Part shown: positions 1 to 64,000 of the stretch, piece by piece
Layout: each line of letters begins with the position of its first letter
Position numbering within the stretch: position 1 is the stretch's first letter
IMG/VR virus record: IMGVR_UViG_3300037245_001167
Coordinates: 1-64,000 of that record
DNA: 64,000 nt
Strand: one strand, 5' to 3'
Origin: a virus
Made by a program: the position numbers and the translations under genes
Notes under the pieces: model-generated
The model's input: the letters and a program-made list of their open reading frames with translations, nothing else
Told to the model about the DNA's origin: nothing
Databases searched by the model: none

Positions 1-45
1 GCATGACGTTTTTTGACACGGGTATTAACTTAAAAAGGGGAAGAC

Positions 46-543
46 ATGGGTAAGCGAGGACCAAGACCAACGCCGACGCGGACATTAAAGCTTCGCGGGT
101 CGTGGCGTGGCAAAGACCGCCCGGACGCTGATTTGGAGCCGAATATGCCGGAAATGCCGAAACGGCTGAGTGCGGCGGCGAAGGCAGAATGGCAACGTAG
201 AATCCCCGAATTGAACGCTTTAGGCGTGTTACAGAAGGTCGATGTAACCATTTTAGCCATGTATTGCAGGGATTTTGTGGAATGGGATGCGGCTTGCGAG
301 GAAATCGATAAATTGAAGAGTCAGTTCGTTTCGGTCGGTCGGGAAGTGACCGCGAAAGGCAAAGTGCTAAAAGCTGGCCGAATCAAGAAGCATCCACTGT
401 TCGATTTTCGGGATGCCGCGGACGCCCGGCTGCGGAAGTCTTGCAGCGAGTTGGGAATGGGGCCTGCATCTCGGACTGGCCTTGCGATAGTTCAGAAAGA
501 TAAGTCATCGAGCAAGAAGTCGAAGTTCTTCAAGGGAGCGTGA
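46..543 (+). CDS. terS: Terminase small subunit, P27 family
   Basis: A 165-residue protein that should bind the packaging-initiation DNA and load the large terminase. The N-terminus (MGKRGPRPTPT, then LKLRGSW) is the signature of P27-type small terminases, followed by a helical region with AAAKAEWQRRIPEL and a typical C-terminal PASRTGLA segment. The ATG has an AGGGGA ribosome site just upstream. The C-terminal tail KKSKFFKGA is repeated at the end of the gene at 754-1155, so the last residues look like a cassette junction rather than part of the conserved fold. The large subunit is not adjacent but about 2.1 kb downstream. Confidence 0.9.
   Translation: MGKRGPRPTPTRTLKLRGSWRGKDRPDADLEPNMPEMPKRLSAAAKAEWQRRIPELNALGVLQKVDVTILAMYCRDFVEWDAACEEIDKLKSQFVSVGREVTAKGKVLKAGRIKKHPLFDFRDAADARLRKSCSELGMGPASRTGLAIVQKDKSSSKKSKFFKGA
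517..541 (+). repeat. Gene-junction repeat J1, copy 1
   Basis: A 25-bp sequence identical to 1129-1153 and in the same reading frame in both genes, encoding the terminal KSKFFKGA and carrying the AAGGGAG ribosome site of the next gene. The last 15 bp with following bases (532-546) recur at 741-755 before the start of a third gene. Confidence 0.9.
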
Positions 544-547
544 AATT

Positions 548-724
548 ATGGCTACCAATGTGATAAGTGGTGATCCTGAAATTCTACAACTAAGAAAAAT
601 AGAAACGGAAGCACGTAAAGTGTTAGAAATGTCTAATCCCCCCAGTGTTAAACAGCTGGATAGTGCATTAAGAAGTTTAGAATACGTGAAAAAAGAGTTT
701 CAAAGAATATGGTTTACTTATTAG
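548..724 (+). CDS. Small hypothetical protein between terS and terL
   Basis: A 58-residue charged, probably helical protein (starts MATNVISGDPEILQLRK). Its ribosome site AAGGGAG lies in the J1 junction repeat. It overlaps nothing upstream and ends 29 bases before the next start at 754. No family recognised; length, codon use and ribosome site support a real gene. Confidence 0.6.
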   Translation: MATNVISGDPEILQLRKIETEARKVLEMSNPPSVKQLDSALRSLEYVKKEFQRIWFTY

Positions 725-753
725 GTGGAACACTATCCGAAAGGGAGCGTGAA

Positions 754-1155
754 ATGGATACAACAATCAATGCAGGGATAATAAAAAATGTTCTTCTTGA
801 AAAAACAAGGCTTAACTGCGCAAAACTCATAGACGTTCGTGTCTCGTCGTCTAATGTGGCTTCGATGTTGTCGTATGAATTGCGAGCATTCATCTTTTCG
901 GAGCAATTAAAGAACATTAGGCGTGAATGCCAGTATCCTGTTGATTGGTGGCAGGCATTAAAGCAGCGATGGTTTCTGCCGTTTATGCTAAAGCGGTGGC
1001 CTGTTAAAATGCAGAAGCATATTATAGATATTGATTTCAAGGCATTATATCCAGAATTGACTGCAAAGATAAGTATTCCAGACACGCAGTCGGTGTTAAA
1101 ATATTGTGTGAAGGAAGACAATTTTCCCAAGTCGAAGTTCTTCAAGGGAGCGTAA
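754..1155 (+). CDS. Hypothetical protein with J1 C-terminal tail
   Basis: A 133-residue protein of unknown function. I choose the ATG at 754 because AAGGGAG lies just upstream, in a copy of the same motif that precedes the gene at 548; an in-frame GTG at 709 would overlap the upstream gene. The body is helical with a Trp/Arg-rich middle (DWWQALKQRWFLPF). It ends in PKSKFFKGA, the same tail as the small terminase, with identical DNA. Confidence 0.7.
   Translation: MDTTINAGIIKNVLLEKTRLNCAKLIDVRVSSSNVASMLSYELRAFIFSEQLKNIRRECQYPVDWWQALKQRWFLPFMLKRWPVKMQKHIIDIDFKALYPELTAKISIPDTQSVLKYCVKEDNFPKSKFFKGA
1129..1153 (+). repeat. Gene-junction repeat J1, copy 2
   Basis: Identical to 517-541. It ends at the stop codon of the gene at 754-1155 and supplies the AAGGGAG ribosome site for the gene starting at 1159. 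The two copies bracket genes 548-724 and 754-1155, as expected if these were gained or can be lost by recombination between the repeats. Confidence 0.9.
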
Positions 1156-1158
1156 TTA

Positions 1159-1320
1159 ATGAGTAGAACCTACCATAAAGAGAAAATCGTAGCTTTTGGA
1201 AAGGATGGATACCGAAAATCAATCTATTGCCGTCGGAATATAATCAGTATTGACGGAAAATCTATAGGGCAAAAAGATTGTTGTAGTTTAAGAGAAGAGT
1301 TGAACAGGATAGCGAAATGA
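1159..1320 (+). CDS. Small hypothetical protein
   Basis: A 53-residue basic protein (MSRTYHKEKIVAFGKDGYRK at the start) with a CC pair near residue 41. The ribosome site is AAGGGAG of the J1 repeat. It overlaps the next start by the four bases ATGA at 1317-1320, the usual mark of translational coupling. No family recognised. Confidence 0.55.
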   Translation: MSRTYHKEKIVAFGKDGYRKSIYCRRNIISIDGKSIGQKDCCSLREELNRIAK

Positions 1321-1625
1321 CGGACAACGATTATAGAACTGACACAGGAACGGCAGATTATGAATTTCATCCGTATGAATCGATCTCAGTCCGGATAACA
1401 GATTTCTTAAGTTTCGAAGATATTGCCGAACGCAATAGATATATCTGGGAATGCCGAATGTTCCTGTTTTTGCTACTTGGTGCGTTCGTGCAGTGTGGAA
1501 GTATATTGTACTGGAAAGTTAAAAAATTTAGGAACCTAATAATTTCGAAAGTCTTGTATATAAAACGCTTAGGCTTCTGGTCTGGCTTTATGAGCCAGTC
1601 AAGGGGGCTTCACTGGAAAAGATGA
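1317..1625 (+). CDS. Small hypothetical membrane-anchored protein
   Basis: A 102-residue protein coupled by ATGA overlap to the gene upstream. The N-terminal half is acidic; a hydrophobic stretch beginning MFLFLLLGAF (about residues 48-66) looks like one membrane span, followed by a basic tail. A perfect 6-bp hairpin (CTGGCT/AGCCAG, 1582-1598) lies inside the 3' end and may be incidental. Function unknown. Confidence 0.5.
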   Translation: MTDNDYRTDTGTADYEFHPYESISVRITDFLSFEDIAERNRYIWECRMFLFLLLGAFVQCGSILYWKVKKFRNLIISKVLYIKRLGFWSGFMSQSRGLHWKR

Positions 1626-1626
1626 A

Positions 1627-1842
1627 ATGAGCATGAAGTTGGAAATAGGAAAATATGGTCTTGATTATGACAAGGACTATGGTTGTAACCACCGTGAGGG
1701 ATGGACTGTATGGTGGTACGGAGGTTGTATGGCGGAGCTTGAAAAGTATATAGCTGTTGCTTTATGGAAGGCGTGGAAAAGAGTGAGAATGATTAAAAAC
1801 GACCCAACGAGCCCACATTTCAAGGACACAAAGATGAAATGA
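1627..1842 (+). CDS. Small hypothetical protein
   Basis: A 71-residue Trp/Tyr-rich protein (contains GWTVWWYGGCMAEL). It starts one base after the upstream stop and overlaps the next start by ATGA at 1839, so it belongs to the chain of coupled tiny genes between the terminase subunits. No family recognised. Confidence 0.55.
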   Translation: MSMKLEIGKYGLDYDKDYGCNHREGWTVWWYGGCMAELEKYIAVALWKAWKRVRMIKNDPTSPHFKDTKMK

Positions 1843-2060
1843 AGAAATTACTCGAAATACAAGACCAATACATAGCGGCATTAAAGCGAGAGGTATCGAA
1901 GCCGATAGAATTACTAACGGCTGCTAAATATGCAGCGAGCAATAATATCAGTGCTTGTACTATCGAGGGCTGTACGGCTGAAAAGCGTTGCAACTTCTGC
2001 AAGGCGTGGTCTGAGGTTTGGACGGATATAGACGCTTACCTTAAGGATAATAGGAGTTAA
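1839..2060 (+). CDS. Small hypothetical protein, Cys motif
   Basis: A 73-residue helical protein with a C-terminal Cys cluster (CTIEGCTAEKRCNFC, about residues 40-54) that could bind a metal. Coupled to the previous gene by ATGA and followed after three bases by the next. No family recognised. Confidence 0.6.
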   Translation: MKKLLEIQDQYIAALKREVSKPIELLTAAKYAASNNISACTIEGCTAEKRCNFCKAWSEVWTDIDAYLKDNRS

Positions 2061-2063
2061 AAA

Positions 2064-2252
2064 ATGGACGAGAAAGATAAAATTGCTATAAATGGTAGGA
2101 AACTCCAAGAGAACCAAGAGAATATCTTGAAGGCTGGATTTCACCGTGAGTTGGCAAAGTGGCATTGGGCTTTATTCCAAGCATACATAAGTGCCGGATT
2201 TGCGAGTGTTGAGGCTTTAGAATTATTGAAAGCTCATATCGGAAATAAATAA
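2064..2252 (+). CDS. Small hypothetical protein
   Basis: A 62-residue protein with an amphipathic helix rich in Trp/His in the middle (ELAKWHWALFQAYISAG). A ribosome site AGGAG overlaps the upstream stop codon. Function unknown. Confidence 0.6.
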   Translation: MDEKDKIAINGRKLQENQENILKAGFHRELAKWHWALFQAYISAGFASVEALELLKAHIGNK

Positions 2253-2255
2253 TAA

Positions 2256-2360
2256 ATGACAGCGAAAGCGAAAAAGAAAGTTAAGAAGAGGGGTAAGCCG
2301 AAGTTGGGACTTATACAAAAGATTGAGGCATCATGGACGAAAATCAAAGAAAAGACTTGA
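2256..2360 (+). CDS. Tiny basic ORF
   Basis: A 34-residue, very Lys-rich reading frame (MTAKAKKKVKKRGKPKLG) starting three bases after the previous stop and overlapping the next gene by 28 bases in another frame. The compact context favours translation, but there is no clear ribosome site and the overlap is a concern. Confidence 0.3.
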   Translation: MTAKAKKKVKKRGKPKLGLIQKIEASWTKIKEKT

Positions 2361-2530
2361 CAAACTGCGAAAAGGAGTGTACGATTTGGCTCAGATTGCA
2401 GGAATTGTGCAAAAACAAAGGGTACGGCACCTTGGAAGCATCAATTTGTGTGAATGATGGTAAGATAACTGAAATCCGTTACAGAGAATTTGAAGGAAAA
2501 ATAAGAGGACAAAGACGGGAGTCTGACTAA
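2333..2530 (+). CDS. Small hypothetical protein
   Basis: A 65-residue protein with three Cys residues in its N-terminal half. It is the last of the tiny genes before the terminator at 2573. No family recognised. Confidence 0.55.
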   Translation: MDENQRKDLTNCEKECTIWLRLQELCKNKGYGTLEASICVNDGKITEIRYREFEGKIRGQRRESD

Positions 2531-2572
2531 CACAATTTAATACATAAATAAATTAATCAAACTACCCGACTA

Positions 2573-2627
2573 ACGGGCGTTTGAATGGTTATTTTTATAA
2601 TAGTCATTCGAGCGCCCGTTTTTTTTT
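2573..2627 (+). terminator. Strong intrinsic terminator before terL
   Basis: ACGGGCG with a further TTGAATG segment pairs with CATTCGA and CGCCCGT, giving a long stem with a small internal mismatch, followed directly by a run of T at 2619-2627. It closes the tiny-gene cluster 16 bases upstream of the terL start, so terL must be read through or have its own promoter. Confidence 0.85.
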
Positions 2628-2642
2628 ATGAAAAGTTAATAT

Positions 2643-4421
2643 ATGACAATAGTTGCAACAAAGAAACTAAGCATGACGGCCAAGCGGAGACGAGTGCCGA
2701 AGGATTGGCGTGATATAATCTGCTGCATTCCCGATTACGACCCGTTCCGTGATAGTGATGGCTGTGAGTTCGATCCCGAAGCTGCCGAGGCATATATTGG
2801 TTTTATTGAAGACCATTGCACGCATATCGAAGGAGTATTATCTGGCAAGCCGTTTTTGATGGAGACGTGGGAGAAGGCTATCGTCGCCAATTTGTTCGGC
2901 TGGTACAAACTGGATTTTCTCAACCGGACAGTCCGGCGGTATCGCAAATGCTTTATTTATATCCCCAGGAAAAATGGGAAGACCCCCCTTGTCGCTGCTA
3001 TTCATAACGCCGTCTTTTTCATGGACGAGGAGGCTGGGCAGGTGAATAACTTAGCGGCGGCCTCGCGGGATCAGGCCACTAAATTATATAGGCACATTGA
3101 CGGCATGATTGAGAACGAGCCGGAGATGAGTAAGCGATGTCACCGTTACGCAACTACCAGAAGCGTAACCAAGCCCGATAATTCGGTTACGAAGGTCATT
3201 CCTGCTGACGAGCGGGTTGCTCACGGCGACAATCCTCATTTTCAAGCCATTGACGAGCTACATTCACAGCCGGACAGGAGATTATACACAGCTTTGACTT
3301 CTGCGATGAGTTCGGCTAACCGTATACAACCGATTCTGTTTATGATTACGACCGCCGACTACGACCGGCCGAGCGTTTGTAACGACGAGTATAATTTCGC
3401 TATTAAAGTTCGGGATGGTATTGTTGACGATCCGACATATCTGCCGGTCATTTATGAGGCTATGCACCTGAATTCCGCTGGTAGACTGGTCGAGGACGAT
3501 TGGAAGAAGGAAAAAATATGGTATAAAGCCAATCCAAATCTCGGCGTCAGTAAGAGTCTGGACTATATGCGCGAACAGTGTGCCAGAGCCAGTGAAGACC
3601 CCTCTTTGGAGAACGATTTCAAGCGATTAGACCTAAATATCCGCACTCAGCAGGATAAACGCATCATTTCGATGGAGGCGTGGGACAAATGCGGCAGTCC
3701 AATCGAGTGGGATGAGTTCAAAGGCAAGCCGTGCTGGGCCGCTTTGGATATCGGGGCGATACGTGATTTTGTGGATCTGATAATTCTATTTGCCTCTGAC
3801 GATCCGGGTGAGGCGGTTGCTGTGGAGTACGAGGACTTGCGGGGCGAGAAGCAGGTATGGAACTTCACCAGGCGAGACTACTGGCTCAGGCATTACTGCT
3901 GGCTATGCGAGAAGCCTATTGGGCGAGATCCGCGAATGGAGAGCCAGATAGCCGCCTGGTCAAATCAGGGTCATATTATCCGCACGCCTGGCAATGTAGT
4001 CGATTACGACCAGGTTGGTGCTGATATTACACGGATAATTCAGCCTTACGGCCTGCAATCGTTCGCTATCGACCAGGGTTTTCAGGGTATGCAAATAACG
4101 CAGGATTTGCAGAAGATGCTGGGAGAGGAAAGAGTCGTAGCATTCCGGCAGGGCATACTTTCGATGGCGGCACCGTTCCGCGAGATGATGCAGTTGATGA
4201 TGTTAGGCAGACTTCATCACGACGACGATCCAGTGCTGCGGTGGATGGCCTCGAACGTGGCGGCGGATAGCAGGGGCGGGTTGATTAAGCCATCAAAGGA
4301 CAAGTCGGCTGAAAAAATAGACGGGATAACAGCTCTTACTATGGCCCTTGGTATCGCTATGACCGCTGAAGGGCCTAAAAAGTCAGTATATGAGGACAGG
4401 GGACTCAGGAGATTGGAATGA
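2643..4421 (+). CDS. terL: Terminase large subunit (Terminase_1 family)
   Basis: A 592-residue ATPase-nuclease that drives DNA packaging through the portal. The N-terminal ATPase shows the Walker A variant PRKNGKT at residues 108-114 and a Walker B/catalytic segment AIDELH at 202-207. The C-terminal RNase H-like nuclease shows LDIGAIRDFVDL (Asp about 369) and KIDGITALTMA (Asp 560). Length and motif order match HK97/Terminase_1-type large subunits. The ribosome site is weak; a second Met at residue 11 is an alternative start. The stop overlaps the following small gene by ATGA. Confidence 0.95.
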   Translation: MTIVATKKLSMTAKRRRVPKDWRDIICCIPDYDPFRDSDGCEFDPEAAEAYIGFIEDHCTHIEGVLSGKPFLMETWEKAIVANLFGWYKLDFLNRTVRRYRKCFIYIPRKNGKTPLVAAIHNAVFFMDEEAGQVNNLAAASRDQATKLYRHIDGMIENEPEMSKRCHRYATTRSVTKPDNSVTKVIPADERVAHGDNPHFQAIDELHSQPDRRLYTALTSAMSSANRIQPILFMITTADYDRPSVCNDEYNFAIKVRDGIVDDPTYLPVIYEAMHLNSAGRLVEDDWKKEKIWYKANPNLGVSKSLDYMREQCARASEDPSLENDFKRLDLNIRTQQDKRIISMEAWDKCGSPIEWDEFKGKPCWAALDIGAIRDFVDLIILFASDDPGEAVAVEYEDLRGEKQVWNFTRRDYWLRHYCWLCEKPIGRDPRMESQIAAWSNQGHIIRTPGNVVDYDQVGADITRIIQPYGLQSFAIDQGFQGMQITQDLQKMLGEERVVAFRQGILSMAAPFREMMQLMMLGRLHHDDDPVLRWMASNVAADSRGGLIKPSKDKSAEKIDGITALTMALGIAMTAEGPKKSVYEDRGLRRLE

Positions 4422-4558
4422 AAATGGTTGTTGGTATTACCGGAATAACGCTGATGGGAATAGGAATAGGGACTGCCATTTTTGGCTTAGTAAATGGACT
4501 ATGTCTGGGCATTACGCTACTGGGATTTGGTCTGGCCATTGATGCTGTTAGGAAATAA
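4418..4558 (+). CDS. Tiny two-span membrane protein
   Basis: A 46-residue very hydrophobic protein, coupled to terL by ATGA, with two Gly-rich membrane segments (ITLMGIGIGTAIFGLV and LCLGITLLGFGLAI) and a short basic tail. It lies between terL and portal, where many phages encode small unknown proteins; a holin-like role is possible but not supported by position. Confidence 0.6.
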   Translation: MKMVVGITGITLMGIGIGTAIFGLVNGLCLGITLLGFGLAIDAVRK

Positions 4559-4567
4559 GAGGTAACA

Positions 4568-6118
4568 ATGGGTTCTATCTGCCAGCTATTAGAAAATAAA
4601 TTTATTGCGAAAAGGTCAGGGGAAACGAATACTACCAACCCGGCTCAGTGGTTTATTGATTGGGTAAATGGTGGTGAACCGACATCGAACGGCATTCGCG
4701 TGAGTGAGAGTTCTGCGCTAAAATACACGCCATTTTGGGCCGCTGTTCGGATAATTTCAGGCACAATAGCTCATTTGCCGTTCATTGTTTACGAAAGACT
4801 TCCCAATAACGCCGGCAAGGACAGAAAACAGGACCATCCGGTGTATAAGTTGATGCACGACCGGCCGAACGAGTATATGGACGCCTTGACATTCAAAGAG
4901 ACTCGGCACGCCCACGCTCTGACTTTTGGTAACGGCTATGCGGAAATCCAGAGAGATGGCGGCGGTCGTCCGGTTGCCTTGTGGCCGCTACTGCCAGACA
5001 GGACAGCGCGGAAGATTAAAGACGGTGTGCCCTATTATGAGGTGCAGTCACAGACCGGCGAAACTGTTTATCTTCCCGACAGAAACGTATTGCATATCAA
5101 AGGGTTGGGATTCGACGGATATACCGGTTACAACGTCGTTAGTTACCACAAAGAAGCCATATCTTACGGTATAGGAGTGAAAGAGTACGGTGCAAGGTTC
5201 TTCGGCAATGACGCGAGTCCTGGCGGGACGCTTGAACATCCGGCGACTCTTTCCGATACAGCGTTCAAGCATCTGAAGGAGAGTTGGCTGGATACACAGC
5301 AGGGTCTTTCTAACGCACATCGAATGCAGATTCTTGAGGAGGGGATGAAATACAATCAGACAGGGGTTGATCCCGAAAAGGCTCAGGCTTTGGAAGTGCA
5401 GAGATGGACAGTTGATGACTGTTCGAGAATATTTCAGATCCCGCCGCACAAGTTAGGCTCGATGGAGTTCTCTAAATACAATAATGTCGAGCAGCTCCAG
5501 CTCGATTTCGTTGCGACGACGATGTTGTACTGGTTTCGGAAGTGGGAATTGGAATGTGATTACAAGTTATTCCTGCCTTCTGAGCGGGACAAGTTGTTTT
5601 GCGAGATATTAGTTGATGGCCTTTTGCGGGGCGATATTAAATCGAGGTATGCGGCTTATAATATTGGTAGGAATGCGGGATTTTTATCGCCTGATGATAT
5701 CCGCGCGAAGGAAAATATGAATCCACTGCCTGACGGTAAGGGCAAGATATATCTCCAGCCGCTTAATTATGTGGAGTTGGGAACAGAGCCGGCCGAACCA
5801 GCACCGCCACCTGAACCGAAGCCACCGGAAGAAGACTCGGTAAGGGCAACACACCTCGACCTTATCGATTCGGCATGGTCGCGGGCGATTACTAAGAAAA
5901 ACAACTCCGGCCGGGGCCAAAGCGATTACGCCGAGAAAATACTGTTCGGCCCCGTCAATGCCTGGGCGTCAATCGTAGGCGTATCGGCGGAACGTGCTAA
6001 GGCCATACTCGGAAGATTTATAGAAGTCAATATGCGTAAAGACGTCACGTTAATAATCGAAGATTCCAAGAAACTTGCAACCTTAATCATGCAGGAGATA
6101 GGAGCAGATAATGCCTGA
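4568..6118 (+). CDS. Portal protein, HK97 family
   Basis: A 516-residue portal monomer expected to form the dodecameric ring at the capsid vertex. Recognisable segments are VSESSALKYTPFWAAVRII near the N-terminus, HPVYKLMHDRPNEYMDALTF, GNGYAEIQRD, and the GGTLEHPATLS then RMQILEEGMKY regions typical of the HK97/phage_portal fold. The C-terminus after a Pro/Glu-rich linker (about residue 410 on) extends beyond the core. The ribosome site GAGGT precedes the ATG. It overlaps the protease start by 8 bases. Confidence 0.93.
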   Translation: MGSICQLLENKFIAKRSGETNTTNPAQWFIDWVNGGEPTSNGIRVSESSALKYTPFWAAVRIISGTIAHLPFIVYERLPNNAGKDRKQDHPVYKLMHDRPNEYMDALTFKETRHAHALTFGNGYAEIQRDGGGRPVALWPLLPDRTARKIKDGVPYYEVQSQTGETVYLPDRNVLHIKGLGFDGYTGYNVVSYHKEAISYGIGVKEYGARFFGNDASPGGTLEHPATLSDTAFKHLKESWLDTQQGLSNAHRMQILEEGMKYNQTGVDPEKAQALEVQRWTVDDCSRIFQIPPHKLGSMEFSKYNNVEQLQLDFVATTMLYWFRKWELECDYKLFLPSERDKLFCEILVDGLLRGDIKSRYAAYNIGRNAGFLSPDDIRAKENMNPLPDGKGKIYLQPLNYVELGTEPAEPAPPPEPKPPEEDSVRATHLDLIDSAWSRAITKKNNSGRGQSDYAEKILFGPVNAWASIVGVSAERAKAILGRFIEVNMRKDVTLIIEDSKKLATLIMQEIGADNA

Positions 6119-6827
6119 AACAAAGAAAATTGAAGAAACAAAACTGGTCATTCGTGAGGAAAGAGATATCCCGCCCGTTGATGTCGAATTAAGAGTTGAC
6201 GATTCGGATAATCCTAAAATGACGGGATATGCGACCAAGTATGGCAACTTCTACGATTTAGGATGGTTTAGAGAGCGAGTCGCCAAAGGGGCATTCGATG
6301 ATGTGCTTGATGACGATGTCAGGTGCCTAAAAAATCACGATCCCAACTTGATTCTCGGTAGGACTACAAACCAAACATTAAGGCTTGAGTCTAATTCAAC
6401 TGGATTGAAATTTGAAGATGACTTACCGGATACAACAACGGGCAAGGATACGCGGGAAGAAATTAGAAGGGGTGATATTTCGGGATGTAGTTTTTCATTT
6501 ATAGTGGCCGAGGACGATTGGAAATATTTTGACGACGACAGGCAGGACGAGAGAACTATAACTAAGATAGGCCAGTTGTTTGATGTCGGGCCTGTTGTAT
6601 ATCCAGCGAATCCGAAAACATCTGTGTCTGCCAGAGATTATTCAGTTGCCAAAAGGAGTCTTGATAAATTTAAGGAGGAGAATCAGGAGGTTGTAGAGGA
6701 AGAACCCCCGGCAAAGACGGAAGAAGAACTCGAAGCAGAACGCGCTCGAAAGCGTGATATTGATATTGGTTACAATGAAGCCGGTCGAATCATAAACCGG
6801 CTAAGCAGTAAGTTGTCCGATGATTAA
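6111..6827 (+). CDS. Prohead maturation protease, HK97 family
   Basis: A 238-residue serine protease that trims scaffold and capsid N-termini during head maturation. The conserved start MTGYATKYG, the catalytic His in KNHDPNLILG (His 76) and the Ser in SGCSFSF (Ser 127) fit the U35/HK97 family. The Lys/Glu-rich C-terminal extension (from about residue 180) may act as a scaffold. It overlaps the portal gene by 8 bases and is followed by the capsid gene. Confidence 0.92.
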   Translation: MPETKKIEETKLVIREERDIPPVDVELRVDDSDNPKMTGYATKYGNFYDLGWFRERVAKGAFDDVLDDDVRCLKNHDPNLILGRTTNQTLRLESNSTGLKFEDDLPDTTTGKDTREEIRRGDISGCSFSFIVAEDDWKYFDDDRQDERTITKIGQLFDVGPVVYPANPKTSVSARDYSVAKRSLDKFKEENQEVVEEEPPAKTEEELEAERARKRDIDIGYNEAGRIINRLSSKLSDD

Positions 6828-6910
6828 CTTACTGGCCGGGCCGATGTTCCGGGATGAGTATTGTAAATAAGAAATAAGTGTTTGTTATTTTAGGTTTTAA
6901 GGAGAAATCC

Positions 6911-8257
6911 ATGTTAGTGTTAGAACTGAGAGAAAAGGCGGCTGAAGCAGCACAGGCCGCTCGTGATATAAAAGAAAAGTGCGATCAAGAGTCTCGTGGC
7001 ATGACATCAGATGAGGCTATTGATTTTGATGCCCAGCTTCTTGAGTCCAAACGGCTTGAGAAGGAAGCCGATAGGCAAGAGGCTCTGGAAGCCACTGAGA
7101 TGCGGCTGAACAAGAAAAAGGATCGAGCAGTTGAGCTTGAGCCAGCGAATGGCAAACCTATCGAAATTGTCAATCCTGAGTATTTCCGTTATGGCTCGTT
7201 GAAGGCATTCAGGGGCAAAGATGCCAAGAGGGATGCATACTCGGCTGGTAAATGGCTTATGGCTACGGTTATGGGCCATACAGCGCAGGGTGCGGTAGCT
7301 CGCCAGTGGTGTCGGGATCACGAAATTCGCGTCCAGACTGAAGGCATTAATACGGCCGGCGGCTTTATTGTGCCGACCGTAATGGAAACGGCGATTATCG
7401 ACTTGCGAGAGGAATATGGTTTGTTCCGAAAAGAAGCAAGAATCCTGCCGATGTCGAGCGACCACACGCTTATTCCTCGTAGGTCTGGTGGGGTGGATGC
7501 TTATTTTGTCGGCGAAACAACGGCAATTACCGAATCTGACAAGTCGTGGAATCAAGTCGAGCTAACGGCCAAGAAACTCGGAGCCCTTACTCGAATGAGT
7601 ACCGACCTGAGCGAGGACTCAATCATCAATCTGGCTGATGATCTTGCTGGAGAAATGGCTTATGCCTTTGCAGTCAAAGAAGACGCTTGTGGAATCGACG
7701 GCGACGGCACGGCGACTTACGGTAACATGACAGGAATCAGAACGATGATGATTGACGGTGCCCATGCAGGGAGTTTCTTCATCAATGTAACTCCGGGCGA
7801 CCAGTGGAACGAAATCCTTGTCAGTGACCTGACCTCGACCGCGATGACCCTGCCAATGTATGCTCGTGCAAACGCAAAATGGTACTGCCATCCGTTAGTC
7901 AAAGCGACAGTCTTTGATCGGCTGGCTTTGGCTATTGGCGGCAACTCCGCAGTTAATCTTGGTGAAGGTGCGATGCAGAAGTTTATGGGCTATCCCATTG
8001 TCGAATCGGCATCTATGCCAAGCGTTGATGCCGGTACTGCAATGAATGGCCTGATCGGTATTATCTTCGGCGACATGAAACTCTCAACCACACTCGGCGA
8101 CCGTCGCGGCATTACCGTCAAGGTATCAACTGAGCGGTATCTGGAATATGACCAAATTGGTATTCAAGCTACGGAACGATTCTGCATCGTTAATCACGAC
8201 ATCGGCGGAGGGGCAGGCGTTTATGGCCCATTGCGCGGCTTGCAGATGAATACGTAA
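6911..8257 (+). CDS. Major capsid protein, HK97 fold
   Basis: A 448-residue capsid subunit. The first roughly 90 residues are a charged coiled coil like the HK97 delta scaffold domain; the mature part contains TAGGFIVPTVMETAIIDLRE, VGETTAITESDKSWNQVEL and a C-terminal loop region typical of the fold. I choose ATG 6911 because AAGGAG at 6899-6904 is ideally spaced; an upstream in-frame GTG at 6878 lacks a ribosome site. A 63-residue delta-like stretch precedes a possible cleavage site that I cannot place exactly. Confidence 0.92.
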   Translation: MLVLELREKAAEAAQAARDIKEKCDQESRGMTSDEAIDFDAQLLESKRLEKEADRQEALEATEMRLNKKKDRAVELEPANGKPIEIVNPEYFRYGSLKAFRGKDAKRDAYSAGKWLMATVMGHTAQGAVARQWCRDHEIRVQTEGINTAGGFIVPTVMETAIIDLREEYGLFRKEARILPMSSDHTLIPRRSGGVDAYFVGETTAITESDKSWNQVELTAKKLGALTRMSTDLSEDSIINLADDLAGEMAYAFAVKEDACGIDGDGTATYGNMTGIRTMMIDGAHAGSFFINVTPGDQWNEILVSDLTSTAMTLPMYARANAKWYCHPLVKATVFDRLALAIGGNSAVNLGEGAMQKFMGYPIVESASMPSVDAGTAMNGLIGIIFGDMKLSTTLGDRRGITVKVSTERYLEYDQIGIQATERFCIVNHDIGGGAGVYGPLRGLQMNT

Positions 8258-8275
8258 GATTGAATCAGAGATGAC

Positions 8276-8297
8276 CTCACCGGAATATGCCGGTGAG
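8276..8297 (+). other. RNA hairpin after capsid gene
   Basis: A perfect 8-bp stem (CTCACCGG/CCGGTGAG) with a 6-base loop just after the capsid stop. No T-tract follows, so it is more likely an mRNA 3'-end stabiliser or partial attenuator that keeps capsid mRNA abundant than a full terminator. Confidence 0.6.
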
Positions 8298-8327
8298 TAG
8301 AAACTTAAAACATAAGGAGTTAAAAAA

Positions 8328-8828
8328 ATGATACCTGCACAAAACGTAAAAACTATTTTGCTTCCCCCGAAATTGGCTACGGCTGACGGAACATTCGACA
8401 TGGCGTTCGACAGATCGGGATTCGATTATTGCGTTATCGATGTTTTAGTCGGGACAGGTGCCACAGACACAGGGTGTATTACCTCTCTCGAAGTTTTTGA
8501 GTCGGACACTGTAACGGTGGCATCGAGCATGACGAAAATTGTCGCACTAAGCGGAAGCGTGGCCACGTCTGCCACTTTCGGATATGCTATACCCGCCGGG
8601 AGCGCTACATCGATAGGGAATGTCATAACGTTGCAGTTCGATTTGAAGGGTCGCAAGAAGTATATCGGCCTTTACATGCTAACCTCAACGGCTGCTGGAT
8701 GTGCTGAAGTAGCTGCCGTTGCGAGACTGACGAGGGGTGAAGAGTCCCCAATCACAGCCGCTCAGCATGACGGTGTTAATTTGAGTGAAACGACAGTATC
8801 TGGTTGCATAACAGTTGTTTCTGCATAA
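8328..8828 (+). CDS. Probable virion protein (capsid decoration candidate)
   Basis: A 166-residue Thr/Ser/Ala-rich protein predicted to be mostly beta-strand, with an AAGGAG ribosome site. Its place directly after the major capsid gene is where decoration or head-stabilising proteins are often encoded, but no family motif is recognised and the role is inferred from position only. Confidence 0.6.
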   Translation: MIPAQNVKTILLPPKLATADGTFDMAFDRSGFDYCVIDVLVGTGATDTGCITSLEVFESDTVTVASSMTKIVALSGSVATSATFGYAIPAGSATSIGNVITLQFDLKGRKKYIGLYMLTSTAAGCAEVAAVARLTRGEESPITAAQHDGVNLSETTVSGCITVVSA

Positions 8829-8832
8829 ATAG

Positions 8833-8908
8833 CTTTCATCTGTGGTGGGGGTGGGCGTTGGCCCGCCCTTGCCGCAGAGAAGCACAACAGATGAATAACA
8901 GATGAAAG
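8833..8908 (+). promoter_or_regulatory. Candidate RNA switch over a ribosome site
   Basis: CTTTCATCTGT at 8833-8843 is the exact complement of ACAGATGAAAG at 8898-8908, which overlaps the ribosome site of the gene at 8916. The same 5' arm is shared with a competing local hairpin (TCTGTGG at 8839-8845 with CCGCAGA at 8872-8878, capping GGGCG/CGCCC). The two folds cannot coexist, so one could hide the ribosome site and the other expose it. Confidence 0.4.
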
Positions 8909-8915
8909 GAAGAAC

Positions 8916-10730
8916 ATGGAAAAAGTAAAGATCAATCTTGGTGCCGGCGACGTTCCTATTGACGGGTATGTAAACATCGACCGCAAAACGGGACAAGAGG
9001 CGTATCCATTGGCTTACGAGGATAATTCAGTGGACGAGATACGCGCTTCGCACATCCTTGAACATTTCGGGATGAATGAAGTGCCTAAAGTGATAAAGAA
9101 CTGGGCAGACAAATTGAAACCGGGGGGGCTGCTTAAAATTGCAGTTCCTGATTTTGATAAGATTATCGAACAGTATAAGGCCGGCGATCCCAAGACAGCA
9201 GGATATGTTTGTGGCGGGCAAATTGACGACAACGATTACCACAAAAGCATATTCGACCGAAGATCACTAACTACGCATCTTGAAAAGGCGTGTCTATCTG
9301 ACATCAAGCATTGGGACAGCGAGATAGTCGATTGTGCAAGCCTGCCGGTCAGCCTTAATTTGCAAGCGACCAAGACAAGTGGAAGCCCTGAACTAAGAGA
9401 AATGCTTGATGGCTTTATGGCAAGGAAGAAAAATGTATATTCGCAGTATGGCGAAGATGGCATTATTGAAGCCATGTTTGAAAAAGTTGAGATAAAAAAT
9501 AAATGGTGTTTGGAAGTTGGTGCCGCTGATGGGATTTTGTTTTCAAATACTCGGCGATTGGTGGAGCAGGGCTGGAATGCCATTCTCGTCGAATCAGAGA
9601 AGCTTGCTTACGACAGGCTTGTTGAAAATTGCAAGGATTATCCGAATGCTCATCCTGTATTTGCAGAGATTGGGCAGGATTGCACATTAGAAAGCATTCT
9701 TGAGAAGTTTAATGCTCCCAAGGATATTGACTTGGTAGTTATTGATATAGACGGCCAAGATTACCACGTTGTTAATGCGATGATGAATTACAAGCCGAGG
9801 ATATTGGTCGTTGAGTATAAGCCAGAAATCGATACTGAATTTATTCCTACTCTTGGCGGCCAAGGACAGGCAGGTGCAGCGGCAATGGAACGGCTGGGCA
9901 GCTCTAAGGGGTATCGGGCTATGTTAATAACAGACTGTAATCTTATTATGATGCACAGTTCGTTATTCAAAATAGTTGATGAATCAAAAATTCCAGCTAT
10001 GCCGAGGCCGGAAACAGTAAGTACAAAAATAGGGGCAATTATGTCATGTCCCCGTCTTGGATTTACCAATAATTTAATGTGTCATACTAAAGTTTTCGCG
10101 CCGATGGGAATTGATTTTAATGTGGGATATGGCGTGTTCTGGGCACAGATACTTACAAGGATGATAGAGGAGCAAATAGCAAAAGGTATGGACTTGATTG
10201 CCATTTTGGATTATGATAGCTATTATCTAAAAGAGCATTTCTTGGCATTATGTCAGATTATGTTGAGTCATCCGGAAGCCGATGCCATTTTGCCGGTACA
10301 AATTAAGCGGGAAAATGACAGGGTACTGGCTGGCGTAGATGACCCGGTTAAGGCCAACTGTGAATATGAAGCCGATACTGAATTAATTGAAATCGATACC
10401 GGGCATTTCGGCTTAACTTTATTCAGAGCATCGTCATTCGCCAAACTCAAAAAGCCGTGGTTCCTTGCCGTACCGGATAAAAAGGGTGAATGGGGCGATG
10501 GCAAGCTGGATGATGACATTTATTTCTGGAAGAACTTGAGAAAGAGCGGGCTTAAAGCATTTCTTACGCCGCAGGTTTTGATTGGTCACATGCAACTCAT
10601 GGTGACGTGGCCCGGCACTTTCGAGAAAGGGTCAAAACCAATTCATCAGTATATAAATACTTGCACCGAAGAAGGCATTCCAGATTGTTGCAGGGTTTCT
10701 AAAAATTATGTTCCAAAACAAATAAAATAA
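8916..10730 (+). CDS. Methyltransferase-FkbM-glycosyltransferase fusion
   Basis: A 604-residue three-domain enzyme. Residues 1-150: class I SAM methyltransferase with INLGAGDVPIDGYVNID (motif I), an HILEHF segment and LKPGGLLKIAVPD. Residues 170-300: FkbM-like sugar O-methyltransferase (QYGEDGIIE, CLEVGAADG, LVVIDIDGQD). Residues 370-600: GT-A-like glycosyltransferase with DYDS at 432-435 as the likely metal-binding DxD and a late LDDDIYFWKNLRKSG segment. It probably builds and methylates a short glycan. It is the first gene of the glycan island, in the cytoplasm, and its ribosome site may be controlled by the RNA fold upstream. Substrates cannot be told from sequence. Confidence 0.75.
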   Translation: MEKVKINLGAGDVPIDGYVNIDRKTGQEAYPLAYEDNSVDEIRASHILEHFGMNEVPKVIKNWADKLKPGGLLKIAVPDFDKIIEQYKAGDPKTAGYVCGGQIDDNDYHKSIFDRRSLTTHLEKACLSDIKHWDSEIVDCASLPVSLNLQATKTSGSPELREMLDGFMARKKNVYSQYGEDGIIEAMFEKVEIKNKWCLEVGAADGILFSNTRRLVEQGWNAILVESEKLAYDRLVENCKDYPNAHPVFAEIGQDCTLESILEKFNAPKDIDLVVIDIDGQDYHVVNAMMNYKPRILVVEYKPEIDTEFIPTLGGQGQAGAAAMERLGSSKGYRAMLITDCNLIMMHSSLFKIVDESKIPAMPRPETVSTKIGAIMSCPRLGFTNNLMCHTKVFAPMGIDFNVGYGVFWAQILTRMIEEQIAKGMDLIAILDYDSYYLKEHFLALCQIMLSHPEADAILPVQIKRENDRVLAGVDDPVKANCEYEADTELIEIDTGHFGLTLFRASSFAKLKKPWFLAVPDKKGEWGDGKLDDDIYFWKNLRKSGLKAFLTPQVLIGHMQLMVTWPGTFEKGSKPIHQYINTCTEEGIPDCCRVSKNYVPKQIK

Positions 10731-10745
10731 TAAGGAGAATTTGAA

Positions 10746-11069
10746 ATGAAGAAAATCAAAATGAGAATGTTAAAAGCGTGGGGGCCGTTTGTCCCCGGAC
10801 AGATTGTGGTATTTGCCGAGAGCAAAGCGAAGTGGGCGATTGGCGATGGTATTGCTGAGAAATACAAGATCAGCAAGGCCGAAATAAAAGCCAAGGCCCA
10901 GGCTGAAAAGGACGCCAAAGACAAGGCTAAAAAGGAGGCCAAAGATGCTAAAGACAAGGCTGAGAAAGAGGCCAAACAAAAAGCGGAAGCTGAAACCGCA
11001 ATGGTTGAGCCAGTTGCCGAGACAGCCGACGTCAGACCGTTGGGCAATAAAAAGAAAAGGGGTAAATGA
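10746..11069 (+). CDS. Small Lys/Ala-rich coiled-coil phage protein
   Basis: A 107-residue protein. The first 40 residues (LKAWGPFVPGQIVVF, then AKWAIGDGIAEKY) match the short beta-domain pattern seen in many phage head-region proteins; the rest is a highly charged Lys/Glu/Ala helix, probably a coiled coil, then a basic tail. It has an AAGGAG ribosome site and overlaps the next gene by ATGA. Role unknown; a virion or assembly protein by position. Confidence 0.6.
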   Translation: MKKIKMRMLKAWGPFVPGQIVVFAESKAKWAIGDGIAEKYKISKAEIKAKAQAEKDAKDKAKKEAKDAKDKAEKEAKQKAEAETAMVEPVAETADVRPLGNKKKRGK

Positions 11070-11407
11070 TGGGTAGTGAAGCATTGAAAATTCACAGGGC
11101 CACCGGCAATGTGGCGATAGCTTCGACCCTCGCGGCTACCAGGCCAATTAACATTGTGGCCGTCAAGCTGCACTTGTCTGCCGCAGGCGGTGCCGCCGAG
11201 AACTTTACTGTCACAATAGATTCGGCCACAGACCCCGTCTACGATACGGTTTTATTCAGTCAGGACATGACGACTGTGCAGGACATCTCCTGGGTTCCTG
11301 AATCGCCAATTCCGGTAATGGGTAACGACGAGATTGACTTTGCTTACAATAACGGCAACACCAGAACCTATGGTCTTGAGGTCACATATAGCCTGATAGG
11401 AGTATGA
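11066..11407 (+). CDS. Small beta-rich virion-like protein
   Basis: A 113-residue protein with alternating hydrophobic/polar strands and no Cys. It is the first of four consecutive genes (to 12811) for proteins of 113-154 residues with similar composition and a shared theme of Thr/Asp-rich strands, which suggests related structural or capsid-surface proteins. No family recognised. Confidence 0.6.
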   Translation: MMGSEALKIHRATGNVAIASTLAATRPINIVAVKLHLSAAGGAAENFTVTIDSATDPVYDTVLFSQDMTTVQDISWVPESPIPVMGNDEIDFAYNNGNTRTYGLEVTYSLIGV

Positions 11408-11408
11408 T

Positions 11409-11873
11409 ATGCTGACGATAAACGGGAAAATTACTGAATTATTCTCGGATGTTCAGGTGAACGGTTCGCTGAAATTGGCAGATGGCTCGACAGGTGGTCT
11501 TTCGATTGTAGCTGCCGAAGCAGCAGCGGATATAGCGGCGGCGGCCACGATTACGATTCATGTTAATGTGCCGACTGGCTCGCGGCTATTGGGCTGCCAG
11601 TTGCGGGTTGATGCCGCTCTGGCTGCTACCGAAACATGGGACGCTGTATATGTGACCGGGGCAACTCAGTCGATAGCCACAAATCAGGCGGTTGCTGTCA
11701 ATACCAAGGTCGTCCAGCATTTCGACGTCAATACGGATACCGATATAGCATCTGGTGAAGTCGATATAACTATCGAAAAGAATTCTAATCCCGGCGTCGA
11801 TGCTTTTTCTGCTCAAGGTAATATTCGGGCGATTGTGTATTACACAGCATTTAACGCGATGGCGGACGTATAG
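11409..11873 (+). CDS. Small beta-rich virion-like protein
   Basis: A 154-residue Ala/Thr/Val-rich protein (VAAEAAADIAAAATITIHV is a notable stretch). It starts one base after the previous stop. Composition and place suit a virion surface protein and possible target of the neighbouring glycan genes; that is inference. Confidence 0.6.
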   Translation: MLTINGKITELFSDVQVNGSLKLADGSTGGLSIVAAEAAADIAAAATITIHVNVPTGSRLLGCQLRVDAALAATETWDAVYVTGATQSIATNQAVAVNTKVVQHFDVNTDTDIASGEVDITIEKNSNPGVDAFSAQGNIRAIVYYTAFNAMADV

Positions 11874-11884
11874 AAAGGCATATT

Positions 11885-12328
11885 ATGTTGATGTTGGATG
11901 GAAGACTATCGACGAATCAGCAAGTCGAGGCACTGGGCAAGAACAATCTGATACAGGATATCACATTTGCCAATAGTACCGGAACCGTGTCTGTATTTAC
12001 CGTTACCGGGGATGTTCTTATTAGGATCATTCCTATTATTACAACGGACTGTGTGCCGAATACAACGGCGAACATCCGGTTAGGGGTTGTCGGAAATACC
12101 GATGCGATGATTGTCGATTCTGCGAGTGCCGACCTTGACGCTCGCGGCATTTGGGTAGATCAGACCCCGGACAACGAAATCGAGCCGATAGATCGCATCC
12201 GGTCATATATAGTCACGGACGGTAACGATGTCGTTTTGACTTTGGATGCTCAAGTTAATAGCGGCGTGATTAGATTCTATGGCTTTTGGACTCCAATTTC
12301 GGGGGATGGCATGGTGATAAATGCATGA
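11885..12328 (+). CDS. Small beta-rich virion-like protein
   Basis: A 147-residue protein, beta-rich, with a central ANIRLGVVGNTDAMIV segment and a C-terminal VNSGVIRFYGFW. It appears to belong with its neighbours as a set of virion-surface candidates. No family recognised. Confidence 0.6.
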   Translation: MLMLDGRLSTNQQVEALGKNNLIQDITFANSTGTVSVFTVTGDVLIRIIPIITTDCVPNTTANIRLGVVGNTDAMIVDSASADLDARGIWVDQTPDNEIEPIDRIRSYIVTDGNDVVLTLDAQVNSGVIRFYGFWTPISGDGMVINA

Positions 12329-12364
12329 GAATGAACACATACGAGTGCGAAAGGTGAGTGTGTA

Positions 12365-12811
12365 ATGGCTAAAGAACACATAGCGGGCAGAGCGACTACT
12401 TTTGACAAGGTCGAGGTAATGGAGGAGCACATGCACAGTATCAGTCAGGTATATCCAACGCTCGTTGTTGGGATACCTATACTTGCCGGTGCTGCTGGGC
12501 CTCCGTGGGTACCTGGCAATTTTGTTGAGTTAATACCCGTAAACACAATCGGCGAGGATTTCGACATTCACTGGTTAGTTATTGAAGGCATATCTAACGA
12601 TGGAATATACGAACTCGTATTTTATGCGGCAACGACAGAAATATCAAGGGTAAGATTTTCCGCCGAAGCAGGCGTAGGTGGAACAGTCACTTACTCTCCA
12701 ATTCCGATACAAACGAGAATACAGCCAAAGAATACTCAAATACAATGCAAGCTCGCGTGTTCTGCGGGGGCAGAGACGGCAACTATTTCAGTTATCTATC
12801 ACGAATATTAA
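12365..12811 (+). CDS. Small beta-rich virion-like protein
   Basis: A 148-residue protein ending in TISVIYHEY, similar in design to the C-terminus of the gene at 11409 (AIVYYTAFN) where a final strand closes the fold. The ribosome site is GGTGAG. Virion role inferred from position. Confidence 0.58.
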   Translation: MAKEHIAGRATTFDKVEVMEEHMHSISQVYPTLVVGIPILAGAAGPPWVPGNFVELIPVNTIGEDFDIHWLVIEGISNDGIYELVFYAATTEISRVRFSAEAGVGGTVTYSPIPIQTRIQPKNTQIQCKLACSAGAETATISVIYHEY

Positions 12812-12838
12812 AAACAGATGAACAGATGGAAGAAAGAC

Positions 12839-13789
12839 ATGAAATATATCCTTAAAAACTATCAGAGTCCCGGCGACATCGTAATGCTGACGGCTGCGGT
12901 TAGAGATTTGAAACTATCGCATCCCGAAATAGAGATCGATGTCGATACCGGCTGCTCGGAGTTGTGGGAGAACAATCCCCATCTCACTAAGGGAATTGAC
13001 GGCAAGCGTATCAAAGCCGATTACCCTCTAATTCACGAGAGCAATGAAGGCCAGCATCATTTCATCCACGCCTTCAGGCAGTTTTTGGAGAAGGAACTGG
13101 ATGTCAGAATAAAGCCGACAACATTCAAAGGTGATATTCATATCAGCGACGAGGAGAAAGGCTGGACTTCGCAAGTCGAGGACATGGGGATTAAAGACAG
13201 GTTCTGGATTATCAATGCAGGCGGCAAGTACGACTTCACCGCTAAATGGTGGAGCCTAATTTCGTATCAGAAGGTGATTAACCACTTCAAAGGCAAGATT
13301 ACATTTGTTCAGGTTGGACAGAAGGAGCATTGGCATCCAAAACTGCACGGCGTCGTGGACCTAATCGGCAAGACCGACCTGCGGCAGTTGATTCGTCTGG
13401 TATATCATTCATCCGGTGTGGTTACGGGGGTTAGCCTACTGATGCACCTTGCAGCGGCCATAGAGTCGAAGCACGGCCTGTTAAACCGGCCGGGGGTAAT
13501 TATAGCTGGTGGCAGGGAACCCGTGCAGTGGGAGGCGTACCCGCACCACAGATACCTTGCTGTTAATGGCGCAATGACCTGCTGCGATAACGGCGGATGC
13601 TGGAAGAGCCGGTGCCAGTTGGTGGGCGATGGCGATAAGAAGGATACCGAGGAATTATGCCTGCATCCGGTCGAACTCAGGACGAAGCCGCCGATCCGAA
13701 TCCCGAAGTGCATGGACATGATTAAGGCCGAGGATGTGATACGTGCAATTCAGACATATTACACCGGGGGCGTATTGGAGTTCAATTGA
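12839..13789 (+). CDS. Glycosyltransferase family 9 (heptosyltransferase-like)
   Basis: A 316-residue GT-B enzyme. The N-terminus MKYILKNYQSPGDIVMLTAAVRDL matches the GT9 Gly-Asp pattern, and INAGGKYDFTAKWW and GVSLLMHLAAAI match the C-terminal nucleotide-sugar half. An unusual Cys-rich insert (CCDNGGCWKSRC, about residues 247-258) could bind metal. I prefer ATG 12839, with GGAAG in front, over an in-frame ATG at 12818. It should add a heptose or similar sugar to a phage-directed glycan. Part of the glycan island. Confidence 0.8.
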   Translation: MKYILKNYQSPGDIVMLTAAVRDLKLSHPEIEIDVDTGCSELWENNPHLTKGIDGKRIKADYPLIHESNEGQHHFIHAFRQFLEKELDVRIKPTTFKGDIHISDEEKGWTSQVEDMGIKDRFWIINAGGKYDFTAKWWSLISYQKVINHFKGKITFVQVGQKEHWHPKLHGVVDLIGKTDLRQLIRLVYHSSGVVTGVSLLMHLAAAIESKHGLLNRPGVIIAGGREPVQWEAYPHHRYLAVNGAMTCCDNGGCWKSRCQLVGDGDKKDTEELCLHPVELRTKPPIRIPKCMDMIKAEDVIRAIQTYYTGGVLEFN

Positions 13790-13803
13790 AAGGAGAGTAA
13801 GAA

Positions 13804-13947
13804 ATGGAAACCGATACAATAGAACGGGCATGTCTGAAAATATTGTCTGGATTAAAATCTGGAAGATTTACGAGACTGGAATTGGAAATGCTATATGCAC
13901 TTTTTTCAAAACTGGTTGGAATAACCAAGAAAATGTTAGGAAAGTAA
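13804..13947 (+). CDS. Tiny hypothetical protein
   Basis: A 47-residue helical protein (METDTIERACLKILSG at the start) with AAGGAGAG upstream. It sits between GT9 and GT4 genes. Function unknown. Confidence 0.5.
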   Translation: METDTIERACLKILSGLKSGRFTRLELEMLYALFSKLVGITKKMLGK

Positions 13948-13950
13948 GAT

Positions 13951-14058
13951 ATGAAAACAAAAAATAGAAAGTCCATTCTTGTTCCAATACCAAGGAGCAT
14001 AAACCGTTGGATACAGCGCAACAAAGTAACTAAAGGAAAAAAGGGAATAGACTATTGA
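13951..14058 (+). CDS. Tiny basic protein
   Basis: A 35-residue Lys/Arg-rich protein (MKTKNRKSILVPIPRSINRW) just upstream of the GT4 gene, its TGA overlapping the TTG start of that gene. May serve mainly to couple translation to the next gene. Confidence 0.4.
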   Translation: MKTKNRKSILVPIPRSINRWIQRNKVTKGKKGIDY

Positions 14059-15077
14059 TAGCGATATTCTCAAAATTTGATATGGATGGCGGCTCAGAGC
14101 GAAGGTGCGTAGAGCTTGCCAATGGGATAATGAGGCACACGCCTCATCGCGCATGTATTCTGGCCGAGAAGGAATTTCCTGAGTCGCTGAAGGTATTGGT
14201 TGATGAGGGGGTAACGATAGTCCCAAACGCTCTATTAAAGCCGGAACACTTTGTTACAGCCCGATGTGTGATTGTAGTTAATACCGACTGCCGGGAGTTC
14301 TCTACGATGGATTATTGGAGTGGGAAAAGCCATCGTCATTCCACGCCAGTTCCCATTAGGAATATTAAGAAGATGCTGTTCTTATATAATTTCTTAGTGA
14401 GTCCGTCTCAGCACTTGCACGAAATCGCGGAGTTTGTGAATGTTGGTATTATCACAACCAACCTGAAATTTTATAACGAGATAACCAAGCAGGACAGGTA
14501 CGAAAGGATTCGGACATTACCGAGATATATTTTGGGCAGCCCAATCGACCCCGGTGCTATAAAGGTCAGGGTGCGTGATAAGGCCAAAATTTTCGGCTGT
14601 CATTCCAAGCGGCTCGGCAGTAAGTGGAATCCCGACTGGCCGAAGTTGGAAGAGAAGATAACGCGCAGATATTCATTGGCAGAGTTTCGATTTATGGGGA
14701 TGAAGGACTCCATCGCCAAGGGCATGAAAGGGTCGTGTCTCAAAGAGAACGAAAAGCCGGTAGCCGATTTTCTCGACGAGCTGGATGTGTTCGTATTCTT
14801 CCCTGAGTACAAGCGTGAGGAGCCGTGGGCAAGGGTTATCGCCGAGGCTATGGTGGCTGGCCTGCCGATAGTGGCTCTTAATAGGGGTGGGACTTCCGAT
14901 CAGGTTCTCACGTGGAATAATGGGATATTGTGCAAGAAGTTCGATGATTATCACAAGGCTCTTGTTTACCTGATAGAGCATCCAAAAGTGATAGAGACAA
15001 TGAGCCGGAACTCTATACGTATATCAAAAGAGTTTCATACCGAGAACGTAATCAAGAAGTTGATGGAGATTATCTGA
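14055..15077 (+). CDS. Glycosyltransferase family 4 (GT-B)
   Basis: A 340-residue enzyme. The N-terminus FDMDGGSERRC is the acceptor-side Gly loop and EPWARVIAEAMVAGLPIVAL with the following GGTSDQV is the hallmark nucleotide-sugar-binding E...E region of Glycos_transf_1. It is translated from a TTG overlapping the upstream stop (TTGA); no better start exists before the conserved N-terminus. It is likely to transfer a hexose or similar from a nucleotide sugar within the island's pathway. Confidence 0.85.
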   Translation: MIAIFSKFDMDGGSERRCVELANGIMRHTPHRACILAEKEFPESLKVLVDEGVTIVPNALLKPEHFVTARCVIVVNTDCREFSTMDYWSGKSHRHSTPVPIRNIKKMLFLYNFLVSPSQHLHEIAEFVNVGIITTNLKFYNEITKQDRYERIRTLPRYILGSPIDPGAIKVRVRDKAKIFGCHSKRLGSKWNPDWPKLEEKITRRYSLAEFRFMGMKDSIAKGMKGSCLKENEKPVADFLDELDVFVFFPEYKREEPWARVIAEAMVAGLPIVALNRGGTSDQVLTWNNGILCKKFDDYHKALVYLIEHPKVIETMSRNSIRISKEFHTENVIKKLMEII

Positions 15078-15078
15078 T

Positions 15079-15228
15079 ATGGGTAAGGCGACAATAATAA
15101 CGAGGTTTTGGTTTTGGGTATATCGTTGGTCACGAAGACTGACAGATTATTCTGAAAAAACAGCCGATCATCGCTATTTTAGAGAATGCAACCCAAATTC
15201 GATATGGCGGTCAGAGTTAAGGGACTAA
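15079..15228 (+). CDS. Tiny basic aromatic protein
   Basis: A 49-residue Trp/Arg-rich protein (FWFWVYRWSRR near the N-terminus) starting right after the GT4 stop. Possibly membrane-associated through the aromatic patch. Function unknown. Confidence 0.45.
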   Translation: MGKATIITRFWFWVYRWSRRLTDYSEKTADHRYFRECNPNSIWRSELRD

Positions 15229-15234
15229 AATAGT

Positions 15235-16056
15235 ATGATTCCGTGCAAAGCGATGACAATGTGGGATGGTGAGATAAAAGAGCCAGTCGTCAAACAATAC
15301 ACGATATCTTTTTGTATGAGCTGCCAGAATAGGATGCACAATTTGCGGGGTACTTTATTAGATAACCTAAAGAGGAATGAATCTTATCCATATTCAAATT
15401 TTATCTTAGTGGATTATAATTCTCAGGACGGATTGGAAGGCTGGGTAAAAGATAACACGATGGAACATATCGAAAGCGGGCGACTTGTCTATTATAAGAT
15501 GGTTGATCCGCAGCCGAAATACTTTAACTTTAGTCATGCAAGGAACGTATCCTTCCTCCTTGCAGATGGTGAGATAGTCAATAATCTTGATATCGACAAC
15601 TGGATATACAATGACAAAAACGGGAGGCAGAAGGGAATGTGCTGGGCGGCCTACCTGAATCTTCTTGCTAATCAGCAGAGCAGCAAGGTCATATTCGCCA
15701 AAGGCCGGAGGCGGATGCACGGCAGGTGCGGATTCTACAAAGACGAGTTTGTGAATGTCCTGGGCGGGTACGATGAAGGTATAAAAACGTATGAGGATTA
15801 TGACCTTGTTATCCGAGCGTGGAATTTGGGATTCACGATGTATTATTGGGGTGGCTGTTTTGAGAAACGGATTCACACAACAGTAGAAGAAAGAGACTCT
15901 GGTTGCGAGGGTGATTTCTTTGAGGGGGTAGAAAAAGCGAGAAGTAAGTCAGAAAGCAATGTGAGGAACAAGATATTCAAAGCAAACGCAGGCAGGCAGT
16001 GGGGCAAAGCTACTCTTATAAAGAACTTTACAGAGGAAGTAACGATATGGGCATGA
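15235..16056 (+). CDS. Glycosyltransferase family 2 (GT-A)
   Basis: A 273-residue enzyme. YTISFCMSCQNRMHNLRGTL is the GT-A start, ILVDYNSQDGL the first loop, FSHARNVSF the ribose-binding motif, LDIDNW the DxD metal site, and GGYDEGIKTYEDYDLV the acceptor-side ED motif of the galactosyltransferase-like C-terminus. It is a clear paralogue of the gene at 16645, and both end with an ANxGRxWGKA(T/I) tail. Confidence 0.87.
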   Translation: MIPCKAMTMWDGEIKEPVVKQYTISFCMSCQNRMHNLRGTLLDNLKRNESYPYSNFILVDYNSQDGLEGWVKDNTMEHIESGRLVYYKMVDPQPKYFNFSHARNVSFLLADGEIVNNLDIDNWIYNDKNGRQKGMCWAAYLNLLANQQSSKVIFAKGRRRMHGRCGFYKDEFVNVLGGYDEGIKTYEDYDLVIRAWNLGFTMYYWGGCFEKRIHTTVEERDSGCEGDFFEGVEKARSKSESNVRNKIFKANAGRQWGKATLIKNFTEEVTIWA

Positions 16057-16676
16057 ATACAGATTCATACGATTTCTTATTGGAGTCAACGAAGGCTGTT
16101 GGGATAAAAACCTTCAGAGATAAATGGCTGCTTGAATTAGGTAATCAATATATAAGGCCAAATCTCAGGACGAATCACAAGATTAACACTGAGATGTCAA
16201 AAGTCCACTTCCTCAACATGGGCTGTTATCACCATTCTATTGATTGGAATGGTAAGGACGGGGCTATACCTATTGACTTAACTTATCCCGTTCCCATACC
16301 TAAATTTATGAAGTGCTTTGATATTGTAACTGACTTCGGCGATATGGAGCATGTACGTGGATTCAGGGATTGGATGGAGGGGCTTGGGCATTGGAACGCA
16401 TGGAAGAACATTCACGATATGGGCAAGGTGGATTGTCTATATGTTCATACAGTGCCGATGGTCGGGTCATTCACGCATCACGGAAGTTATCATTATACGA
16501 TTGAGTTCTTTGAGAAATTATGCAAAGCGAATGACTACGAGATAGTGGCGTTGAGGTCAGTACAGTGCGATCCTCGAACCAAGACAAGAGAGTATGTATT
16601 TTGCTCGTATGTAAAAAGTGTAGACCAGGGCTTCGCCCCTGTACATGAAGTATTCAAGGGGTGGCTCCATCGCTAA
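16047..16676 (+). CDS. SAM-methyltransferase-like protein, degenerate
   Basis: A 209-residue protein. I choose ATG 16047, overlapping the GT2 stop, over an in-frame ATG further up (15999) that lies inside the GT2 gene. HFLNMGCYHHSIDW looks like a divergent motif I, DIVTDFGDMEHV like motif II/III and YVHTVPMVGSF like a later strand of class I methyltransferases. Without the usual Gly-rich loop, the SAM-binding call is tentative. It sits between the two GT2 paralogues. Confidence 0.5.
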   Translation: MGMNTDSYDFLLESTKAVGIKTFRDKWLLELGNQYIRPNLRTNHKINTEMSKVHFLNMGCYHHSIDWNGKDGAIPIDLTYPVPIPKFMKCFDIVTDFGDMEHVRGFRDWMEGLGHWNAWKNIHDMGKVDCLYVHTVPMVGSFTHHGSYHYTIEFFEKLCKANDYEIVALRSVQCDPRTKTREYVFCSYVKSVDQGFAPVHEVFKGWLHR

Positions 16677-17427
16677 AGTACATAGAATAAGTTTCTGCAC
16701 GACCTGTATGAACAGGCTGGATGATTTGATGATTACGCTGCCGGCGAATATCTATGCGAACGAGGATTATCCAGATTTGGAGTTTGTCCTGCTGGATTAT
16801 AATTCGTCTGATGGATTAGGTAATTGGATCAGGCACAGAATGATGAAGCATATCAATAGTGGCCGATTGGTCTATTACCGAACCGAAGATCCTGAGCATT
16901 ACAGCATGACCCATTCGCGTAACGTGGCGTTCAAGTTGGCGACTGGTGATATTGTCAATAGTGTGGATGCTGACAACTTTACTTTTGATGGTACGCCGGT
17001 GGCCGTGTCATTTGCACACTGGCTCAATGACCGCGCGAATGAGAACCCAGAAAAGACAGTATTTTGCAAGACGAAGCAGATAACCGTTATGCACGGGCGG
17101 ATAGGTTTTTACAAGAATGAGTTCATGGAGCTGGGCGGGTACAATGAGGATTTCAAAGGCTATGGGCACGACGACTTGGATTTAGTAGATAGGGCTGTGG
17201 CGTTAGGCTTCAAACTCGTCAAGTGGGGAAGTGGATATTTTTACCGAATCCAGACGTCATCAAAAAAGAAGGATATCAATCTTTCTGAGCATTGGGACAA
17301 GACGAGGCGGGAGAACAGGGAACTCTCGTGGAAGAACCTTGCCGAGAGTGTATTCGTAGCCAATCAAGGCAGGGAATGGGGCAAGGCAATCGTGACGAAG
17401 AATTTCAAAGAAAAGGTGGAAATATGA
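16645..17427 (+). CDS. Glycosyltransferase family 2 (GT-A), paralogue
   Basis: A 260-residue paralogue of the gene at 15235. HRISFCTTCMNRLDDLMITL, LLDYNSSDGL, THSRNVAF, NSVDADNF (DxD) and GGYNEDFKGYGHDDLDLV are aligned motifs. It overlaps the upstream gene by 32 bases in another frame. Two paralogues with different acceptor regions suggest sequential sugar additions. Confidence 0.87.
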   Translation: MKYSRGGSIAKVHRISFCTTCMNRLDDLMITLPANIYANEDYPDLEFVLLDYNSSDGLGNWIRHRMMKHINSGRLVYYRTEDPEHYSMTHSRNVAFKLATGDIVNSVDADNFTFDGTPVAVSFAHWLNDRANENPEKTVFCKTKQITVMHGRIGFYKNEFMELGGYNEDFKGYGHDDLDLVDRAVALGFKLVKWGSGYFYRIQTSSKKKDINLSEHWDKTRRENRELSWKNLAESVFVANQGREWGKAIVTKNFKEKVEI

Positions 17428-18101
17428 ACTCAGGTGATATCTGGAATTATGATCAATACGATTGGAGGAAATTCTATCCAGAAAAGATAGATTACATGCT
17501 TGATATTGGTGGGTGCGTTGGTGCCGCATCTGTATTCTTCAAGTCGATATGCCCAAGAGCACACGTAATATCAATAGAGCCGTGCATAGAAGATTATGAA
17601 CTTATGAAGGTATCGGCGGGAACGTGGGATGTTAGATGCTATAATATGGCATTGGGGAATGGCGAGAATCTATGTTTCGACAGGAAGGGCCGCAAGGGTC
17701 ATCGGTTTTATACCCAAGCAGAGAAGCGATGGTGGCCGGAGGAGCCGGAATACTTCGTGGAGAGCAGGACGCTTTCACAACTATTCAAGCATTTTAAGAT
17801 AAGGAAAAGGTACGTTATTAAAGTCGATGCAGAGGGTGGTGAGCGGTTTATTCTCGACGATAAGGATTGTATTGAAATCGTCAGGAATTCGGCCCAGTTC
17901 AATATCGAGATACACAGGGGCTTTGGTGGCGATAGAGAGCTGTGGCGTGACTGGTTTGCTCTATTCAAGGACACGCACAGAGTAGTAGGCAGAACGCTGG
18001 AAAGAGATGGGGCGAAGTCGTGTTTTGAGGATGTGGATATTCCAGGCACTCAATGGCGGGGCGAATATATCTTGCTAAGGAGAGGTCAAGATGGCACATA
18101 G
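17424..18101 (+). CDS. FkbM-family methyltransferase
   Basis: A 225-residue FkbM-type SAM methyltransferase, a family that O-methylates sugars and polyketides. YMLDIGGCVGAASVFF is motif I, ISIEPC the acidic end of strand 2, and VIKVDAEGGERFIL the family's conserved DxEG segment. ATG 17424 is coupled to the GT2 stop. It is a tandem paralogue of the gene at 18091 (alignable along the whole length), pointing to methylation of two positions or two sugars. Confidence 0.85.
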   Translation: MNSGDIWNYDQYDWRKFYPEKIDYMLDIGGCVGAASVFFKSICPRAHVISIEPCIEDYELMKVSAGTWDVRCYNMALGNGENLCFDRKGRKGHRFYTQAEKRWWPEEPEYFVESRTLSQLFKHFKIRKRYVIKVDAEGGERFILDDKDCIEIVRNSAQFNIEIHRGFGGDRELWRDWFALFKDTHRVVGRTLERDGAKSCFEDVDIPGTQWRGEYILLRRGQDGT

Positions 18102-18756
18102 AATCTGGCTGCATGATAGTTATTCGTTAAGGAAATATGGTCCGAAGACCATAGACTACTTCCTTGATATTGGTGGGTGTGTCGGTTGTACGTCTTTGAT
18201 GTTCAAGGTGATAGACCCGTATGCAAAGATTCGGTCGATTGAGCCGTGCAAAGAGGACTATGAAAAATTGAAACGGTTGGGCGATGAGTGGGGGTTTAGG
18301 ACTTATAACTTTGCGTTGGGTGATGGAAATAATATGTGTTTCGGTAGGCATCGTCAGGGTACGCACAAGTTCTATACCGAAGCTGATAAACAGTGGTGGC
18401 CGAAAGTACCGGAGTATTTTGTAGAGAGCAAAACGATTGCAGAGATATTTGAATATTTCCATATAAGAGCAAGGTATATTGTCAAAGTTGATTGTGAGGG
18501 TGGTGAGCGGTTTATCTTAAATGACGAGAAATCTATCCCTCTTATCGGTGGTGCGGTTCAGTTCAATATCGAACTTCATAAATTTGGCGGGGCAGTAGAA
18601 GCATGGACGGCATGGTTTGAAAATTTCAAGGATACTCACTGTCTGTATAAGCGAACCACTACAAGGGAACATGATGAGAAGGGTCAGGATATTTATCACG
18701 AAATCGATGCACCCGATAGCAATAACCAAAAGGAATATATGTTGGTGAAGAAATGA
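18091..18756 (+). CDS. FkbM-family methyltransferase, paralogue
   Basis: A 221-residue tandem paralogue of the previous gene: YFLDIGGCVGCTSLMF (motif I), RSIEPC, and IVKVDCEGGERFIL. It overlaps the upstream gene by 11 bases and the downstream one by ATGA. Probably O-methylates a sugar of the island's glycan. Confidence 0.85.
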   Translation: MAHRIWLHDSYSLRKYGPKTIDYFLDIGGCVGCTSLMFKVIDPYAKIRSIEPCKEDYEKLKRLGDEWGFRTYNFALGDGNNMCFGRHRQGTHKFYTEADKQWWPKVPEYFVESKTIAEIFEYFHIRARYIVKVDCEGGERFILNDEKSIPLIGGAVQFNIELHKFGGAVEAWTAWFENFKDTHCLYKRTTTREHDEKGQDIYHEIDAPDSNNQKEYMLVKK

Positions 18757-19478
18757 AGAATTGCCTGACAGCCAATGTGACTAAGAGTTCGCGGTACGGG
18801 CTGGACAAGATTAAAGTCCTGCTGGATGCCCAGATTCTAAATAGCTTGGATGTCGGGTGGCTGCCGAAGGACATTATCCTGACTACTAATTTCGATTATG
18901 ACCTCTATGGCGTTAAGGCTTATCAGATAGAGTTCAACCCACTATGCCCGACGGCCAGTAAGATGTATGGCGTTCGATATGCTTTGCAGGAATGTGATTC
19001 CCTATGGGCGCACGACCTCGACGCTTGGCAGAATATCTGGTTTGACCTTCCTGAAATGAAGGACGTTGCCGGGGCGACTTATAACGGCCACAAGTACAAC
19101 GGCGGTTCTATATTCTGGAAGAAGTCCGCTATGGATATAGTGGATAAGATTATAGAAATGCTGGAAGAGGAAGAAGCGACCTATGAGGAGAATGTCCTGA
19201 ACCGCGTCTTTAAGAAGAACAAGAGGGTGACGAAATTAAACTTCACCTACAATGTGGGCTGCTCGAATTATCGGCAGCGGTGGGGCGATAGCGATAAGGT
19301 TGATGGTCAAATTAAGGTTGCTCACTTCCATCCGTATAACCGGATTGCATGGGAGACACACGCCTTGGATAGATGTCATTTAGGGGTGAAGGGGATTAGC
19401 GACAGGCTTGAGTTTTTGCTGCGGTCACATTATTCGTTGGCGACCGAGCTGAAGGAGGCCGTATGCTTGACCAGTTAA
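18753..19478 (+). CDS. Glycosyltransferase-like protein with DxD motif
   Basis: A 241-residue protein. LWAHDLDAWQ (about residues 84-93) resembles the DxD metal site of GT-A folds, and KYNGGSIFWKKS and YNVGCSNYR are placed like acceptor-side motifs of GT8-like enzymes; HFHP near residue 191 could be the third metal ligand. Family assignment is tentative, but location in a run of glycan enzymes supports it. Confidence 0.55.
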   Translation: MKNCLTANVTKSSRYGLDKIKVLLDAQILNSLDVGWLPKDIILTTNFDYDLYGVKAYQIEFNPLCPTASKMYGVRYALQECDSLWAHDLDAWQNIWFDLPEMKDVAGATYNGHKYNGGSIFWKKSAMDIVDKIIEMLEEEEATYEENVLNRVFKKNKRVTKLNFTYNVGCSNYRQRWGDSDKVDGQIKVAHFHPYNRIAWETHALDRCHLGVKGISDRLEFLLRSHYSLATELKEAVCLTS

Positions 19479-19783
19479 ATCCTATATGTGAGCGATGCGG
19501 CAAATGCTGTGATGGCTATACCTTCTGGATGACTAACCGGAGTTATGACGATGACCCTCAAGGTATCAAGAAGCTGATAGAATTTCATGGCCTTAGAACT
19601 ATGAAGAATAGCAAAGGCGAAATGGGGATACATATCCCATCGAAGTGCATTAATCTTGAAATGGTAGATGGTAAGCCGTTCTGCAAAATACATGATACCA
19701 GGCCGGGCGTATGCCGGAACTATTTTTGCGAGAAAGTAATAGCAAAAGCATTACAGGGGGTTGCTAATGGCCTTTGCATTTAA
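19463..19783 (+). CDS. YkgJ-type CxxCxxCC metal-binding protein
   Basis: A 106-residue protein with CERCGKCC at residues 9-16 and later Cys in FCKIHDTRPGVCRNYFC, the Cys pattern of the YkgJ/Fe-S or zinc-chelating family. The biochemical role of these proteins is uncertain; they often accompany modification enzymes. It overlaps the gene upstream by 16 bases and the giant Ser/His protein downstream by 17, so it is tightly linked to both. Confidence 0.8.
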   Translation: MLDQLNPICERCGKCCDGYTFWMTNRSYDDDPQGIKKLIEFHGLRTMKNSKGEMGIHIPSKCINLEMVDGKPFCKIHDTRPGVCRNYFCEKVIAKALQGVANGLCI

Positions 19784-22700
19784 TGCCGGAGATGCTGTTT
19801 CAGGTGATAGCTCTGCTAATCCCGTGCAGTTTTTATATACGACCGGGGCGAACAGCAGGCTTGTCGTGCTTACGCTGAGCTTCCATACAAATGGTTCCAC
19901 AGGTTCTACTGGTGCTCCTACCTATAATGGCAACCCTATGGCGGAGTGCGGGGTGACGCAAACTTCCGCCGAGGGTGCAACTGAAATATGGTATTATTTA
20001 ACACCGGATTCCGAAGTAGAGAGACAGATTAGCATACCCAATGGCAATGCCAACAATATCAGGTATTCATGCAGCGATTTTACTCACGCTACGGCTACGG
20101 CAGTAATGTTTGATAGTGATACCCTGAGTGACGGCAACGCGGCCGATGTGGTAGCTACGGTAACGGCAGTGCCTGACGGATCGGCCTGCGTCAGTTGTAT
20201 GGTACACGGAGAGAAGGATCAGTTTGCTTCTGTGAGTGGTTGTACTTCATTATTAGGTACGCCGAGCGTTGATGAAGGTAGCGTACAAACGGGAGCTGCT
20301 TATTCAATACAATCAGGCACCGGCGATGAAACCCATACATACACAAGCGGCGGTTCTGCCGACGACTACAATTATCACATGGGAGCGTGGGAGGAACTCG
20401 AACCTTCATCCAGTCATAGTTCAAGTAGTCATTCGAGTAGCAGTAGCTCAGTATCATCGAGTCATTCAAGCAGTTCGCATAGTTCGTCGAGCCACAGTTC
20501 AAGCAGTAGTTCTGTATCATCCAGTCACTCAAGTAGCCATAGCAGTTCATCTCATTCGAGTTCGAGTAGTTCGGTATCAAGCTCCAGCAGTTCAGTGTCA
20601 AGCTCCAGCAGTTCGGTATCATCGAGTCATAGTGCCAGTCCTGATGCAGATGAATTTCTCATTACAGATGAACTTACAAGTTTTATAGGTGCAGGATATC
20701 GTTTTCAGCGTAAACTTGCCAGAACTTCCAATGGTGATTTACATTGTGTTTATACCAGGAATGACGGAACAGAAGAACAATTATATTATAGCAAATCAGT
20801 TGATGATGGTGAGAATTGGTCGGAAACAAAATTAACATCAGAAGCATCGGGACAGCCTCAGCAAACTCCTGGTATAGCAATTGATTCAAGTGATACTCTA
20901 CACGTTATATGGTCAGGCCAGACACCAAGTTCTACTACATTTAACCAAATTCGATATATGTATAACGATGGCAGTTGGAGTGGTATTACTGAAATAACGA
21001 CAACTTCCGAGGGGGATTCCTCGCAAGTTTTTCCATCAATCGCTGTTGATTCAAGTGATAATCTGCATGTATGTTGGCAGGGCAAACCGGAAGATCCTCC
21101 CGAAAATGGTTACACACAGATTAGATATATAAAAAACGATGGTTCGTGGGGTTCGATACAGGAATTGACCACAGACACGGCTTATAACCAGTTGGTTCCG
21201 CAAATATCAGTTGCCCCAAATAATAATATTCATATCGTTTTTTACGGCAAACATAGCGGTTCTACTGTCTATAATCAAGTAAGACACTTAGTTTATACAG
21301 GTTCATGGCAAGCTATCGACAACGTAACGTCTGCTTCTGTTAATAATGCCGACCCATGTATGGCAATAGATTCTTCGGGTGACCTACATTTGGTTTACTG
21401 GAAAGCATCATCAATCCAATACCAAAAGTATGACGGCTCATGGAGTGGTGAAACAGAAATTGCCGATGCCACTTATGCTCAACTTGACCCAGGCATTGCC
21501 ATTGATGCTGGTGATAATCTGTATGTCACATGGGAAGGCAAACATGCTGCTTCTATTACGAAATATCAAGTTGGCTACAGATATTATGATGGTGACTGGG
21601 ATGCTGCTATTGAGTGGCTGACGAACCCCAGTGACGAAAATCGTGTTCCAAATTTGATATGGGCATACCACCCTATCGTATTCGGGGCAAGAACGAATCT
21701 GCCCAAAACTGGATATGCCTTTATTCATAGTTACGAGGGTGATGGTGTAGTTTCAGCATACTATTTTCCCAGCGGCGATTTGACATGGGATGCAGAAGGA
21801 TCGAGTAGTCACAGTTCATCCAGTCATTCAAGCTCCAGCCATAGTTCGAGTTCCAGTTCGGTGAGTTCCAGCCATTCAAGTTCTTCGCATAGTTCATCGA
21901 GCCATAGTTCAAGTAGCCATTCAAGTTCGAGTAGTTCGGTATCCAGCAGTCATTCGAGCAGTTCGCATAGCAGCAGCAGTTCTTCGGACGCTGGGGCATC
22001 AAGTTCCCATTCAAGTTCTTCTCATAGCTCTTCGAGCCACAGCTCCAGTAGTAGTTCGGTATCATCGAGTCACAGTAGCTCATCCCATTCGAGTTCGAGC
22101 CATAGTTCATCCAGTCATAGTTCCAGCAGTAGTTCAGTAAGCTCAAGCCATAGCAGCTCGTCTCATTCAAGTTCGAGTCACTCAAGTTCTTCTCATAGCA
22201 GTAGCAGCTCGTCGGTGTCGAGTAGCCATAGTTCAAGCTCGCACAGTTCTTCATCACATTCAAGTTCGAGCCATTCAAGTAGCAGCTCGTCGGTTAGTAG
22301 CTCGCATTCAAGTAGCAGCCACAGTAGTTCTTCTCACAGTTCAAGTTCGCATTCGAGTTCGTCCAGCTCAGTATCCAGCAGCCATAGTTCGAGCAGCAGT
22401 TCGGATATTCCGCTATCAAGTTCCCATTCAAGTTCGTCGCACAGTAGTTCGAGTCATTCAAGTTCTTCGCATTCGAGTAGCTCGCACAGTTCGAGTAGTA
22501 GTTCAGTATCATCGAGCCATAGTTCAAGTTCACATAGTAGCAGCAGTCATTCGAGTTCGAGCCATTCGAGTAGCAGCAGTTCGGTTTCAAGTTCTCATTC
22601 AAGCTCATCGCATTCAAGCAGTAGCCATAGTAGTTCGTCACATTCAAGTTCAAGTAGTTCGGTTTCAAGTTCTCATAGTTCGTCCAGCCACAGCTCAAGC

Positions 22701-23864
22701 TCAAGTTCAAGTCATTCGAGCAGCAGTCATTCATCGTCCAGTCATAGCTCAAGTAGTAGTTCGGTTTCGTCGAGTCACTCAAGCAGCAGTTCGTCTGATA
22801 CACCACTGTCATCGTCACATTCAAGTTCATCGCAATCGAGTAGCCATAGTAGTTCGAGCAGCTCGGTATCCAGTAGTCATAGCTCAAGTTCTCATTCGAG
22901 TTCTTCGCACTCAAGTTCCAGTAGTTCGGTATCGTCCTCACATTCGAGTTCGTCAAGTTCGGTATCAAGCAGTCACAGCTCCAGCAGTAGTTCGGTATCC
23001 AGTAGCCATAGTTCAAGTAGCAGTTCGGTATCGTCGAGCCACAGCTCATCGAGTCATAGCTCAAGTTCTCATTCGAGTTCTTCCAGTTCTGTTTCCAGCA
23101 GCCATAGCTCTTCCAGTAGTTCAGTATCGTCTTCGCATTCGAGTTCGAGCAGTTCTGTATCTTCCTCGCACAGTAGTTCTTCGCATAGCAGCTCGTCTCA
23201 TTCTTCGAGTAGCCATTCAAGCTCAAGCAGTTCGGTTTCGAGTTCCCATTCAAGTTCGAGTCACTCCAGTTCCAGCAGTTCAGTATCTTCGAGTCACTCA
23301 AGTTCGAGCCACAGTTCATCGAGCCACAGTTCGTCCAGCCATAGCTCATCAAGTTCTTCGGTATCGTCGAGTCATAGCAGTAGCAGCAGTTCAGTATCAA
23401 GCAGCCACAGCAGTAGCAGTTCGTCAGATACCCCGCTAAGTTCTCATAGCTCAAGCAGCCACAGCAGTTCGAGTCATAGTTCATCGAGTAGTTCTGTATC
23501 GAGCAGCCATTCTTCGAGCAGCCATTCGAGTTCGTCACACAGTAGTTCGTCTCACAGTTCCAGTTCTCATTCAAGTTCGAGCAGTTCAATATCATCCAGT
23601 CATTCGAGTTCGTCGCACAGTTCCAGCAGCAGCTCGGTTTCGAGCAGTCATTCGAGCAGTAGTCACAGTTCCAGTAGTCATAGTTCAAGTTCTCACAGTT
23701 CAAGTTCACATTCGAGTTCTTCACATTCGAGTTCAAGTAGCTCTACGGGCTTCCTGTATGGGCTATTGTTTGTCAATGATACCAATTCGGAATTAAGTAT
23801 TCATGACGACCATTCGTTATTAAGTGTATTTGCAAACCAATCAATATTAAGCGTGGTGGCATAA
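19767..23864 (+). CDS. Giant Ser/His-repeat virion protein with propeller domain
   Basis: A 1365-residue protein. I choose ATG 19767, with AGGGGG at 19755-19760, over a TTG two codons earlier. Order: residues 1-213 beta-sandwich-like domain; 214-290 first Ser/His repeat; about 296-677 a repeated (I/V)DSSDNLHV...W..K units domain resembling a sialidase/BNR-like beta-propeller; 679-1326 a 648-residue Ser/His repeat; last 39 residues with three SxLS(V/I) units. The repeat is built of HSSSS and SVSSS blocks with DIPL, DTPL and DAGA breaks. Likely a virion fibre or spike with flexible, possibly O-glycosylated stalks. It ends the glycan-island operon. Confidence 0.75.
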   Translation: MAFAFNAGDAVSGDSSANPVQFLYTTGANSRLVVLTLSFHTNGSTGSTGAPTYNGNPMAECGVTQTSAEGATEIWYYLTPDSEVERQISIPNGNANNIRYSCSDFTHATATAVMFDSDTLSDGNAADVVATVTAVPDGSACVSCMVHGEKDQFASVSGCTSLLGTPSVDEGSVQTGAAYSIQSGTGDETHTYTSGGSADDYNYHMGAWEELEPSSSHSSSSHSSSSSSVSSSHSSSSHSSSSHSSSSSSVSSSHSSSHSSSSHSSSSSSVSSSSSSVSSSSSSVSSSHSASPDADEFLITDELTSFIGAGYRFQRKLARTSNGDLHCVYTRNDGTEEQLYYSKSVDDGENWSETKLTSEASGQPQQTPGIAIDSSDTLHVIWSGQTPSSTTFNQIRYMYNDGSWSGITEITTTSEGDSSQVFPSIAVDSSDNLHVCWQGKPEDPPENGYTQIRYIKNDGSWGSIQELTTDTAYNQLVPQISVAPNNNIHIVFYGKHSGSTVYNQVRHLVYTGSWQAIDNVTSASVNNADPCMAIDSSGDLHLVYWKASSIQYQKYDGSWSGETEIADATYAQLDPGIAIDAGDNLYVTWEGKHAASITKYQVGYRYYDGDWDAAIEWLTNPSDENRVPNLIWAYHPIVFGARTNLPKTGYAFIHSYEGDGVVSAYYFPSGDLTWDAEGSSSHSSSSHSSSSHSSSSSSVSSSHSSSSHSSSSHSSSSHSSSSSSVSSSHSSSSHSSSSSSDAGASSSHSSSSHSSSSHSSSSSSVSSSHSSSSHSSSSHSSSSHSSSSSSVSSSHSSSSHSSSSHSSSSHSSSSSSVSSSHSSSSHSSSSHSSSSHSSSSSSVSSSHSSSSHSSSSHSSSSHSSSSSSVSSSHSSSSSSDIPLSSSHSSSSHSSSSHSSSSHSSSSHSSSSSSVSSSHSSSSHSSSSHSSSSHSSSSSSVSSSHSSSSHSSSSHSSSSHSSSSSSVSSSHSSSSHSSSSSSSHSSSSHSSSSHSSSSSSVSSSHSSSSSSDTPLSSSHSSSSQSSSHSSSSSSVSSSHSSSSHSSSSHSSSSSSVSSSHSSSSSSVSSSHSSSSSSVSSSHSSSSSSVSSSHSSSSHSSSSHSSSSSSVSSSHSSSSSSVSSSHSSSSSSVSSSHSSSSHSSSSHSSSSHSSSSSSVSSSHSSSSHSSSSSSVSSSHSSSSHSSSSHSSSSHSSSSSSVSSSHSSSSSSVSSSHSSSSSSDTPLSSHSSSSHSSSSHSSSSSSVSSSHSSSSHSSSSHSSSSHSSSSHSSSSSSISSSHSSSSHSSSSSSVSSSHSSSSHSSSSHSSSSHSSSSHSSSSHSSSSSSTGFLYGLLFVNDTNSELSIHDDHSLLSVFANQSILSVVA
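20406..20635 (+). repeat. Ser/His repeat linker 1
   Basis: About 77 codons of HSSSS and SVSSS blocks joining the N-terminal domain to the propeller domain. All six Ser codons are mixed, so the protein repeats while the DNA does not. Confidence 0.9.
21801..23744 (+). repeat. Long Ser/His repeat stalk
   Basis: 648 codons almost entirely of Ser with His roughly every fifth residue and Val (once Ile) in SSSVSSSH blocks, interrupted by short DAGA, DIPL and DTPL breaks that follow an SSSSSS run. Ser is spelled with AGT, AGC, TCA, TCG, TCC and TCT in shuffled order, so the repeat is maintained at the protein level. Confidence 0.95.
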
Positions 23865-23866
23865 TT

Positions 23867-24388
23867 ATGGCATATTTAATAGGTGACACAATAAGATTAA
23901 AGGCGACGATAATGAACCTCGATGATATCGAAGCGGCTCCGGCGGCTATCGACCTGACAATCTATCGAGAAGATGGAGAAACAAAGCTGTTGGTCGAAGA
24001 GGCTGGTACGCTCGAAGGAGGTACTACGGCCCAGTATTATGTCGATTGGACGATATCGGCTGAAAGCTATACCGTCGCGTTCGATTCCGGCAATGAGCTT
24101 AATCCGATAGAGGCTGGCGACAATCTAACAGGGTCAGTTGCCGGTGTAGCTCTTTGCTATGCCATTGAATATCTAACGGCGGCTACCGGAACGATAACGT
24201 ATATCGGAACGTCAAGTCAGTTCGTGAATCTCGAAACCATTACAGGTGGCGGCAATACAGTCGCGGTTGTAGGCACGCCGGCAGCAAGCACCGATTATCT
24301 GGCGGAAGCCGAGACATTGATAGCCGTATGGTCATGGACAGGCCCGCACTTAAAGAGAATCGATTTTGAGGCAATACCAGAGGTTTAA
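23867..24388 (+). CDS. Ig-like beta-sandwich virion protein
   Basis: A 173-residue protein. The start YLIGDTIRLKATIMNLDD with IDLTIYREDGETKLL and YYVDWTI recalls small Ig-like phage head/tail-fibre domains. It begins two bases after the giant gene, suggesting co-expression. Role inferred. Confidence 0.55.
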   Translation: MAYLIGDTIRLKATIMNLDDIEAAPAAIDLTIYREDGETKLLVEEAGTLEGGTTAQYYVDWTISAESYTVAFDSGNELNPIEAGDNLTGSVAGVALCYAIEYLTAATGTITYIGTSSQFVNLETITGGGNTVAVVGTPAASTDYLAEAETLIAVWSWTGPHLKRIDFEAIPEV

Positions 24389-24392
24389 TATT

Positions 24393-24938
24393 ATGGCAAT
24401 ACAATCACCAATAACACTTGACGAAATGAAAGACCACCTGCGGATTACGCATACGGACGATGATCAGTACATCAATGCTTTATGTCTGGCGGCGACGTCG
24501 TGGGCGGAGAAGTTTCAGAACAGAACTTACGTTAAGCGGCCGAGAACAATGGTGCTCGATAAATTCCCAATGATTATCAGGCCAAAGTACCCGCCTTTAA
24601 TATCGGTGACGAGTATTGTTTACATTGATATTGACGGCGCAGAACAGACGCTCGCTGCCTCTGAATACCGGGTGGATACAGTAACAGAGCCTGGCAGGAT
24701 AACAGAGGCATACGAAGTCACGTGGCCGGATATCAGGAACGTTACAAACGCCGTGACGATTACTTACGTTGCCGGGTACGGTACGGAAGCGAAAGTGCCT
24801 GACGAAGTTAAGGCGGCGATAAAGCTGATGGTCGGCCATCTATACGAGCATCGTGAGGCGGTCAGCGAAATCGATATGGTGAAGGTGCCACTTTCGGTTG
24901 AGCATCTTCTATGGCTGGAGAAACTGGTGCTGGTATGA
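24393..24938 (+). CDS. Head-tail connector (HK97 gp6 / phiE125 gp8 type)
   Basis: A 181-residue adaptor that should sit under the portal. ITLDEMKDHLRITHTDDDQY and AATSWAEKFQNRTYV followed by a beta region and VPDEVKAAIKLMVGHLYEHRE match the connector family. I choose ATG 24393, not an earlier in-frame start inside the upstream gene. It overlaps the next gene by ATGA. Confidence 0.88.
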   Translation: MAIQSPITLDEMKDHLRITHTDDDQYINALCLAATSWAEKFQNRTYVKRPRTMVLDKFPMIIRPKYPPLISVTSIVYIDIDGAEQTLAASEYRVDTVTEPGRITEAYEVTWPDIRNVTNAVTITYVAGYGTEAKVPDEVKAAIKLMVGHLYEHREAVSEIDMVKVPLSVEHLLWLEKLVLV

Positions 24939-25270
24939 GAATCGGAAAACTGAGACACAAAATAGAGTTGCAGAGTTATACGACGACTCCCGATGCCGTC
25001 GGTCATCCGGTAAAGACATGGACAACCCACTCAACTGTATGGGCGTGGGTAAGGCCGATGTCCGGCCGGGAGGTAATGAACTCCCAGCAGCCGGTCGGTG
25101 AGATAACGCACAAGGTGACGATCCGGTATAACGATACGATAGTAGTTACGAACAGAATCAAATTTTATGATACAAAGAGGAAAGTTACACGGTATTTCGA
25201 TATCAATTTCCCCGGCAATTACGATGAGCGGAATGTGTTTATGGAAATTATGTGTAAGGAAAAATTGTAA
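24935..25270 (+). CDS. Head-tail adaptor (SPP1 gp16-like)
   Basis: A 111-residue head-closure protein: MRIGKLRHKIELQ then TWTTHSTVWAWVRPMSGREV fits the phage head-tail joining family. ATG 24935 overlaps the connector stop; an earlier in-frame ATG would overlap more. The next gene starts within its stop codon (TAATG). Confidence 0.87.
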   Translation: MRIGKLRHKIELQSYTTTPDAVGHPVKTWTTHSTVWAWVRPMSGREVMNSQQPVGEITHKVTIRYNDTIVVTNRIKFYDTKRKVTRYFDINFPGNYDERNVFMEIMCKEKL

Positions 25271-25800
25271 TGGCTGACATGATTCAAATGAAAATTGAGA
25301 ACGCACAGTTGGTACAGAATGCCCTGAACGCATTTGCAAAGAAGGTATCTACAAAGATTGTACGCAAGGGCGTTCGGGCGGCTTGGACTCCACTGCTGAA
25401 AAGAGCTAAAGCGAACGCAAGGGCATTAGATCGCGGAAGAACCAAACAGAAAAAGAGCAAAAGGATGGGACATTTAATTGCGGTAGCTTTGATATTACAA
25501 CCATTCAAAAGACAGCGGCCGAACCAGTACGGGATGAAGGTGTGGATGAACCCAAAGAAGTCAGAACAATTTGTAGTGGATTCGCCAAGAACCGGCAATC
25601 GTAATTACATCCCGGCTGCAATTGAATATGGGCACGCATTCCCAGGCAGGGGAGCTGGGCCGGGCGGTGGCGCTCCGAAAGACGTAGCGGCCAAGCCATT
25701 CATGCGTCCGGCATTGGATGTAACTTTACCGGCAGCTCCCAAGATATTCGAGCGGCATTTAGTCCATGCCATCCATGAGGAAAACGCTAAAAGAAGGTGA
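25270..25800 (+). CDS. HK97 gp10-like neck/tail-completion protein
   Basis: A 176-residue protein of the HK97 gp10 family: an N-terminal helix, a basic stretch, NYIPAAIEYGH and the typical AKPFMRPALD near the C-terminus. Order between adaptor and tail-terminator genes matches the standard siphovirus neck module. Confidence 0.87.
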   Translation: MADMIQMKIENAQLVQNALNAFAKKVSTKIVRKGVRAAWTPLLKRAKANARALDRGRTKQKKSKRMGHLIAVALILQPFKRQRPNQYGMKVWMNPKKSEQFVVDSPRTGNRNYIPAAIEYGHAFPGRGAGPGGGAPKDVAAKPFMRPALDVTLPAAPKIFERHLVHAIHEENAKRR

Positions 25801-25803
25801 TCT

Positions 25804-26205
25804 ATGATATCGGAAGCAATATATAGTCTGTTGGTAAATAATACCTCAATAACCGATTTGGTAAGCAATCGAATCTATCCGATGATTCGCAATCAGAAGA
25901 GTGGCTTACCTGCGATAACATATCAGGTCATTAGTGGTGTTAGAAACTATGACCTTACTGGGCCGAATGGATTGGTCGAAAGCCGGATACAAGTAAACTG
26001 TTTTGCCGATGACCCACTTGAGGCGGGTGAATTGGCTGCCGTAGTCAGAGCGGCACTTAACGGGCATCGTGGTGGTGCGGCGGGTGTGCATATTGAGACG
26101 ATGCTATTAGAAGATCAAGGCGAGCTGCCGTTTATCGATCCAGAAAATGAGGACCAAAACGTATTTGCAAAAATGATGGATTTTTATGTGTTGTATAAAG
26201 AGTAA
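25804..26205 (+). CDS. Tail terminator / tail completion (DUF3168-like)
   Basis: A 133-residue protein. LPAITYQVISG, LVESRIQVNCFADDPLEAGELAAVV and the C-terminal QNVFAKMMDFYVLY match the DUF3168/gp17-type tail terminator. It should cap the tail tube at its head-proximal end. Confidence 0.83.
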   Translation: MISEAIYSLLVNNTSITDLVSNRIYPMIRNQKSGLPAITYQVISGVRNYDLTGPNGLVESRIQVNCFADDPLEAGELAAVVRAALNGHRGGAAGVHIETMLLEDQGELPFIDPENEDQNVFAKMMDFYVLYKE

Positions 26206-26227
26206 ATAATTTTGAAAGGGTAACACA

Positions 26228-26644
26228 ATGGCAACATTAGGTTTTTCAGGGATGGGATCAGTGCTGGTTTTCGATGGCTCTACTATCGGTGAGATAGAGA
26301 GTATCGACGGCGGTGAGGTGACTATTGATTTCGAGGAAATCTTGACGATGGACTCGGTCAGTTATTACGCCGACATGATTTTAACCGCACTGAACTCAGG
26401 GCAGGTGGCAATCACTTGCATCTTCCAGCCGGACAATACGACCGGCAATTATGCGGTATTGAAGGCCAAAGCCGAAGCTCGAACCACAGGGACGCTTCTG
26501 CTCACATATCTCAATACGGCGTTCATCACCGGGCAGGCGGGAATAATCAGTTTGCAATTCCCATCGGCACCGGACGCCAAAGGCGTGCAGCGGTTCACTG
26601 CCACGTTCAAACGGTCTGGTATATTTACATATACCGGGACATAA
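26228..26644 (+). CDS. Major tail (tube) protein
   Basis: A 138-residue beta-rich protein placed between tail terminator and chaperone, exactly where the tail tube gene lies in siphoviruses. GEIESIDGGEVTIDFEEILTMDS and GQVAITCIFQPDN fit the tube fold. The ribosome site GAAAGG is well spaced. Confidence 0.8.
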   Translation: MATLGFSGMGSVLVFDGSTIGEIESIDGGEVTIDFEEILTMDSVSYYADMILTALNSGQVAITCIFQPDNTTGNYAVLKAKAEARTTGTLLLTYLNTAFITGQAGIISLQFPSAPDAKGVQRFTATFKRSGIFTYTGT

Positions 26645-26671
26645 AATTGAAATACGAAAGGAAAATTATCT

Positions 26672-27217
26672 ATGAATGCAGATGAAATTAAAAAGGCGAT
26701 TATCGAAAAGCATACAATACCAGCCAAGCCGGTCGAGAGTGCTGAGATGTTCGGTGTAAAAGGCTGGTTGTTCCGGTCATCCTCGTATCAAATGGAAGGC
26801 TGGCGACAGGTGTCGAACGATAAAGACCCCGAAGTACAGAGACTTGGCCCGGCCAAACTGATACAGATATCGTTTCGGGATGAATCGGGAAAGTTGGTAT
26901 TCGAGGAGCTTGACCTGCCGATGATCGGCGGGATGGACGATTCGGATGTCAACTTAATCTTCAAGCGGTGTCTGTCGATTAACGGTTACGGCGGCGAAGG
27001 CTGTGAAGCTTTACTAAAAAACTTAATAGCGATCTATGGCACCGATGGTGTGTACGCCTCGCTCGTGAATATAAATGCTCCCTGTCCGAACTGTTCAAAA
27101 GACACGAAGAATACGAACTCAGAGAGCAATACTTCGCCGAGCAATACTGGCCCAGCGGCAACGCAGCCGAGAGCTACAAAGCCATCCTCGCCGGACAGAT
27201 CGCAGGACAGAAAATAA
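26672..27217 (+). CDS. Tail assembly chaperone, zero-frame product
   Basis: A 181-residue protein, analogue of lambda gpG. The first 117 residues (to the slippery site) are shared with the frameshifted form; the zero-frame tail is Thr/Ser/Pro-rich after a CPNC motif. It lies directly upstream of the tape measure module. A -1 frame opened at 27007 runs to 27348 and is clearly protein-like, so a longer product is expected as in most siphoviruses. Confidence 0.8.
   Translation: MNADEIKKAIIEKHTIPAKPVESAEMFGVKGWLFRSSSYQMEGWRQVSNDKDPEVQRLGPAKLIQISFRDESGKLVFEELDLPMIGGMDDSDVNLIFKRCLSINGYGGEGCEALLKNLIAIYGTDGVYASLVNINAPCPNCSKDTKNTNSESNTSPSNTGPAATQPRATKPSSPDRSQDRK
27016..27022 (+). promoter_or_regulatory. 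Candidate -1 ribosomal slippery site
   Basis: The heptamer A AAA AAC, in the zero-frame phase CTA AAA AAC, is a canonical X XXY YYZ slippery sequence. The -1 frame is closed by a TGA at 27004 and open from 27007, so the site is just inside the window that allows a productive shift. A small hairpin (CACC-GAT-GGTG) lies about 17-30 bases downstream. Confidence 0.7.
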
Positions 27218-27348
27218 GCTTCGATGAGAAAACGCAAAAGAGTATTTCGATGATAGTCAAGATGCTTGACGGCACGTTAGATATCGAGAAGGACATCCCG
27301 AAGAAACGGGGACTTCCGCCGCCGGAAGAGATGTTAATGTATTTTTAA
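27022..27348 (+). CDS. Tail assembly chaperone, -1 frame extension
   Basis: A 108-codon extension in the -1 frame relative to the gene at 26672, analogue of lambda gpT. It has no ATG in its first 75 codons, so it should be made only by frameshifting, giving a fusion of about 225 residues. The section SLSELFKRHEEYELREQYFA and later NAAESYKAILAGQIAGQ are strongly protein-like. It ends just before the duplicated genes at 27368. Confidence 0.7.
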   Translation, partial: LNSDLWHRWCVRLAREYKCSLSELFKRHEEYELREQYFAEQYWPSGNAAESYKAILAGQIAGQKISFDEKTQKSISMIVKMLDGTLDIEKDIPKKRGLPPPEEMLMYF

Positions 27349-27385
27349 GAATTAAGGAGATATAAAAATGACTGTTGGAACTACA
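27349..27385 (+). repeat. Junction repeat J2, copy 1
   Basis: 37 bp identical to 27911-27947, covering the ribosome site AAGGAG, the ATG and the first six codons of two paralogous genes. Confidence 0.92.
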
Positions 27386-27892
27386 CGAATAAACGGAAAC
27401 GCCGGGGTGTCGGTCAATCTTACGGCGTTCTTGGCTGGCGACCTGTCGGAGATTAGAGTCCCGGCGATTGCCAATAGTATGGGTTGGTCCTACGGGACTG
27501 GTGCCGGTGCGGTGGATGTTATTTACGCCGATACGCATACGCTTACTCTCGGATCAACTATAACGATAGACCTGCTTGCTGGCACACCAGGCACCCTACT
27601 GGATATCTTTGGCCGGGCACTTACACTGGATGCGCTCAAGTTTCTCTATATTAAGAATACCTCGGTCGATTCGGGATTGTGGATTGGAGGTCAAGGGGCA
27701 GACGACCTTCTATTATTCAAAGCTCCTGGCGATATTATATACGTCCCGCCAGGTGGTTTTTTCGCATGGGCAGATCCATCGGCGGCAGGTATAGATACAA
27801 CGACCCAGACGGATTTGAAATTAGAGGACGATAGCGGCGGTGTTGCAGGTGATAGGTACATCGAAGTCATTGCAATGGGACTTGATGATTAA
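27368..27892 (+). CDS. Virion-like protein, tandem duplicate A
   Basis: A 174-residue beta-rich protein paralogous to the gene at 27930: shared TAFLAGDL, WSYGTGA, IDL and FTRALTL-like segments (here FGRALTLDALKFLYIKN), and PGG(F/T)F.W.DPSAAG. Found between chaperone and tape measure, it is probably a virion protein of a family I do not know. Confidence 0.65.
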   Translation: MTVGTTRINGNAGVSVNLTAFLAGDLSEIRVPAIANSMGWSYGTGAGAVDVIYADTHTLTLGSTITIDLLAGTPGTLLDIFGRALTLDALKFLYIKNTSVDSGLWIGGQGADDLLLFKAPGDIIYVPPGGFFAWADPSAAGIDTTTQTDLKLEDDSGGVAGDRYIEVIAMGLDD

Positions 27893-27910
27893 CAATAGAA
27901 GAATAAAAAT

Positions 27911-27947
27911 GAATTAAGGAGATATAAAAATGACTGTTGGAACTACA
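27911..27947 (+). repeat. Junction repeat J2, copy 2
   Basis: Identical to 27349-27385; the coding regions beyond have diverged, so the leader and first codons are kept the same by recent exchange or selection. Confidence 0.92.
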
Positions 27948-28442
27948 AAGATAATTGGTCAAGCTGGGCCGGCGTCATCCTTGACGGCGTTTCTGGCCGG
28001 CGACCTTACAGAAATGCAAGTGCCAGTCTTACTCAATAACATGAGCTGGTCATACGGGACAGGAGCCAATGCGGTGAATGTTGTCTATGCTGACACGGTT
28101 CCCGTCGGCGATGGCGCAACGGTAGATATCGACCTGAACGCTTCCGGAACTTACCTGGATATCTTTACGCGGGCATTGACACTGGAAGCTGTCAAGTTTG
28201 TTTACATCAAGAACAACTCGGCCGATGCTACGCTGGAAATATTAGGGGTAGGAGCTACGACGCTTTTAATATGCAAGGCGGATGATGACATAATTACAAT
28301 CAAGCCGGGCGGTACATTTACGTGGACAGACCCCTCGGCTGCAGGATTGTCTTGCAATCCCGATGTATCTCTTAGGCTTGTGCATGACGGCACAGGCGAT
28401 AATGCGATGGATGTTGATATCATTATTATGGGCCTTGACTAA
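27930..28442 (+). CDS. Virion-like protein, tandem duplicate B
   Basis: A 170-residue paralogue of 27368-27892: same first six codons (MTVGTT), TAFLAGDLTEMQVPV, SWSYGTGANAVNVVYAD, FTRALTLEAVKFVYIKNN and FTWTDPSAAG. Co-transcribed and with an identical ribosome site. Possibly a hetero-oligomer with its partner. Confidence 0.65.
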   Translation: MTVGTTKIIGQAGPASSLTAFLAGDLTEMQVPVLLNNMSWSYGTGANAVNVVYADTVPVGDGATVDIDLNASGTYLDIFTRALTLEAVKFVYIKNNSADATLEILGVGATTLLICKADDDIITIKPGGTFTWTDPSAAGLSCNPDVSLRLVHDGTGDNAMDVDIIIMGLD

Positions 28443-28458
28443 GATTAAGAGGTGACAA

Positions 28459-30645
28459 ATGATTCCTCTCGTAATGAGTGTAATCGCCAAGACCGAGACA
28501 TTCCAACGGGATATGGCTAAGGCGGGCAAATCTGTCAAGACTTTCAGTACGACGGCCAGTAGGACTACGGCAACGGTCACGAAGCTGGGCCGGTCATTTC
28601 TGATGATGGCCGGTGTCGGTGGTGGTCTGTATATGTTCAGCAATATGGTACGTAGCGGTATTCGTGAAGCGGCGGCATTTGAAAAGCAGATGGCTAATGT
28701 ATCGACGATGCTCGACGACCAGTCGATGTCGATATTGCCACGCTATACAGAGCGGTTGCGGTTTATGAGTAGGGAGTTTGGCGAGGGCACCGAAACGCTG
28801 GCGAAAGGACTTTATGATATCCTTTCGGCATCGATAGATACGGCGAAAGCTCTTGATGTTCTTACTGTATCTACCAAGGCGGCCAAAGCCGGAGTGACTG
28901 ATACAGGCGTTGCTGCTGATGCAATTACGACAATCTTAAACTCATACAGTCTTGAAGCAGAACGGGCTGGCGATGTTTCGGATAAGTTGTTTACGATTGT
29001 AAAACTTGGCAAGACGACGTTCGGCGAGTTGGCTCCGAACATCGGTAAAATTGCAGCGATAGCGGCGACTGTTGGTGCTTCATTCGACGATTTGGGTGCT
29101 ACGCTGGCAACTATGACGAGGGCTGGTGTTCAGACTGAAATTGCTATTACATCACTTCGGGCTATATTGTTGGGATTCATTAAACCGGGGCCTGAAGCGG
29201 CAAAATTAGCGATGGATGAATTTGGGCTTGCTCTTAATAGTGCCACTATACGATCAATCGGATTGGTAGGTGTAATCCAGAAACTCAAGACAGCGACAGC
29301 AGAGCAATTGGCTATTATTTTACCGTCATCGAGAGCTATTACTGGATTTGCAGCCGCCGTTCAAAAGGCTACGGCTCTGGCTGGTGATTATGATACTATG
29401 CTCAATTCGTTAGGGGCTACGGAAGAGGCGTATCAGAAGATTGCAGCTACTTCGGCATTCCAACTGGAACAGTCCAAACAACAATGGACTGATATCAAAA
29501 GATCGGTTGGCGATGCGATTTTACCCTCCTTGGCGGCGGCCCTCGATTCAATGAGTAAATCTCTGGAAAGAAATCGTGGAGCCATAAAGCGATGGGGTGA
29601 GGACACAGCCGAAGGCTTCGGTATGGCAAAGAGAGCTATGGATGCGTATTGGAATTCATGGATGATGATAGTGCCGCGTACAATAACAGGCTTCGTTATG
29701 CCCGCGAGTCTACCTGAATCGCCTGCCCAAGGTGAGACGTGGGCTGATACTATCAAGCGGTTTGAGGAAACTGGGCTGCTTTTGGCAGCCAGCACAGAAA
29801 TCAAAGCTCCACCCGGAAACGTAGCTACTGGAGCGGCAGGAAAAACCGACGAGGTTATGAAGGCCGAATTAGATGCCGTTAAGGAGAAAATTGCATCGGT
29901 TAGGGCGTTGGAATATTTGACACGGCAGGAGAGAATGACTGCCCTCAAAGAATATCAGACGCTTCATGGATATACGATGGACGGTATAACGGAACAAGAG
30001 ATGGCTTTGTCTGCTGAGATTACGAGTATCCATAAGAGCAGGCTCGATGCGATGAAGGTCTATCATTCGGAACTCAAAGAAGATATGCAGGACACATCGC
30101 TTTACATTTCGGAGAAATTTGCTGACGTCGCTCAGGAAATCGAGGGTTCGATGTCGAGTGCGTTCCAGTCGATGATACAAGGCGGGGCGAATTTCCGCGA
30201 TGCGATGAACCAGTTCTTTATGGATATTGGGGCATCGTTTGCAAAGATGGCATCGGATATGGCAGCACGAGCGATGATGAGTGGGATAATGAATGCAGTA
30301 GTTGGCGGTTTATTTGCTGGGGCGGCAGGTTCTGAGGGTAATCCATTCGTTGCCCCGGAAGGTTCTTTCGGCGCACCAACTCAGCACGCTGGCTGGGTTC
30401 CTCACGGAACGCCGAGCTTTCGGCGGGGCCGAGGACTCAAGAGTAACGAGATGGCGGCGATTATTGAGAAGGATGAAATGTTGGTTCCGAGTAAGCAGAT
30501 TGTCAAAGGCGGAGCGACAAATTTCGAGCCGAAGTTTAACATTATCATCGTTCGCGACGAAAAGGCTGCCCAGATTGAAGCGATGAATAGCAAAGAGGGC
30601 GAGAAATCTTACATCAGGCACGCGAGCCGGAATAGAAATATATAA
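28459..30645 (+). CDS. Tail tape measure protein (TP901 core)
   Basis: A 728-residue protein that sets tail length. LSTKAAKAGVTDTGVAADAI-like and the ERAGDVSDKLFTIVKLGKTT, LAPNIGKIAAIAATVGASFD and TMTRAGVQTEIAITSLRAI segments define the TP901 tape-measure core (about residues 60-300). There is a hydrophobic Gly/Ala region near residues 600-620 (GIMNAVVGGLFAGAAG). By the known relation of about 0.15 nm per residue, the tail would be near 110 nm. The GAGGT ribosome site precedes ATG 28459. Confidence 0.92.
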   Translation: MIPLVMSVIAKTETFQRDMAKAGKSVKTFSTTASRTTATVTKLGRSFLMMAGVGGGLYMFSNMVRSGIREAAAFEKQMANVSTMLDDQSMSILPRYTERLRFMSREFGEGTETLAKGLYDILSASIDTAKALDVLTVSTKAAKAGVTDTGVAADAITTILNSYSLEAERAGDVSDKLFTIVKLGKTTFGELAPNIGKIAAIAATVGASFDDLGATLATMTRAGVQTEIAITSLRAILLGFIKPGPEAAKLAMDEFGLALNSATIRSIGLVGVIQKLKTATAEQLAIILPSSRAITGFAAAVQKATALAGDYDTMLNSLGATEEAYQKIAATSAFQLEQSKQQWTDIKRSVGDAILPSLAAALDSMSKSLERNRGAIKRWGEDTAEGFGMAKRAMDAYWNSWMMIVPRTITGFVMPASLPESPAQGETWADTIKRFEETGLLLAASTEIKAPPGNVATGAAGKTDEVMKAELDAVKEKIASVRALEYLTRQERMTALKEYQTLHGYTMDGITEQEMALSAEITSIHKSRLDAMKVYHSELKEDMQDTSLYISEKFADVAQEIEGSMSSAFQSMIQGGANFRDAMNQFFMDIGASFAKMASDMAARAMMSGIMNAVVGGLFAGAAGSEGNPFVAPEGSFGAPTQHAGWVPHGTPSFRRGRGLKSNEMAAIIEKDEMLVPSKQIVKGGATNFEPKFNIIIVRDEKAAQIEAMNSKEGEKSYIRHASRNRNI

Positions 30646-30655
30646 GGGACGGATT

Positions 30656-31903
30656 ATGGCATATAAAATAGGTTTTGCAAACGGGCATAAAGAGTTGCTG
30701 GTTGCCGTCAAGGGCTTCCTGACAGACGCTAAAAAGGCGTGGAACATCACGGCGGGGGCTAATACGGGTGATGGCTATGTATCGGCTGAGCGGGCAGGTG
30801 CGGCCCCTATTGATGAAACGTGGACACTGACTGCGACGACTGCTACTAATTTCACGGTAGTCGGCGGAGTTTCCGGCGCTCAGGGAGCGGCTACGGTCGC
30901 TACGCCATACGATAATGGGATAGTCGCCTTCACAATAATTCAAGGCGATATCCTGTTTGTTGGTGGCGATTCGTTCACTTTCGTCGTAGTCGATGGCCTT
31001 GGTGGGACGGAGTTATACACGACGATGCGTTATGATACCGATTACGACGCCGTGGGCGGCCATGAGCTGATTCTAAAGGGGGTGGGTACGGCAGGTACGG
31101 ATGAGATATATACAGCCATACAGACGGTCGAGGACGGCGGGAACGACTGGTACAATTGGCGGATCGCCGGGATGACGAGCTATACAGCCACAGATTTAGA
31201 GTACATGCCGGGTTTGACTCAGGGTCGGATGGCTCGATTATTGTTATGGCAGGAAAAGATTCAATACTGGTGTGTGGCTAATGGTCGGCGGTTTATCGTA
31301 GTAGCGAAAGTCTCGTCAGTTTACGAGGCTTCGTATCTCGGCTTTGCTTTGCCGTATGGCCTGCCGACTCAGTTTCCTTATCCGTTGGTTGTCGGTGGTG
31401 CGGCGAGTCCTGATAATACGGCGATTGAAAACAGATATAGTACAACCCATGTAACTCATCGAGGCTTTGCGAATCCTTACGCAAATGCGGCTACGGTGTG
31501 TACGGCTTCAGTATTTGATACAACGAGTGATTATTCGACATTGAAAATTTTACAGGGGACGAGCTGGATAAAAATATTCGGTAAAACGGGTACGACAATA
31601 CAAAATACGAATATTGTTTGGCCTTATAGCTGTACTGATATAAGTAGTGCCTACCATCCTCATATTTTCAGTAACGATTTGCGGGAAAATATTGATGGTA
31701 CATATCCGGTATTTCCAACTGTGCCAATGATTGAGAATCCATCGAACCATATTGTGGGTGAATTGCAGGGAGTCTTTGCCGTTAATGGATTCGGTGGGAT
31801 AGCCGCCGAGGATACCTTTGCAATAAATGGCGGCACTTATGTTGCATTTCCTATTCTACCGAACGCCGATGCAAATGATTTTTGGGCTTTGAAATTGGAG
31901 TAA
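30656..31903 (+). CDS. Tail protein, paralogue of next gene
   Basis: A 415-residue protein. The N-terminus MAYKIGFANGHKELLVAVKG and its sibling MSYQAGVSTGPNDLISKLET, both followed by a Gly/Thr-rich domain, mark it as related to the 31908 gene. It lacks the Ser/His tail. Placed after the tape measure, it is probably a distal tail or fibre component. Confidence 0.65.
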   Translation: MAYKIGFANGHKELLVAVKGFLTDAKKAWNITAGANTGDGYVSAERAGAAPIDETWTLTATTATNFTVVGGVSGAQGAATVATPYDNGIVAFTIIQGDILFVGGDSFTFVVVDGLGGTELYTTMRYDTDYDAVGGHELILKGVGTAGTDEIYTAIQTVEDGGNDWYNWRIAGMTSYTATDLEYMPGLTQGRMARLLLWQEKIQYWCVANGRRFIVVAKVSSVYEASYLGFALPYGLPTQFPYPLVVGGAASPDNTAIENRYSTTHVTHRGFANPYANAATVCTASVFDTTSDYSTLKILQGTSWIKIFGKTGTTIQNTNIVWPYSCTDISSAYHPHIFSNDLRENIDGTYPVFPTVPMIENPSNHIVGELQGVFAVNGFGGIAAEDTFAINGGTYVAFPILPNADANDFWALKLE

Positions 31904-31907
31904 TATT

Positions 31908-33104
31908 ATGTCATATCAAGCAGGTGTAAGTACAGGGCCGAACGATTTAATAAGCAAACTGGAAACCTTTCTCGTGGCCGAAGGATGGACGGTTAATTTG
32001 TCTGCTGGTATTGGGGCCGGGCATCGGCTTCACGTCCAAAAGACGGCCGCCGATACAACGGAGATGTACTTCAATTTCCGTTCGGCAATCGCGGAAACCG
32101 GAACGACTTTGATTACCGAAGATAACGATGGGGGTGCAAATGGCACTGTGACTGGTTTGGTTGTCAATGGTTCGACTGGTTATAATGGCGGCTCGCTTTG
32201 GCATGTCCAGCCAGGATACCCACAAAACTTAACTGATGCTAATACTTCGTTTGGTTGCGTAATGTCGCCAATGTCAACGACTGCGATTCCGGCGTATTAT
32301 TTCTTTACGCCAGACTCGGATTCCGATACCGTTCATATTGTGGTCGAGGTGACGGCAGGCAAATTTCAGTTCATGTCATTAGGGATGATGGTAAAGCAGG
32401 GAACGATTACCGGAGGTCAGTATTTTTCGGCTTCATTTAGTAGCCACCAGCCGTATTATGATTGGGCTACGAGTGGTCTGAATCGTGACGGTTCGAGATA
32501 TTTTCAAAACGAGCCTTATGACAATCAAGCCTGTAATGGTGCGGTTTATGTAGATGTTGACGGAGATGCGAGCTGGAGAAATGCGGGATACCGGGTCTCT
32601 AATGACCAAATTATTTTCCCCTGCCCATCCCCAAGCGATGCCCTTCCCGATATACACAAAGAAGGCATGGCATCATTCTTTTATTCAAAGTCTCCCGATG
32701 CATACAATGCAATGGCGGCAATGTGTCCTATTTATACTTTTTTGGAACGAGACGATGACAACTATTCATTGATAGGATGGCCGGATGGCGTGCGGTTTTT
32801 GAATACTACCAATTACGACCCTGCCGAGGAAATAACCTATGGAGCAGAGACATGGACAGTCTTTCACGCCGATAGTTTAGAAGGCGACCCACAGAATATG
32901 TTTACGGGTTTCGCATATAAAAAGGTATCATCCAGTTCATCGTCAAGCTCGAACTCAAGCTCGTCAAGCTCTGTATCCAGTAGCCATAGTTCATCGAGTC
33001 ATTCGAGCAGTTCGCACTCAAGCAGTAGCAGTTCTATATCGTCGAGTCACAGCAGTTCGTCGCATTCGAGCAGTAGTCACTCAAGCAGTAGTAGTTCAGA
33101 TTAA
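31908..33104 (+). CDS. Tail protein with Ser/His C-terminal tail
   Basis: A 398-residue protein: residues 1-339 form the folded part (relative of the upstream gene); residues 340-398 are a Ser/His repeat ending SSSSSSD then stop. The GGAG ribosome site precedes ATG 31908. The same tail type as in the giant protein implies a shared function such as glycosylation, metal binding or projection from the virion. Confidence 0.7.
   Translation: MSYQAGVSTGPNDLISKLETFLVAEGWTVNLSAGIGAGHRLHVQKTAADTTEMYFNFRSAIAETGTTLITEDNDGGANGTVTGLVVNGSTGYNGGSLWHVQPGYPQNLTDANTSFGCVMSPMSTTAIPAYYFFTPDSDSDTVHIVVEVTAGKFQFMSLGMMVKQGTITGGQYFSASFSSHQPYYDWATSGLNRDGSRYFQNEPYDNQACNGAVYVDVDGDASWRNAGYRVSNDQIIFPCPSPSDALPDIHKEGMASFFYSKSPDAYNAMAAMCPIYTFLERDDDNYSLIGWPDGVRFLNTTNYDPAEEITYGAETWTVFHADSLEGDPQNMFTGFAYKKVSSSSSSSSNSSSSSSVSSSHSSSSHSSSSHSSSSSSISSSHSSSSHSSSSHSSSSSSD
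32926..33101 (+). repeat. Ser/His C-terminal tail (31908 gene)
   Basis: About 58 codons of Ser/His repeat with one Asn and mixed Ser codons, ending SSSSSSD-stop. Confidence 0.93.
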
Positions 33105-33116
33105 CGGAGTAAGTAA

Positions 33117-34814
33117 ATGCCAGCTTTCACAGGAATATTAGAACCGAGCATTTTTGTCGAGGACACGTTACGTTGTTCGGCCACAATCGCAGCGGCCCTC
33201 ACTCCCAGCCCGGTCGCACCAATGCTTCCATTAGAATCGGTCATTCCACTCGGTGATAGTTCATGGCATAGCTACCTGCCCGTCGAGCAGATTGAGCGGC
33301 TAAGAACGGGCACGAAGGTCGATTCGTTCCTCGACGATTACTATTACCGAATCCACGTAACGCCCGCGACGTTCGCGTTCGGTGCGGTACTGTCTGAATT
33401 GATCGACGAGTTTTATGTATGGAATTCATTTTTTGTCCAGAAGACCTGCGATGATATTACCGAAACATTTCCCGATGAATTTGAATTGGACGGACTGGCT
33501 GACCCGTTCGACCTTGAGGCTTTGGAATACACAACCTATACAATCACAGTACCGAAGGAAGGTTCAGCAACGTTTGAATCAACTATCACATTTGATTTCG
33601 GGACGGCTGGAATGAGGGTGGTAGTTCTCAACGGTACAAGGCTGATAGTATTCGCATTCACCCCGTTATTAAAAATACCTGAATCGCTGGAATGGCTGAC
33701 TGATATTATAACTCCGAGGGATGGTATCGGTTCGGAGCAGCGGATGAGCGTTAGGACTATTCCGAGGCAGAGATTCACGTATTCAGTGCCGTTGAAAACC
33801 GAAAAGGAGCAGAGCAGGTTCGAGGCCGTGATGTTCGGTTGGCAAAAGAGGTCTTTCGGGCTTCCTATATGGACGGAGCGAGTCACACATACAGCGACAA
33901 TAACGGCGGCCGATGATACTATTACCGTCGATACGACAAATGCGGATTTCAGAGATGACAGCTACGCTATAATCTGGAAGTCCATTACAGAATACGAGGC
34001 GGTGAAGATAGATACCGTTGCTGCTGGGCTACTCACGCTCGAATCGCCGGTAGTTGATACATATACCGGAACGAAGTTTATCCTCCCGCTGCGGATAGCT
34101 CAAGTCAATTCATCGGTCAAAAAGAGCAACTTGTCAGCCGGTTTGATGATAGCTACGGTTGGATTCTCGGTGAAGGATAATATCCTGCAAACCGGATACA
34201 CGCCAGCCACGACTTACAAGACCTTCCCCGTTCTGGAGGTTGGCTCGAAGCAGTTCGGCAGAATATCAAAAGCCAGTGGCTCGGACAGCGATTCATTTAC
34301 TCAGGATTACAAAAGCGGTGACTTCGACTACTACAGTGATTCCGAATTTAATATGATAAGTCAGGGATGGGGTTTCGTTAATGAGGACAAAGCCGCCTGT
34401 TGGGACTTCCGACTTTTCCTGCATTCATTATATGGTATGCAGGGCACGGTTTGGGTGCCAACATACAAAGATGACCTGGCCCAGGCAGATACTATCGGTG
34501 CGGCCGATACAGATTTCCAGATTGAGAATATCAAGTTGGCTGAGAATATGACGTTCAATACACTCAGAACTCACTTGGCATTTATCCTGCCAGATGGTAC
34601 GACCTATTACAGGGAGATTACAGGCATTGTTGAACTCGATGATAATATCGAGGTCATATCAATCGATGCGTTTCTGGGTGAAGAAATTGCCGTTGGCGGG
34701 TGTATGATAAGCTTCCTCGACTTGTGCCGAAGGGCTTCGGATACGGCCCTGATGGACTGGTTCTTTTTCGACCATAATAATATCAACGAAACATATATGG
34801 CGGTAGTAGAATGA
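33117..34814 (+). CDS. Tail protein (distal tail/tip candidate)
   Basis: A 565-residue protein of unknown family. It precedes the DUF2163-type and J-type tip genes, the position of distal tail proteins in gene-transfer-agent-like tails. The C-terminal half contains QRFTYSVPLKTEKEQ and a late RHxY-free region that gives no specific motif. It overlaps the next gene by ATGA. Confidence 0.6.
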   Translation: MPAFTGILEPSIFVEDTLRCSATIAAALTPSPVAPMLPLESVIPLGDSSWHSYLPVEQIERLRTGTKVDSFLDDYYYRIHVTPATFAFGAVLSELIDEFYVWNSFFVQKTCDDITETFPDEFELDGLADPFDLEALEYTTYTITVPKEGSATFESTITFDFGTAGMRVVVLNGTRLIVFAFTPLLKIPESLEWLTDIITPRDGIGSEQRMSVRTIPRQRFTYSVPLKTEKEQSRFEAVMFGWQKRSFGLPIWTERVTHTATITAADDTITVDTTNADFRDDSYAIIWKSITEYEAVKIDTVAAGLLTLESPVVDTYTGTKFILPLRIAQVNSSVKKSNLSAGLMIATVGFSVKDNILQTGYTPATTYKTFPVLEVGSKQFGRISKASGSDSDSFTQDYKSGDFDYYSDSEFNMISQGWGFVNEDKAACWDFRLFLHSLYGMQGTVWVPTYKDDLAQADTIGAADTDFQIENIKLAENMTFNTLRTHLAFILPDGTTYYREITGIVELDDNIEVISIDAFLGEEIAVGGCMISFLDLCRRASDTALMDWFFFDHNNINETYMAVVE

Positions 34815-35608
34815 CATATAACGATTACGAAATATCAGCAGCTTCCGGCCAGCCGGTTGAACTATACGATATAGCGATGGGCTTGACTCACTGGCGATTA
34901 GCCAGCGGTGGTGAGGACGTCGAGTATATGGGGCACACTTACGAATCGGCTCCGTGCGAACGAACTGAGATAGAGCAGACGGGCGAAATACCGAAGGACG
35001 GTATTGAGGTTAATTTGCCGAGAGGCCACGCGCTCGGCGTGATATGTATAGCGGGTGTCCCGGAAGAAGAAATCACCTTAATTCTATACCGACTTCACGG
35101 TGCGTTTAGCGTAACGTATTTCCGGGGGTTTATGACTAACATGAAATTTGACGGCGATGCAATTCCGATAGCATTCTTTGAGCCGAGAAGTTCGGACTTA
35201 CCTTTCGTTGGTGGACGGCGGCGATGCATGAGGATTTGTGGGCATAAGTTATATGGCTATCGTTGCGGAGTTGATAAAGAAGCATACAAGATTATCGATA
35301 CGATCGATACGATAAGCGGGATAACTATCACAGCGACGGAGTTCGGGATTACTGCTTATGATTTCAGTTCAGGTGGCGAGATTATAGTCGGCACGGCTCG
35401 CCGGACAATAGTTTCGCACGCTGGGATTACGATAACGATTAATCGTCCATTTGGTTCTGATGTGTTGGCAGGCGATGCGTTTTCCGCCTATCCAGGCTGT
35501 GACCATACACCAACAACTTGTGATACGGATTATTCCAATATTGATAATTACGGTGGTCTTGCGTTCCTGCCGACCAAGAACCTTTATGCAGGCGATTTGA
35601 TATACTGA
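34811..35608 (+). CDS. Tail-tip hub protein, BR0599/DUF2163-like
   Basis: A 265-residue protein. The C-terminal half shows CMRICGHKLYGYRCGVD and PGCDHTPTTCDTDYSNI with NYGGLAFLPTKN, the Cys-rich pattern of the BR0599 (phage_BR0599/DUF2163) family of tail-tip proteins, here probably stabilised by metal or disulfides. In gene transfer agents the equivalent lies between the distal tail protein and the J-like megaprotein, as here. Confidence 0.82.
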   Translation: MTYNDYEISAASGQPVELYDIAMGLTHWRLASGGEDVEYMGHTYESAPCERTEIEQTGEIPKDGIEVNLPRGHALGVICIAGVPEEEITLILYRLHGAFSVTYFRGFMTNMKFDGDAIPIAFFEPRSSDLPFVGGRRRCMRICGHKLYGYRCGVDKEAYKIIDTIDTISGITITATEFGITAYDFSSGGEIIVGTARRTIVSHAGITITINRPFGSDVLAGDAFSAYPGCDHTPTTCDTDYSNIDNYGGLAFLPTKNLYAGDLIY

Positions 35609-35615
35609 GAGAATT

Positions 35616-37421
35616 ATGATAGAAACTTTTCCAATTATAGCAGTGGCTGACCCGTTTACTATATGGCTTGTCACTTTTTTGATAACGCTGGCGTTATCCG
35701 TAGGCATTGCCTATCTTACAAAAAAAGATCCCAAAGACATAAGGTATGATCCCGACACTTTTAATTTCCCAGAGATAAAAGAGGGAACGAAGTTTCCAAT
35801 TATAGCCGGTACATGCTGGCAGACGGCTCCGATTATCGCGTGGTTCGGCGATATAAAGACCGAGGCGGTTAGGGTTCGTCTATCTGATACCGACGGCCAA
35901 AATGTATATCTGAATAAATACTTCTATGGGGCACATCATATTCTCGCACAGGGTTTCTGTGATGGCGTAGTGCAGACCAAGGTTGCCGACTTAGTTATCT
36001 GGCCTGACGAAACGGACAAGACCGTACTGAACGCAGACGCCGCCGCCTCGGCGATAATTGACCTACCAGAATTATACGGTGGCATTCACGAACACAATGC
36101 AAGCATAACCGGGCAGGGCGGAATTATAGGGACGATCGATTTTCAATATGGATTACCTGACCAGACGCTCAATAGTTATCTCGAAAGCGTACAGGGAGCA
36201 GGCGTATCGGCCAATCGCGGACTAACGGCAGCGATATTGCGACAGCCCTGGATTGGCATGTCAACCTCACCGCTGCAATGGAAATATCTCGTTAAGCGAA
36301 CGGAACACTTGACGACCGGCGAGGAACAGTGGTATGTAGCGAAGGCGACTATCCGAAATTATGAGATTAATCCTATTCACTGGCTTCGGGAAATCTACAC
36401 AGACACTGAGTGGGGGCTGGGGTATCCCGCTGCGATATTCGATAACGCTACTTTAGAGGCGGCAGCCGATGACCTATATGACGAAGGCTTTGGTATTTGC
36501 ATTAAATGGGAAGGCGATCAGTCGCTTGAGGATCACGTTAAAGATATTCTCAGATATATAAACGCCGTAATCCGAGAGGATTATTCGACCGGGCAACTCG
36601 AAATAAAATTGATTCGTGATGATTACGTTTTAGGTGCTCTCGAAGAGTTTGACGAGACTGATATTAATACCGTAGAGGATTATTCGCGGGGAGTTATCCA
36701 TAAAGTTGCCGATGTAACATACGTCAAATATTGGAGTTTGTACGACAACCTTCCGGTAACTATTCCTAATCACGACATGGCATTAGTCAGTGTCCAGAAC
36801 GAAATGCTCATTCCTAACAATGTCGATTATACCGGTGTTGTCAACGATGACTTGGCTGGGCAACTGGCGGCCCGTGACCAGTATCAGATTTCAGCATTCC
36901 CGGCGGTAATGAAAATCAAAGCCAAGCGGACAATGGCACACCTGATGGCAGGCGATGTTTTCAAGTTGACCTGGCCGCCGCTGGGTATTATCTCGATGGT
37001 AGTCCGTATAGTAACGCCGCATTATGGAACGCTAACTGATGGTGAAGTTTCGTTCGACTGCGTAGAGGATATATTCGGAATGAAAGATTCTCTGTTCGGC
37101 GTTCCGCCAGCTACGGGGTGGTCTGATGTCGTAGCCGATCCAGAATATGATGAAGATTATCTGATAGCTCAAATGGCCCTGGATACCGTTGACCCGACAG
37201 TTGTTGTTACCAGCTCTTCGTCATCGAGCCTGTCATCCAGCTCGCACAGCTCTTCCAGTCACAGTTCAAGCAGCAGTTCGGTATCGAGCAGTCATTCGAG
37301 CAGTAGCAGTTCTATTTCATCGAGCCATTCGAGCAGCAGCCATAGTTCAAGCTCTCATTCGAGTAGCTCGCATAGTAGTAGTCAATCATCGTCACATAGT
37401 TCGTCGAGTAGTTCAGATTAA
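35616..37421 (+). CDS. Tail tip / host-specificity protein J-like, Ser/His tail
   Basis: A 601-residue protein. N-terminal hydrophobic segment (residues 13-33), then TGEEQWYVAKATIRNYEI..., NPIHWLREIYTDTEWGLGYP and INAVIREDYSTGQLEIKLIRD match the tip-attachment (J/phage-tail_3) core. Residues 532-601 are a Ser/His tail ending SSSSSSD then stop. It should form the distal tip that contacts the host. Confidence 0.8.
   Translation: MIETFPIIAVADPFTIWLVTFLITLALSVGIAYLTKKDPKDIRYDPDTFNFPEIKEGTKFPIIAGTCWQTAPIIAWFGDIKTEAVRVRLSDTDGQNVYLNKYFYGAHHILAQGFCDGVVQTKVADLVIWPDETDKTVLNADAAASAIIDLPELYGGIHEHNASITGQGGIIGTIDFQYGLPDQTLNSYLESVQGAGVSANRGLTAAILRQPWIGMSTSPLQWKYLVKRTEHLTTGEEQWYVAKATIRNYEINPIHWLREIYTDTEWGLGYPAAIFDNATLEAAADDLYDEGFGICIKWEGDQSLEDHVKDILRYINAVIREDYSTGQLEIKLIRDDYVLGALEEFDETDINTVEDYSRGVIHKVADVTYVKYWSLYDNLPVTIPNHDMALVSVQNEMLIPNNVDYTGVVNDDLAGQLAARDQYQISAFPAVMKIKAKRTMAHLMAGDVFKLTWPPLGIISMVVRIVTPHYGTLTDGEVSFDCVEDIFGMKDSLFGVPPATGWSDVVADPEYDEDYLIAQMALDTVDPTVVVTSSSSSSLSSSSHSSSSHSSSSSSVSSSHSSSSSSISSSHSSSSHSSSSHSSSSHSSSQSSSHSSSSSSD
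37210..37418 (+). repeat. Ser/His C-terminal tail (J-like gene)
   Basis: About 70 codons of Ser/His repeat, with one Leu and one Gln, ending SSSSSSD-stop as in the 31908 gene. Confidence 0.93.
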
Positions 37422-37433
37422 AAAGGAGATAAT

Positions 37434-37889
37434 ATGTTGTGGACAAATAGAGGAAAGTTTTTGATGTTCGACTGGGTATTTCGCGCCGAGGCGATGCCGA
37501 CCAATATGTATGTGGTTTTATGCACTGACGCTGATACGCCAACGGTAGATATAAACACGCTCGGCGAGCTGACTGAAATTGCAGATGGTAACGGATACAC
37601 GGAGGGCGGTTATGAACTAACGCCGGGGGCTGGTGACTTCGACGTGATAACCGAAGACGATACACTCGATAAAGCAATCGTGCAAATTAAAGACCTCGTA
37701 TGGACTGCGGTTGCCGGGCCGATACCCAGTGCAGGCGACGGTGCGAGGTATGCTATACTGACCGACGACAACGGTGTAGTGGCTAACAGGCAGGTGATAG
37801 CCGCGTGGGATTTAGTGACTGCAAGAGAATGTACGGATACGCATACGATTACATTGCAAGATTGTGAATTACAAGCAATAGAACCATAA
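37434..37889 (+). CDS. Tail/virion protein
   Basis: A 151-residue beta-rich protein with AAAAGGAG before its ATG. WTAVAGPIPSAGDGARYAIL and VVANRQVIAAWDL are common in small phage tail-fibre-like proteins. Last virion-type gene before the small membrane protein. Confidence 0.6.
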   Translation: MLWTNRGKFLMFDWVFRAEAMPTNMYVVLCTDADTPTVDINTLGELTEIADGNGYTEGGYELTPGAGDFDVITEDDTLDKAIVQIKDLVWTAVAGPIPSAGDGARYAILTDDNGVVANRQVIAAWDLVTARECTDTHTITLQDCELQAIEP

Positions 37890-37907
37890 TTAAATAGAGA
37901 GAACATC

Positions 37908-38213
37908 ATGGCTAAGAATAGTAATGGAACGACGAGAAAGATTTTATTTGCAATATTAGTCGCAGGCTTTGCGATATCAATAGCCGCCGTTGTCTGGGAC
38001 GCCTCGCACAAGAGCAGTTCGATTGAAATAAACAGAAAGGATATTGATGTTCTGATTCCGAAGGTCGAAATGATTAAGGAGTCATCTCAGGAATATCGGT
38101 ATAAGATAGATACGCTTGAGACGAAGATGAATGAGTTGAATCTCGAACAGAAGGCACTCAGAAGGGATCAGCAGACAGGATTTGATAAGATATTGGATAG
38201 GTTACCAGAATGA
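37908..38213 (+). CDS. Membrane-anchored coiled-coil protein (spanin-like?)
   Basis: A 101-residue protein with an N-terminal membrane span (FAILVAGFAISIAAVVW, about residues 14-30) and a charged coiled coil to the C-terminus. Shape and late-region position recall inner-membrane spanins or XhlA-like lysis proteins, but no endolysin is next to it. Overlaps the following gene by ATGA. Confidence 0.55.
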   Translation: MAKNSNGTTRKILFAILVAGFAISIAAVVWDASHKSSSIEINRKDIDVLIPKVEMIKESSQEYRYKIDTLETKMNELNLEQKALRRDQQTGFDKILDRLPE

Positions 38214-38587
38214 AAAAAGAACGGTGCAAAATAATAATGAATAGCTACGGAAAAGAACTAATACTCGACTTGCACGAATGCAAAAATATGGATGTCGATA
38301 CCCAGGAATTTTGCGAGGAACTTGCGGATCTGGTCAATATGCAAGTTGAGGACTATCACGCCTGGGAGTCCGAACCGGATGAGCCGAAGGACCCGAAAAC
38401 TTTCGGCAAATCGGCCATACAGTTTATTTTGACCAGCAATATCACAATCCACATATTGCCTCTACTGGGCAACGTGTATATAAACCTGTTTAGCTGCAAG
38501 GACTTCGATCAGGACATTGCAGCTAAATTCTGCGAGCATTACTTCGAAGGATTTATAGTTTCACGATATTGCATTGAAAGGCTATGA
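38210..38587 (+). CDS. S-adenosylmethionine decarboxylase-like protein
   Basis: A 125-residue protein with the fold pattern of bacterial AdoMet decarboxylase (SpeD). GKELILDLHECKN matches strand 1. The self-cleavage/active-site region reads TSNITIHIL, and the catalytic residues known from the Thermotoga enzyme (Ser63, His68, Cys83) are all present at the same spacing: Ser76, His81, Cys96. The Glu before Ser and the following His are changed to Thr and Asn, so pyruvoyl formation is uncertain. If active it would supply decarboxylated AdoMet for polyamines. Coupled to neighbours by ATGA. Confidence 0.65.
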   Translation: MKKERCKIIMNSYGKELILDLHECKNMDVDTQEFCEELADLVNMQVEDYHAWESEPDEPKDPKTFGKSAIQFILTSNITIHILPLLGNVYINLFSCKDFDQDIAAKFCEHYFEGFIVSRYCIERL

Positions 38588-38588
38588 T

Positions 38589-39596
38589 ATGAATGTAGTT
38601 ATGATAATACCGACAGGTATCGGATGTAAGATCGGCGGTCACGCGGGCGATGCGACGCCGGCGGCCAAACTGCTCGGGGCCTGCTGTGATAAACTGATTC
38701 TGCACCCGAACGTCGTTAATGCTTCCGACATTAACGAGATGCCGCTGAATGCCCTGTATGTCGAGGGCAGTATTCTTGATAGACTTCTTGAAGGCACAAT
38801 CCAGTTAAGAGAAGTCAGGCAGAACAGAATATTATTGGCGGTCAATACCCCTGTACGAAATGAGACAATCAATGCAGCTTCGGCCACAAGATCATCTATG
38901 GGAGCGGATATAAGGATTATAGAGTTAGAAACACCATTAAGAATGGTGGGCAAGTTCAAGGATGGTAAGGCAACTGGAGATGTGTATGGCTGGGAGGAGC
39001 TTGTTGAGCAAGTCTGGAAGTATGAATTTGACGCACTTGCTATATCATCGGTTATAGAAGTAGCTGATGATGTCTGTTTGGAATATTTCAAAGAAGGTGG
39101 AGTGAATCCGTGGGGCGGTGTTGAGGCAAAGGCATCGAAACTAATAGCATCGAAACTCGATATGCCGGTAGCTCATGCGCCTGTCGAAGGATCGAGCAAC
39201 GAAACGCAAAATGAAATATTTTATAGTGTAGTCAATCCAGCTATGGCGGCTGAGGCCGTAAGTAATTGTTATCTTCACTGCGTTCTCAAAGGATTGCATC
39301 GTGCACCCCGGATCGGAAAGGGTTTGTCCGTCGATGATATTGATTGTCTGGTCACGCCTGTAGGCTGCGTAAGTAGGCCACACCACGCCTGTATAGAAGC
39401 GGGGATACCGATTATAGCGGTCAAAGAGAACACGACGGTTCTGAACGATCCGATACCGGACGAGTTCATATTTGTAGAAAACTATATCGAAGCGGCGGGG
39501 CTTCTGATGGTTATGAGGGCTGGAATATCGGTCGAATCGGTAAGGCGGCCTTTGGAGAAAACAGAAATAATAAGAACTAAATTAGATAAGGAGTAA
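38589..39596 (+). CDS. DUF3326 family protein
   Basis: A 335-residue protein matching what I remember of the DUF3326 family (MIIPTGIGCKIGGHAGDATP, HPNVVNASDINEMPLNALYV, EGSILDRLLEG). Function unknown; the pattern of a Gly-rich start and Asn/Asp-rich site suggests an enzyme. ATG 38589 has GAAAGG at ideal spacing; an in-frame ATG at 38574 is too close to that site. It directly follows the AdoMet-decarboxylase-like gene and is the last gene before the terminator at 39623. Confidence 0.65.
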   Translation: MNVVMIIPTGIGCKIGGHAGDATPAAKLLGACCDKLILHPNVVNASDINEMPLNALYVEGSILDRLLEGTIQLREVRQNRILLAVNTPVRNETINAASATRSSMGADIRIIELETPLRMVGKFKDGKATGDVYGWEELVEQVWKYEFDALAISSVIEVADDVCLEYFKEGGVNPWGGVEAKASKLIASKLDMPVAHAPVEGSSNETQNEIFYSVVNPAMAAEAVSNCYLHCVLKGLHRAPRIGKGLSVDDIDCLVTPVGCVSRPHHACIEAGIPIIAVKENTTVLNDPIPDEFIFVENYIEAAGLLMVMRAGISVESVRRPLEKTEIIRTKLDKE

Positions 39597-39622
39597 AAGA
39601 AAGAGCCTTCCTCCTTTCGTAG

Positions 39623-39652
39623 CGGTCGGCGTCTCCGGCATCGGCCGTTTTT
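39623..39652 (+). terminator. Terminator at end of late region
   Basis: A 7-bp stem CGGTCGG/TCGGCCG (two G-U pairs) with a run of T at 39648-39652. It follows DUF3326 and precedes the promoter at 39668, separating the late genes from the next unit. Confidence 0.75.
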
Positions 39653-39667
39653 ATATAATAAAAAGAT

Positions 39668-39696
39668 TTGACAAATCTTAATATGTTTGATAAGAT
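39668..39696 (+). promoter_or_regulatory. Sigma70-type promoter
   Basis: Perfect -35 TTGACA at 39668-39673, 17-base spacer, -10 TAAGAT at 39691-39696. Transcription should start at about 39702-39704, that is, at the ATG of the next gene. A TTG that might look like a start codon here is the -35 box. Confidence 0.7.
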
Positions 39697-39703
39697 AAAT
39701 AGA

Positions 39704-39895
39704 ATGGATAAGAAACGAATACTTGAATTACGAAGTAAACTCGTCCAAATCAACAAGGCCATTGTAGATGTCAATAATCTCCTTCTCGAAGAATTCCAAG
39801 AACAAGTGGGTTTTATAGACTGCGGCAACGGCTGTAAGATACCAAAGCCTGATTTCCCAGACAGGGTATTTTCCCATAATGACGATATTTCCTAA
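39704..39895 (+). CDS. Small protein, possibly from leaderless mRNA
   Basis: A 63-residue protein: N-terminal coiled coil (RILELRSKLVQINKAIVDV) and a C-terminal CGNGC. The ATG at 39704 coincides with the predicted transcription start, so translation would be leaderless; an in-frame ATG at 39683 lies within the promoter spacer and cannot be transcribed from it. Confidence 0.5.
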   Translation: MDKKRILELRSKLVQINKAIVDVNNLLLEEFQEQVGFIDCGNGCKIPKPDFPDRVFSHNDDIS

Positions 39896-39921
39896 ATAAG
39901 AAATAGGGGAATAACAGGAAA

Positions 39922-40116
39922 ATGAAGTATATAGGATTGACATACCCCAAATTGTTTGACAATCGAATTGTTAGATGGCTGTGGAAAAAATATATGTGTC
40001 CTAACGGGAAACACCTGTTAGACGAAACGGAGTCTCTGGATCACTGGTATTTTTCCTGCGATGCCTGCAATCTTGAGGTACATATAGACCATGTTGATGA
40101 TAGGTATGTAAAATGA
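39922..40116 (+). CDS. Small zinc-ribbon-like protein
   Basis: A 64-residue protein with three Cys (CPNGKH early, CDAC late) and several His, a likely small metal-binding fold. Stop overlaps the next ATG. Function unknown. Confidence 0.55.
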   Translation: MKYIGLTYPKLFDNRIVRWLWKKYMCPNGKHLLDETESLDHWYFSCDACNLEVHIDHVDDRYVK

Positions 40117-40379
40117 AGCCGGTTCTCACTCATACATTTAACGGACGCAAGTACAAGATTACGATACGCCCCCCTCTTGACGGCATGTGCAGCCAGTACA
40201 ATAACGAGCGGGAGTTAATTATTATGGAGTCCCTGCGAACCAAGAACGGCCTTATAACAGCCATACATGAATCGCTTCACGCTGAAAACTGGATAGCTAA
40301 AGAAGATACCGTTGATAGGGTATCAAGGGAAATCGGTACATTCTTATGGCGAATCGGCTATAGGTGGCGGCCTGAGTAA
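40113..40379 (+). CDS. Small HExxH metallopeptidase-like protein
   Basis: An 88-residue protein with AIHESLHAENW, a zinc-peptidase HExxH motif (His 51, His 55), and a typical C-terminal helix. Length suits a minimal ImmA/SprT-like protease domain. It may cleave a repressor or host factor; that is inference. Followed by the metallophosphoesterase gene. Confidence 0.6.
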   Translation: MKPVLTHTFNGRKYKITIRPPLDGMCSQYNNERELIIMESLRTKNGLITAIHESLHAENWIAKEDTVDRVSREIGTFLWRIGYRWRPE

Positions 40380-40620
40380 GTATAAATGCAAATGTGGAAA
40401 GGATGGATTCGTTGATGTAATTCACGGGGATAATCGGTATCCCTGCAAGCAACATTATCTGGAGCTGCGTAATGCGAAACATAGACACAGAAAGCAAGAT
40501 AAAGAATTTACTCGAAAATGGGGCGACTTCTCGGCAGATAGTGGAAGAGATCGGCTGCGGCCACGGGATGATTTCGCGGCTCAGAAAAGAAATGAAGGAG
40601 TTGTCGCCCGACCACCCTAA
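40372..40620 (+). CDS. Possible zinc-ribbon fragment in another frame
   Basis: In a frame overlapping the end of the peptidase gene and the start of the metallophosphoesterase, KYKCKCGKDGFVDVIHG and RYPCKQHY look like a zinc ribbon. There is only a CTG start and no ribosome site, and the last 149 bases overlap a better gene. It could be a real short protein ending early in evolution or a relic. Confidence 0.25.
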   Translation: MSKYKCKCGKDGFVDVIHGDNRYPCKQHYLELRNAKHRHRKQDKEFTRKWGDFSADSGRDRLRPRDDFAAQKRNEGVVARPP

Positions 40621-41521
40621 GCCGGCGTTTGATTCTCCGCCACGCAACCCCATTGATCCGGTAGATTTCTTGCGGCAGGCGGCGAAGAGAACGTCAACGC
40701 ATACTATCGACAAGGATGTTAGAACCATTAAAATAGCTGCTACCAAGCCCATAGCGGTAATGAAAGCAGCAGACCTGCACTTCGGTGGGCTGGATGTCGA
40801 TTATGCCGCTCTACAAGCTCACGTAGAGTTTTTGCTGAATAATGATAATTTCTATTTACAGCTTTTCGGCGACGACATAAACTTGATGATTATGCATCAC
40901 ACGACCTCGGCACGACATGATGGCTGGACGCCGGAGGAGCAGGTTGCTTGGCTGGAATCGTTCGTGAATAAAATGCTCGAAAAGGGCAAGTTGATTTCTA
41001 TGGCTTCCGGCAATCATTCAGATGAATTCACCGAGCGCAATGCCGGATTCGGCTTGGTTCGGATGCTAATGAAAAAGAAAGTGCCGTACTTTCGTGGGCT
41101 TGGATATATTCATCTTGTGGTCGGCAAGCAGACTTATCCGATGGCATTTGTTCACAAGACGCGATTCAATTCTTTTATGAACCAACTCCACGGTGCCAAG
41201 CGAATGCAGCAATTGCACACGGAGTTCTTCGGGTCAAACCTACCAATCGCCAAGGAATATATCACTGCCCATACCCACAACCCAGCTTATTCAGCGGAGG
41301 GATGCCTGCCGGAAGAACGGATATGGTTCTTGAAATGCGGGACGTTTAAGACGAACTGTCTGTACTCACAGAGATACTTTGGGCAGGGACGAATCGGCGT
41401 GCCAACGGTGGTCTATCATCCTGATAGATTTGAGCATGTTTGTTTCCCGACGCCGTGGGAGGCGTATCGCTATATGCACGGGACCGATTACAAACGAATC
41501 ACAAACGACATCGTGACATAA
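40472..41521 (+). CDS. HTH-fused calcineurin-like metallophosphoesterase
   Basis: A 349-residue protein. Residues 8-40 resemble a helix-turn-helix (TSRQIVEEIGCGHGMISRL); from residue 95 a metallophosphoesterase shows DLHFGG (Asp101, His103), FGDDIN (Asp134), SGNH (180-182), His228 and AHTHN (267-269), a full two-metal set as in SbcD/Mre11-like nucleases. The combination suggests a DNA-directed nuclease or phosphatase. No partner SbcC gene in view. Its last bases lie in a 19-bp repeat (41501-41519). Confidence 0.82.
   Translation: MRNIDTESKIKNLLENGATSRQIVEEIGCGHGMISRLRKEMKELSPDHPKPAFDSPPRNPIDPVDFLRQAAKRTSTHTIDKDVRTIKIAATKPIAVMKAADLHFGGLDVDYAALQAHVEFLLNNDNFYLQLFGDDINLMIMHHTTSARHDGWTPEEQVAWLESFVNKMLEKGKLISMASGNHSDEFTERNAGFGLVRMLMKKKVPYFRGLGYIHLVVGKQTYPMAFVHKTRFNSFMNQLHGAKRMQQLHTEFFGSNLPIAKEYITAHTHNPAYSAEGCLPEERIWFLKCGTFKTNCLYSQRYFGQGRIGVPTVVYHPDRFEHVCFPTPWEAYRYMHGTDYKRITNDIVT
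41501..41519 (+). repeat. 19-bp direct repeat, copy 1
   Basis: Identical to 44262-44280. The two copies bracket a 2.7-kb module that starts with the strongest promoter of the window and ends after a terminator. Copy 1 overlaps the metallophosphoesterase stop. Confidence 0.85.
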
Positions 41522-41623
41522 AACTTCGCTAATTTTCTTTGAATAAATCTTACTAAATAATCATCGTTTTTAGCCCAGTATCCACGATTTTGCAGGTATT
41601 TTCACATTCTCGTAAAGTTCTTA

Positions 41624-41652
41624 TTGACAATAGTCGATAATAGTTATATAAT
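41624..41652 (+). promoter_or_regulatory. Perfect-consensus sigma70 promoter
   Basis: TTGACA at 41624-41629, exactly 17 bases, TATAAT at 41647-41652, in an AT-rich setting. This is the best possible promoter and should drive strong early expression of the genes at 41880 on. Start expected near 41659. Confidence 0.9.
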
Positions 41653-41658
41653 GTTTAA

Positions 41659-41879
41659 TAGAATTGAAAAGTAAATAATATGAAGCTAATAAACAAGAGC
41701 TTGCAAGCGGGGCACTGAGAGCCAAAAGCCTAACCCGCAAAAGTCTGGAAAACGCTGCTGACGATGGCCGGGCGGAAAACGAAGGCAAGGGGATCGAAAG
41801 ACGCGACACCGGGCAGGCAACACTGTCCGGACTCATGTTTTTTGACAATCAATACCAACTTCTTTTAAGGGGTTAGAAA
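41659..41879 (+). ncRNA. Long folded leader with short leader ORF
   Basis: About 220 bases of transcribed leader between the strong promoter and the first full gene. It includes a 12-codon ORF (MKLINKSLQAGH, 41680-41718) with only a weak ribosome site, a stem AAGCT/AGCTT, a stem GCGGG (41707-41711) with CCCGC (41734-41738), and the conserved hairpin at 41809. Without covariation this is a suggestion of a regulatory leader, not a known class. Confidence 0.5.
41806..41843 (+). promoter_or_regulatory. Conserved hairpin element H, copy 1
   Basis: CCGGGCAG (41809-41816) with CTGTCCGG (41823-41830), then ACTCATG and six T. The flanks GACACCGGGCAG and CGGACTCATGTTTTTTGA recur at 42570-42611. It may be a terminator/attenuator or an anti-termination target such as a put-like site. 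Confidence 0.6.
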
Positions 41880-42092
41880 ATGGAAACTACACAAAAAGAA
41901 ATCGAAGCAGGTATCAAAACTGTATTGGCAGTAGCCGAAGCAATCAAGAGTTTGGGTTCGGTTCCATCGGGTCATCTTTACGCAAGAGTCATGGGATTCT
42001 TGTCGCTGAGTCAGTACAATCAAATCATCGGCATACTCAAAAAACAAGGGCTGATTGAGGAATCATACCACGAACTTAAATGGATAGCATAA
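41880..42092 (+). CDS. Small winged-helix-like DNA-binding protein
   Basis: A 70-residue protein. SLGSVPSGHLYARVMGFLSL with SQYNQIIGILKKQGLIEE is a winged-helix-like pattern seen in small phage early proteins. AAGGGG ribosome site. First gene after the perfect promoter, so likely an early regulator. Confidence 0.6.
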   Translation: METTQKEIEAGIKTVLAVAEAIKSLGSVPSGHLYARVMGFLSLSQYNQIIGILKKQGLIEESYHELKWIA

Positions 42093-42165
42093 GTCGAAAC
42101 GCCCTCCGGGGCGTCTGCGGGATTGGCAACCCGTACTGAGGAGACACGCCAAACAATCGAATCGA
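42091..42165 (+). other. Structured intergenic RNA
   Basis: Between two early genes: begins with AAGTCGAAACGCCCT (shared exactly with 43167-43181), folds ACGCCC-TCC-GGGGCGT, then CGGG/CCCG, and GGCGT...ACGCC. Repeated 5' end with differing 3' parts suggests a family of intergenic RNA elements, of unknown role. Confidence 0.4.
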
Positions 42166-42177
42166 AAGGGGTTAAAA

Positions 42178-42561
42178 ATGGACAAGAAAGAAACAATCAA
42201 TCAAATACGCAAAGCACTCAAAAGAAGGTCAGGAAAAAGTTGGAGCGTTACGGGCGGAAGTGGCACGGCATGGGGATGGCTTAACATCACGGCACCACCC
42301 AAACACTGCACAGGCCATGCAGTACAAATACAGGGAAGCATGGGCATGAATCCAGAAGATTTTGAGTACAAGGACACTGGCGAGCTGAATGGCAATATGA
42401 CGCCGACAGATCAAACCGAACTTGGCAAGTTGCTGGGGCTTGATAAACCAGTACATTTCCAGGGCGAAAGCATCCCGGCTGGCCATGACTACTGGCAGGA
42501 ATATATCGACAGAGCCGAGGGACGGACGCCGAGCGTTGTCGGAAAACAGTATTGGGATTAA
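42178..42561 (+). CDS. Conserved hypothetical (RSGKSWSVTGG family)
   Basis: A 127-residue protein with LKRRSGKSWSVTGGSGTAWG, a Gly/Ser motif followed by WLNITAPP, and IPAGHDYWQEYIDRAEGRTP near the end. I have seen this pattern in conserved proteins of phages and plasmids without a known function. AAAGGGG ribosome site. Confidence 0.7.
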   Translation: MDKKETINQIRKALKRRSGKSWSVTGGSGTAWGWLNITAPPKHCTGHAVQIQGSMGMNPEDFEYKDTGELNGNMTPTDQTELGKLLGLDKPVHFQGESIPAGHDYWQEYIDRAEGRTPSVVGKQYWD

Positions 42562-42569
42562 AAGACAAG

Positions 42570-42611
42570 ACACCGGGCAGAAAAACATCGCTGCTCGGAC
42601 TCATGTTTTTT
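42570..42611 (+). promoter_or_regulatory. Conserved hairpin element H, copy 2
   Basis: CCGGGCAG (42573-42580) with CTGCTCGG (42591-42598), then ACTCATG and six T, as at 41806. Compared with copy 1 the paired bases at two positions swap their G-U and G-C pairs, so the stem is conserved while sequence and loop vary. Confidence 0.6.
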
Positions 42612-42641
42612 GAAACTATAACTTTTTGAAAGGGGTTAAAA

Positions 42642-42926
42642 ATGACACGCGAAAATATCAGACAAAAGATTTACGATTATATGTTGCACAAAGGAGCTGA
42701 TCGGTTTTGGGCGAATGCAGCACTGAAGCATATCATGCTAAACTTTGCCGGCAACACTTTCTGGCTCGCAGATATCAGAGATCCCAAAGTAATCATCGGA
42801 GCCTATGGGATGATTAACAAGTTCACTGTAAAATGTTCGATCAATACCGAATCGCAAAAAGTGGATGGCAAGCTGATTTATACTTTCGGTCACGGCCATA
42901 AGGTACGGGTTACGGAAACGAAATAA
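42642..42926 (+). CDS. Small hypothetical early protein
   Basis: A 94-residue protein. The first 45 residues are helical with an FAGNTFW motif; the rest is beta-rich. AAAGGGG ribosome site. No family recognised. Confidence 0.6.
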   Translation: MTRENIRQKIYDYMLHKGADRFWANAALKHIMLNFAGNTFWLADIRDPKVIIGAYGMINKFTVKCSINTESQKVDGKLIYTFGHGHKVRVTETK

Positions 42927-42959
42927 AGTCGAAAACAATCAAATTGAAAGGGCAAGAAA

Positions 42960-43163
42960 ATGACTAAAAAAGAATTACTCAAAGCAATTAAATCTTGCAA
43001 TCAAGTCTTTGCTTGTACCAGACTAACCGATAATGATATGTTTGACCTTCAAGTCACGAAAGTTGATTTGATTTGGAAGGTCAATCAATGCGATACCGAA
43101 ACATGGACTGAAGATCACTTCAATGCTTGGATTGATAAGAATAACAATCTTCGTCTTGGATAA
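42960..43163 (+). CDS. Small hypothetical early protein
   Basis: A 67-residue protein with a GAAAGGG ribosome site. The C-terminal WTEDHFNAWIDKNNNL is conserved-looking. Followed by the tRNA-like element and a terminator. Confidence 0.6.
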   Translation: MTKKELLKAIKSCNQVFACTRLTDNDMFDLQVTKVDLIWKVNQCDTETWTEDHFNAWIDKNNNLRLG

Positions 43164-43176
43164 CGAAAGTCGAAAC

Positions 43177-43215
43177 GCCCTGCACGGCACGCAGGTTCGA
43201 CTCCGGCACAGGGCC
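43177..43215 (+). other. tRNA-like minihelix (acceptor + T arm)
   Basis: GCCCTGC pairs with ACAGGGC (6 of 7) as in a tRNA acceptor stem, and GCAGG-TTCGACT-CCGGC forms a T-arm with the invariant TTCGANY loop and G53-C61 pair. D and anticodon arms are missing (7 bases join the two), so this is not a working tRNA. It could be a relic or a tRNA mimic. Confidence 0.45.
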
Positions 43216-43233
43216 TTGCGATGATATATTAAC

Positions 43234-43269
43234 GATAGGGGCGGCATAATAGTCGCCTCTATCCTTTTT
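43234..43269 (+). terminator. Intrinsic terminator after early block
   Basis: A 10-bp stem (GATAGGGGCG/CGCCTCTATC, one G-U) followed by CTTTTT. It ends the transcript from the promoter at 41624, or partly. Confidence 0.8.
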
Positions 43270-43311
43270 AACGCCTCAGACGGGGCGTGGGACTTGAAAA
43301 GATGGTATATT

Positions 43312-43524
43312 ATGAAAACAAAAAAGAAAAAACTCAAGGGTAGAAAACGCCGAGCATTTGACCTTGAAGCGTTTAACCAAGTGAAATTTCGTCAAGAGGT
43401 GATGTGGAAAGAAGCTAAGTTGCGGCAGGCATTCCCTGACCGACAGAAACGGAAAGAGTATATAGCTGCACTGATCAACGGGCTTGAGACTGAGCCTATT
43501 TTAGAGCAATGGCCGGACATATAG
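43312..43524 (+). CDS. Small basic protein
   Basis: A 70-residue protein: Lys/Arg-rich start (MKTKKKKLKGRKRRAFDLEA) then a helical part. ATG 43312 is chosen over an in-frame TTG at 43294. Possibly nucleic-acid-binding by charge. Preceded by 17 bases identical, in inverted orientation, to 62907-62923. Confidence 0.5.
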   Translation: MKTKKKKLKGRKRRAFDLEAFNQVKFRQEVMWKEAKLRQAFPDRQKRKEYIAALINGLETEPILEQWPDI

Positions 43525-43583
43525 TCGGGTGCAACCGAGATCGTCGCTCAGGCGGCGGCATAGAGAATCGAAAGGAGTTAGAA

Positions 43584-43751
43584 ATGAAACGAAGCCTGTC
43601 GTATTGGAAGGCCAGGAAGATTGACATCCGCAATTGTATTGCCGCTGCTGACAAGAGGTCGTCTTACTGGGCCGATTTATGGAATGCCTACCGCTTTGCC
43701 AGCCGCAAAGTCGAGCAGGTGGAACGAAAGATATTAATCAGACATATTTGA
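43584..43751 (+). CDS. Small hypothetical protein
   Basis: A 55-residue basic protein (SYWKARKIDIRNCIAAADK). ATG 43584 with AAAGGAG is much better than an upstream in-frame start. Unknown function. Confidence 0.55.
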   Translation: MKRSLSYWKARKIDIRNCIAAADKRSSYWADLWNAYRFASRKVEQVERKILIRHI

Positions 43752-43762
43752 AAGGAAGTAAA

Positions 43763-44002
43763 ATGATCGAACCATATATTCTGCCATGCATAGATTTCAG
43801 AAACCGGCTCATCGCCGAGATGAAACGGCAGGGCATCAGCATCCCAAAAATGAGCAGGCTGGTGGCCTGCAATCAGCAGACTCTATACAACTATTTTGCT
43901 GGTCGAACGTCGATTGGCTCCAATCTTCTGGCCGCAATCCTGAGCCAGCTCGGTGGGCAGTTATCGTTTGAAAACCGGACAAACAGAAGTAGTCCGAAAT
44001 AA
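43763..44002 (+). CDS. XRE-type helix-turn-helix regulator
   Basis: A 79-residue protein. ISIPKMSRLVACNQQTLYNY and SNLLAAILSQLG (about residues 25-65) are a Cro/C1-type helix-turn-helix. It should bind an operator; a tandem 13-bp repeat directly downstream (44067-44092) is a good candidate. The GAAAGGAAG ribosome site is strong. Confidence 0.8.
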   Translation: MIEPYILPCIDFRNRLIAEMKRQGISIPKMSRLVACNQQTLYNYFAGRTSIGSNLLAAILSQLGGQLSFENRTNRSSPK

Positions 44003-44027
44003 CTAAGTGTCCGATCAGATTTTTTTG

Positions 44028-44056
44028 TTGACAATTATTTCAAGATGTATTACTTT
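44028..44056 (+). promoter_or_regulatory. Probable promoter
   Basis: Perfect -35 TTGACA (44028-44033), 17-base spacer, weak -10 TACTTT (44051-44056). Start expected near 44063, just before the repeats at 44067. The poor -10 suggests need for activation or a weak promoter. Confidence 0.5.
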
Positions 44057-44066
44057 GTACTTTTCT

Positions 44067-44092
44067 TATGAGGTTTTAGTATGAGGTTTTAG
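44067..44092 (+). repeat. Tandem 13-bp operator-like repeat
   Basis: TATGAGGTTTTAG twice in a row (44067-44079, 44080-44092), overlapping the start of transcription from 44028. Direct repeats at this spot are typical repressor sites; the HTH protein encoded just upstream is the best partner. Confidence 0.65.
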
Positions 44093-44133
44093 GAAGACTT
44101 TGAAAACCTGAACTTTTTTGAAAGGGCAAAATT

Positions 44134-44175
44134 ATGGTTGTGCACAAATCATGCTTTGTTAAATTAATAAGATAG
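44134..44175 (+). CDS. Possible leader peptide
   Basis: A 13-codon ORF (MVVHKSCFVKLIR) with a good GAAAGGG ribosome site in a short transcript between the promoter at 44028 and the terminator at 44213. Could be a regulatory leader peptide. Confidence 0.35.
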   Translation: MVVHKSCFVKLIR

Positions 44176-44212
44176 TCAGCGCCGGGAGATCATCTTCCAA
44201 ATACAGCTTACT

Positions 44213-44249
44213 AAGCCGCCTCTGAGTTTTGGGGGCGGCTTTCTCTTTT
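44213..44249 (+). terminator. Intrinsic terminator
   Basis: AAGCCGCC (44213-44220) pairs with GGCGGCTT (44234-44241); the tract TTTCTCTTTT follows. Together with the promoter at 44028 it defines a transcript of about 190 bases that may act as an sRNA or be an attenuated leader. Confidence 0.85.
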
Positions 44250-44261
44250 GCTAAAAAACGG

Positions 44262-44280
44262 ACAAACGACATCGTGACAT
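44262..44280 (+). repeat. 19-bp direct repeat, copy 2
   Basis: Identical to 41501-41519. Copy 2 lies in noncoding DNA just after a terminator. Confidence 0.85.
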
Positions 44281-44375
44281 CCGCACGCTCAGATAAAAAA
44301 TAAGTTTTTCGTGTAATCTATCCCCTTGCCACACAAAGACTTACGAGGCGTTGCTCCAGAATTATTTCTTTGCTC

Positions 44376-44404
44376 TTGATTTTTCGCCAAATTTTGTTTA
44401 AGAT
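44376..44404 (+). promoter_or_regulatory. Probable promoter
   Basis: TTGATT (44376-44381), 17 bases, TAAGAT (44399-44404), the same -10 as the promoter at 39668. Start near 44411. It precedes the interleaved attenuator at 44443. Confidence 0.5.
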
Positions 44405-44440
44405 ATTTCCGTAAGTTAATACTCTTTTAGGATTAGCAGT

Positions 44441-44566
44441 ATGAGAAGTCGGCAATCCACAATTCGGAACGAAATTTACCAACAATATCCCGCCCTCAGC
44501 CCATCCGAAAGCCCGACTTCTCACTTGGTCTTTTACGAGGGCGGGTTTATTTTTAAGAAAGGATAA
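44441..44566 (+). CDS. Leader-type small ORF over the attenuator
   Basis: A 41-codon frame (begins MRSRQSTIRNEIYQQYP, ends FYEGGFIFKKG) that spans the whole attenuator and stops 5 bases before the next gene. The ribosome site is weak (TAGGATT). Translating it would disrupt the RNA stems, as in translation-coupled attenuators. Confidence 0.35.
   Translation: MRSRQSTIRNEIYQQYPALSPSESPTSHLVFYEGGFIFKKG
44443..44550 (+). promoter_or_regulatory. Interleaved attenuator / pseudoknot
   Basis: Arm A GAGAAGTCGG (44443-44452), arm B CCCGCCCTC (44489-44497), arm A' CCGACTTCTC (44513-44522), arm B' GAGGGCGGG (44537-44545) then TTTATTTTT. B-B' is a 9-bp terminator stem; A-A' is a 10-bp perfect stem that crosses it. 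The order A B A' B' allows a pseudoknot or a switch between the two. Confidence 0.65.
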
Positions 44567-44571
44567 GGATT

Positions 44572-44970
44572 ATGAGCCAATGGACACACGTAAATGGGGC
44601 TATAAGATATGATGCACTACGCATAGAAGGGATGCCTTTTAATACACTCGAAAGTTACAAAGAGCTTCTCGGCAATACGGCCTCTTTTGACGATGATGAA
44701 AAAGCGTGGGATAAATGTAATGTTCCATCTGGTTCTGAGGGGAGTATTCAATTTAATTTCTGGAAAAATCCTGATTTACATCATATAGCAGCTTTCGGCG
44801 TGCATATTTTTGGTGACTTACGAGATTTCGGCGACGATGAGCAAGTCGAGCGCATAAAAAAATGGTTCGAGAAGGTAACAACAGCAAAAAACGTCATAGT
44901 TCGTAGTGCTATTCTTGAAATAGCCGTAGAAGGAAGTGAGCCTATTATTTTACAGCATAAATCCGAGTAA
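44572..44970 (+). CDS. Hypothetical early protein
   Basis: A 132-residue acidic protein with a strong AAAGGATAAGG ribosome region. Controlled by the attenuator just upstream. WKNPDLHHIAAFGVHIFGD is a notable stretch. No family recognised. Confidence 0.65.
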   Translation: MSQWTHVNGAIRYDALRIEGMPFNTLESYKELLGNTASFDDDEKAWDKCNVPSGSEGSIQFNFWKNPDLHHIAAFGVHIFGDLRDFGDDEQVERIKKWFEKVTTAKNVIVRSAILEIAVEGSEPIILQHKSE

Positions 44971-44999
44971 CCCCCAGACCAACAATAAAGGGCTAAGAA

Positions 45000-45371
45000 A
45001 TGAAGAAATTGACCTTAAACCAAACATGGACATTATGCCTTAGAATGTGGAAGTGGATAGCTTCTGTATGGAAGAAAGGAGACTACGTTCCCGACCTCAA
45101 AAGAAAATGGCTCAATGAAATAGCAGACGAGAAATATCTTCTTTGGAATAACTGTTTTTTTTGCGAGCGAGCCGTGTCGCAACGTCCGAGCAGAGATGAT
45201 GCACATCCAGAAGATTATATTAAAGGTGATGGTTGCGAAGATTATTGCCCTGGCACAAAAATAGATAAGCATTTTGATTGTGATAGTAGAGAATATGGTT
45301 ATCGTGTAAATCCCCCCGCTTTCTACGCCGAACTCCTCCGCTTAAACCGTATCAGGAAGGGCAAGAAATGA
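45000..45371 (+). CDS. Cys-rich hypothetical phage protein
   Basis: A 123-residue protein. After an N-terminal Trp-rich helix, NNCFFCERAV and GDGCEDYCPGTK give two Cys pairs of a likely zinc site. Overlaps the next gene by ATGA. Confidence 0.65.
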   Translation: MKKLTLNQTWTLCLRMWKWIASVWKKGDYVPDLKRKWLNEIADEKYLLWNNCFFCERAVSQRPSRDDAHPEDYIKGDGCEDYCPGTKIDKHFDCDSREYGYRVNPPAFYAELLRLNRIRKGKK

Positions 45372-45598
45372 GCAACTTTATAGCTAAAATGCAAATACTG
45401 ATAAGAAAGAACAAAACTCTCCAAGCCACAAACGCCACCCTCATCAAGCAGAGGGATGATTTGAAGGAAGCGCTGGAAACAATAAAAAAAGGAGAAGGTG
45501 CGTTTTCACGAGATAAATTAACACACGCTGAAAATGTCATAAAATCAATACAAGAGATAGCCAAAGCCGCCCTCGCCCAATGCAAGGAGAAACCATGA
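45368..45598 (+). CDS. Coiled-coil protein
   Basis: A 76-residue coiled coil. Its second half (LKEALETIKKGEGAFSRDKL then TKAENVI-like) is clearly related to that of the gene at 49506 (LKEALREIEKAEGAYSQDDL), so this is a reused module in the window. Coupled on both sides by ATGA. Confidence 0.6.
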   Translation: MSNFIAKMQILIRKNKTLQATNATLIKQRDDLKEALETIKKGEGAFSRDKLTHAENVIKSIQEIAKAALAQCKEKP

Positions 45599-46002
45599 GT
45601 AGAGATATAAAGTATCGATTATGGCATATAGCAGACAAGAAATATTACATTGTATATTGCCTTCAATTCTCTGATGAATTTGACGAGCCTCTTAATTACG
45701 AAGCTGCGCAGATACGCCGTAACGACGAGTGGGAATGGATTGAGAAAGACACTTATATTCTTGAGCAATTTACCGGACGCAAAGACAAGAACGGAAATCC
45801 AATCTATGAAGGGGATGTGGTTAAAAAAGATGGAAAAATTTACGTTATCCGATATAGCCAGCATTGTTTTGATTTAGCGTGTAGCACTAATGATTGGCCA
45901 AAACGACAAGATGGATATAGTTATTATAGCACATCATGGGATGATATTGAGATAATAGGAAATATTCACGAGAGCAAGGAGTTGATTGATGGGAACGATT
46001 AG
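45595..46002 (+). CDS. YopX family protein
   Basis: A 135-residue protein. IKYRLWHIADKKYY at the start, LEQFTGRKDKNGNPIYEGDVV in the middle and EIIGNIHES at the end define the YopX family, small phage proteins of unknown role. ATG 45595 overlaps the upstream stop. Paralogous to the gene at 46333, with an HNH gene in between. Confidence 0.88.
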   Translation: MSRDIKYRLWHIADKKYYIVYCLQFSDEFDEPLNYEAAQIRRNDEWEWIEKDTYILEQFTGRKDKNGNPIYEGDVVKKDGKIYVIRYSQHCFDLACSTNDWPKRQDGYSYYSTSWDDIEIIGNIHESKELIDGND

Positions 46003-46336
46003 CCCTCAATGTAGAGCAGCCAGCATTAAAGCCCGTAAAGGTAAGCATTCCGGTAACTGGAAAGGTGGTCGGATAAAAGATAAGGTGGGGTATATTCTTT
46101 TATACAAACCCGAACACCCAAATGCGGTATCTGGCAGAACGCACGGATATGTTTACGAACACAGGTTTATTATGTCTGAATATTTGGGCAGACCGTTGAC
46201 AAGCAAAGAATTTGTTCACCACAAAAACGGAGTTAAAGACGATAACCGTTTGGAGAATCTTGAATTGCTTTTACACAATGTTCACCGGGGCAAGGTTGAA
46301 TGCCCTTATTGCCGGAAGGAGTTTACGATACGATGA
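45989..46336 (+). CDS. HNH endonuclease (homing type)
   Basis: A 115-residue nuclease. FVHHKNGVKDDNRLENLELL (HHN core at about residues 76-95) is the HNH motif; CPYCRKEF near the end adds a zinc pair. AAGGAG is placed ideally for ATG 45989. It overlaps both YopX genes by a few bases, so it was inserted without breaking either. Confidence 0.85.
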   Translation: MGTISPQCRAASIKARKGKHSGNWKGGRIKDKVGYILLYKPEHPNAVSGRTHGYVYEHRFIMSEYLGRPLTSKEFVHHKNGVKDDNRLENLELLLHNVHRGKVECPYCRKEFTIR

Positions 46337-46713
46337 TTAAGAAATTCAGAGTTTGGGATATTGAGCGAGAAGAGTACATCAAGAACACCGGCAATCCATA
46401 TATTTTCCCTTTTAATGGGATAACGGCAATGAAATGCGCTGGTAGCAGTTGTGGGAGTATTAACGGGGAAAAAGACTATTCAGAGTATTACATACTTGAG
46501 CAGTGGACAGGTTTGCTCGATAAGCAGGGCAAGGATATATACGAGGGGGATATGATTAAATTTTTATCTCCATTGCAAAGACAAGACTTGTCACCGGCGA
46601 CTGTTGAATGGAGCGATACAGGTGGATATTGGGTACTGAAAGGTAAATTACCATTACTTTTGCATCGTGCTATAAATCCTGAAATCATCGGAAACGTCCA
46701 CACAAAAGAATAG
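46333..46713 (+). CDS. YopX family protein, paralogue
   Basis: A 126-residue YopX relative: MIKKFRVWDIEREEYI, LEQWTGLLDKQGKDIYEGDMI and EIIGNVHTKE. ATG 46333 overlaps the HNH stop. Followed by 535 noncoding bases. Confidence 0.87.
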   Translation: MIKKFRVWDIEREEYIKNTGNPYIFPFNGITAMKCAGSSCGSINGEKDYSEYYILEQWTGLLDKQGKDIYEGDMIKFLSPLQRQDLSPATVEWSDTGGYWVLKGKLPLLLHRAINPEIIGNVHTKE

Positions 46714-46734
46714 CTCTATATAAAAGTAAATACG

Positions 46735-46824
46735 GAATTTTGGCGGCGGCAATGTGTAAGGACAAAATATACTATCGGTAGGGAAAGTCCTCGAAAGTCC
46801 ATCCGAGCATTGCCCGCCAAATTC
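46735..46824 (+). ncRNA. Structured RNA element A
   Basis: GAATTTTGGCGG...GCAATG (46735-46754) pairs with CATTGCCCGCCAAATTC (46808-46824) in a 17-bp stem with two small bulges, closing a 53-base region with an internal GGAC/GTCC stem. First of four such elements in a row. Confidence 0.6.
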
Positions 46825-46830
46825 ATAAAT

Positions 46831-46913
46831 GTCCGGTGGCAGGCCGTCGTAGGCGGTTGGCAAGATCAGAGTGAAGCTCGTTATGGCTCTGTTCGTCGGG
46901 AACCCCACCGGAC
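46831..46913 (+). ncRNA. Structured RNA element B
   Basis: Perfect 9-bp closing stem GTCCGGTGG/CCACCGGAC around a region with an inner CAGAG (46867-46871) and CTCTG (46887-46891) stem. Starts 7 bases after element A. Confidence 0.6.
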
Positions 46914-46922
46914 AGCACTTAT

Positions 46923-46995
46923 GCAGGGGGACACCCTCTTACATTCTCCAAACGGAAAGTACGGCTAAATACATCCGCTTCGTTCCCCTGCTTTT
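46923..46995 (+). ncRNA. Structured RNA element C, terminator-like end
   Basis: Perfect stem GCAGGGG (46923-46929)/CCCCTGC (46985-46991) followed by TTTT. With its 55-base interior it looks like an RNA that ends in its own closing stem. Confidence 0.55.
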
Positions 46996-47005
46996 ATAAG
47001 TTAAT

Positions 47006-47175
47006 AAGAAGAATGGATCAGACTCAGTGGGTGCGACCTTTATCCCGGAAGTGGAAAAGGTGCTACGTTCAAGACGAATCGAGGGAAAGGCTCTGAGGAT
47101 TATGACGTCTTACTCAGAGCAATCCAGTAAACATGCTCCAGAGTAAATAGACGAGCCTTACGAGCCATTCTTCTT
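47006..47175 (+). ncRNA. Structured RNA element D
   Basis: An 11-bp perfect closing stem (AAGAAGAATGG, 47006-47016; CCATTCTTCTT, 47165-47175) around about 150 bases with inner stems ACCTTT/AAAGGT (47036-47041, 47056-47061) and GCTCTGAG/CTCAGAGC (47090-47097, 47113-47120). The largest of the four and multibranched. Confidence 0.6.
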
Positions 47176-47184
47176 GAACATTAT

Positions 47185-47219
47185 CGGGGTGTTTTGGCAC
47201 GGATGCTACCCCCGTTTTT
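47185..47219 (+). terminator. Terminator after RNA array
   Basis: CGGGGT (47185-47190) with ACCCCCG (47208-47214, one bulge), then TTTTT. It ends the noncoding array 30 bases before the next gene. Confidence 0.75.
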
Positions 47220-47248
47220 ATGAAACGTATATTTGAAAGGTAAATGAA

Positions 47249-47488
47249 ATGCCAATGGATTTTCCAGATTTAGAGAGCTTGAAACAAGCGGCGGAAGTAC
47301 ATGGATTCAGAAAAGTCAGAGAAAATGAGCCAGAAGAAGCTTATCGCAATGCTTTGGCGAATCACGTTTCTTCAAGGGATTTTATTGAATCTGAGGAAAT
47401 AAGGAACAAGGTAGGGTGGGACAAATTTAGCAAAAAGCAGGACAGGGCAATGCTCGGGCGTAAAGGACTTAGATTTCCCCTTCCATAA
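47249..47488 (+). CDS. Small hypothetical protein
   Basis: A 79-residue charged helical protein (AEVHGFRKVRENEPEEAY). AAAGG ribosome site. No family recognised. Confidence 0.6.
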   Translation: MPMDFPDLESLKQAAEVHGFRKVRENEPEEAYRNALANHVSSRDFIESEEIRNKVGWDKFSKKQDRAMLGRKGLRFPLP

Positions 47489-47573
47489 CGAGAGCCAACG
47501 CCGGAAGGCGGTTGAAAAGTGAATATTGAAAGTTCCAATGAAGCCGAAGGATGGCTTTTATAGGAGAAAGAAA

Positions 47574-47750
47574 ATGAATGGTGCAGAATGTGGAAAATGC
47601 GGTCACATAACTTGTGTTTGTGACCAACGGAGAACGGAGAAAACTCAATGTGCTATAGAAGCCATCGAGGATGCAATCTTAAATCGGACGAAAGATGGAT
47701 TACCAATTGATATGGGATTGAATTGGGCGTTGGAATTATTGAAAAGTTAA
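47574..47750 (+). CDS. Small zinc-ribbon protein
   Basis: A 58-residue protein: CGKCGHITCVC (residues 6-16) then a helical segment. ATG 47574 with TAGGAG is preferred over in-frame starts upstream. Followed by the cloverleaf RNA. Confidence 0.6.
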   Translation: MNGAECGKCGHITCVCDQRRTEKTQCAIEAIEDAILNRTKDGLPIDMGLNWALELLKS

Positions 47751-47756
47751 ACACAA

Positions 47757-47919
47757 ACGTCTCACCGGGACGACACCCAGGGAATGTAGGGTGAATGATG
47801 GCTGGCTTTCCGCATGAACTTGTGCGAAAGGCCATGATGTAAGAATATAACACAAACAAGTTGATTAACGTAAGGTTTACCTTTATAGCACGATGCAGGA
47901 TGCCTGGTGAGGCGTTTTT
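47757..47919 (+). ncRNA. Four-way-junction leader RNA
   Basis: A 13-bp closing stem (47757-47769 with 47903-47915, two G-U) encloses three hairpins: CACCC/GGGTG (47774-47793), an 11-bp stem with one mismatch (47804-47814/47823-47833) and AAGGT/ACCTT (47872-47883). The closing stem runs straight into five T, and the AAGGAG of the next gene begins at 47920. This design (junction, terminal stem, U-tract, ribosome site) resembles a riboswitch or ncRNA gene with its own terminator. Confidence 0.6.
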
Positions 47920-47933
47920 AAGGAGCAATGAAA

Positions 47934-48785
47934 ATGGCTACATGCTTAGAATGCGAACATTATGAGAAGTACGAAGGAGATAGAAAGATAAATGGCAAAA
48001 GAGTAGTCATGTTCTGCCTGAAATATAAGAAAAGTTGCCCTAAAAGAGAAGGCTATAGTTATAGTACAAACCCCTGTAACGATGACTTCACCCCCAAGTC
48101 CAAGCCAACGTGCAAGGAGTGTGAGCATAACCCACCAGACTCATACTGTGGAGAATGTGAGGATTATGCTAAATTCACCCCCAAGAAGCCCGCCGAGGAA
48201 AAGAGTTGTAAGACTTGCAGGAAAAGGGAAGACCGAGATAATACATGCCCACCGATGGAAAAATGCAACTACGGCAATAATTACATGTGCTGGCAACCCA
48301 TCCCCAAGCCAAAGACTGACGACGAGGTTGGGAAAACTAAGATGTATGTATCAAGTCCAAGGAATTGCGGCAAAACTCATGCTTACGCAGAATATGTAGA
48401 GCATTTGAGAAAATCACCAGTAGCGTTTTATGATGAATTTTTAACCCCCAAACAAAAGGAGAACAAAATGAAGCTCACTAAAGTAATCTTTTACCCAATC
48501 AGAAGGTATGTGGCAACATGCGTGGTCATTGTAACTGCATGGATATGTATTTGGCTGAATCCGTTGGTGTTTTTTGTCGCCAAGATGGTTAAGCCGGAAT
48601 ACAGAAGAACAGTACGTGAACAACATTGGCTGGATGACATAATAACCCCGTGGAACTCCGGCGATTGGAAGCAGATAGCTGTCGTCTGGATTTGCGCAAT
48701 CGCCGCCGTCGCTGGTGTTATACTCGCACTCTATCTCTATAACCAATTCTGCAAAAAGCTCTGCAAAATGCTCGGAAGCGAATAA
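47934..48785 (+). CDS. Cys-rich protein with P-loop-like motif and membrane tail
   Basis: A 283-residue protein. The N-terminal 130 residues hold many Cys pairs (CLECEHYE, CKECEHNP, CGECEDYA, CKTCRKRE), probably zinc knuckles. SSPRNCGKTHAYAEYVEHL (about residue 142 on) resembles a Walker A loop. Two or more membrane spans follow in the last 90 residues. ATG 47934 is 8 bases after AAGGAG. A second start at 48468 may give the membrane part alone. No family recognised. Confidence 0.6.
   Translation: MATCLECEHYEKYEGDRKINGKRVVMFCLKYKKSCPKREGYSYSTNPCNDDFTPKSKPTCKECEHNPPDSYCGECEDYAKFTPKKPAEEKSCKTCRKREDRDNTCPPMEKCNYGNNYMCWQPIPKPKTDDEVGKTKMYVSSPRNCGKTHAYAEYVEHLRKSPVAFYDEFLTPKQKENKMKLTKVIFYPIRRYVATCVVIVTAWICIWLNPLVFFVAKMVKPEYRRTVREQHWLDDIITPWNSGDWKQIAVVWICAIAAVAGVILALYLYNQFCKKLCKMLGSE
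48468..48785 (+). CDS. Internal in-frame start, membrane protein
   Basis: AAGGAG at 48456-48461 lies 6 bases before an in-frame ATG inside the gene at 47934. The product of 105 residues would contain just the basic start (MKLTKVIFYPIRRYV) and membrane spans. The site is as strong as the window's best ribosome sites, so dual products are likely. Confidence 0.55.
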   Translation: MKLTKVIFYPIRRYVATCVVIVTAWICIWLNPLVFFVAKMVKPEYRRTVREQHWLDDIITPWNSGDWKQIAVVWICAIAAVAGVILALYLYNQFCKKLCKMLGSE

Positions 48786-48821
48786 GAAGTAACACTTTTA
48801 ATGGTGGTACGGAGAAAAGTA

Positions 48822-49052
48822 ATGGAATTCCAGTTAATGACAAATGCCTTAGCCTTTACTTATAAGGCATTGGAGGACAGGATGATCGACTACGAATGTA
48901 TGCTGTGCGGTTATATTTTTGAATCAGTAAGGCCGGTTAGCTGCCCGATATGCTCTGCTCCAAAGTCTGACGTAATCAGCTTCACCCAAGCAGAGCGTAA
49001 TCGAGAGATTAACAAGCACGATGAATTCCTTGAGGATGAGAAAAATGGATAG
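48822..49052 (+). CDS. Rubredoxin-like zinc-ribbon protein
   Basis: A 76-residue protein with YECMLCGYIFESVRPVSCPICSAPK, the two-knuckle pattern of rubredoxin-like metal sites (CxxCG...CPxCxAPK). ATG 48822 with GGAG upstream is preferred over 48801. It may bind Fe or Zn. Confidence 0.75.
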   Translation: MEFQLMTNALAFTYKALEDRMIDYECMLCGYIFESVRPVSCPICSAPKSDVISFTQAERNREINKHDEFLEDEKNG

Positions 49053-49500
49053 GCATAAATTAGAACAACTGAGAGACAAGGTTGGGGAACTTATTCGGCA
49101 CGGGTCTCCGAGCTGTATTCGTCAAGCCCAGAGTATTATGAACACAGAATTTGAGAATGTTCTATTTTTCGCATTGGAAAAGACTGAGCCTAAACCAAAA
49201 CCTCAACATACTATTGCAGACAATTATCCTGCCGGTGGTATTCCAGAACCATGTATGTTTTGTGAAGACTTCGAAGAACTCCAAGCCGAGAACGATAGAC
49301 TAAAAGAAGGCTATGAGCGTATTGAGAACTGGCGTAAGGCATATCCATTGGAGTCATTCCCAAAGCCGGACTTAAAAAAGGCTCGTGAAGTATTGAAAGC
49401 AGCGGGCATGACACTTGATGCGATTTCTGCCGATAACATGCGTCATGTATTAGAAGGCATAAAAGATATTGTTGCCGAAGCCTTGACAGGGAAAGGATAA
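49045..49500 (+). CDS. Coiled-coil hypothetical protein
   Basis: A 151-residue protein with CMFC followed by a coiled coil (EELQAENDRLKEGYERIEN) and a helical tail. ATG 49045 is coupled to the upstream gene. Contains a design shared with 45368 and 49506: Cys pair, coiled coil, short helical tail. Confidence 0.6.
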   Translation: MDRHKLEQLRDKVGELIRHGSPSCIRQAQSIMNTEFENVLFFALEKTEPKPKPQHTIADNYPAGGIPEPCMFCEDFEELQAENDRLKEGYERIENWRKAYPLESFPKPDLKKAREVLKAAGMTLDAISADNMRHVLEGIKDIVAEALTGKG

Positions 49501-49505
49501 AAGAA

Positions 49506-49754
49506 ATGGCCAGTAGTTGTAAAAAATGTGGCAAGGCAGAACATTATAATTTCGTATTGAACATTGGGATGTGCGATTCTTGTATTGAAAAAACTTTAGA
49601 CAAACTCCAAACCGAGAACGATAAGCTTAAAGAAGCACTAAGAGAAATAGAAAAAGCTGAGGGTGCATACAGTCAAGATGATTTGACCTTTGCACAAAAC
49701 ACTATTATGAATATGCAGAGCATAGCAACCGAAGCTCTGAAAGGGAACCAATGA
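49506..49754 (+). CDS. Zinc-ribbon plus coiled-coil protein
   Basis: An 82-residue protein: CKKCG...CDSC zinc pair, then a coiled coil whose end (LKEALREIEKAEGAYSQDDL) is homologous to the gene at 45368. Overlaps the exonuclease start by ATGA. Confidence 0.62.
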   Translation: MASSCKKCGKAEHYNFVLNIGMCDSCIEKTLDKLQTENDKLKEALREIEKAEGAYSQDDLTFAQNTIMNMQSIATEALKGNQ

Positions 49755-50569
49755 TAGATAACGCCAAACTAAAGCAAGGAACTCCTGAATGGAAAAACGC
49801 CAGAAAAGGAAAAATAACGGGCACTGGTTTTGCCAAAGTCCTGTCTAAGAAAGGCAATGCCCGCAAGGACTACATGCGCCAGCTTGTCTTGGAACGAAAG
49901 ACAGGGGTGATTACAGAGGGCTTTAAGAATGAAGCTATGGAGTGGGGAACTAAGACTGAGCCACAGGCACGGGCATATTACGAGAGCGAATGGGAGGCCT
50001 CTGTTGAGCAGGTTGGATTTATTGAACACGAAGGCATTGATTTCAAAAGATATGTGGGTGTTAGCCCTGATGGATTGTGCGGTAACACGGGATGTATTGA
50101 GATTAAATGTCCAGATAGCAAAACCCACCTTGAATACATAGCCAAAAACGTTCTCCCGGCAAAATATATGGCTCAAGTACAAGGGATATTATGGGTAACA
50201 GGGCGATGTTGGTGTGACTTTATTAGCTTCGATCCGCGAGTGCCAAAACAACCATATTGGTGTATCCGTGTTGTTCGTGACGAGAAATATGCTGTCAATC
50301 TTGCCGAAGAAGTAGCTTTATTCATTGACGAAATGATAAAGATGAAAGAAGAATTCAAAGACGTTGACCCCCAACTCTTGATAGACGTTACCGAGGGCGG
50401 CTGTTCTGAGAGTGAATGGTTACAGGCAAAGCAGATGGAGATTCGAGGGAAGGTTAGGCATGGGGTTGTGTGTGCAATGATACAAGGCAAAAGTGGTTTG
50501 GTTGATTTAGACGAAGGCACTAAGGGTCTTATTGATATATATGTCGAATATATAATGACAGGCAAATAA
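49751..50569 (+). CDS. YqaJ-type (lambda Exo-like) exonuclease
   Basis: A 272-residue recombination nuclease. GVSPDGLCGNTGCIEIKCPD holds the PD-(D/E)xK catalytic set (Asp107, Glu117, Lys119). N-terminal QGTPEWKNARKGKITGT and WGTKTEPQARAYYE match the YqaJ family. It should resect DNA ends for single-strand annealing recombination with the SSB-like and NinB/NinG proteins downstream. Confidence 0.93.
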   Translation: MIDNAKLKQGTPEWKNARKGKITGTGFAKVLSKKGNARKDYMRQLVLERKTGVITEGFKNEAMEWGTKTEPQARAYYESEWEASVEQVGFIEHEGIDFKRYVGVSPDGLCGNTGCIEIKCPDSKTHLEYIAKNVLPAKYMAQVQGILWVTGRCWCDFISFDPRVPKQPYWCIRVVRDEKYAVNLAEEVALFIDEMIKMKEEFKDVDPQLLIDVTEGGCSESEWLQAKQMEIRGKVRHGVVCAMIQGKSGLVDLDEGTKGLIDIYVEYIMTGK

Positions 50570-50571
50570 CC

Positions 50572-50727
50572 ATGAGCAACCAACACGAACCTGAATCCGA
50601 ATGCGAGCAATGTGGCAAGAAGCTTAAAGACCCCGGCGACGATCCTATTTATGTGGTAGCCTTAAATAAGCTTTTTTGTCGCGATAGCGATTGTTGGGAT
50701 ATTTGGAGAAAAGAAAATGAATATTAG
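50572..50727 (+). CDS. Small zinc-ribbon protein
   Basis: A 51-residue protein with CEQCGKKL and FCRDSDCW, a C4-type zinc site. It starts two bases after the exonuclease stop. Confidence 0.6.
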   Translation: MSNQHEPESECEQCGKKLKDPGDDPIYVVALNKLFCRDSDCWDIWRKENEY

Positions 50728-50968
50728 ATTTGAAACTTGCGAAAGACGTAGAGCTTTGGAATATTTGCAGGTATTCTATCCAAGTAGAAATCTCAAAGAC
50801 GAGGGCAAAACAAAGGCATTATTAGACTTGGTTGAGGCTGATATTATTAGGATACCAGACCCAAAATATCATCCTTCAGGCCAAGTATATCCAAACAAAA
50901 ACTGGGACAAAACAAAGGCAAATGAATATCTCAAGATATTGGAGGAGTTCGATAATGGCATGGGCTGA
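50717..50968 (+). CDS. Small hypothetical protein
   Basis: An 83-residue helical protein (RRRALEYLQVFYPSRNL) with GGAG ribosome site inside the upstream gene. Function unknown. Confidence 0.6.
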   Translation: MNIRFETCERRRALEYLQVFYPSRNLKDEGKTKALLDLVEADIIRIPDPKYHPSGQVYPNKNWDKTKANEYLKILEEFDNGMG

Positions 50969-50997
50969 AATATTTACAAAGCAGAGGAGAAAACGTA

Positions 50998-51279
50998 ATG
51001 GATAACGCCGATAAAATCCGCAAACTCCTCAAACAAAGGATTAATGCAGCAAAAAGGGCAGCAAAAAGAACCAATGATTTTATGATCCCTTTAGAAGACC
51101 GGCACATAGTTAAAATGTCCATTAAAGAGGCCAAGTTAATCCTTGCTCTCCTTCCTTGCGAGACCTGTGACGACACAGGCCAAGTAATTCCAATTCCTGA
51201 TATGAGTTTTTCGGCCTACCGGGAGTTAAGTGAAAATCCAATCCCTTGCCCAATTTGTAAGGGAGAAGAAAATGGATAA
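50998..51279 (+). CDS. Zinc-ribbon protein
   Basis: A 93-residue protein: basic helical start, then CETCDDTGQVI and CPICKG forming a zinc site like that of DnaJ zinc repeats. The GAGGAG ribosome site is strong. Overlaps the next gene. Confidence 0.62.
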   Translation: MDNADKIRKLLKQRINAAKRAAKRTNDFMIPLEDRHIVKMSIKEAKLILALLPCETCDDTGQVIPIPDMSFSAYRELSENPIPCPICKGEENG

Positions 51280-51463
51280 CGGATGCCCGAAATGCAAGAA
51301 ATTAGCTGAGGATCATGTAATTGGTGAATACTTTGAACTATGCCTCGACTGCCAACTCGAACAGGCCGATGCAGATTTATCAAGAGATATGAAATTAGTA
51401 GAAAAAATCAAAAAGAAGATTAAGGAGAAAGAAGATGCAAGATGTGATAAATCAAATCATTAG
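51272..51463 (+). CDS. Small zinc-ribbon coiled-coil protein
   Basis: A 63-residue protein with GCPKCKKL, LCLDCQLE (C4 site) and a coiled coil to the end. ATG 51272 with GGGAG is preferred over an in-frame start within the upstream gene. Confidence 0.6.
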   Translation: MDNGCPKCKKLAEDHVIGEYFELCLDCQLEQADADLSRDMKLVEKIKKKIKEKEDARCDKSNH

Positions 51464-51791
51464 CAATTTTGATTTTGAGAAAGTTCATAAAGTTATGATA
51501 TTATTAAATTGGGCATGGAGTAAGACTTACCCAGAAGTTCCCACAATAGGAATATTGGTATTAACAGCTAAGGAATTGCTTGAAGATGTATTGGCAGAAG
51601 AAGATGGAACAACTATTGAAACAGGCGGATTTGAAGCCCAGAGATTTAATGGAGAAGGCGGAAAAACATTCTTAGCATTAAAATTTTATGTAGATACTTG
51701 CCAAAGTTGTTCATCATGGGCAGCAGAAGAAATCAAAAAGAAGATAAAGGAGAACAAAGATGTTTCAACAGATACAACAAACATTAGGTAA
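51435..51791 (+). CDS. Small hypothetical phage protein
   Basis: A 118-residue protein: helical first half, CQSCSSWAAEEI near the end. AAGGAG ribosome site. It overlaps both neighbours (29 and 32 bases). Confidence 0.6.
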   Translation: MQDVINQIISNFDFEKVHKVMILLNWAWSKTYPEVPTIGILVLTAKELLEDVLAEEDGTTIETGGFEAQRFNGEGGKTFLALKFYVDTCQSCSSWAAEEIKKKIKENKDVSTDTTNIR

Positions 51792-52329
51792 TATGGACGG
51801 CGACTATCAAGCCAAAACCCTCGTGACGGCGTTCATCTCAGACGTTAAAGATGTCGAATACAATAAAAAAGGCACGCCAGGCCAATCCCTGTATTTAAGG
51901 CATGAAGGAACGGGTGAAATATCGTGGGTGAAATTCACCGGCAATGATGTTAAGGATAACCCTTTAACTAAAGACGATAAAGGAACGACGCGGGACTTCA
52001 AGATTTGGCCGTTTAAGCCTAAAGATTCGCCGAACACCTATCTTTATTGCTGGATACAGCGGCAAACCTCCCAGCAGTCCCAACAAGGCACTCAGCAGGC
52101 CACTCAGCAGCCTAACACCCTTCAAGGTAATCAATCCCCAGCCCAAGACGTCCGGGCTAAGGCGTTATATATAGCGGCCAGATTAGTAGCAGCAGGAATA
52201 CATAAAGAAGTGATGATTTACGGATTAGCCGACTGTATTGTGGATTACATTCAAACTGGCAAGCATCCGACGGGAGTAGCCAACGCAAACCCTCCGGAAG
52301 AACAAATGCCTTGGGACGGACAGGAATAA
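51760..52329 (+). CDS. Probable single-stranded-DNA-binding protein
   Basis: A 189-residue protein with an N-terminal beta-rich domain (QAKTLVTAFISDVKDVEYN, SLYLRHEGTGEISWVKF) that resembles an OB fold, a Gln-rich linker (about residues 100-125) and an acidic C-terminal EEQMPWDGQE tip recalling bacterial SSB tails. Its neighbours (exonuclease upstream, NinB-like downstream) support an ssDNA-binding role. Confidence 0.55.
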   Translation: MFQQIQQTLGNMDGDYQAKTLVTAFISDVKDVEYNKKGTPGQSLYLRHEGTGEISWVKFTGNDVKDNPLTKDDKGTTRDFKIWPFKPKDSPNTYLYCWIQRQTSQQSQQGTQQATQQPNTLQGNQSPAQDVRAKALYIAARLVAAGIHKEVMIYGLADCIVDYIQTGKHPTGVANANPPEEQMPWDGQE

Positions 52330-52800
52330 ATGAAACAATTAGAATCATACGGGCAAGGGATGGACGGAGAGCTTGTACTGACGCTGCCGCAATTAGAATC
52401 AAGGAAGCAGTATCTCGTTTCTATGGAAGGAAAAGGGGTAACGGAGATTCTGAAGAAGACGGTAAAATCCAAGACGAATAAGCAAGTAAGGACTCATTTC
52501 GGATTGTTAATCAAGACTATTATTGTTAAAACAAACGATGAGGCAATTGATACATCCGAATTCCTGAAATTGATTGTCCGGTCTGATTTGCCAAGCGGAG
52601 TCGGCTTAACGAGCGATTTCCTACATCAGCTATTTCTAAATGTATGCCCTGTTTATGATGACGAGGGTAGAAAAGTAACGCTTAGTAAAATGACAACCGA
52701 CCAGGCTTCTAAATGGTTTGAGGAATGTAGAAATCTATTGTCAAGCAGGGGTATTTATGTTTCTGACCCCAATCCGAACTGGAAGAACGAGGTAAAATAA
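52330..52800 (+). CDS. NinB/Orf-like recombination protein
   Basis: A 156-residue protein. HFGLLIKTIIV, GLTSDFLHQLFLNV, LSKMTTDQASKWFEECRNLL and the final GIYVSDPNPNW follow the order of conserved parts in NinB-like recombination mediators, but I rate the match as moderate. It lies between the SSB-like gene and NinG, as in lambdoid recombination modules. Confidence 0.45.
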   Translation: MKQLESYGQGMDGELVLTLPQLESRKQYLVSMEGKGVTEILKKTVKSKTNKQVRTHFGLLIKTIIVKTNDEAIDTSEFLKLIVRSDLPSGVGLTSDFLHQLFLNVCPVYDDEGRKVTLSKMTTDQASKWFEECRNLLSSRGIYVSDPNPNWKNEVK

Positions 52801-53072
52801 TGGCATGGATTGAAATACCACAAGAATTATACTCAGAAATATACATTCTATTTGAGGATGATTTGCAACCATTTGGGACTATTACTCATTTGGAAAACTG
52901 CTCTGCTTATGACGCTAAGATATTGACAGAATGGGGATTCAGGGATGCAGGGAGTCCACTTATTCGTTCTGTTTGCGAGCCTGAAAGCCAAAGAGATATA
53001 CCTAAAGACCCAATGGATTGGGAACATAGATATTATATTTACAAAGCAGTTGAGGACAAAGACAATGATTAA
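52800..53072 (+). CDS. Small hypothetical protein with J3 tail
   Basis: A 90-residue acidic protein. It ends in EDKDND, encoded in the junction repeat J3 that also carries the ribosome site and ATG of the next gene. No family recognised. Confidence 0.6.
   Translation: MAWIEIPQELYSEIYILFEDDLQPFGTITHLENCSAYDAKILTEWGFRDAGSPLIRSVCEPESQRDIPKDPMDWEHRYYIYKAVEDKDND
53052..53068 (+). repeat. Gene-junction repeat J3, copy 1 of 3
   Basis: A 17-bp sequence identical at 53052-53068, 53275-53291 and 53420-53436. Each copy encodes the end (EDKDN) of one gene and the ribosome site and ATG of the next, in two overlapping frames. Confidence 0.92.
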
Positions 53073-53295
53073 GAAAGAATCACTAAAAGAAGGCCAGAAG
53101 TTAGATACCATATTTTTCGTTGACGGAGAAGATATTACCACCATGAACGGCACGGAAATAACTGTCGTAATGGAATATGGGCAAATGGCCGGTGTGCCTT
53201 GGGCGGATGTACGAGAAATAGATGGCTGCGTTTGCCGATGGAATCTCGCATTGTGCTTAGGGGTAAGGCTTATTGAGGACAAAGACAATGAGTAA
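53065..53295 (+). CDS. Small hypothetical protein between J3 repeats
   Basis: A 76-residue beta-rich protein with GCVC; ends LIEDKDNE. ATG 53065 lies in J3 copy 1, the stop beside copy 2. The gene is thus framed by identical junctions. Confidence 0.6.
   Translation: MIKKESLKEGQKLDTIFFVDGEDITTMNGTEITVVMEYGQMAGVPWADVREIDGCVCRWNLALCLGVRLIEDKDNE
53275..53291 (+). repeat. Gene-junction repeat J3, copy 2 of 3
   Basis: Identical to 53052-53068. Confidence 0.92.
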
Positions 53296-53455
53296 GTGGG
53301 AATGTAGCGAATGTTGCAAGGATAAATGTGTACTCAAGCTAACTTCTTGCCATGACGATTTTAATACAGAACCAAAGTCCTGCCCTATAAGCGGTACTGA
53401 TTGTGACTGGTATAAAGTAGAGGACAAAGACAATGAAGAAACCAAAACCACCTAA
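53288..53455 (+). CDS. Small Cys-rich protein between J3 repeats
   Basis: A 55-residue protein with CSECCKDKC and further Cys, likely zinc-binding; contains VEDKDNE near the end from J3 copy 3. Overlaps the next gene by 23 bases. Confidence 0.6.
   Translation: MSKWECSECCKDKCVLKLTSCHDDFNTEPKSCPISGTDCDWYKVEDKDNEETKTT
53420..53436 (+). repeat. Gene-junction repeat J3, copy 3 of 3
   Basis: Identical to 53052-53068; it carries the start of the gene at 53433. Confidence 0.92.
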
Positions 53456-53819
53456 ATCCTTTGAGGAAGTTGAGGCTTACATAAGAGAAAAAAGACTCAA
53501 CGTAAATCCTAAGATATTTTGGGATTATTTCGATGTCTCTGGGTGGTATGATGGCACGGGAAATCCGGTATTGAACTGGAAACAAAAGGCAATCACTTGG
53601 CATGGACGGGACAAAAAGACTATTGCGGCATATCTAACAAAAAAGCTTAGTAAGCAAGAAAAAGAAAGAAGCATACAAAGGCTCCGGGATGATTACCAGG
53701 CTCATTTAGAAAATAAGTCTACGGAAGCATTGTTAGATTTGAAAAAAGATGGTGGTCAGCTATCCAAAGTATGCGGTTGGTTAATAGACGAGATTTTAAC
53801 AGAAAGGGCTAAGAAATGA
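53433..53819 (+). CDS. Replisome-organizer-type domain protein
   Basis: A 128-residue protein. KSFEEVEAYIREKRLNVNP, FWDYFDVSGWYDG and LNWKQKAITW form the C-terminal domain pattern of phage replisome organizers/DnaT-like proteins, here as a free-standing protein with a helical tail. It may recruit the host helicase loader. Confidence 0.62.
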   Translation: MKKPKPPKSFEEVEAYIREKRLNVNPKIFWDYFDVSGWYDGTGNPVLNWKQKAITWHGRDKKTIAAYLTKKLSKQEKERSIQRLRDDYQAHLENKSTEALLDLKKDGGQLSKVCGWLIDEILTERAKK

Positions 53820-54337
53820 GCAGAGAAGAAGCAATAAAATTATTAAGAAAAGCACAAAAACCAAGTGTGTCTCAATATGAGGAGTTGCAAATCATTGGCC
53901 AAGTTCTTGCCCTCCTCGAATCCGCCACAAAACCGGTGGGCAAGTCCGAGCCTTTGTGTTGCAACTGCTTTATTTGCAATGCCCCTCAGCCGCGCCGTAG
54001 ATATATTGTATGCTCCGAATGCTACGTGAAACAAAAACAAGCGGCGGGCAAGTCCGAGCCTGAGGAGTACTCAGAAGAATGGTGGAAACTGGTAGATTCA
54101 TATCTTGAGAAACATAAAAAGGAAATCGACAGCCTGAGAGCCGCCAACAAGAACCTATGTGAAGAGCTTACGGCTGCGGAGTTGGAGATTAATGCCAAAG
54201 ATGTTATTATAGAAGAATTTGCGAGACACAAGCACAGTTGTTTTATGGGTGAATATAACGATATTAAAATAGGCAAAGGTTGTGATTGTGGCCTGTCTAA
54301 AGCCCTGAAAGGACAAGATGAAACGAACAACAGCTAA
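53816..54337 (+). CDS. Zinc-ribbon coiled-coil protein
   Basis: A 173-residue protein: CCNCFICNA, CSECY early, coiled coil in the middle and CDCGLSKAL at the end. A 16-bp sequence encoding GKSEP occurs twice inside (near 53938 and 54045), so part of the gene was internally duplicated. Coupled upstream by ATGA. Confidence 0.6.
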   Translation: MSREEAIKLLRKAQKPSVSQYEELQIIGQVLALLESATKPVGKSEPLCCNCFICNAPQPRRRYIVCSECYVKQKQAAGKSEPEEYSEEWWKLVDSYLEKHKKEIDSLRAANKNLCEELTAAELEINAKDVIIEEFARHKHSCFMGEYNDIKIGKGCDCGLSKALKGQDETNNS

Positions 54338-54752
54338 CCAATATATGTCTCAGTACATACTTTTGAGAGATGCCTTAGAGGATGTAAAGGCAGGGCGATT
54401 GCCCGATGACTGCCTGTATGAATATGTCTTGTGCAGGACTTGCGGTAAACCTGTACCGCGAATAGGTAGTAACTCTCATGGAGGGCATTTCGTTCCCAAA
54501 GGAATGGGTGGTGGATCAGGAGTTTATTACGACGAGAGAAACGTAAATTGCCAGTGTTATAATTGCAACGAATGGCTTGAGGGCAACAGGCTCGAATACA
54601 TAGATTATATGCGTGAGAAATACGGCCAGCACGTAATTGACGAACTGAGACTAAAGGATAAGCTCCCCCGCCCTCATTCAATAGAAGCATACGGCATATT
54701 TTATCGTGAAAACCTAAAGGAATTAAGGAAGGAGTTAGGAATTAAGAAATGA
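54318..54752 (+). CDS. NinG/Rap-like recombination protein
   Basis: A 144-residue protein with CRTCGKPVPRI, GGHFVPKGM and DERNVNCQCYNCN(E)WLEGN, the conserved zinc/HNH-like core of NinG (lambda Rap), a Holliday-junction endonuclease. Its place after exonuclease, SSB-like and NinB-like genes completes a recombination set. Confidence 0.83.
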   Translation: MKRTTANQYMSQYILLRDALEDVKAGRLPDDCLYEYVLCRTCGKPVPRIGSNSHGGHFVPKGMGGGSGVYYDERNVNCQCYNCNEWLEGNRLEYIDYMREKYGQHVIDELRLKDKLPRPHSIEAYGIFYRENLKELRKELGIKK

Positions 54753-55195
54753 ACGAACTAATCAAAAAACTCAAAGACAAGGACTATGTACGGGCGTTTG
54801 GGCTGATGATGCCGGAAGAACAGGAATGCTTTAGGAAAGCAGGAGCAAAAAATTGCCTAAAATTCTTTTCAGATAGCGGATGGGGTAAATGTGAACATTT
54901 AGAGTGGGACGCCTTCACCTACGCCATCAAGCCCGACTACCAGCCAGAGCCGGAGTTTGTGGACTTGGAAATAAAAAAAGATACGCGTGGCAATAGATGG
55001 TTAGGTGTAGAAAAAACCGACAAAATTGATTTTGGAATACCAGCCGATTTTCTTAGCCTCCATTGCCTGCCGAGCCTGCCGAATTTCGAGAGATTCTGGT
55101 GGAACAATGATGGGGATTTCACTTTCATTGAAGATGTAGCCCGAAAGAGAAATGAAGGCAAGAAAGTCTTCGCAAGATTCAGAACAACTTCATAA
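54749..55195 (+). CDS. Hypothetical protein
   Basis: A 148-residue protein coupled to NinG by ATGA. Contains FRKAGAKNCLKFFSDSGWGK and FERFWWNNDGDFTF. No family recognised. Confidence 0.6.
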   Translation: MNELIKKLKDKDYVRAFGLMMPEEQECFRKAGAKNCLKFFSDSGWGKCEHLEWDAFTYAIKPDYQPEPEFVDLEIKKDTRGNRWLGVEKTDKIDFGIPADFLSLHCLPSLPNFERFWWNNDGDFTFIEDVARKRNEGKKVFARFRTTS

Positions 55196-55262
55196 CTCAC
55201 ATTAACCCTTAATAGCTCAGAGAGCGAAAGGAGGCGCTGAATGTCTTAATTTATAAGTCCAG

Positions 55263-55312
55263 GCGGCGGGGAAAAATAATTACTAAAAGGGCAAAATATT
55301 GAGTCCCGCCGC
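55263..55312 (+). other. Intergenic hairpin
   Basis: GCGGCGGG (55263-55270) pairs perfectly with CCCGCCGC (55305-55312) around a 34-base loop; a weak ribosome-site-bearing region follows. Between genes at 55195 and 55341; no T-tract, so probably a regulatory or protective fold. Confidence 0.45.
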
Positions 55313-55340
55313 TGCAATTATATATTTTATAGGAGAAATA

Positions 55341-55580
55341 ATGGCTAAGTACAAAAATATCAAAGAATTAGCACAAGGATTTAAGTCGGGCGAATTAAAA
55401 GACTGGGTATTAATAGTTGATAATGACAGTACCTATCTTCGATGGATAGGTGATGGGCCAGAGAGCGAAGAATTTGAAGATCAAAAATCTGCTGAAGGCA
55501 GGACTTTATGGGGTAGTCCTGATTTTTATATACTCGACCAGGCTTTAACGGCAGCAGGGATACCCAACGAAGGCGTATAG
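55341..55580 (+). CDS. Small hypothetical protein
   Basis: A 79-residue protein (LAQGFKSGELKDWVLIVDND). AGGAG ribosome site fits ATG 55341. Its stop touches the methylase fragment start. Confidence 0.6.
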   Translation: MAKYKNIKELAQGFKSGELKDWVLIVDNDSTYLRWIGDGPESEEFEDQKSAEGRTLWGSPDFYILDQALTAAGIPNEGV

Positions 55581-55628
55581 ATGGACAAATACATAAACAA
55601 GATAATATGTGGTGACTGGATTGAGAGC
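55581..55628 (+). pseudogene. 5' fragment of a DNA methylase gene
   Basis: MDKYINKIICGDWIES is homologous to the start of the methylase at 56174 (MISEYVNKIFLGDWINI). The homology stops where the LAGLIDADG gene (other strand) begins. The open frame beyond is antisense to that gene and not protein-like, so this is a truncated copy. Confidence 0.65.
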
Positions 55629-56126
55629 TTAACTGTTCAATTCCTTAGACCGCCGATACAGACTTTCACACATAGCAAGGTATTCATCCGAAAGGCGTTT
55701 GTTTGCCACAAGGCGGACAGTGCCATATTGATTAGGAAAGGCACGTTTTCCAACAATTTTTGTGCGATGTTTTTGGCTCTCTTTTTGGAGTGTTCGCAAA
55801 GCAAGTGCATTTTGGGCACAATCTCTTTTAACTCGGAGATATGGCAACAATTGTTTCAATATGTGTTCTGCTTTACGACAACTTGCCTGGAAACAATAAA
55901 GAGGTTTGCCCTCGTGCGAGTGTGGTTTTTCTTTATAATACCAACCACCCAAGACTGTTGCCAGAAATTCCAAAGCCTGTTCATCAACCATGCGGACTTG
56001 AATCATTGTCTGATAGCAAGGGTTTTTAGACCCATTAGATTTCTGAGGTTTACATTTTTTGATTCTGATACAACCTTCACCATCAACCAGTCCTGCAAGA
56101 TAAGCCAAATCGGTTTGTTTGCTCAT
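55629..56126 (-). CDS. LAGLIDADG homing endonuclease
   Basis: A 165-residue protein with one LAGLIDADG motif (YLAGLVDGEGCI, residues 9-20), so it works as a homodimer. ATG 56126 has AAAGGAT upstream. Opposite to surrounding genes, it lies between two copies of a methylase 5' end, the usual outcome of homing-element invasion. Confidence 0.88.
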   Translation of the reverse strand: MSKQTDLAYLAGLVDGEGCIRIKKCKPQKSNGSKNPCYQTMIQVRMVDEQALEFLATVLGGWYYKEKPHSHEGKPLYCFQASCRKAEHILKQLLPYLRVKRDCAQNALALRTLQKESQKHRTKIVGKRAFPNQYGTVRLVANKRLSDEYLAMCESLYRRSKELNS

Positions 56127-56173
56127 AATAACTATCCTTTGAATACGGGAGATATTGTTACTATATAATAACT

Positions 56174-57641
56174 ATGATAAGCGAATACGTCAATAAAATA
56201 TTTTTAGGTGATTGGATAAACATTCTTCGGGAGATTCCGGCGGGCGTGGCTCATTGTGTTGTGACCAGCCCGCCATATTGACTGGGGCCAGCGTGACTAC
56301 GGCTGCGAAGGGCAGATTGGACTCGAAAAGACGCCGGAAGAACATATCGAGAAACTCGTCGAGGGATTCCGTGAGGTCAGAAGGGTACTGAGGGACGATG
56401 GTGTGCTTTGGCTGAATTATGGGGATAAATACTGGGGAGGAAAAGGTAAGTCCGGCCAGGCATGGTCAACAAAACATACCGACAGGGACACTTTCCAGAA
56501 GCCGCATCATCAAATATCAGGTATGGGCGAAACAAGGCCGGGTGATGGAAAACACGATATATACCAAGCGGGCGATCTTCTCATGCTCCCGGCCCGCGTG
56601 GCTATAGCGTTACAGGCCGATGGCTGGATACTCCGTGATGACGTTATCTGGGCAAAGGCGATTAGCTTTAACGACAAATACTCAGGCTCGACTATGCCGG
56701 AAAGTGTGAACGGGACGCGGTGGGAGCGGTGTCGGGTTAAAGTGAAAAAGTCAAAACGAGCCAAAGGAATATATAACGAATTGGCTTATGAACATCCTCA
56801 AGGTGCTGTATCTGGTGGTGGCACAGATGGCTCTGCCGAATACAAAGACTGTCCCGGCTGCGAGAAGTGCGAACCTAACGGCGGTCTGGTACTTCGTCGC
56901 GGCTCATGGCGATGCACGAAGGCGCACGAGCATATCTTCCAGTTCGTTAAGACGAATGACTATTTCTGTGATATGGAGGCTGTGAGGGAGGATTTTGCTG
57001 ATGAGAGAATGGGGGACCCAGGCGGAGGTGGAAACTATGTAAAACATGCCTACAAGGGAATTGCTGGAGAAAATGCCCAATCAGGATTGGCAACTGGGAG
57101 ATTCACAAAAGGGAAAGAAGGTTTACAATCCGGCCGCAATCTCCGCAACGTCTGGACTATCAACCCGCGAGGCTACAAGGAAGCCCATTACGCCACGTAC
57201 CCTGAGAAATTGGTCGAGCCGTGTATTAAGGTCAGTACATCGAAAAAGGGCGTGTGTCCGAAGTGTGGTTGTCAGTGGGCAAGGATAGTTGATAGCAAGG
57301 CAATAAAGCGCGAACGGCCAAACGATAAGACCGACCGGCACAGTCAGGGTAATGGCGTTAATTCTTGCGGCAATACGGTCGCGGGGGTATCAACCACAAC
57401 TCTCGGATGGAAGGCCACCTGTCAATGTGACGTAGAGGAAACCGTCCCGGCGATAGTATGCGACCCCTTCATGGGAAGTGGAACCACCGCCGTGGTAGCG
57501 GCCAAGCTCGGCAGGAATTACTTCGGCTGTGAGATAAACCCTGAGTACAAGGATAGTCACATTGATGAGCGGGTAAGAGAGGCTGAAACCGGCGTACCCG
57601 TTAAAGAATCCAGACAAGGACAAGGAGCGTTATTTACATGA
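56174..57641 (+). pseudogene. DNA methylase (beta class), frameshifted
   Basis: An N4-cytosine/N6-adenine methyltransferase of beta type: motif IV TSPPY near the N-terminus, CDPFMGSGTTAVVAA (motif I) at the C-terminus, and CPGCEKCE and CPKCGCQW zinc sites between. The frame from 56174 stops at TGA (56279-56281) right after TSPPY; the rest (DWGQRDYGCEGQIGLEKT on) continues in the +1 frame from 56280. One extra T, or a programmed shift at TAT TGA C, explains this. An ORF starting at 56403 covers most of the rest. Confidence 0.75.
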
Positions 57642-57643
57642 AA
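57615..57643 (+). repeat. Gene-junction repeat J4, copy 1
   Basis: 29 bp identical to 58520-58548: encodes the C-terminal QGQGALFT of the methylase, and carries AAGGAG and the ATG of the next gene (57638). Confidence 0.93.
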
Positions 57644-58546
57644 ACAATAGGTTTATACAATGTAGATTCAAAAATTCCAAACTTGGCATTAATGAAATTA
57701 TCTGCCTATCATAAAGCTAAAGGTGATAAAGTTTTATGGTGGTTACCATTAGAGCATTATGATAAAATATATGCCAGTAAAATATTTACAGATAGTCATT
57801 TAGAAACGCAAAATGGCATGGATATAGGTGGTAGTGGTTTTGATTTGAAAAAAGTATTGCCACAAGAAATTGACGATATAAAACCCGACTATTCGATATA
57901 TCCAGATTGTAATTATTCTATAGGTTTTACTACAAGGGGATGTATAAGGAAATGTGAGTTTTGTTTCGTGCCTGAAAAAGAGGGCAAAATAAGGGAATAT
58001 CGCAAGGTTGGAGATATTTGGCGGGGCAAAGGCGATTTAGTCCTTTTAGATAATAACATACTTGCTATGCCAGAAAAATTTGTTGAAGTATTAGAATTTT
58101 GTGCCTTGAACAAAATTCATGTGGACTTTAATCAGGGCTTAGATTGCCGATTAGTTACACAAGAAATAGCTGATTTGATAATCAAATATAAAACTCATAT
58201 ACAACCAGAAGTACGTTTTGCTTTTGATAACTTAAACTATCGGAAAGCAGTAGAAAATGTTTGTCAGTGGTTACCATTTCGTTGTCGATGGTATGTATAT
58301 TGTGACGAAGACTGGGAAAGTGCCTTAGAAAGATTGTTGATATTAAAAAGACTAAACCAAAGTCCGTATGTAATGAGGAACAAAAGGGTGGTTGGCCCTG
58401 AGTTTAGGAAATGGACATTATTGATGGGATGGGGTAGTTGGGACGCAAAGTTCAAATCTATGGATTTCTACGAATGGTTGCATTCAAAAGAAGGGGCAAG
58501 AAACATAAAGGATGCCAAGCAAGGACAAGGAGCGTTATTTACATGA
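57638..58546 (+). CDS. Radical SAM protein
   Basis: A 302-residue enzyme with CIRKCEFC (Cys102, 106, 109) for the 4Fe-4S cluster and GFTTRGC just before. An N-terminal Rossmann-like region (residues 1-90) precedes it, as in B12-type radical SAM enzymes. C-terminus QGQGALFT is identical to that of the upstream methylase, from repeat J4. Substrate unknown; adjacency to a methylase hints at DNA or nucleotide modification. Confidence 0.82.
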   Translation: MKTIGLYNVDSKIPNLALMKLSAYHKAKGDKVLWWLPLEHYDKIYASKIFTDSHLETQNGMDIGGSGFDLKKVLPQEIDDIKPDYSIYPDCNYSIGFTTRGCIRKCEFCFVPEKEGKIREYRKVGDIWRGKGDLVLLDNNILAMPEKFVEVLEFCALNKIHVDFNQGLDCRLVTQEIADLIIKYKTHIQPEVRFAFDNLNYRKAVENVCQWLPFRCRWYVYCDEDWESALERLLILKRLNQSPYVMRNKRVVGPEFRKWTLLMGWGSWDAKFKSMDFYEWLHSKEGARNIKDAKQGQGALFT

Positions 58547-58548
58547 AA
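58520..58548 (+). repeat. Gene-junction repeat J4, copy 2
   Basis: Identical to 57615-57643. The radical SAM gene is thus framed by identical junctions and could move as a cassette. Confidence 0.93.
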
Positions 58549-58794
58549 TACAAAATATGCCCAGGCTGCAAAGACGAAAAGCTATTAGACGAAGAGCATT
58601 ACCACCGCGACATAGGCAGTAAGACCGGATTCGTAGCTCGGTGCAAGAAATGTGTAAAGAGAGGACGCATTAGAAAGCGTAAATGGGACAATCCTAAACC
58701 CAAACCAAAGGTGTGTGCTACCGACTATAACAAGGCTTGCCGAGAGGATGAATTGAGAAGGTATCAAGAGGGGAGCATATCTATCTACCAGTAG
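58543..58794 (+). CDS. Small zinc-ribbon protein
   Basis: An 83-residue protein: CPGCKDEKLLDEEHYHRD with a second CKKC, the pattern of HNH-associated or independent zinc ribbons. Starts in J4 copy 2. The last 14 bases overlap the converging gene. Confidence 0.65.
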   Translation: MKYKICPGCKDEKLLDEEHYHRDIGSKTGFVARCKKCVKRGRIRKRKWDNPKPKPKVCATDYNKACREDELRRYQEGSISIYQ

Positions 58795-59122
58795 GCGTTT
58801 TAAGCACCAATTCGTAGTCAAGGATACTTTCTGTTGGGATACCTTCTATGAGCTTTAACGCTTTTTGTAGCCGTTTATGGTAAGCTTCTTTTATATCGTA
58901 GTTTTTTTGCCAAATTACATCTTTAGCTATAATTTTTGCCGCAATTCTATCGGGATCATGTTGCTTGCAATACAGTTTATCGAGGCCATGTTCTCTTTTT
59001 CGAGAACATTGACGACTACTACACCTATTGCTATAGACAGTTCCTATACATCGAGTTACATCCTCGATAATACCTTTTGGATTTCCTGCCCACACACCAT
59101 ACCTTTTAAGTTTTCTATCCAT
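58781..59122 (-). CDS. Hypothetical phage protein
   Basis: A 113-residue protein with a Cys/His patch (CSSRQCSRKREHGLDKLYCKQH) that could bind zinc and a helical tail. ATG 59122 is 8 bases after GAAAGG; the ATG at 59128 is too close to it. Two other leftward genes use the same two-ATG layout. Confidence 0.62.
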   Translation of the reverse strand: MDRKLKRYGVWAGNPKGIIEDVTRCIGTVYSNRCSSRQCSRKREHGLDKLYCKQHDPDRIAAKIIAKDVIWQKNYDIKEAYHKRLQKALKLIEGIPTESILDYELVLKTPTGR

Positions 59123-59134
59123 AATCATTCCTTT

Positions 59135-59180
59135 CTAATGCGTTTTAAGCCGTCTGAGAGGCCGTGTGGTCAGTTAAGTT
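59135..59180 (-). repeat. Gene-junction repeat J5, copy 1
   Basis: 45 of 46 bases match 60361-60406. Here the copy is intergenic, 3 bases after the HNH stop, so it looks like the left-over end of a gene like the one at 60371. Confidence 0.9.
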
Positions 59181-59183
59181 GGC

Positions 59184-59732
59184 TTATCCCCACTGTTCAG
59201 CCATTGTTGCGATCTTTTTTACCCACACCTTAAATTCAGCGACAGATATATCGTTTTTTGCCACATTGCACCTTTTGCAACAGGTAACAACATTTTGAGT
59301 GGTATATTCCTTTGTCGTATCTACTCTATCTAATCCATTATAGGTAAAATCGTGCCCTCTGCCCGCTCCCTTTCGAGTCTGTGATGGCGGTTCACCACAA
59401 TAATGACAGTCTTGCTGAGAAAGCCTAAAGAACTCACCTTCTGTTATAAGCCATTTACGCCGTTTTCCACCCCGTTTGTAATTTTGCAACACAACTTGTC
59501 TCATTGCACCCAAGCCGCCAGGCAAGGCAGTCGCTGCTTTGATTTCTCTATTTAAGCAACCACAGCTTTTTGTGTTATTTGAGATTACCGCAGCCCCATG
59601 TATTACTTTCTTTGTGCCACAATCGCATCTAAAAACATAGTAAGCACGAAATCGCGAGTCAACATGGTCTAATCTTATGATTGTCAATCGATTTATTTTA
59701 ACGCCTGGTTTTAATTGTATTTTCTTTTTCAT
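59184..59732 (-). CDS. HNH endonuclease with zinc-ribbon N-domain
   Basis: A 182-residue nuclease: INRLTIIRL and CDCGTKKV...CGCLNRE form a DNA-binding N-domain common in phage HNH proteins; CHYCGEPP and YNGLDRVD...NVVTCCKRCNVAKND form the HNH core. ATG 59732 is chosen (GGGGG before it); an ATG 24 bases upstream is possible. Probably mobile. Confidence 0.87.
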   Translation of the reverse strand: MKKKIQLKPGVKINRLTIIRLDHVDSRFRAYYVFRCDCGTKKVIHGAAVISNNTKSCGCLNREIKAATALPGGLGAMRQVVLQNYKRGGKRRKWLITEGEFFRLSQQDCHYCGEPPSQTRKGAGRGHDFTYNGLDRVDTTKEYTTQNVVTCCKRCNVAKNDISVAEFKVWVKKIATMAEQWG

Positions 59733-59786
59733 GCCCCCATTGTATAGATATTCCATAGAATGTAAAGATAAATAATAAAACTTTTG

Positions 59787-60350
59787 TTAGCCCCAAGTTG
59801 CCGCCATACAATCGGCTATGCCCTGAAGTGTGATAGAGCGCAATTTACCCCTATCCTTTGATGGACTCATCTTCCATATTCTACCTTCTCGGCCATCCAC
59901 TATATTAGTTGGCTTGAGTTTGGAAAGTCCCCCCAACCACAGACAAGTAGCTTTTGTTTCTGGATGTCCAAATTGCCATGGTTGTATAATCTGGTCATAT
60001 TTCCGGCCTATCCGTTCAACTGCATATTTATGTGGTATCGGGTTTTCCCGTGCTATTTTAGGTATTGGTGCATCAAGCAGTTTTCTTGTGAATATACACG
60101 ATTCATCCAACTTCTTCCATCTCCCAAGTTCTTCATATAACCAGCGAACGCCACTGTTGCATTGATAAGTACAGGGATCGTGTGCTATCATCAAATCCCA
60201 ACCATCATCAAGAATCTCAAGTACATCGCCCTGGATATGCGGCCCCGGCCTTTCGGTAGGCAACAAATCGCACGAAACCGCATCATGCCCACGTTTAATA
60301 AAGGCGTCCCGGACAATACCACTGAATTCGCAAGCTATTAAGACCTTCAT
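59787..60350 (-). CDS. DNA cytosine-methyltransferase-like protein
   Basis: A 187-residue protein. MKVLIACEFSGIVRDAF (motif I-like), CDLLPTERPGPHIQGDV and IAHDPCTYQCNSGVRW follow a phage family usually annotated as C5-methylases; the usual HPPC is altered to HDPC here, and the C-terminal target domain is short. Activity is uncertain. Coded just downstream of gene 60371. Confidence 0.75.
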   Translation of the reverse strand: MKVLIACEFSGIVRDAFIKRGHDAVSCDLLPTERPGPHIQGDVLEILDDGWDLMIAHDPCTYQCNSGVRWLYEELGRWKKLDESCIFTRKLLDAPIPKIARENPIPHKYAVERIGRKYDQIIQPWQFGHPETKATCLWLGGLSKLKPTNIVDGREGRIWKMSPSKDRGKLRSITLQGIADCMAATWG

Positions 60351-60360
60351 TTCAAATCTC

Positions 60361-60406
60361 CTAATGCGTTTTAAGCCGTCTGAGAGGCCGTGTGGTCAAT
60401 TAAGTT
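60361..60406 (-). repeat. Gene-junction repeat J5, copy 2
   Basis: In this copy the repeat encodes the C-terminal NLIDHTASQTA of the gene at 60371-60628 and the spacer to the next gene. Confidence 0.9.
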
Positions 60407-60628
60407 CTTCTTTTCTAACCATCCTGCGATACATTTACATTTGGCCTCCCAAACGTCCGAGGCGTCTACAGAGTCAATACTAAATGAACCGTCTTTCATT
60501 TCGACATACCGTCCCCAATGAGAAGGCTTTAATCTTATTGCTATTACTGGGGGACACCCAGTTTCCCTTCTTGTTAAGTTATATACTTCACGTGAAAACG
60601 AACTCTGGTATCGACGAATATCGTCCAT
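60371..60628 (-). CDS. Small hypothetical phage protein
   Basis: An 85-residue protein (MDDIRRYQSSFSREVYNLT). AAGGA ribosome site. Its C-terminal DHTASQTA is in repeat J5. No family recognised. Confidence 0.62.
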   Translation of the reverse strand: MDDIRRYQSSFSREVYNLTRRETGCPPVIAIRLKPSHWGRYVEMKDGSFSIDSVDASDVWEAKCKCIAGWLEKKNLIDHTASQTA

Positions 60629-60639
60629 TATTCATGTCC

Positions 60640-60843
60640 TTAATTAAGTTCAGCCACAACCATCATTATATCAAAGGCGATGAGCCTGTCCAGGGCCAAA
60701 ATAAAGTTCTCGCAGGAACCATCGCCCAAATAATCGGCTACGATATAAGCATTAAGCTCAATTTGCTCTATTTGCTCCAGGGAGTACCCGGCCAGGCTCA
60801 AAAGCTCCTCGACTTCGGATATTAATTGATTGAAGTTTTGCAT
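60640..60843 (-). CDS. Small hypothetical protein
   Basis: A 67-residue acidic helical protein. ATG 60843 follows AAGGA; upstream in-frame starts lie in the previous gene. Function unknown. Confidence 0.6.
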   Translation of the reverse strand: MQNFNQLISEVEELLSLAGYSLEQIEQIELNAYIVADYLGDGSCENFILALDRLIAFDIMMVVAELN

Positions 60844-60844
60844 T

Positions 60845-61147
60845 TTAATTAAATCCTTCGATAAATTCCCGCACATCGTTAGACACACAATAATCCCGCA
60901 TAATTTGAGGAATTAATAACAATGCAGGATTTGAAGCTGTTGCTCGCATTGCTCTCATATTGTGTCCAAATGAAATCAAAGCACCTTTTACATCTCCAGC
61001 ATCAATGGTTTTAATCGCCATGTCCTTGCACCATTTTAAGTGGCTTTGTCTTTCCCTGCTGATTTTAGCCTCTTTGTCCAGCTTTATACGAAGGCTGCTA
61101 TTATTAAGTTTTGCTTTTTGTGCTTTTGATAATTTGAATTCTTTCAT
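60845..61147 (-). CDS. Small hypothetical basic protein
   Basis: A 100-residue helical protein (KEFKLSKAQKAKLNNSSL). ATG 61147 with GGAG is preferred over an in-frame start 81 bases upstream that overlaps the neighbour. No family recognised. Confidence 0.62.
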   Translation of the reverse strand: MKEFKLSKAQKAKLNNSSLRIKLDKEAKISRERQSHLKWCKDMAIKTIDAGDVKGALISFGHNMRAMRATASNPALLLIPQIMRDYCVSNDVREFIEGFN

Positions 61148-61148
61148 T

Positions 61149-61322
61149 TTAATCTCCGTCAATGCTCCTAAACCTACATTCTCTGCTACAATAATGTTTC
61201 TTGTTTTGGGCCACAATTCCCTTATCATCCCTATATTGTTTTTCTGCTAATTTTTTGTTGCCTTGATAATGCTGGGCGCAACCGCAAGAATCACATATTA
61301 TTTCATACCATCGATTTATCAT
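61149..61322 (-). CDS. Small zinc-ribbon protein
   Basis: A 57-residue protein with CDSCGCAQ and CSRECRFR (C4-type site). ATG 61322, with AAGGAAG upstream, fits better than the in-frame ATG at 61373. Confidence 0.65.
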   Translation of the reverse strand: MINRWYEIICDSCGCAQHYQGNKKLAEKQYRDDKGIVAQNKKHYCSRECRFRSIDGD

Positions 61323-61335
61323 CTTCCACTTCCTT

Positions 61336-61431
61336 TCAATGCCAAACCATGCAAACAAAACCTTTGTAAGCAAATATCCAGAATTCGACCATTATAACAA
61401 AGGCCACTATCCAGCACATTAGCTTTACCAT
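61336..61431 (-). CDS. Tiny membrane peptide
   Basis: A 31-residue hydrophobic peptide (MVKLMCWIVAFVIMVEFWIF at the start). AAGG five bases before the ATG, and its stop overlaps the ribosome site region of the next gene, as in a true operon member. Confidence 0.5.
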   Translation of the reverse strand: MVKLMCWIVAFVIMVEFWIFAYKGFVCMVWH

Positions 61432-61433
61432 TT

Positions 61434-61631
61434 CTACCTTTTGCTCTTCTCTGTATTCGTCTGAATTATTGCCAATGCGATAACTTCACGACTGACCAGT
61501 TTGCAAGGGAAAGCTAAATCTGCTATCCTATTTAGATAATCAACTAATCTGTAGTCAAGCAAGCCTGCTTCTGTGCAAAGCATTTTTGCAGCAATTTCGC
61601 AATGTTCATTGTTAGAATCTACATTACTCAT
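61434..61631 (-). CDS. Small hypothetical protein
   Basis: A 65-residue protein with two Cys and a helical core. GAAGGGAAG upstream of ATG 61631. Function unknown. Confidence 0.6.
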   Translation of the reverse strand: MSNVDSNNEHCEIAAKMLCTEAGLLDYRLVDYLNRIADLAFPCKLVSREVIALAIIQTNTEKSKR

Positions 61632-61667
61632 ATCTCACTTCCCTTCTAAGCCCCGATCTCAGTTGGC

Positions 61668-61907
61668 TTATAATTTCTCGAATATTGCATATTGTCGGCC
61701 TCTCGTATTAATCAGTATCGCTTTGCAATGATCACAAAGAGACATTTGCCCGATACGCCCATCCCATTTTCTTGCTTTTTTCTCGATAGCTTTCCAGATA
61801 GGCTTATTCTTGCATCTTATATAAGAACGAGGCCCAAATGTCATAAAGCTACCAGAGAGCTTTTCAGCTTGACACTGGCTTTTACTTATTCGACCGATTG
61901 GTTTCAT
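61668..61907 (-). CDS. Small zinc-binding hypothetical protein
   Basis: A 79-residue basic protein with one Cys near residue 32 and CDHC near residue 58, a probable zinc site. GAGGA ribosome site. Confidence 0.62.
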   Translation of the reverse strand: MKPIGRISKSQCQAEKLSGSFMTFGPRSYIRCKNKPIWKAIEKKARKWDGRIGQMSLCDHCKAILINTRGRQYAIFEKL

Positions 61908-61981
61908 ATCTCACGTCCTCTCTAAGCCTCTAAAATAATCATAGGCACTATATGTCCGGCCATTGCTTTGATATATGGGAG

Positions 61982-62260
61982 CTATCCTTTCTCCGCCTTG
62001 CTAATGGCGTCGTCAACTTGTTTTAGCCAGTCGGGTTTATCTCGCTGTAAGATATGACACAATCCCACTTGCACAGCCTCGCACGCTTTCAGCAAATCAT
62101 CGTGGGAGTTCCAGCACTTGACAAGGCGTTCTGCATTGGCACGACGCTTATCTAACTGACCATGAACATCAGCAATGTGATGATCCACTCCAATCCAAAG
62201 CTCCCATCCTTTTATCGATCCTTTTTCTAACTTTCCCGGCGTATGTTTACTTTCACTCAT
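61982..62260 (-). CDS. Conserved small phage protein (SKHTPG type)
   Basis: A 92-residue protein. MSESKHTPGKLE at the start, then ANAERLVKCWNSHDDLLKAC in the middle are the hallmarks of a widespread small phage family. Function unknown. ATG 62260 is 8 bases after GAAAGG. Confidence 0.72.
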   Translation of the reverse strand: MSESKHTPGKLEKGSIKGWELWIGVDHHIADVHGQLDKRRANAERLVKCWNSHDDLLKACEAVQVGLCHILQRDKPDWLKQVDDAISKAEKG

Positions 62261-62308
62261 TATCATTTCCTTTCAGTCTGCTTTTGGAATTGCAGAAATG
62301 TTCTATCT

Positions 62309-62683
62309 TTACCAGTTAATATCTATGATATAGTCGCCAGATTCCAGAAGCTCTTTTGTATGCAAGTCATTTGCGACCATTTGAACGTCTGGATAAAAGT
62401 TTCGCTCCCACCATAAATCATTGTCAAAGTGCGAGAATTGGGGAGGAGCTTTCGGGTCTCTTTTGAGCCATGCAGAGAAACTTACTCCCATTTCCTCATG
62501 ATTGACGATTTCGGGGACTGTATCTCGCTCATAGTCATCAGGCTCATCGGGCACACTAATACGGACGATTCCACGCTCCTTGCAACCATCCTGCTGTTGG
62601 AATGAGTATCGCCTTCCGTAAGTTTGTTCCACTAGCGCATCCCAATCGGATACATCAATCACTTTTTCGGTTCTTATCTTCAT
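62309..62683 (-). CDS. Conserved small phage protein
   Basis: A 124-residue acidic protein (SDWDALVEQTYGRRYSFQQQD) with the same two-ATG start layout; ATG 62683 preferred. No family named. Confidence 0.65.
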   Translation of the reverse strand: MKIRTEKVIDVSDWDALVEQTYGRRYSFQQQDGCKERGIVRISVPDEPDDYERDTVPEIVNHEEMGVSFSAWLKRDPKAPPQFSHFDNDLWWERNFYPDVQMVANDLHTKELLESGDYIIDINW

Positions 62684-62712
62684 TATCATTACCTTTCAAT
62701 CCCAGAGGGCGG

Positions 62713-62883
62713 TTAAGATATTTCGTCACCATAATCCTGGGCAATTTGACAGCATAAGTTTATCAATCGGATTCGGCTTCTTTTTTCTTCATCGGATATT
62801 TCGTCGGCTTCGTCCATGTTTTCGTAACAATCATCTAAATCGCTAACAGTATTTTGAAATCGACAATAACTCATATTGCTCAT
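62713..62883 (-). CDS. Conserved small phage protein (MSYCRF type)
   Basis: A 56-residue protein. MSYCRFQNTVSDLDDCYENM resembles a small protein seen in many phages. Two start choices (62883 or, three codons on, 62874), AAAGGAT upstream. Function unknown. Confidence 0.65.
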   Translation of the reverse strand: MSNMSYCRFQNTVSDLDDCYENMDEADEISDEEKRSRIRLINLCCQIAQDYGDEIS

Positions 62884-62914
62884 TATCCTATCCTTTCAAA
62901 AGTTATCCATCTTT

Positions 62915-62949
62915 TCAAGTCCCGACTACCACGAGCAGCGGGGACTTGA
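62915..62949 (-). other. Intergenic hairpin
   Basis: TCAAGTCCC/GGGACTTGA, a perfect 9-bp stem with a 17-base loop, between genes 62966 and 62713. It is followed by AAAAG on the transcribed strand, so not a terminator. The stem arm with flank (62907-62923) is repeated in inverted form at 43289-43305. Confidence 0.5.
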
Positions 62950-62965
62950 GGAGAGGGTTGTTGAG

Positions 62966-63268
62966 TTAGTCAGTCTTGTTTTCTGGAATCATTACAACAA
63001 TCCGTTTTTCTTCCGGTATCAATTCCATAATCTCTTGGAAGGTTGGCGGTGTTGTTCCGTGCATAAGCTCCATTTTCAAGCCGTCCCTATTTAGTCCGAA
63101 TTCATGGGTAAATACAGGACGGCCTAAAGTCTTTTCAATAGCTTCGTGAAACACACCGAACGGCATACACAGCTTTTCCTCGAACAGTTGGAATTCCGCG
63201 CGTTCTCTAAAAGACAAATGTTTCCAAAATTCACTGTCATGTAATGCAATTGCTTCTTCTGTCGTCAT
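62966..63268 (-). CDS. Conserved hypothetical phage protein
   Basis: A 100-residue protein. AEFQLFEEKLCMPFGVFHEAIE and GRPVFTHEFGLNRDGLK match a common phage family of unknown function. GAAAGGG ribosome site. Confidence 0.72.
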   Translation of the reverse strand: MTTEEAIALHDSEFWKHLSFRERAEFQLFEEKLCMPFGVFHEAIEKTLGRPVFTHEFGLNRDGLKMELMHGTTPPTFQEIMELIPEEKRIVVMIPENKTD

Positions 63269-63351
63269 TTTCTTTCCCTTTCAAAATATGCAAGCCGAGC
63301 CAAAGACGAGGAGAGAGATGAGCGTCCCGTCCCGGCCTGCGGTTAAATTGT

Positions 63352-63648
63352 TTAGTTTGCTTCAGGAGCATCTTTATTGCACGGCCATTGCCAGAATTTA
63401 CGATAGTCCCTGGCTTGATAAAATGGAATAGCCAAAACATCTGACATCGAGACTTTATCTTTCGCTACCTTTTCAATGTCAAATAATTCGCCATTGTTAA
63501 GCTTTTTCTGGTAATCTTTTGCTGCTTCATTTGCTTTCTTGGCATTAGTCGAAACGATCCTTACGCCCTTGCCAGTCTCTAATACTTCAAACATATTAGA
63601 TTTGCCAGTCGGTAGCCATAAAGTTGGTATCAAGTAATAGTCTGACAT
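63352..63648 (-). CDS. Small hypothetical phage protein
   Basis: A 98-residue protein; AGGAG upstream of ATG 63648. It is the first gene after the promoter at 63713. Function unknown. Confidence 0.62.
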   Translation of the reverse strand: MSDYYLIPTLWLPTGKSNMFEVLETGKGVRIVSTNAKKANEAAKDYQKKLNNGELFDIEKVAKDKVSMSDVLAIPFYQARDYRKFWQWPCNKDAPEAN

Positions 63649-63712
63649 TTCTACTCTCCTAACTAAGTTAATTTAAGCTCATAAGCTAAGGCCGTCGAGT
63701 CGTCAAGTCCTA

Positions 63713-63741
63713 TTTATAGCCCCGTCTCTATCCGGTTGCAA
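63713..63741 (-). promoter_or_regulatory. Promoter for the leftward cluster
   Basis: On the minus strand TTGCAA (63741-63736), 17 bases, TATAAA (63718-63713). Start near 63706. An inverted-repeat pair overlaps the region (GGCCGTC at 63690-63696 and CGTCAAG at 63701-63707, each able to pair with 63756-63765). Confidence 0.55.
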
Positions 63742-63796
63742 AAGTTGAACTGCGGCTTGACGGCCATCGCCTGCGGGTTCTTTGGGGATAGCATAA

Positions 63797-64000
63797 TCAC
63801 ATTACACACTGGATTTCTCGGTTTAGCATAGTATCTATAATGCCATAATGCTCACCCATCTTTTTGTTTCCGTCTGGAAGTTCTGCGTTTTTCTTGTTTC
63901 TGTATTGCAAAGCTTTTTCTAAATCGTCGAATTGCACTTCTTCCTCTGGCTCAATCCCCCTTCTTATCCATCCATCAAAAGCATCGTAGAAATCTACAAT
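63797..64000 (-). CDS. C-terminal part of a phage protein (cut by window)
   Basis: 67 codons in frame from the window edge to a TGA at 63799-63797, acidic then basic (begins FYDAFDGWIRRG after three residues, ends NREIQCVM). The start lies beyond the window. No family recognised. Confidence 0.55.
   Translation of the reverse strand: MVDFYDAFDGWIRRGIEPEEEVQFDDLEKALQYRNKKNAELPDGNKKMGEHYGIIDTMLNREIQCVM

Follow-up and report, generated by a model that had tools for sequence, protein, structure and literature searches.

Based on four successive closing stems that exceed both shuffled sequences and the rest of the phage, the lack of any gene, and a fifth closed element next door, we propose, with roughly even confidence, that a gap in a tailed phage's early operon encodes several clustered, untranslated RNAs, each folding on its own and acting in trans, the host probably being a planctomycete. 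Counting against this proposal are the absence of a significant boxA and the modest folding energy in this array, the lack of a homolog, an antisense strand that folds equally well, and the two folds available to one of the elements. The window, i.e. the whole stretch of DNA analysed, comprises bases 1-64000 of a 71,100-base IMG/VR virus record. The virus is a tailed phage; its genes include those for terminase, portal, capsid, tape measure and tail. The host of this uncultured virus is probably a Phycisphaerae-like planctomycete bacterium. Only one genome in GTDB, a Phycisphaerae metagenome-assembled genome (MAG), has a close terminase relative (72% identical, on a contig that is possibly misbinned); terminases with 34-46% identity are found in 12 further genomes among 397 Phycisphaerae, and the best isolate phages reach a terminase identity of only about 33-35%.

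The initial annotation had described positions 46735-47219 as four adjacent elements with closing stems, followed by a terminator and devoid of any convincing gene. The four consecutive elements (E1-E4; see the table) are indeed present, with closing helices of 10-17 bp, and no ORF of at least 60 aa with a start codon occurs on the plus strand of the gap, each frame of which has 5-9 stops and unremarkable open frames. The interior of E2 is predicted to adopt a multibranched, cloverleaf-like fold, and in E4 positions 47067-47093 can pair in competition with 47153-47179 (27 nt, 78% complementary). E1 and E3 have a common motif (71% over 24 nt) that is suggestive only, and no tandem repeats were found among E1-E4. 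As for the terminator, a hairpin with a U5 tail is present and is plausibly one, whereas the terminator scan made no call, on account of its 14-nt loop. The array, for which no recognised promoter was found, lies between co-oriented genes; its plus strand is inferred from these neighbours and the U-run. No family could be assigned by family search to the 79-aa ORF downstream. The next large gap (47751-47927) holds the further closed element, the closure of which was matched by 1 of 200 shuffles.

Table. Features of the noncoding gap in the window and of the noncoding stretches in the related phage G005; z, folding-energy z-score.
Feature	Genome	Coordinates	Strand	Remarks
Noncoding gap with array, 535 nt	Window	46714..47248	+	between YopX-like ORF 46300-46713 and 79-aa ORF 47249-47488
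E1	Window	46735..46824	+	17-bp closing helix with 1-nt and 2-nt bulges (GAATTT.GGCGG..GCAATG / CATTGC CCGCC AAATTC); z -2.8 to -3.2
E2	Window	46830..46914	+	perfect 10-bp closing helix TGTCCGGTGG/CCACCGGACA; z -2.3
E3	Window	46923..46991	+	10-bp closing helix GCAGGGGGAC/GTTCCCCTGC, one G-U; z -3.3
Weak boxA-like sequence	Window	46987..47008	+	TGCTTTTATAAGTTAATAAG, between E3 and E4; 6.3 bits, top 0.024% of plus-strand positions
E4	Window	47005..47176	+	closing helix of 12 contiguous bp TAAGAAGAATGG/CCATTCTTCTTG
Terminator-like hairpin	Window	47185..47219	+	CGGGG..CCCCG with U5 tail; fold -13.2 kcal/mol, z -1.3
Further closed element	Window	47755..47917	+	15-bp closing helix AAACGTCTCACCGGG/CCTGGTGAGGCGTTT; z -2.7
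Long array, 811 nt	G005	42030-42840		MFE z -5.5; stem score 106, reached by 0/200 shuffles
Second stretch, 501 nt	G005	38800-39300		z -3.8
Three-way junction, 82 nt	G005	43161-43265		z -4.9 to -5.3
F1	G005	about 42040-42165		paralogous element
F2	G005	38806-38946		paralogous element
F3	G005	39082-39262		paralogous element

The closing stems are real. A score defined as the sum of disjoint closing stems, and devised after the finding had been seen, amounts to 63 for the reported 485 nt (46735-47219), whereas none of 254 windows of the same phage scored above 55 and none of 300 dinucleotide shuffles above 53; when repeated on the whole gap, its value was reached by none of 200 shuffles. The minimum free energy (MFE) of folding is mildly unusual, with z at about -2 (-2.4 for the 485 nt and -1.7 for the 535 nt), single elements ranging from -2.3 to -3.3, while control 90-nt windows of the phage have a mean z of -0.3 with a standard deviation of 1.6. 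The antisense strand of the array folds about equally well.

In Rfam scans nothing in the window reached the gathering score, and the permissive matches, to eukaryotic snoRNAs and the like, are attributable to chance; neither ARAGORN nor Rfam found a tRNA or tmRNA in the window, and in the scanned relatives tRNAs were the only families at gathering score. Searches for direct DNA relatives of the array returned none in phages, a single 28-nt chance match in plasmids, and four matches in the 397 Phycisphaerae genomes (E 0.003-0.005), about as many as expected by chance. No sequence relative of the array was found in related viral loci totalling about 1 Mb, and searches with the neighbouring proteins found no close relative of the region. 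Of two IMG/VR pattern scans with the E1/E3 motifs, one was empty and the other gave one match, inside an open frame. An apparent gap in an exonuclease relative (L115) proved false, being occupied by reverse-strand genes. Two other loci (L051 and L053) have weak candidate structures, whose closure was equalled in 12 and 10, respectively, of 200 shuffles. Distant Phycisphaerae prophages have only the terminase end in common and contain no boxA match.

What is new here is that the same early region of a related phage also has noncoding arrays, and stronger ones. This relative (G005), a 62,113-base virus record reached via terminase relatives, is syntenic with the window by its terminase, portal, capsid and exonuclease, with identities of 54% in the large terminase, 59% in the portal, 54% in the capsid, 66% in a 604-aa protein, 37% in the tape measure and 51% in the RecE-like exonuclease. 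Its arrays, located in the early region 3-7 kb ahead of the exonuclease common to both phages, are much stronger than that of the window. Three paralogous elements, F1, F2 and F3, all keep both arms of a closing helix (GCCAG..(GAG)AGACGG / CCGTCTC..TCTGGC), and at the end of the long array a strong hairpin with U5 stands right in front of the following start codon, the same layout as in the window. The arrays of the two phages do not align and have no detectable sequence in common. Their likeness is one of operon neighbourhood, of architecture and of structure statistics, and does not extend to demonstrable homology or common origin. The arrays of G005 are an independent occurrence in about the same place, and the view of the window's elements as an array of closed structured noncoding units, put forward in the initial annotation, gains support from this stronger counterpart.

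G005 also has two tRNAs, one of which (51.7 bits, with an expanded middle) lies in the same stretch as the arrays. At 43069-43159 (L040:3069-3159) there is a 91-nt tRNA-Lys-like gene whose anticodon/variable region is expanded and whose host-like part consists of the T-arm and acceptor end; matches of the G005 arrays in host genomes are mostly tRNA 3' ends. In G005 an identical 14-mer, TTGAAAAGTGAATA, stands before both this stretch's tRNA and the closed RNA that follows; the window has a single copy of it, at 47512.

The spacers of G005 look like boxA, an antitermination signal found in rRNA leaders. 16S genes were taken from the terminase-bearing Phycisphaerae MAG and its relatives, most of which have a boxA upstream (examples are GCTCTTTGAAAAGTGAACAGT, GTTCTTTGGCAAGTGAATAGT and GTTCTTTTACAAGTTAACAGT), and a profile built from 12 such sequences was scanned against both strands. 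The three best matches in G005, at 37605 (26.6 bits), 39063 (25.5 bits) and 42011 (24.3 bits), all exceed 19.1 bits, the highest score attained by any of 12 random genomes with matching dinucleotide composition. The site at 39063 abuts F3 and that at 42011 stands just before F1, so that two of the three directly precede arrays; the third is in the leader of a coding stretch. The other related loci, about 1 Mb in all, contain a single additional site of at least 18 bits. The profile scan found no significant boxA for the window array: a candidate between E3 and E4 looked convincing by eye but was not supported by the profile test, its score having, in a gap of 535 nt, a chance expectation of about one in eight. 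The best host-type boxA in the window's genome (18.6 bits) is on the minus strand at record position 65080 (L011), upstream of leftward ORFs, a position reminiscent of lambda nutL.

Untranslated phage RNA would, by analogy with rRNA, be a target for Rho. As two stretches of G005 are preceded by a boxA of the host rRNA type, we posit that their RNA is most likely synthesized by a Nus-modified, Rho-resistant polymerase; such a polymerase may also favour the closure of long-range helices, as in pre-rRNA. In the window, the operon transcript would extend past the YopX-like gene and across E1-E4, to stop for the most part at the terminator-like hairpin. The closing helices would delimit self-contained units, which host nucleases might cut back to stable species of some 70-170 nt, and the trimmed products would act in trans, perhaps by binding or titrating a host RNA-binding protein, the ribosome or a defence factor. 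We infer the transcription, trimming and stability of these RNAs, as well as boxA function and Nus dependence in G005, from sequence and predicted structure; by analogy, the window array, lacking a recognisable boxA, may work in the same way as those of G005.

Comparable arrangements are known. In rRNA operons, boxA recruits NusB/S10 and other Nus factors to yield a Rho-resistant polymerase, and a long leader-trailer helix bearing an RNase III site encloses the RNA (PMC10250234, PMC5725501). G005 is similar in having a host-type boxA directly before long closing helices around structured RNA, but the RNAs of both phages are not ribosomal by Rfam, and the window's boxA is not significant. Lambdoid nut sites likewise place boxA in a phage early operon, and the site of G005 at 37605 lies in an operon leader; the boxA of G005 differs in matching the host rRNA type and in that two of its three sites precede noncoding arrays. 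A partial literature search found no paper joining boxA with orphan phage ncRNA arrays.

The initial annotation had also been reminded of ROOL and GOLLD, while claiming membership in neither. The resemblance in kind holds, since both are, like the array, long, dense, ORF-less structured phage RNAs of unknown function (PMC12286853); membership is unsupported, as no covariance-model match to ROOL or GOLLD was obtained at gathering score and neither was listed at E up to 10. Moreover, the array is shorter, the whole gap measuring 535 nt against the more than 800 nt of many GOLLD members (PMC12286853), and consists of separately closed units. ROOL is characterised by pseudoknots and nanocage assembly, and its frequent nearness to tRNA islands has no counterpart in the window, which has no tRNA, though G005 has two. 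A further parallel is ICP1, a tRNA-less phage in which an ORF-less ncRNA of about 800 nt is the most abundant transcript (PMC7567579). That RNA is likewise an orphan, situated between genes of a tailed phage that lacks tRNAs, but it has been shown by RNA-seq and lies by lysis genes, whereas the window array is in the early operon and is predicted from sequence. A type III toxin-antitoxin RNA array was also considered and rejected, as there are no tandem near-identical repeats and the ORF downstream, in place of an endoribonuclease toxin gene, is without a family. The most likely identity of the array is that of clustered structured noncoding RNAs, close in kind to ROOL, GOLLD and the ICP1 ncRNA.

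Several other readings of the gap deserve consideration. That its stems are a cis-acting intercistronic structure, which insulates or regulates the operon without giving rise to separate RNAs, is in our estimate rather unlikely. Such a structure might protect mRNA ends, attenuate at 47185-47219 or control the 79-aa ORF starting at 47249, and it would accord with the location of the array between co-oriented genes without a recognised promoter, with the shorter structured leaders or terminators before other ORFs of the same operon, and with the hairpin and U-run that part the array from the next ORF in both phages. Yet four to six successive closed units over 0.5-0.9 kb far exceed the needs of a leader, and in G005 a tRNA is mixed into the array stretch. 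The self-closure of each element, together with the lack of an Rfam match and a reported fold that has no helix between elements except in alternatives, also makes it improbable that E1-E4 are domains of one large ornate RNA, some 480 nt long, possibly multimerising and in kind like ROOL/GOLLD, even if contiguous elements, short linkers and one terminator-like end fit such a molecule and the top transcript of ICP1 is a large ORF-less ncRNA (PMC7567579).

Decay or neutral sequence, with remnants of inverted-repeat mobile elements or lost genes and stems formed by chance, could account for the lack of homologs, the two competing folds of E4 and the modest energy, and an HNH endonuclease gene stands two genes upstream of the array. 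Against it, the density of stems in the array is the highest in the phage, intact stems of 10-17 bp would not survive decay, and G005 has stronger arrays in a similar position; we consider this explanation distinctly doubtful. That a protein-coding region was overlooked is scarcely credible: stop-free stretches do extend to about 85 codons on the plus strand and 75 on the minus strand of the gap, but the plus strand offers no start-codon ORF of the above size and every frame is repeatedly interrupted.

If the stems reflected decay or local mRNA structure, the case would be an ordinary one. Large orphan ncRNAs are recurrent in phages, with roles that are mostly unknown, and here arrays with no detectable sequence in common sit at similar points of their operons, those of the relative being preceded in two cases by antitermination signals of the host rRNA type. 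Should our preferred reading, a cluster of trans-acting RNAs, be true, the combination of boxA and a long closing helix would provide a handle to search for such RNAs without sequence homology, and the synthesis of array RNAs would become testable. More speculatively, and with low confidence, we suggest that phages of uncultured Planctomycetota have a fast-evolving class of multi-element ncRNAs, made by Nus-modified polymerase as an rRNA-like precursor with a borrowed host boxA and leader-trailer-like closing helices, and yielding abundant trans-acting products.

Some further features of the window merit mention. At 41624-41652, within a 358-nt gap, there is a textbook sigma-70-type promoter (TTGACA-17-TATAAT), followed by a structured leader, which apparently heads the early rightward operon. 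Other intergenic structures of the array's operon resemble terminators or leader hairpins. Two diverged terminator-like hairpins with a U-run (GACACCGGGCAG..CGGACTCATGTTTTTTGA), at 41790-41845 and 42554-42613, each stand before an ORF. After an ORF, at 43164-43215, a tRNA T-arm-like sequence (GCAGGTTCGACTCC) is found in a GCCCTG/CAGGGC hairpin, where ARAGORN calls no tRNA. The 569-nt gap at 44003-44571 contains an 82-nt element (44442-44523) with a perfect 11-bp closing helix (TGAGAAGTCGG/CCGACTTCTCA), possibly another RNA or a leader. The translation-start context TTGAAAGGGGTTAAAAATG and its variants recur before many early ORFs (41864-44136 and 47233). At 45580-46713 an HNH endonuclease ORF lies between two YopX-type ORFs (phrog_98), an arrangement that would fit the insertion of a homing endonuclease between gene duplicates. 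Finally, the 604-aa protein, better conserved between the window's phage and G005 than any other protein found, is encoded among the head genes (8916-10730) and weakly matches methyltransferase domains of two kinds.
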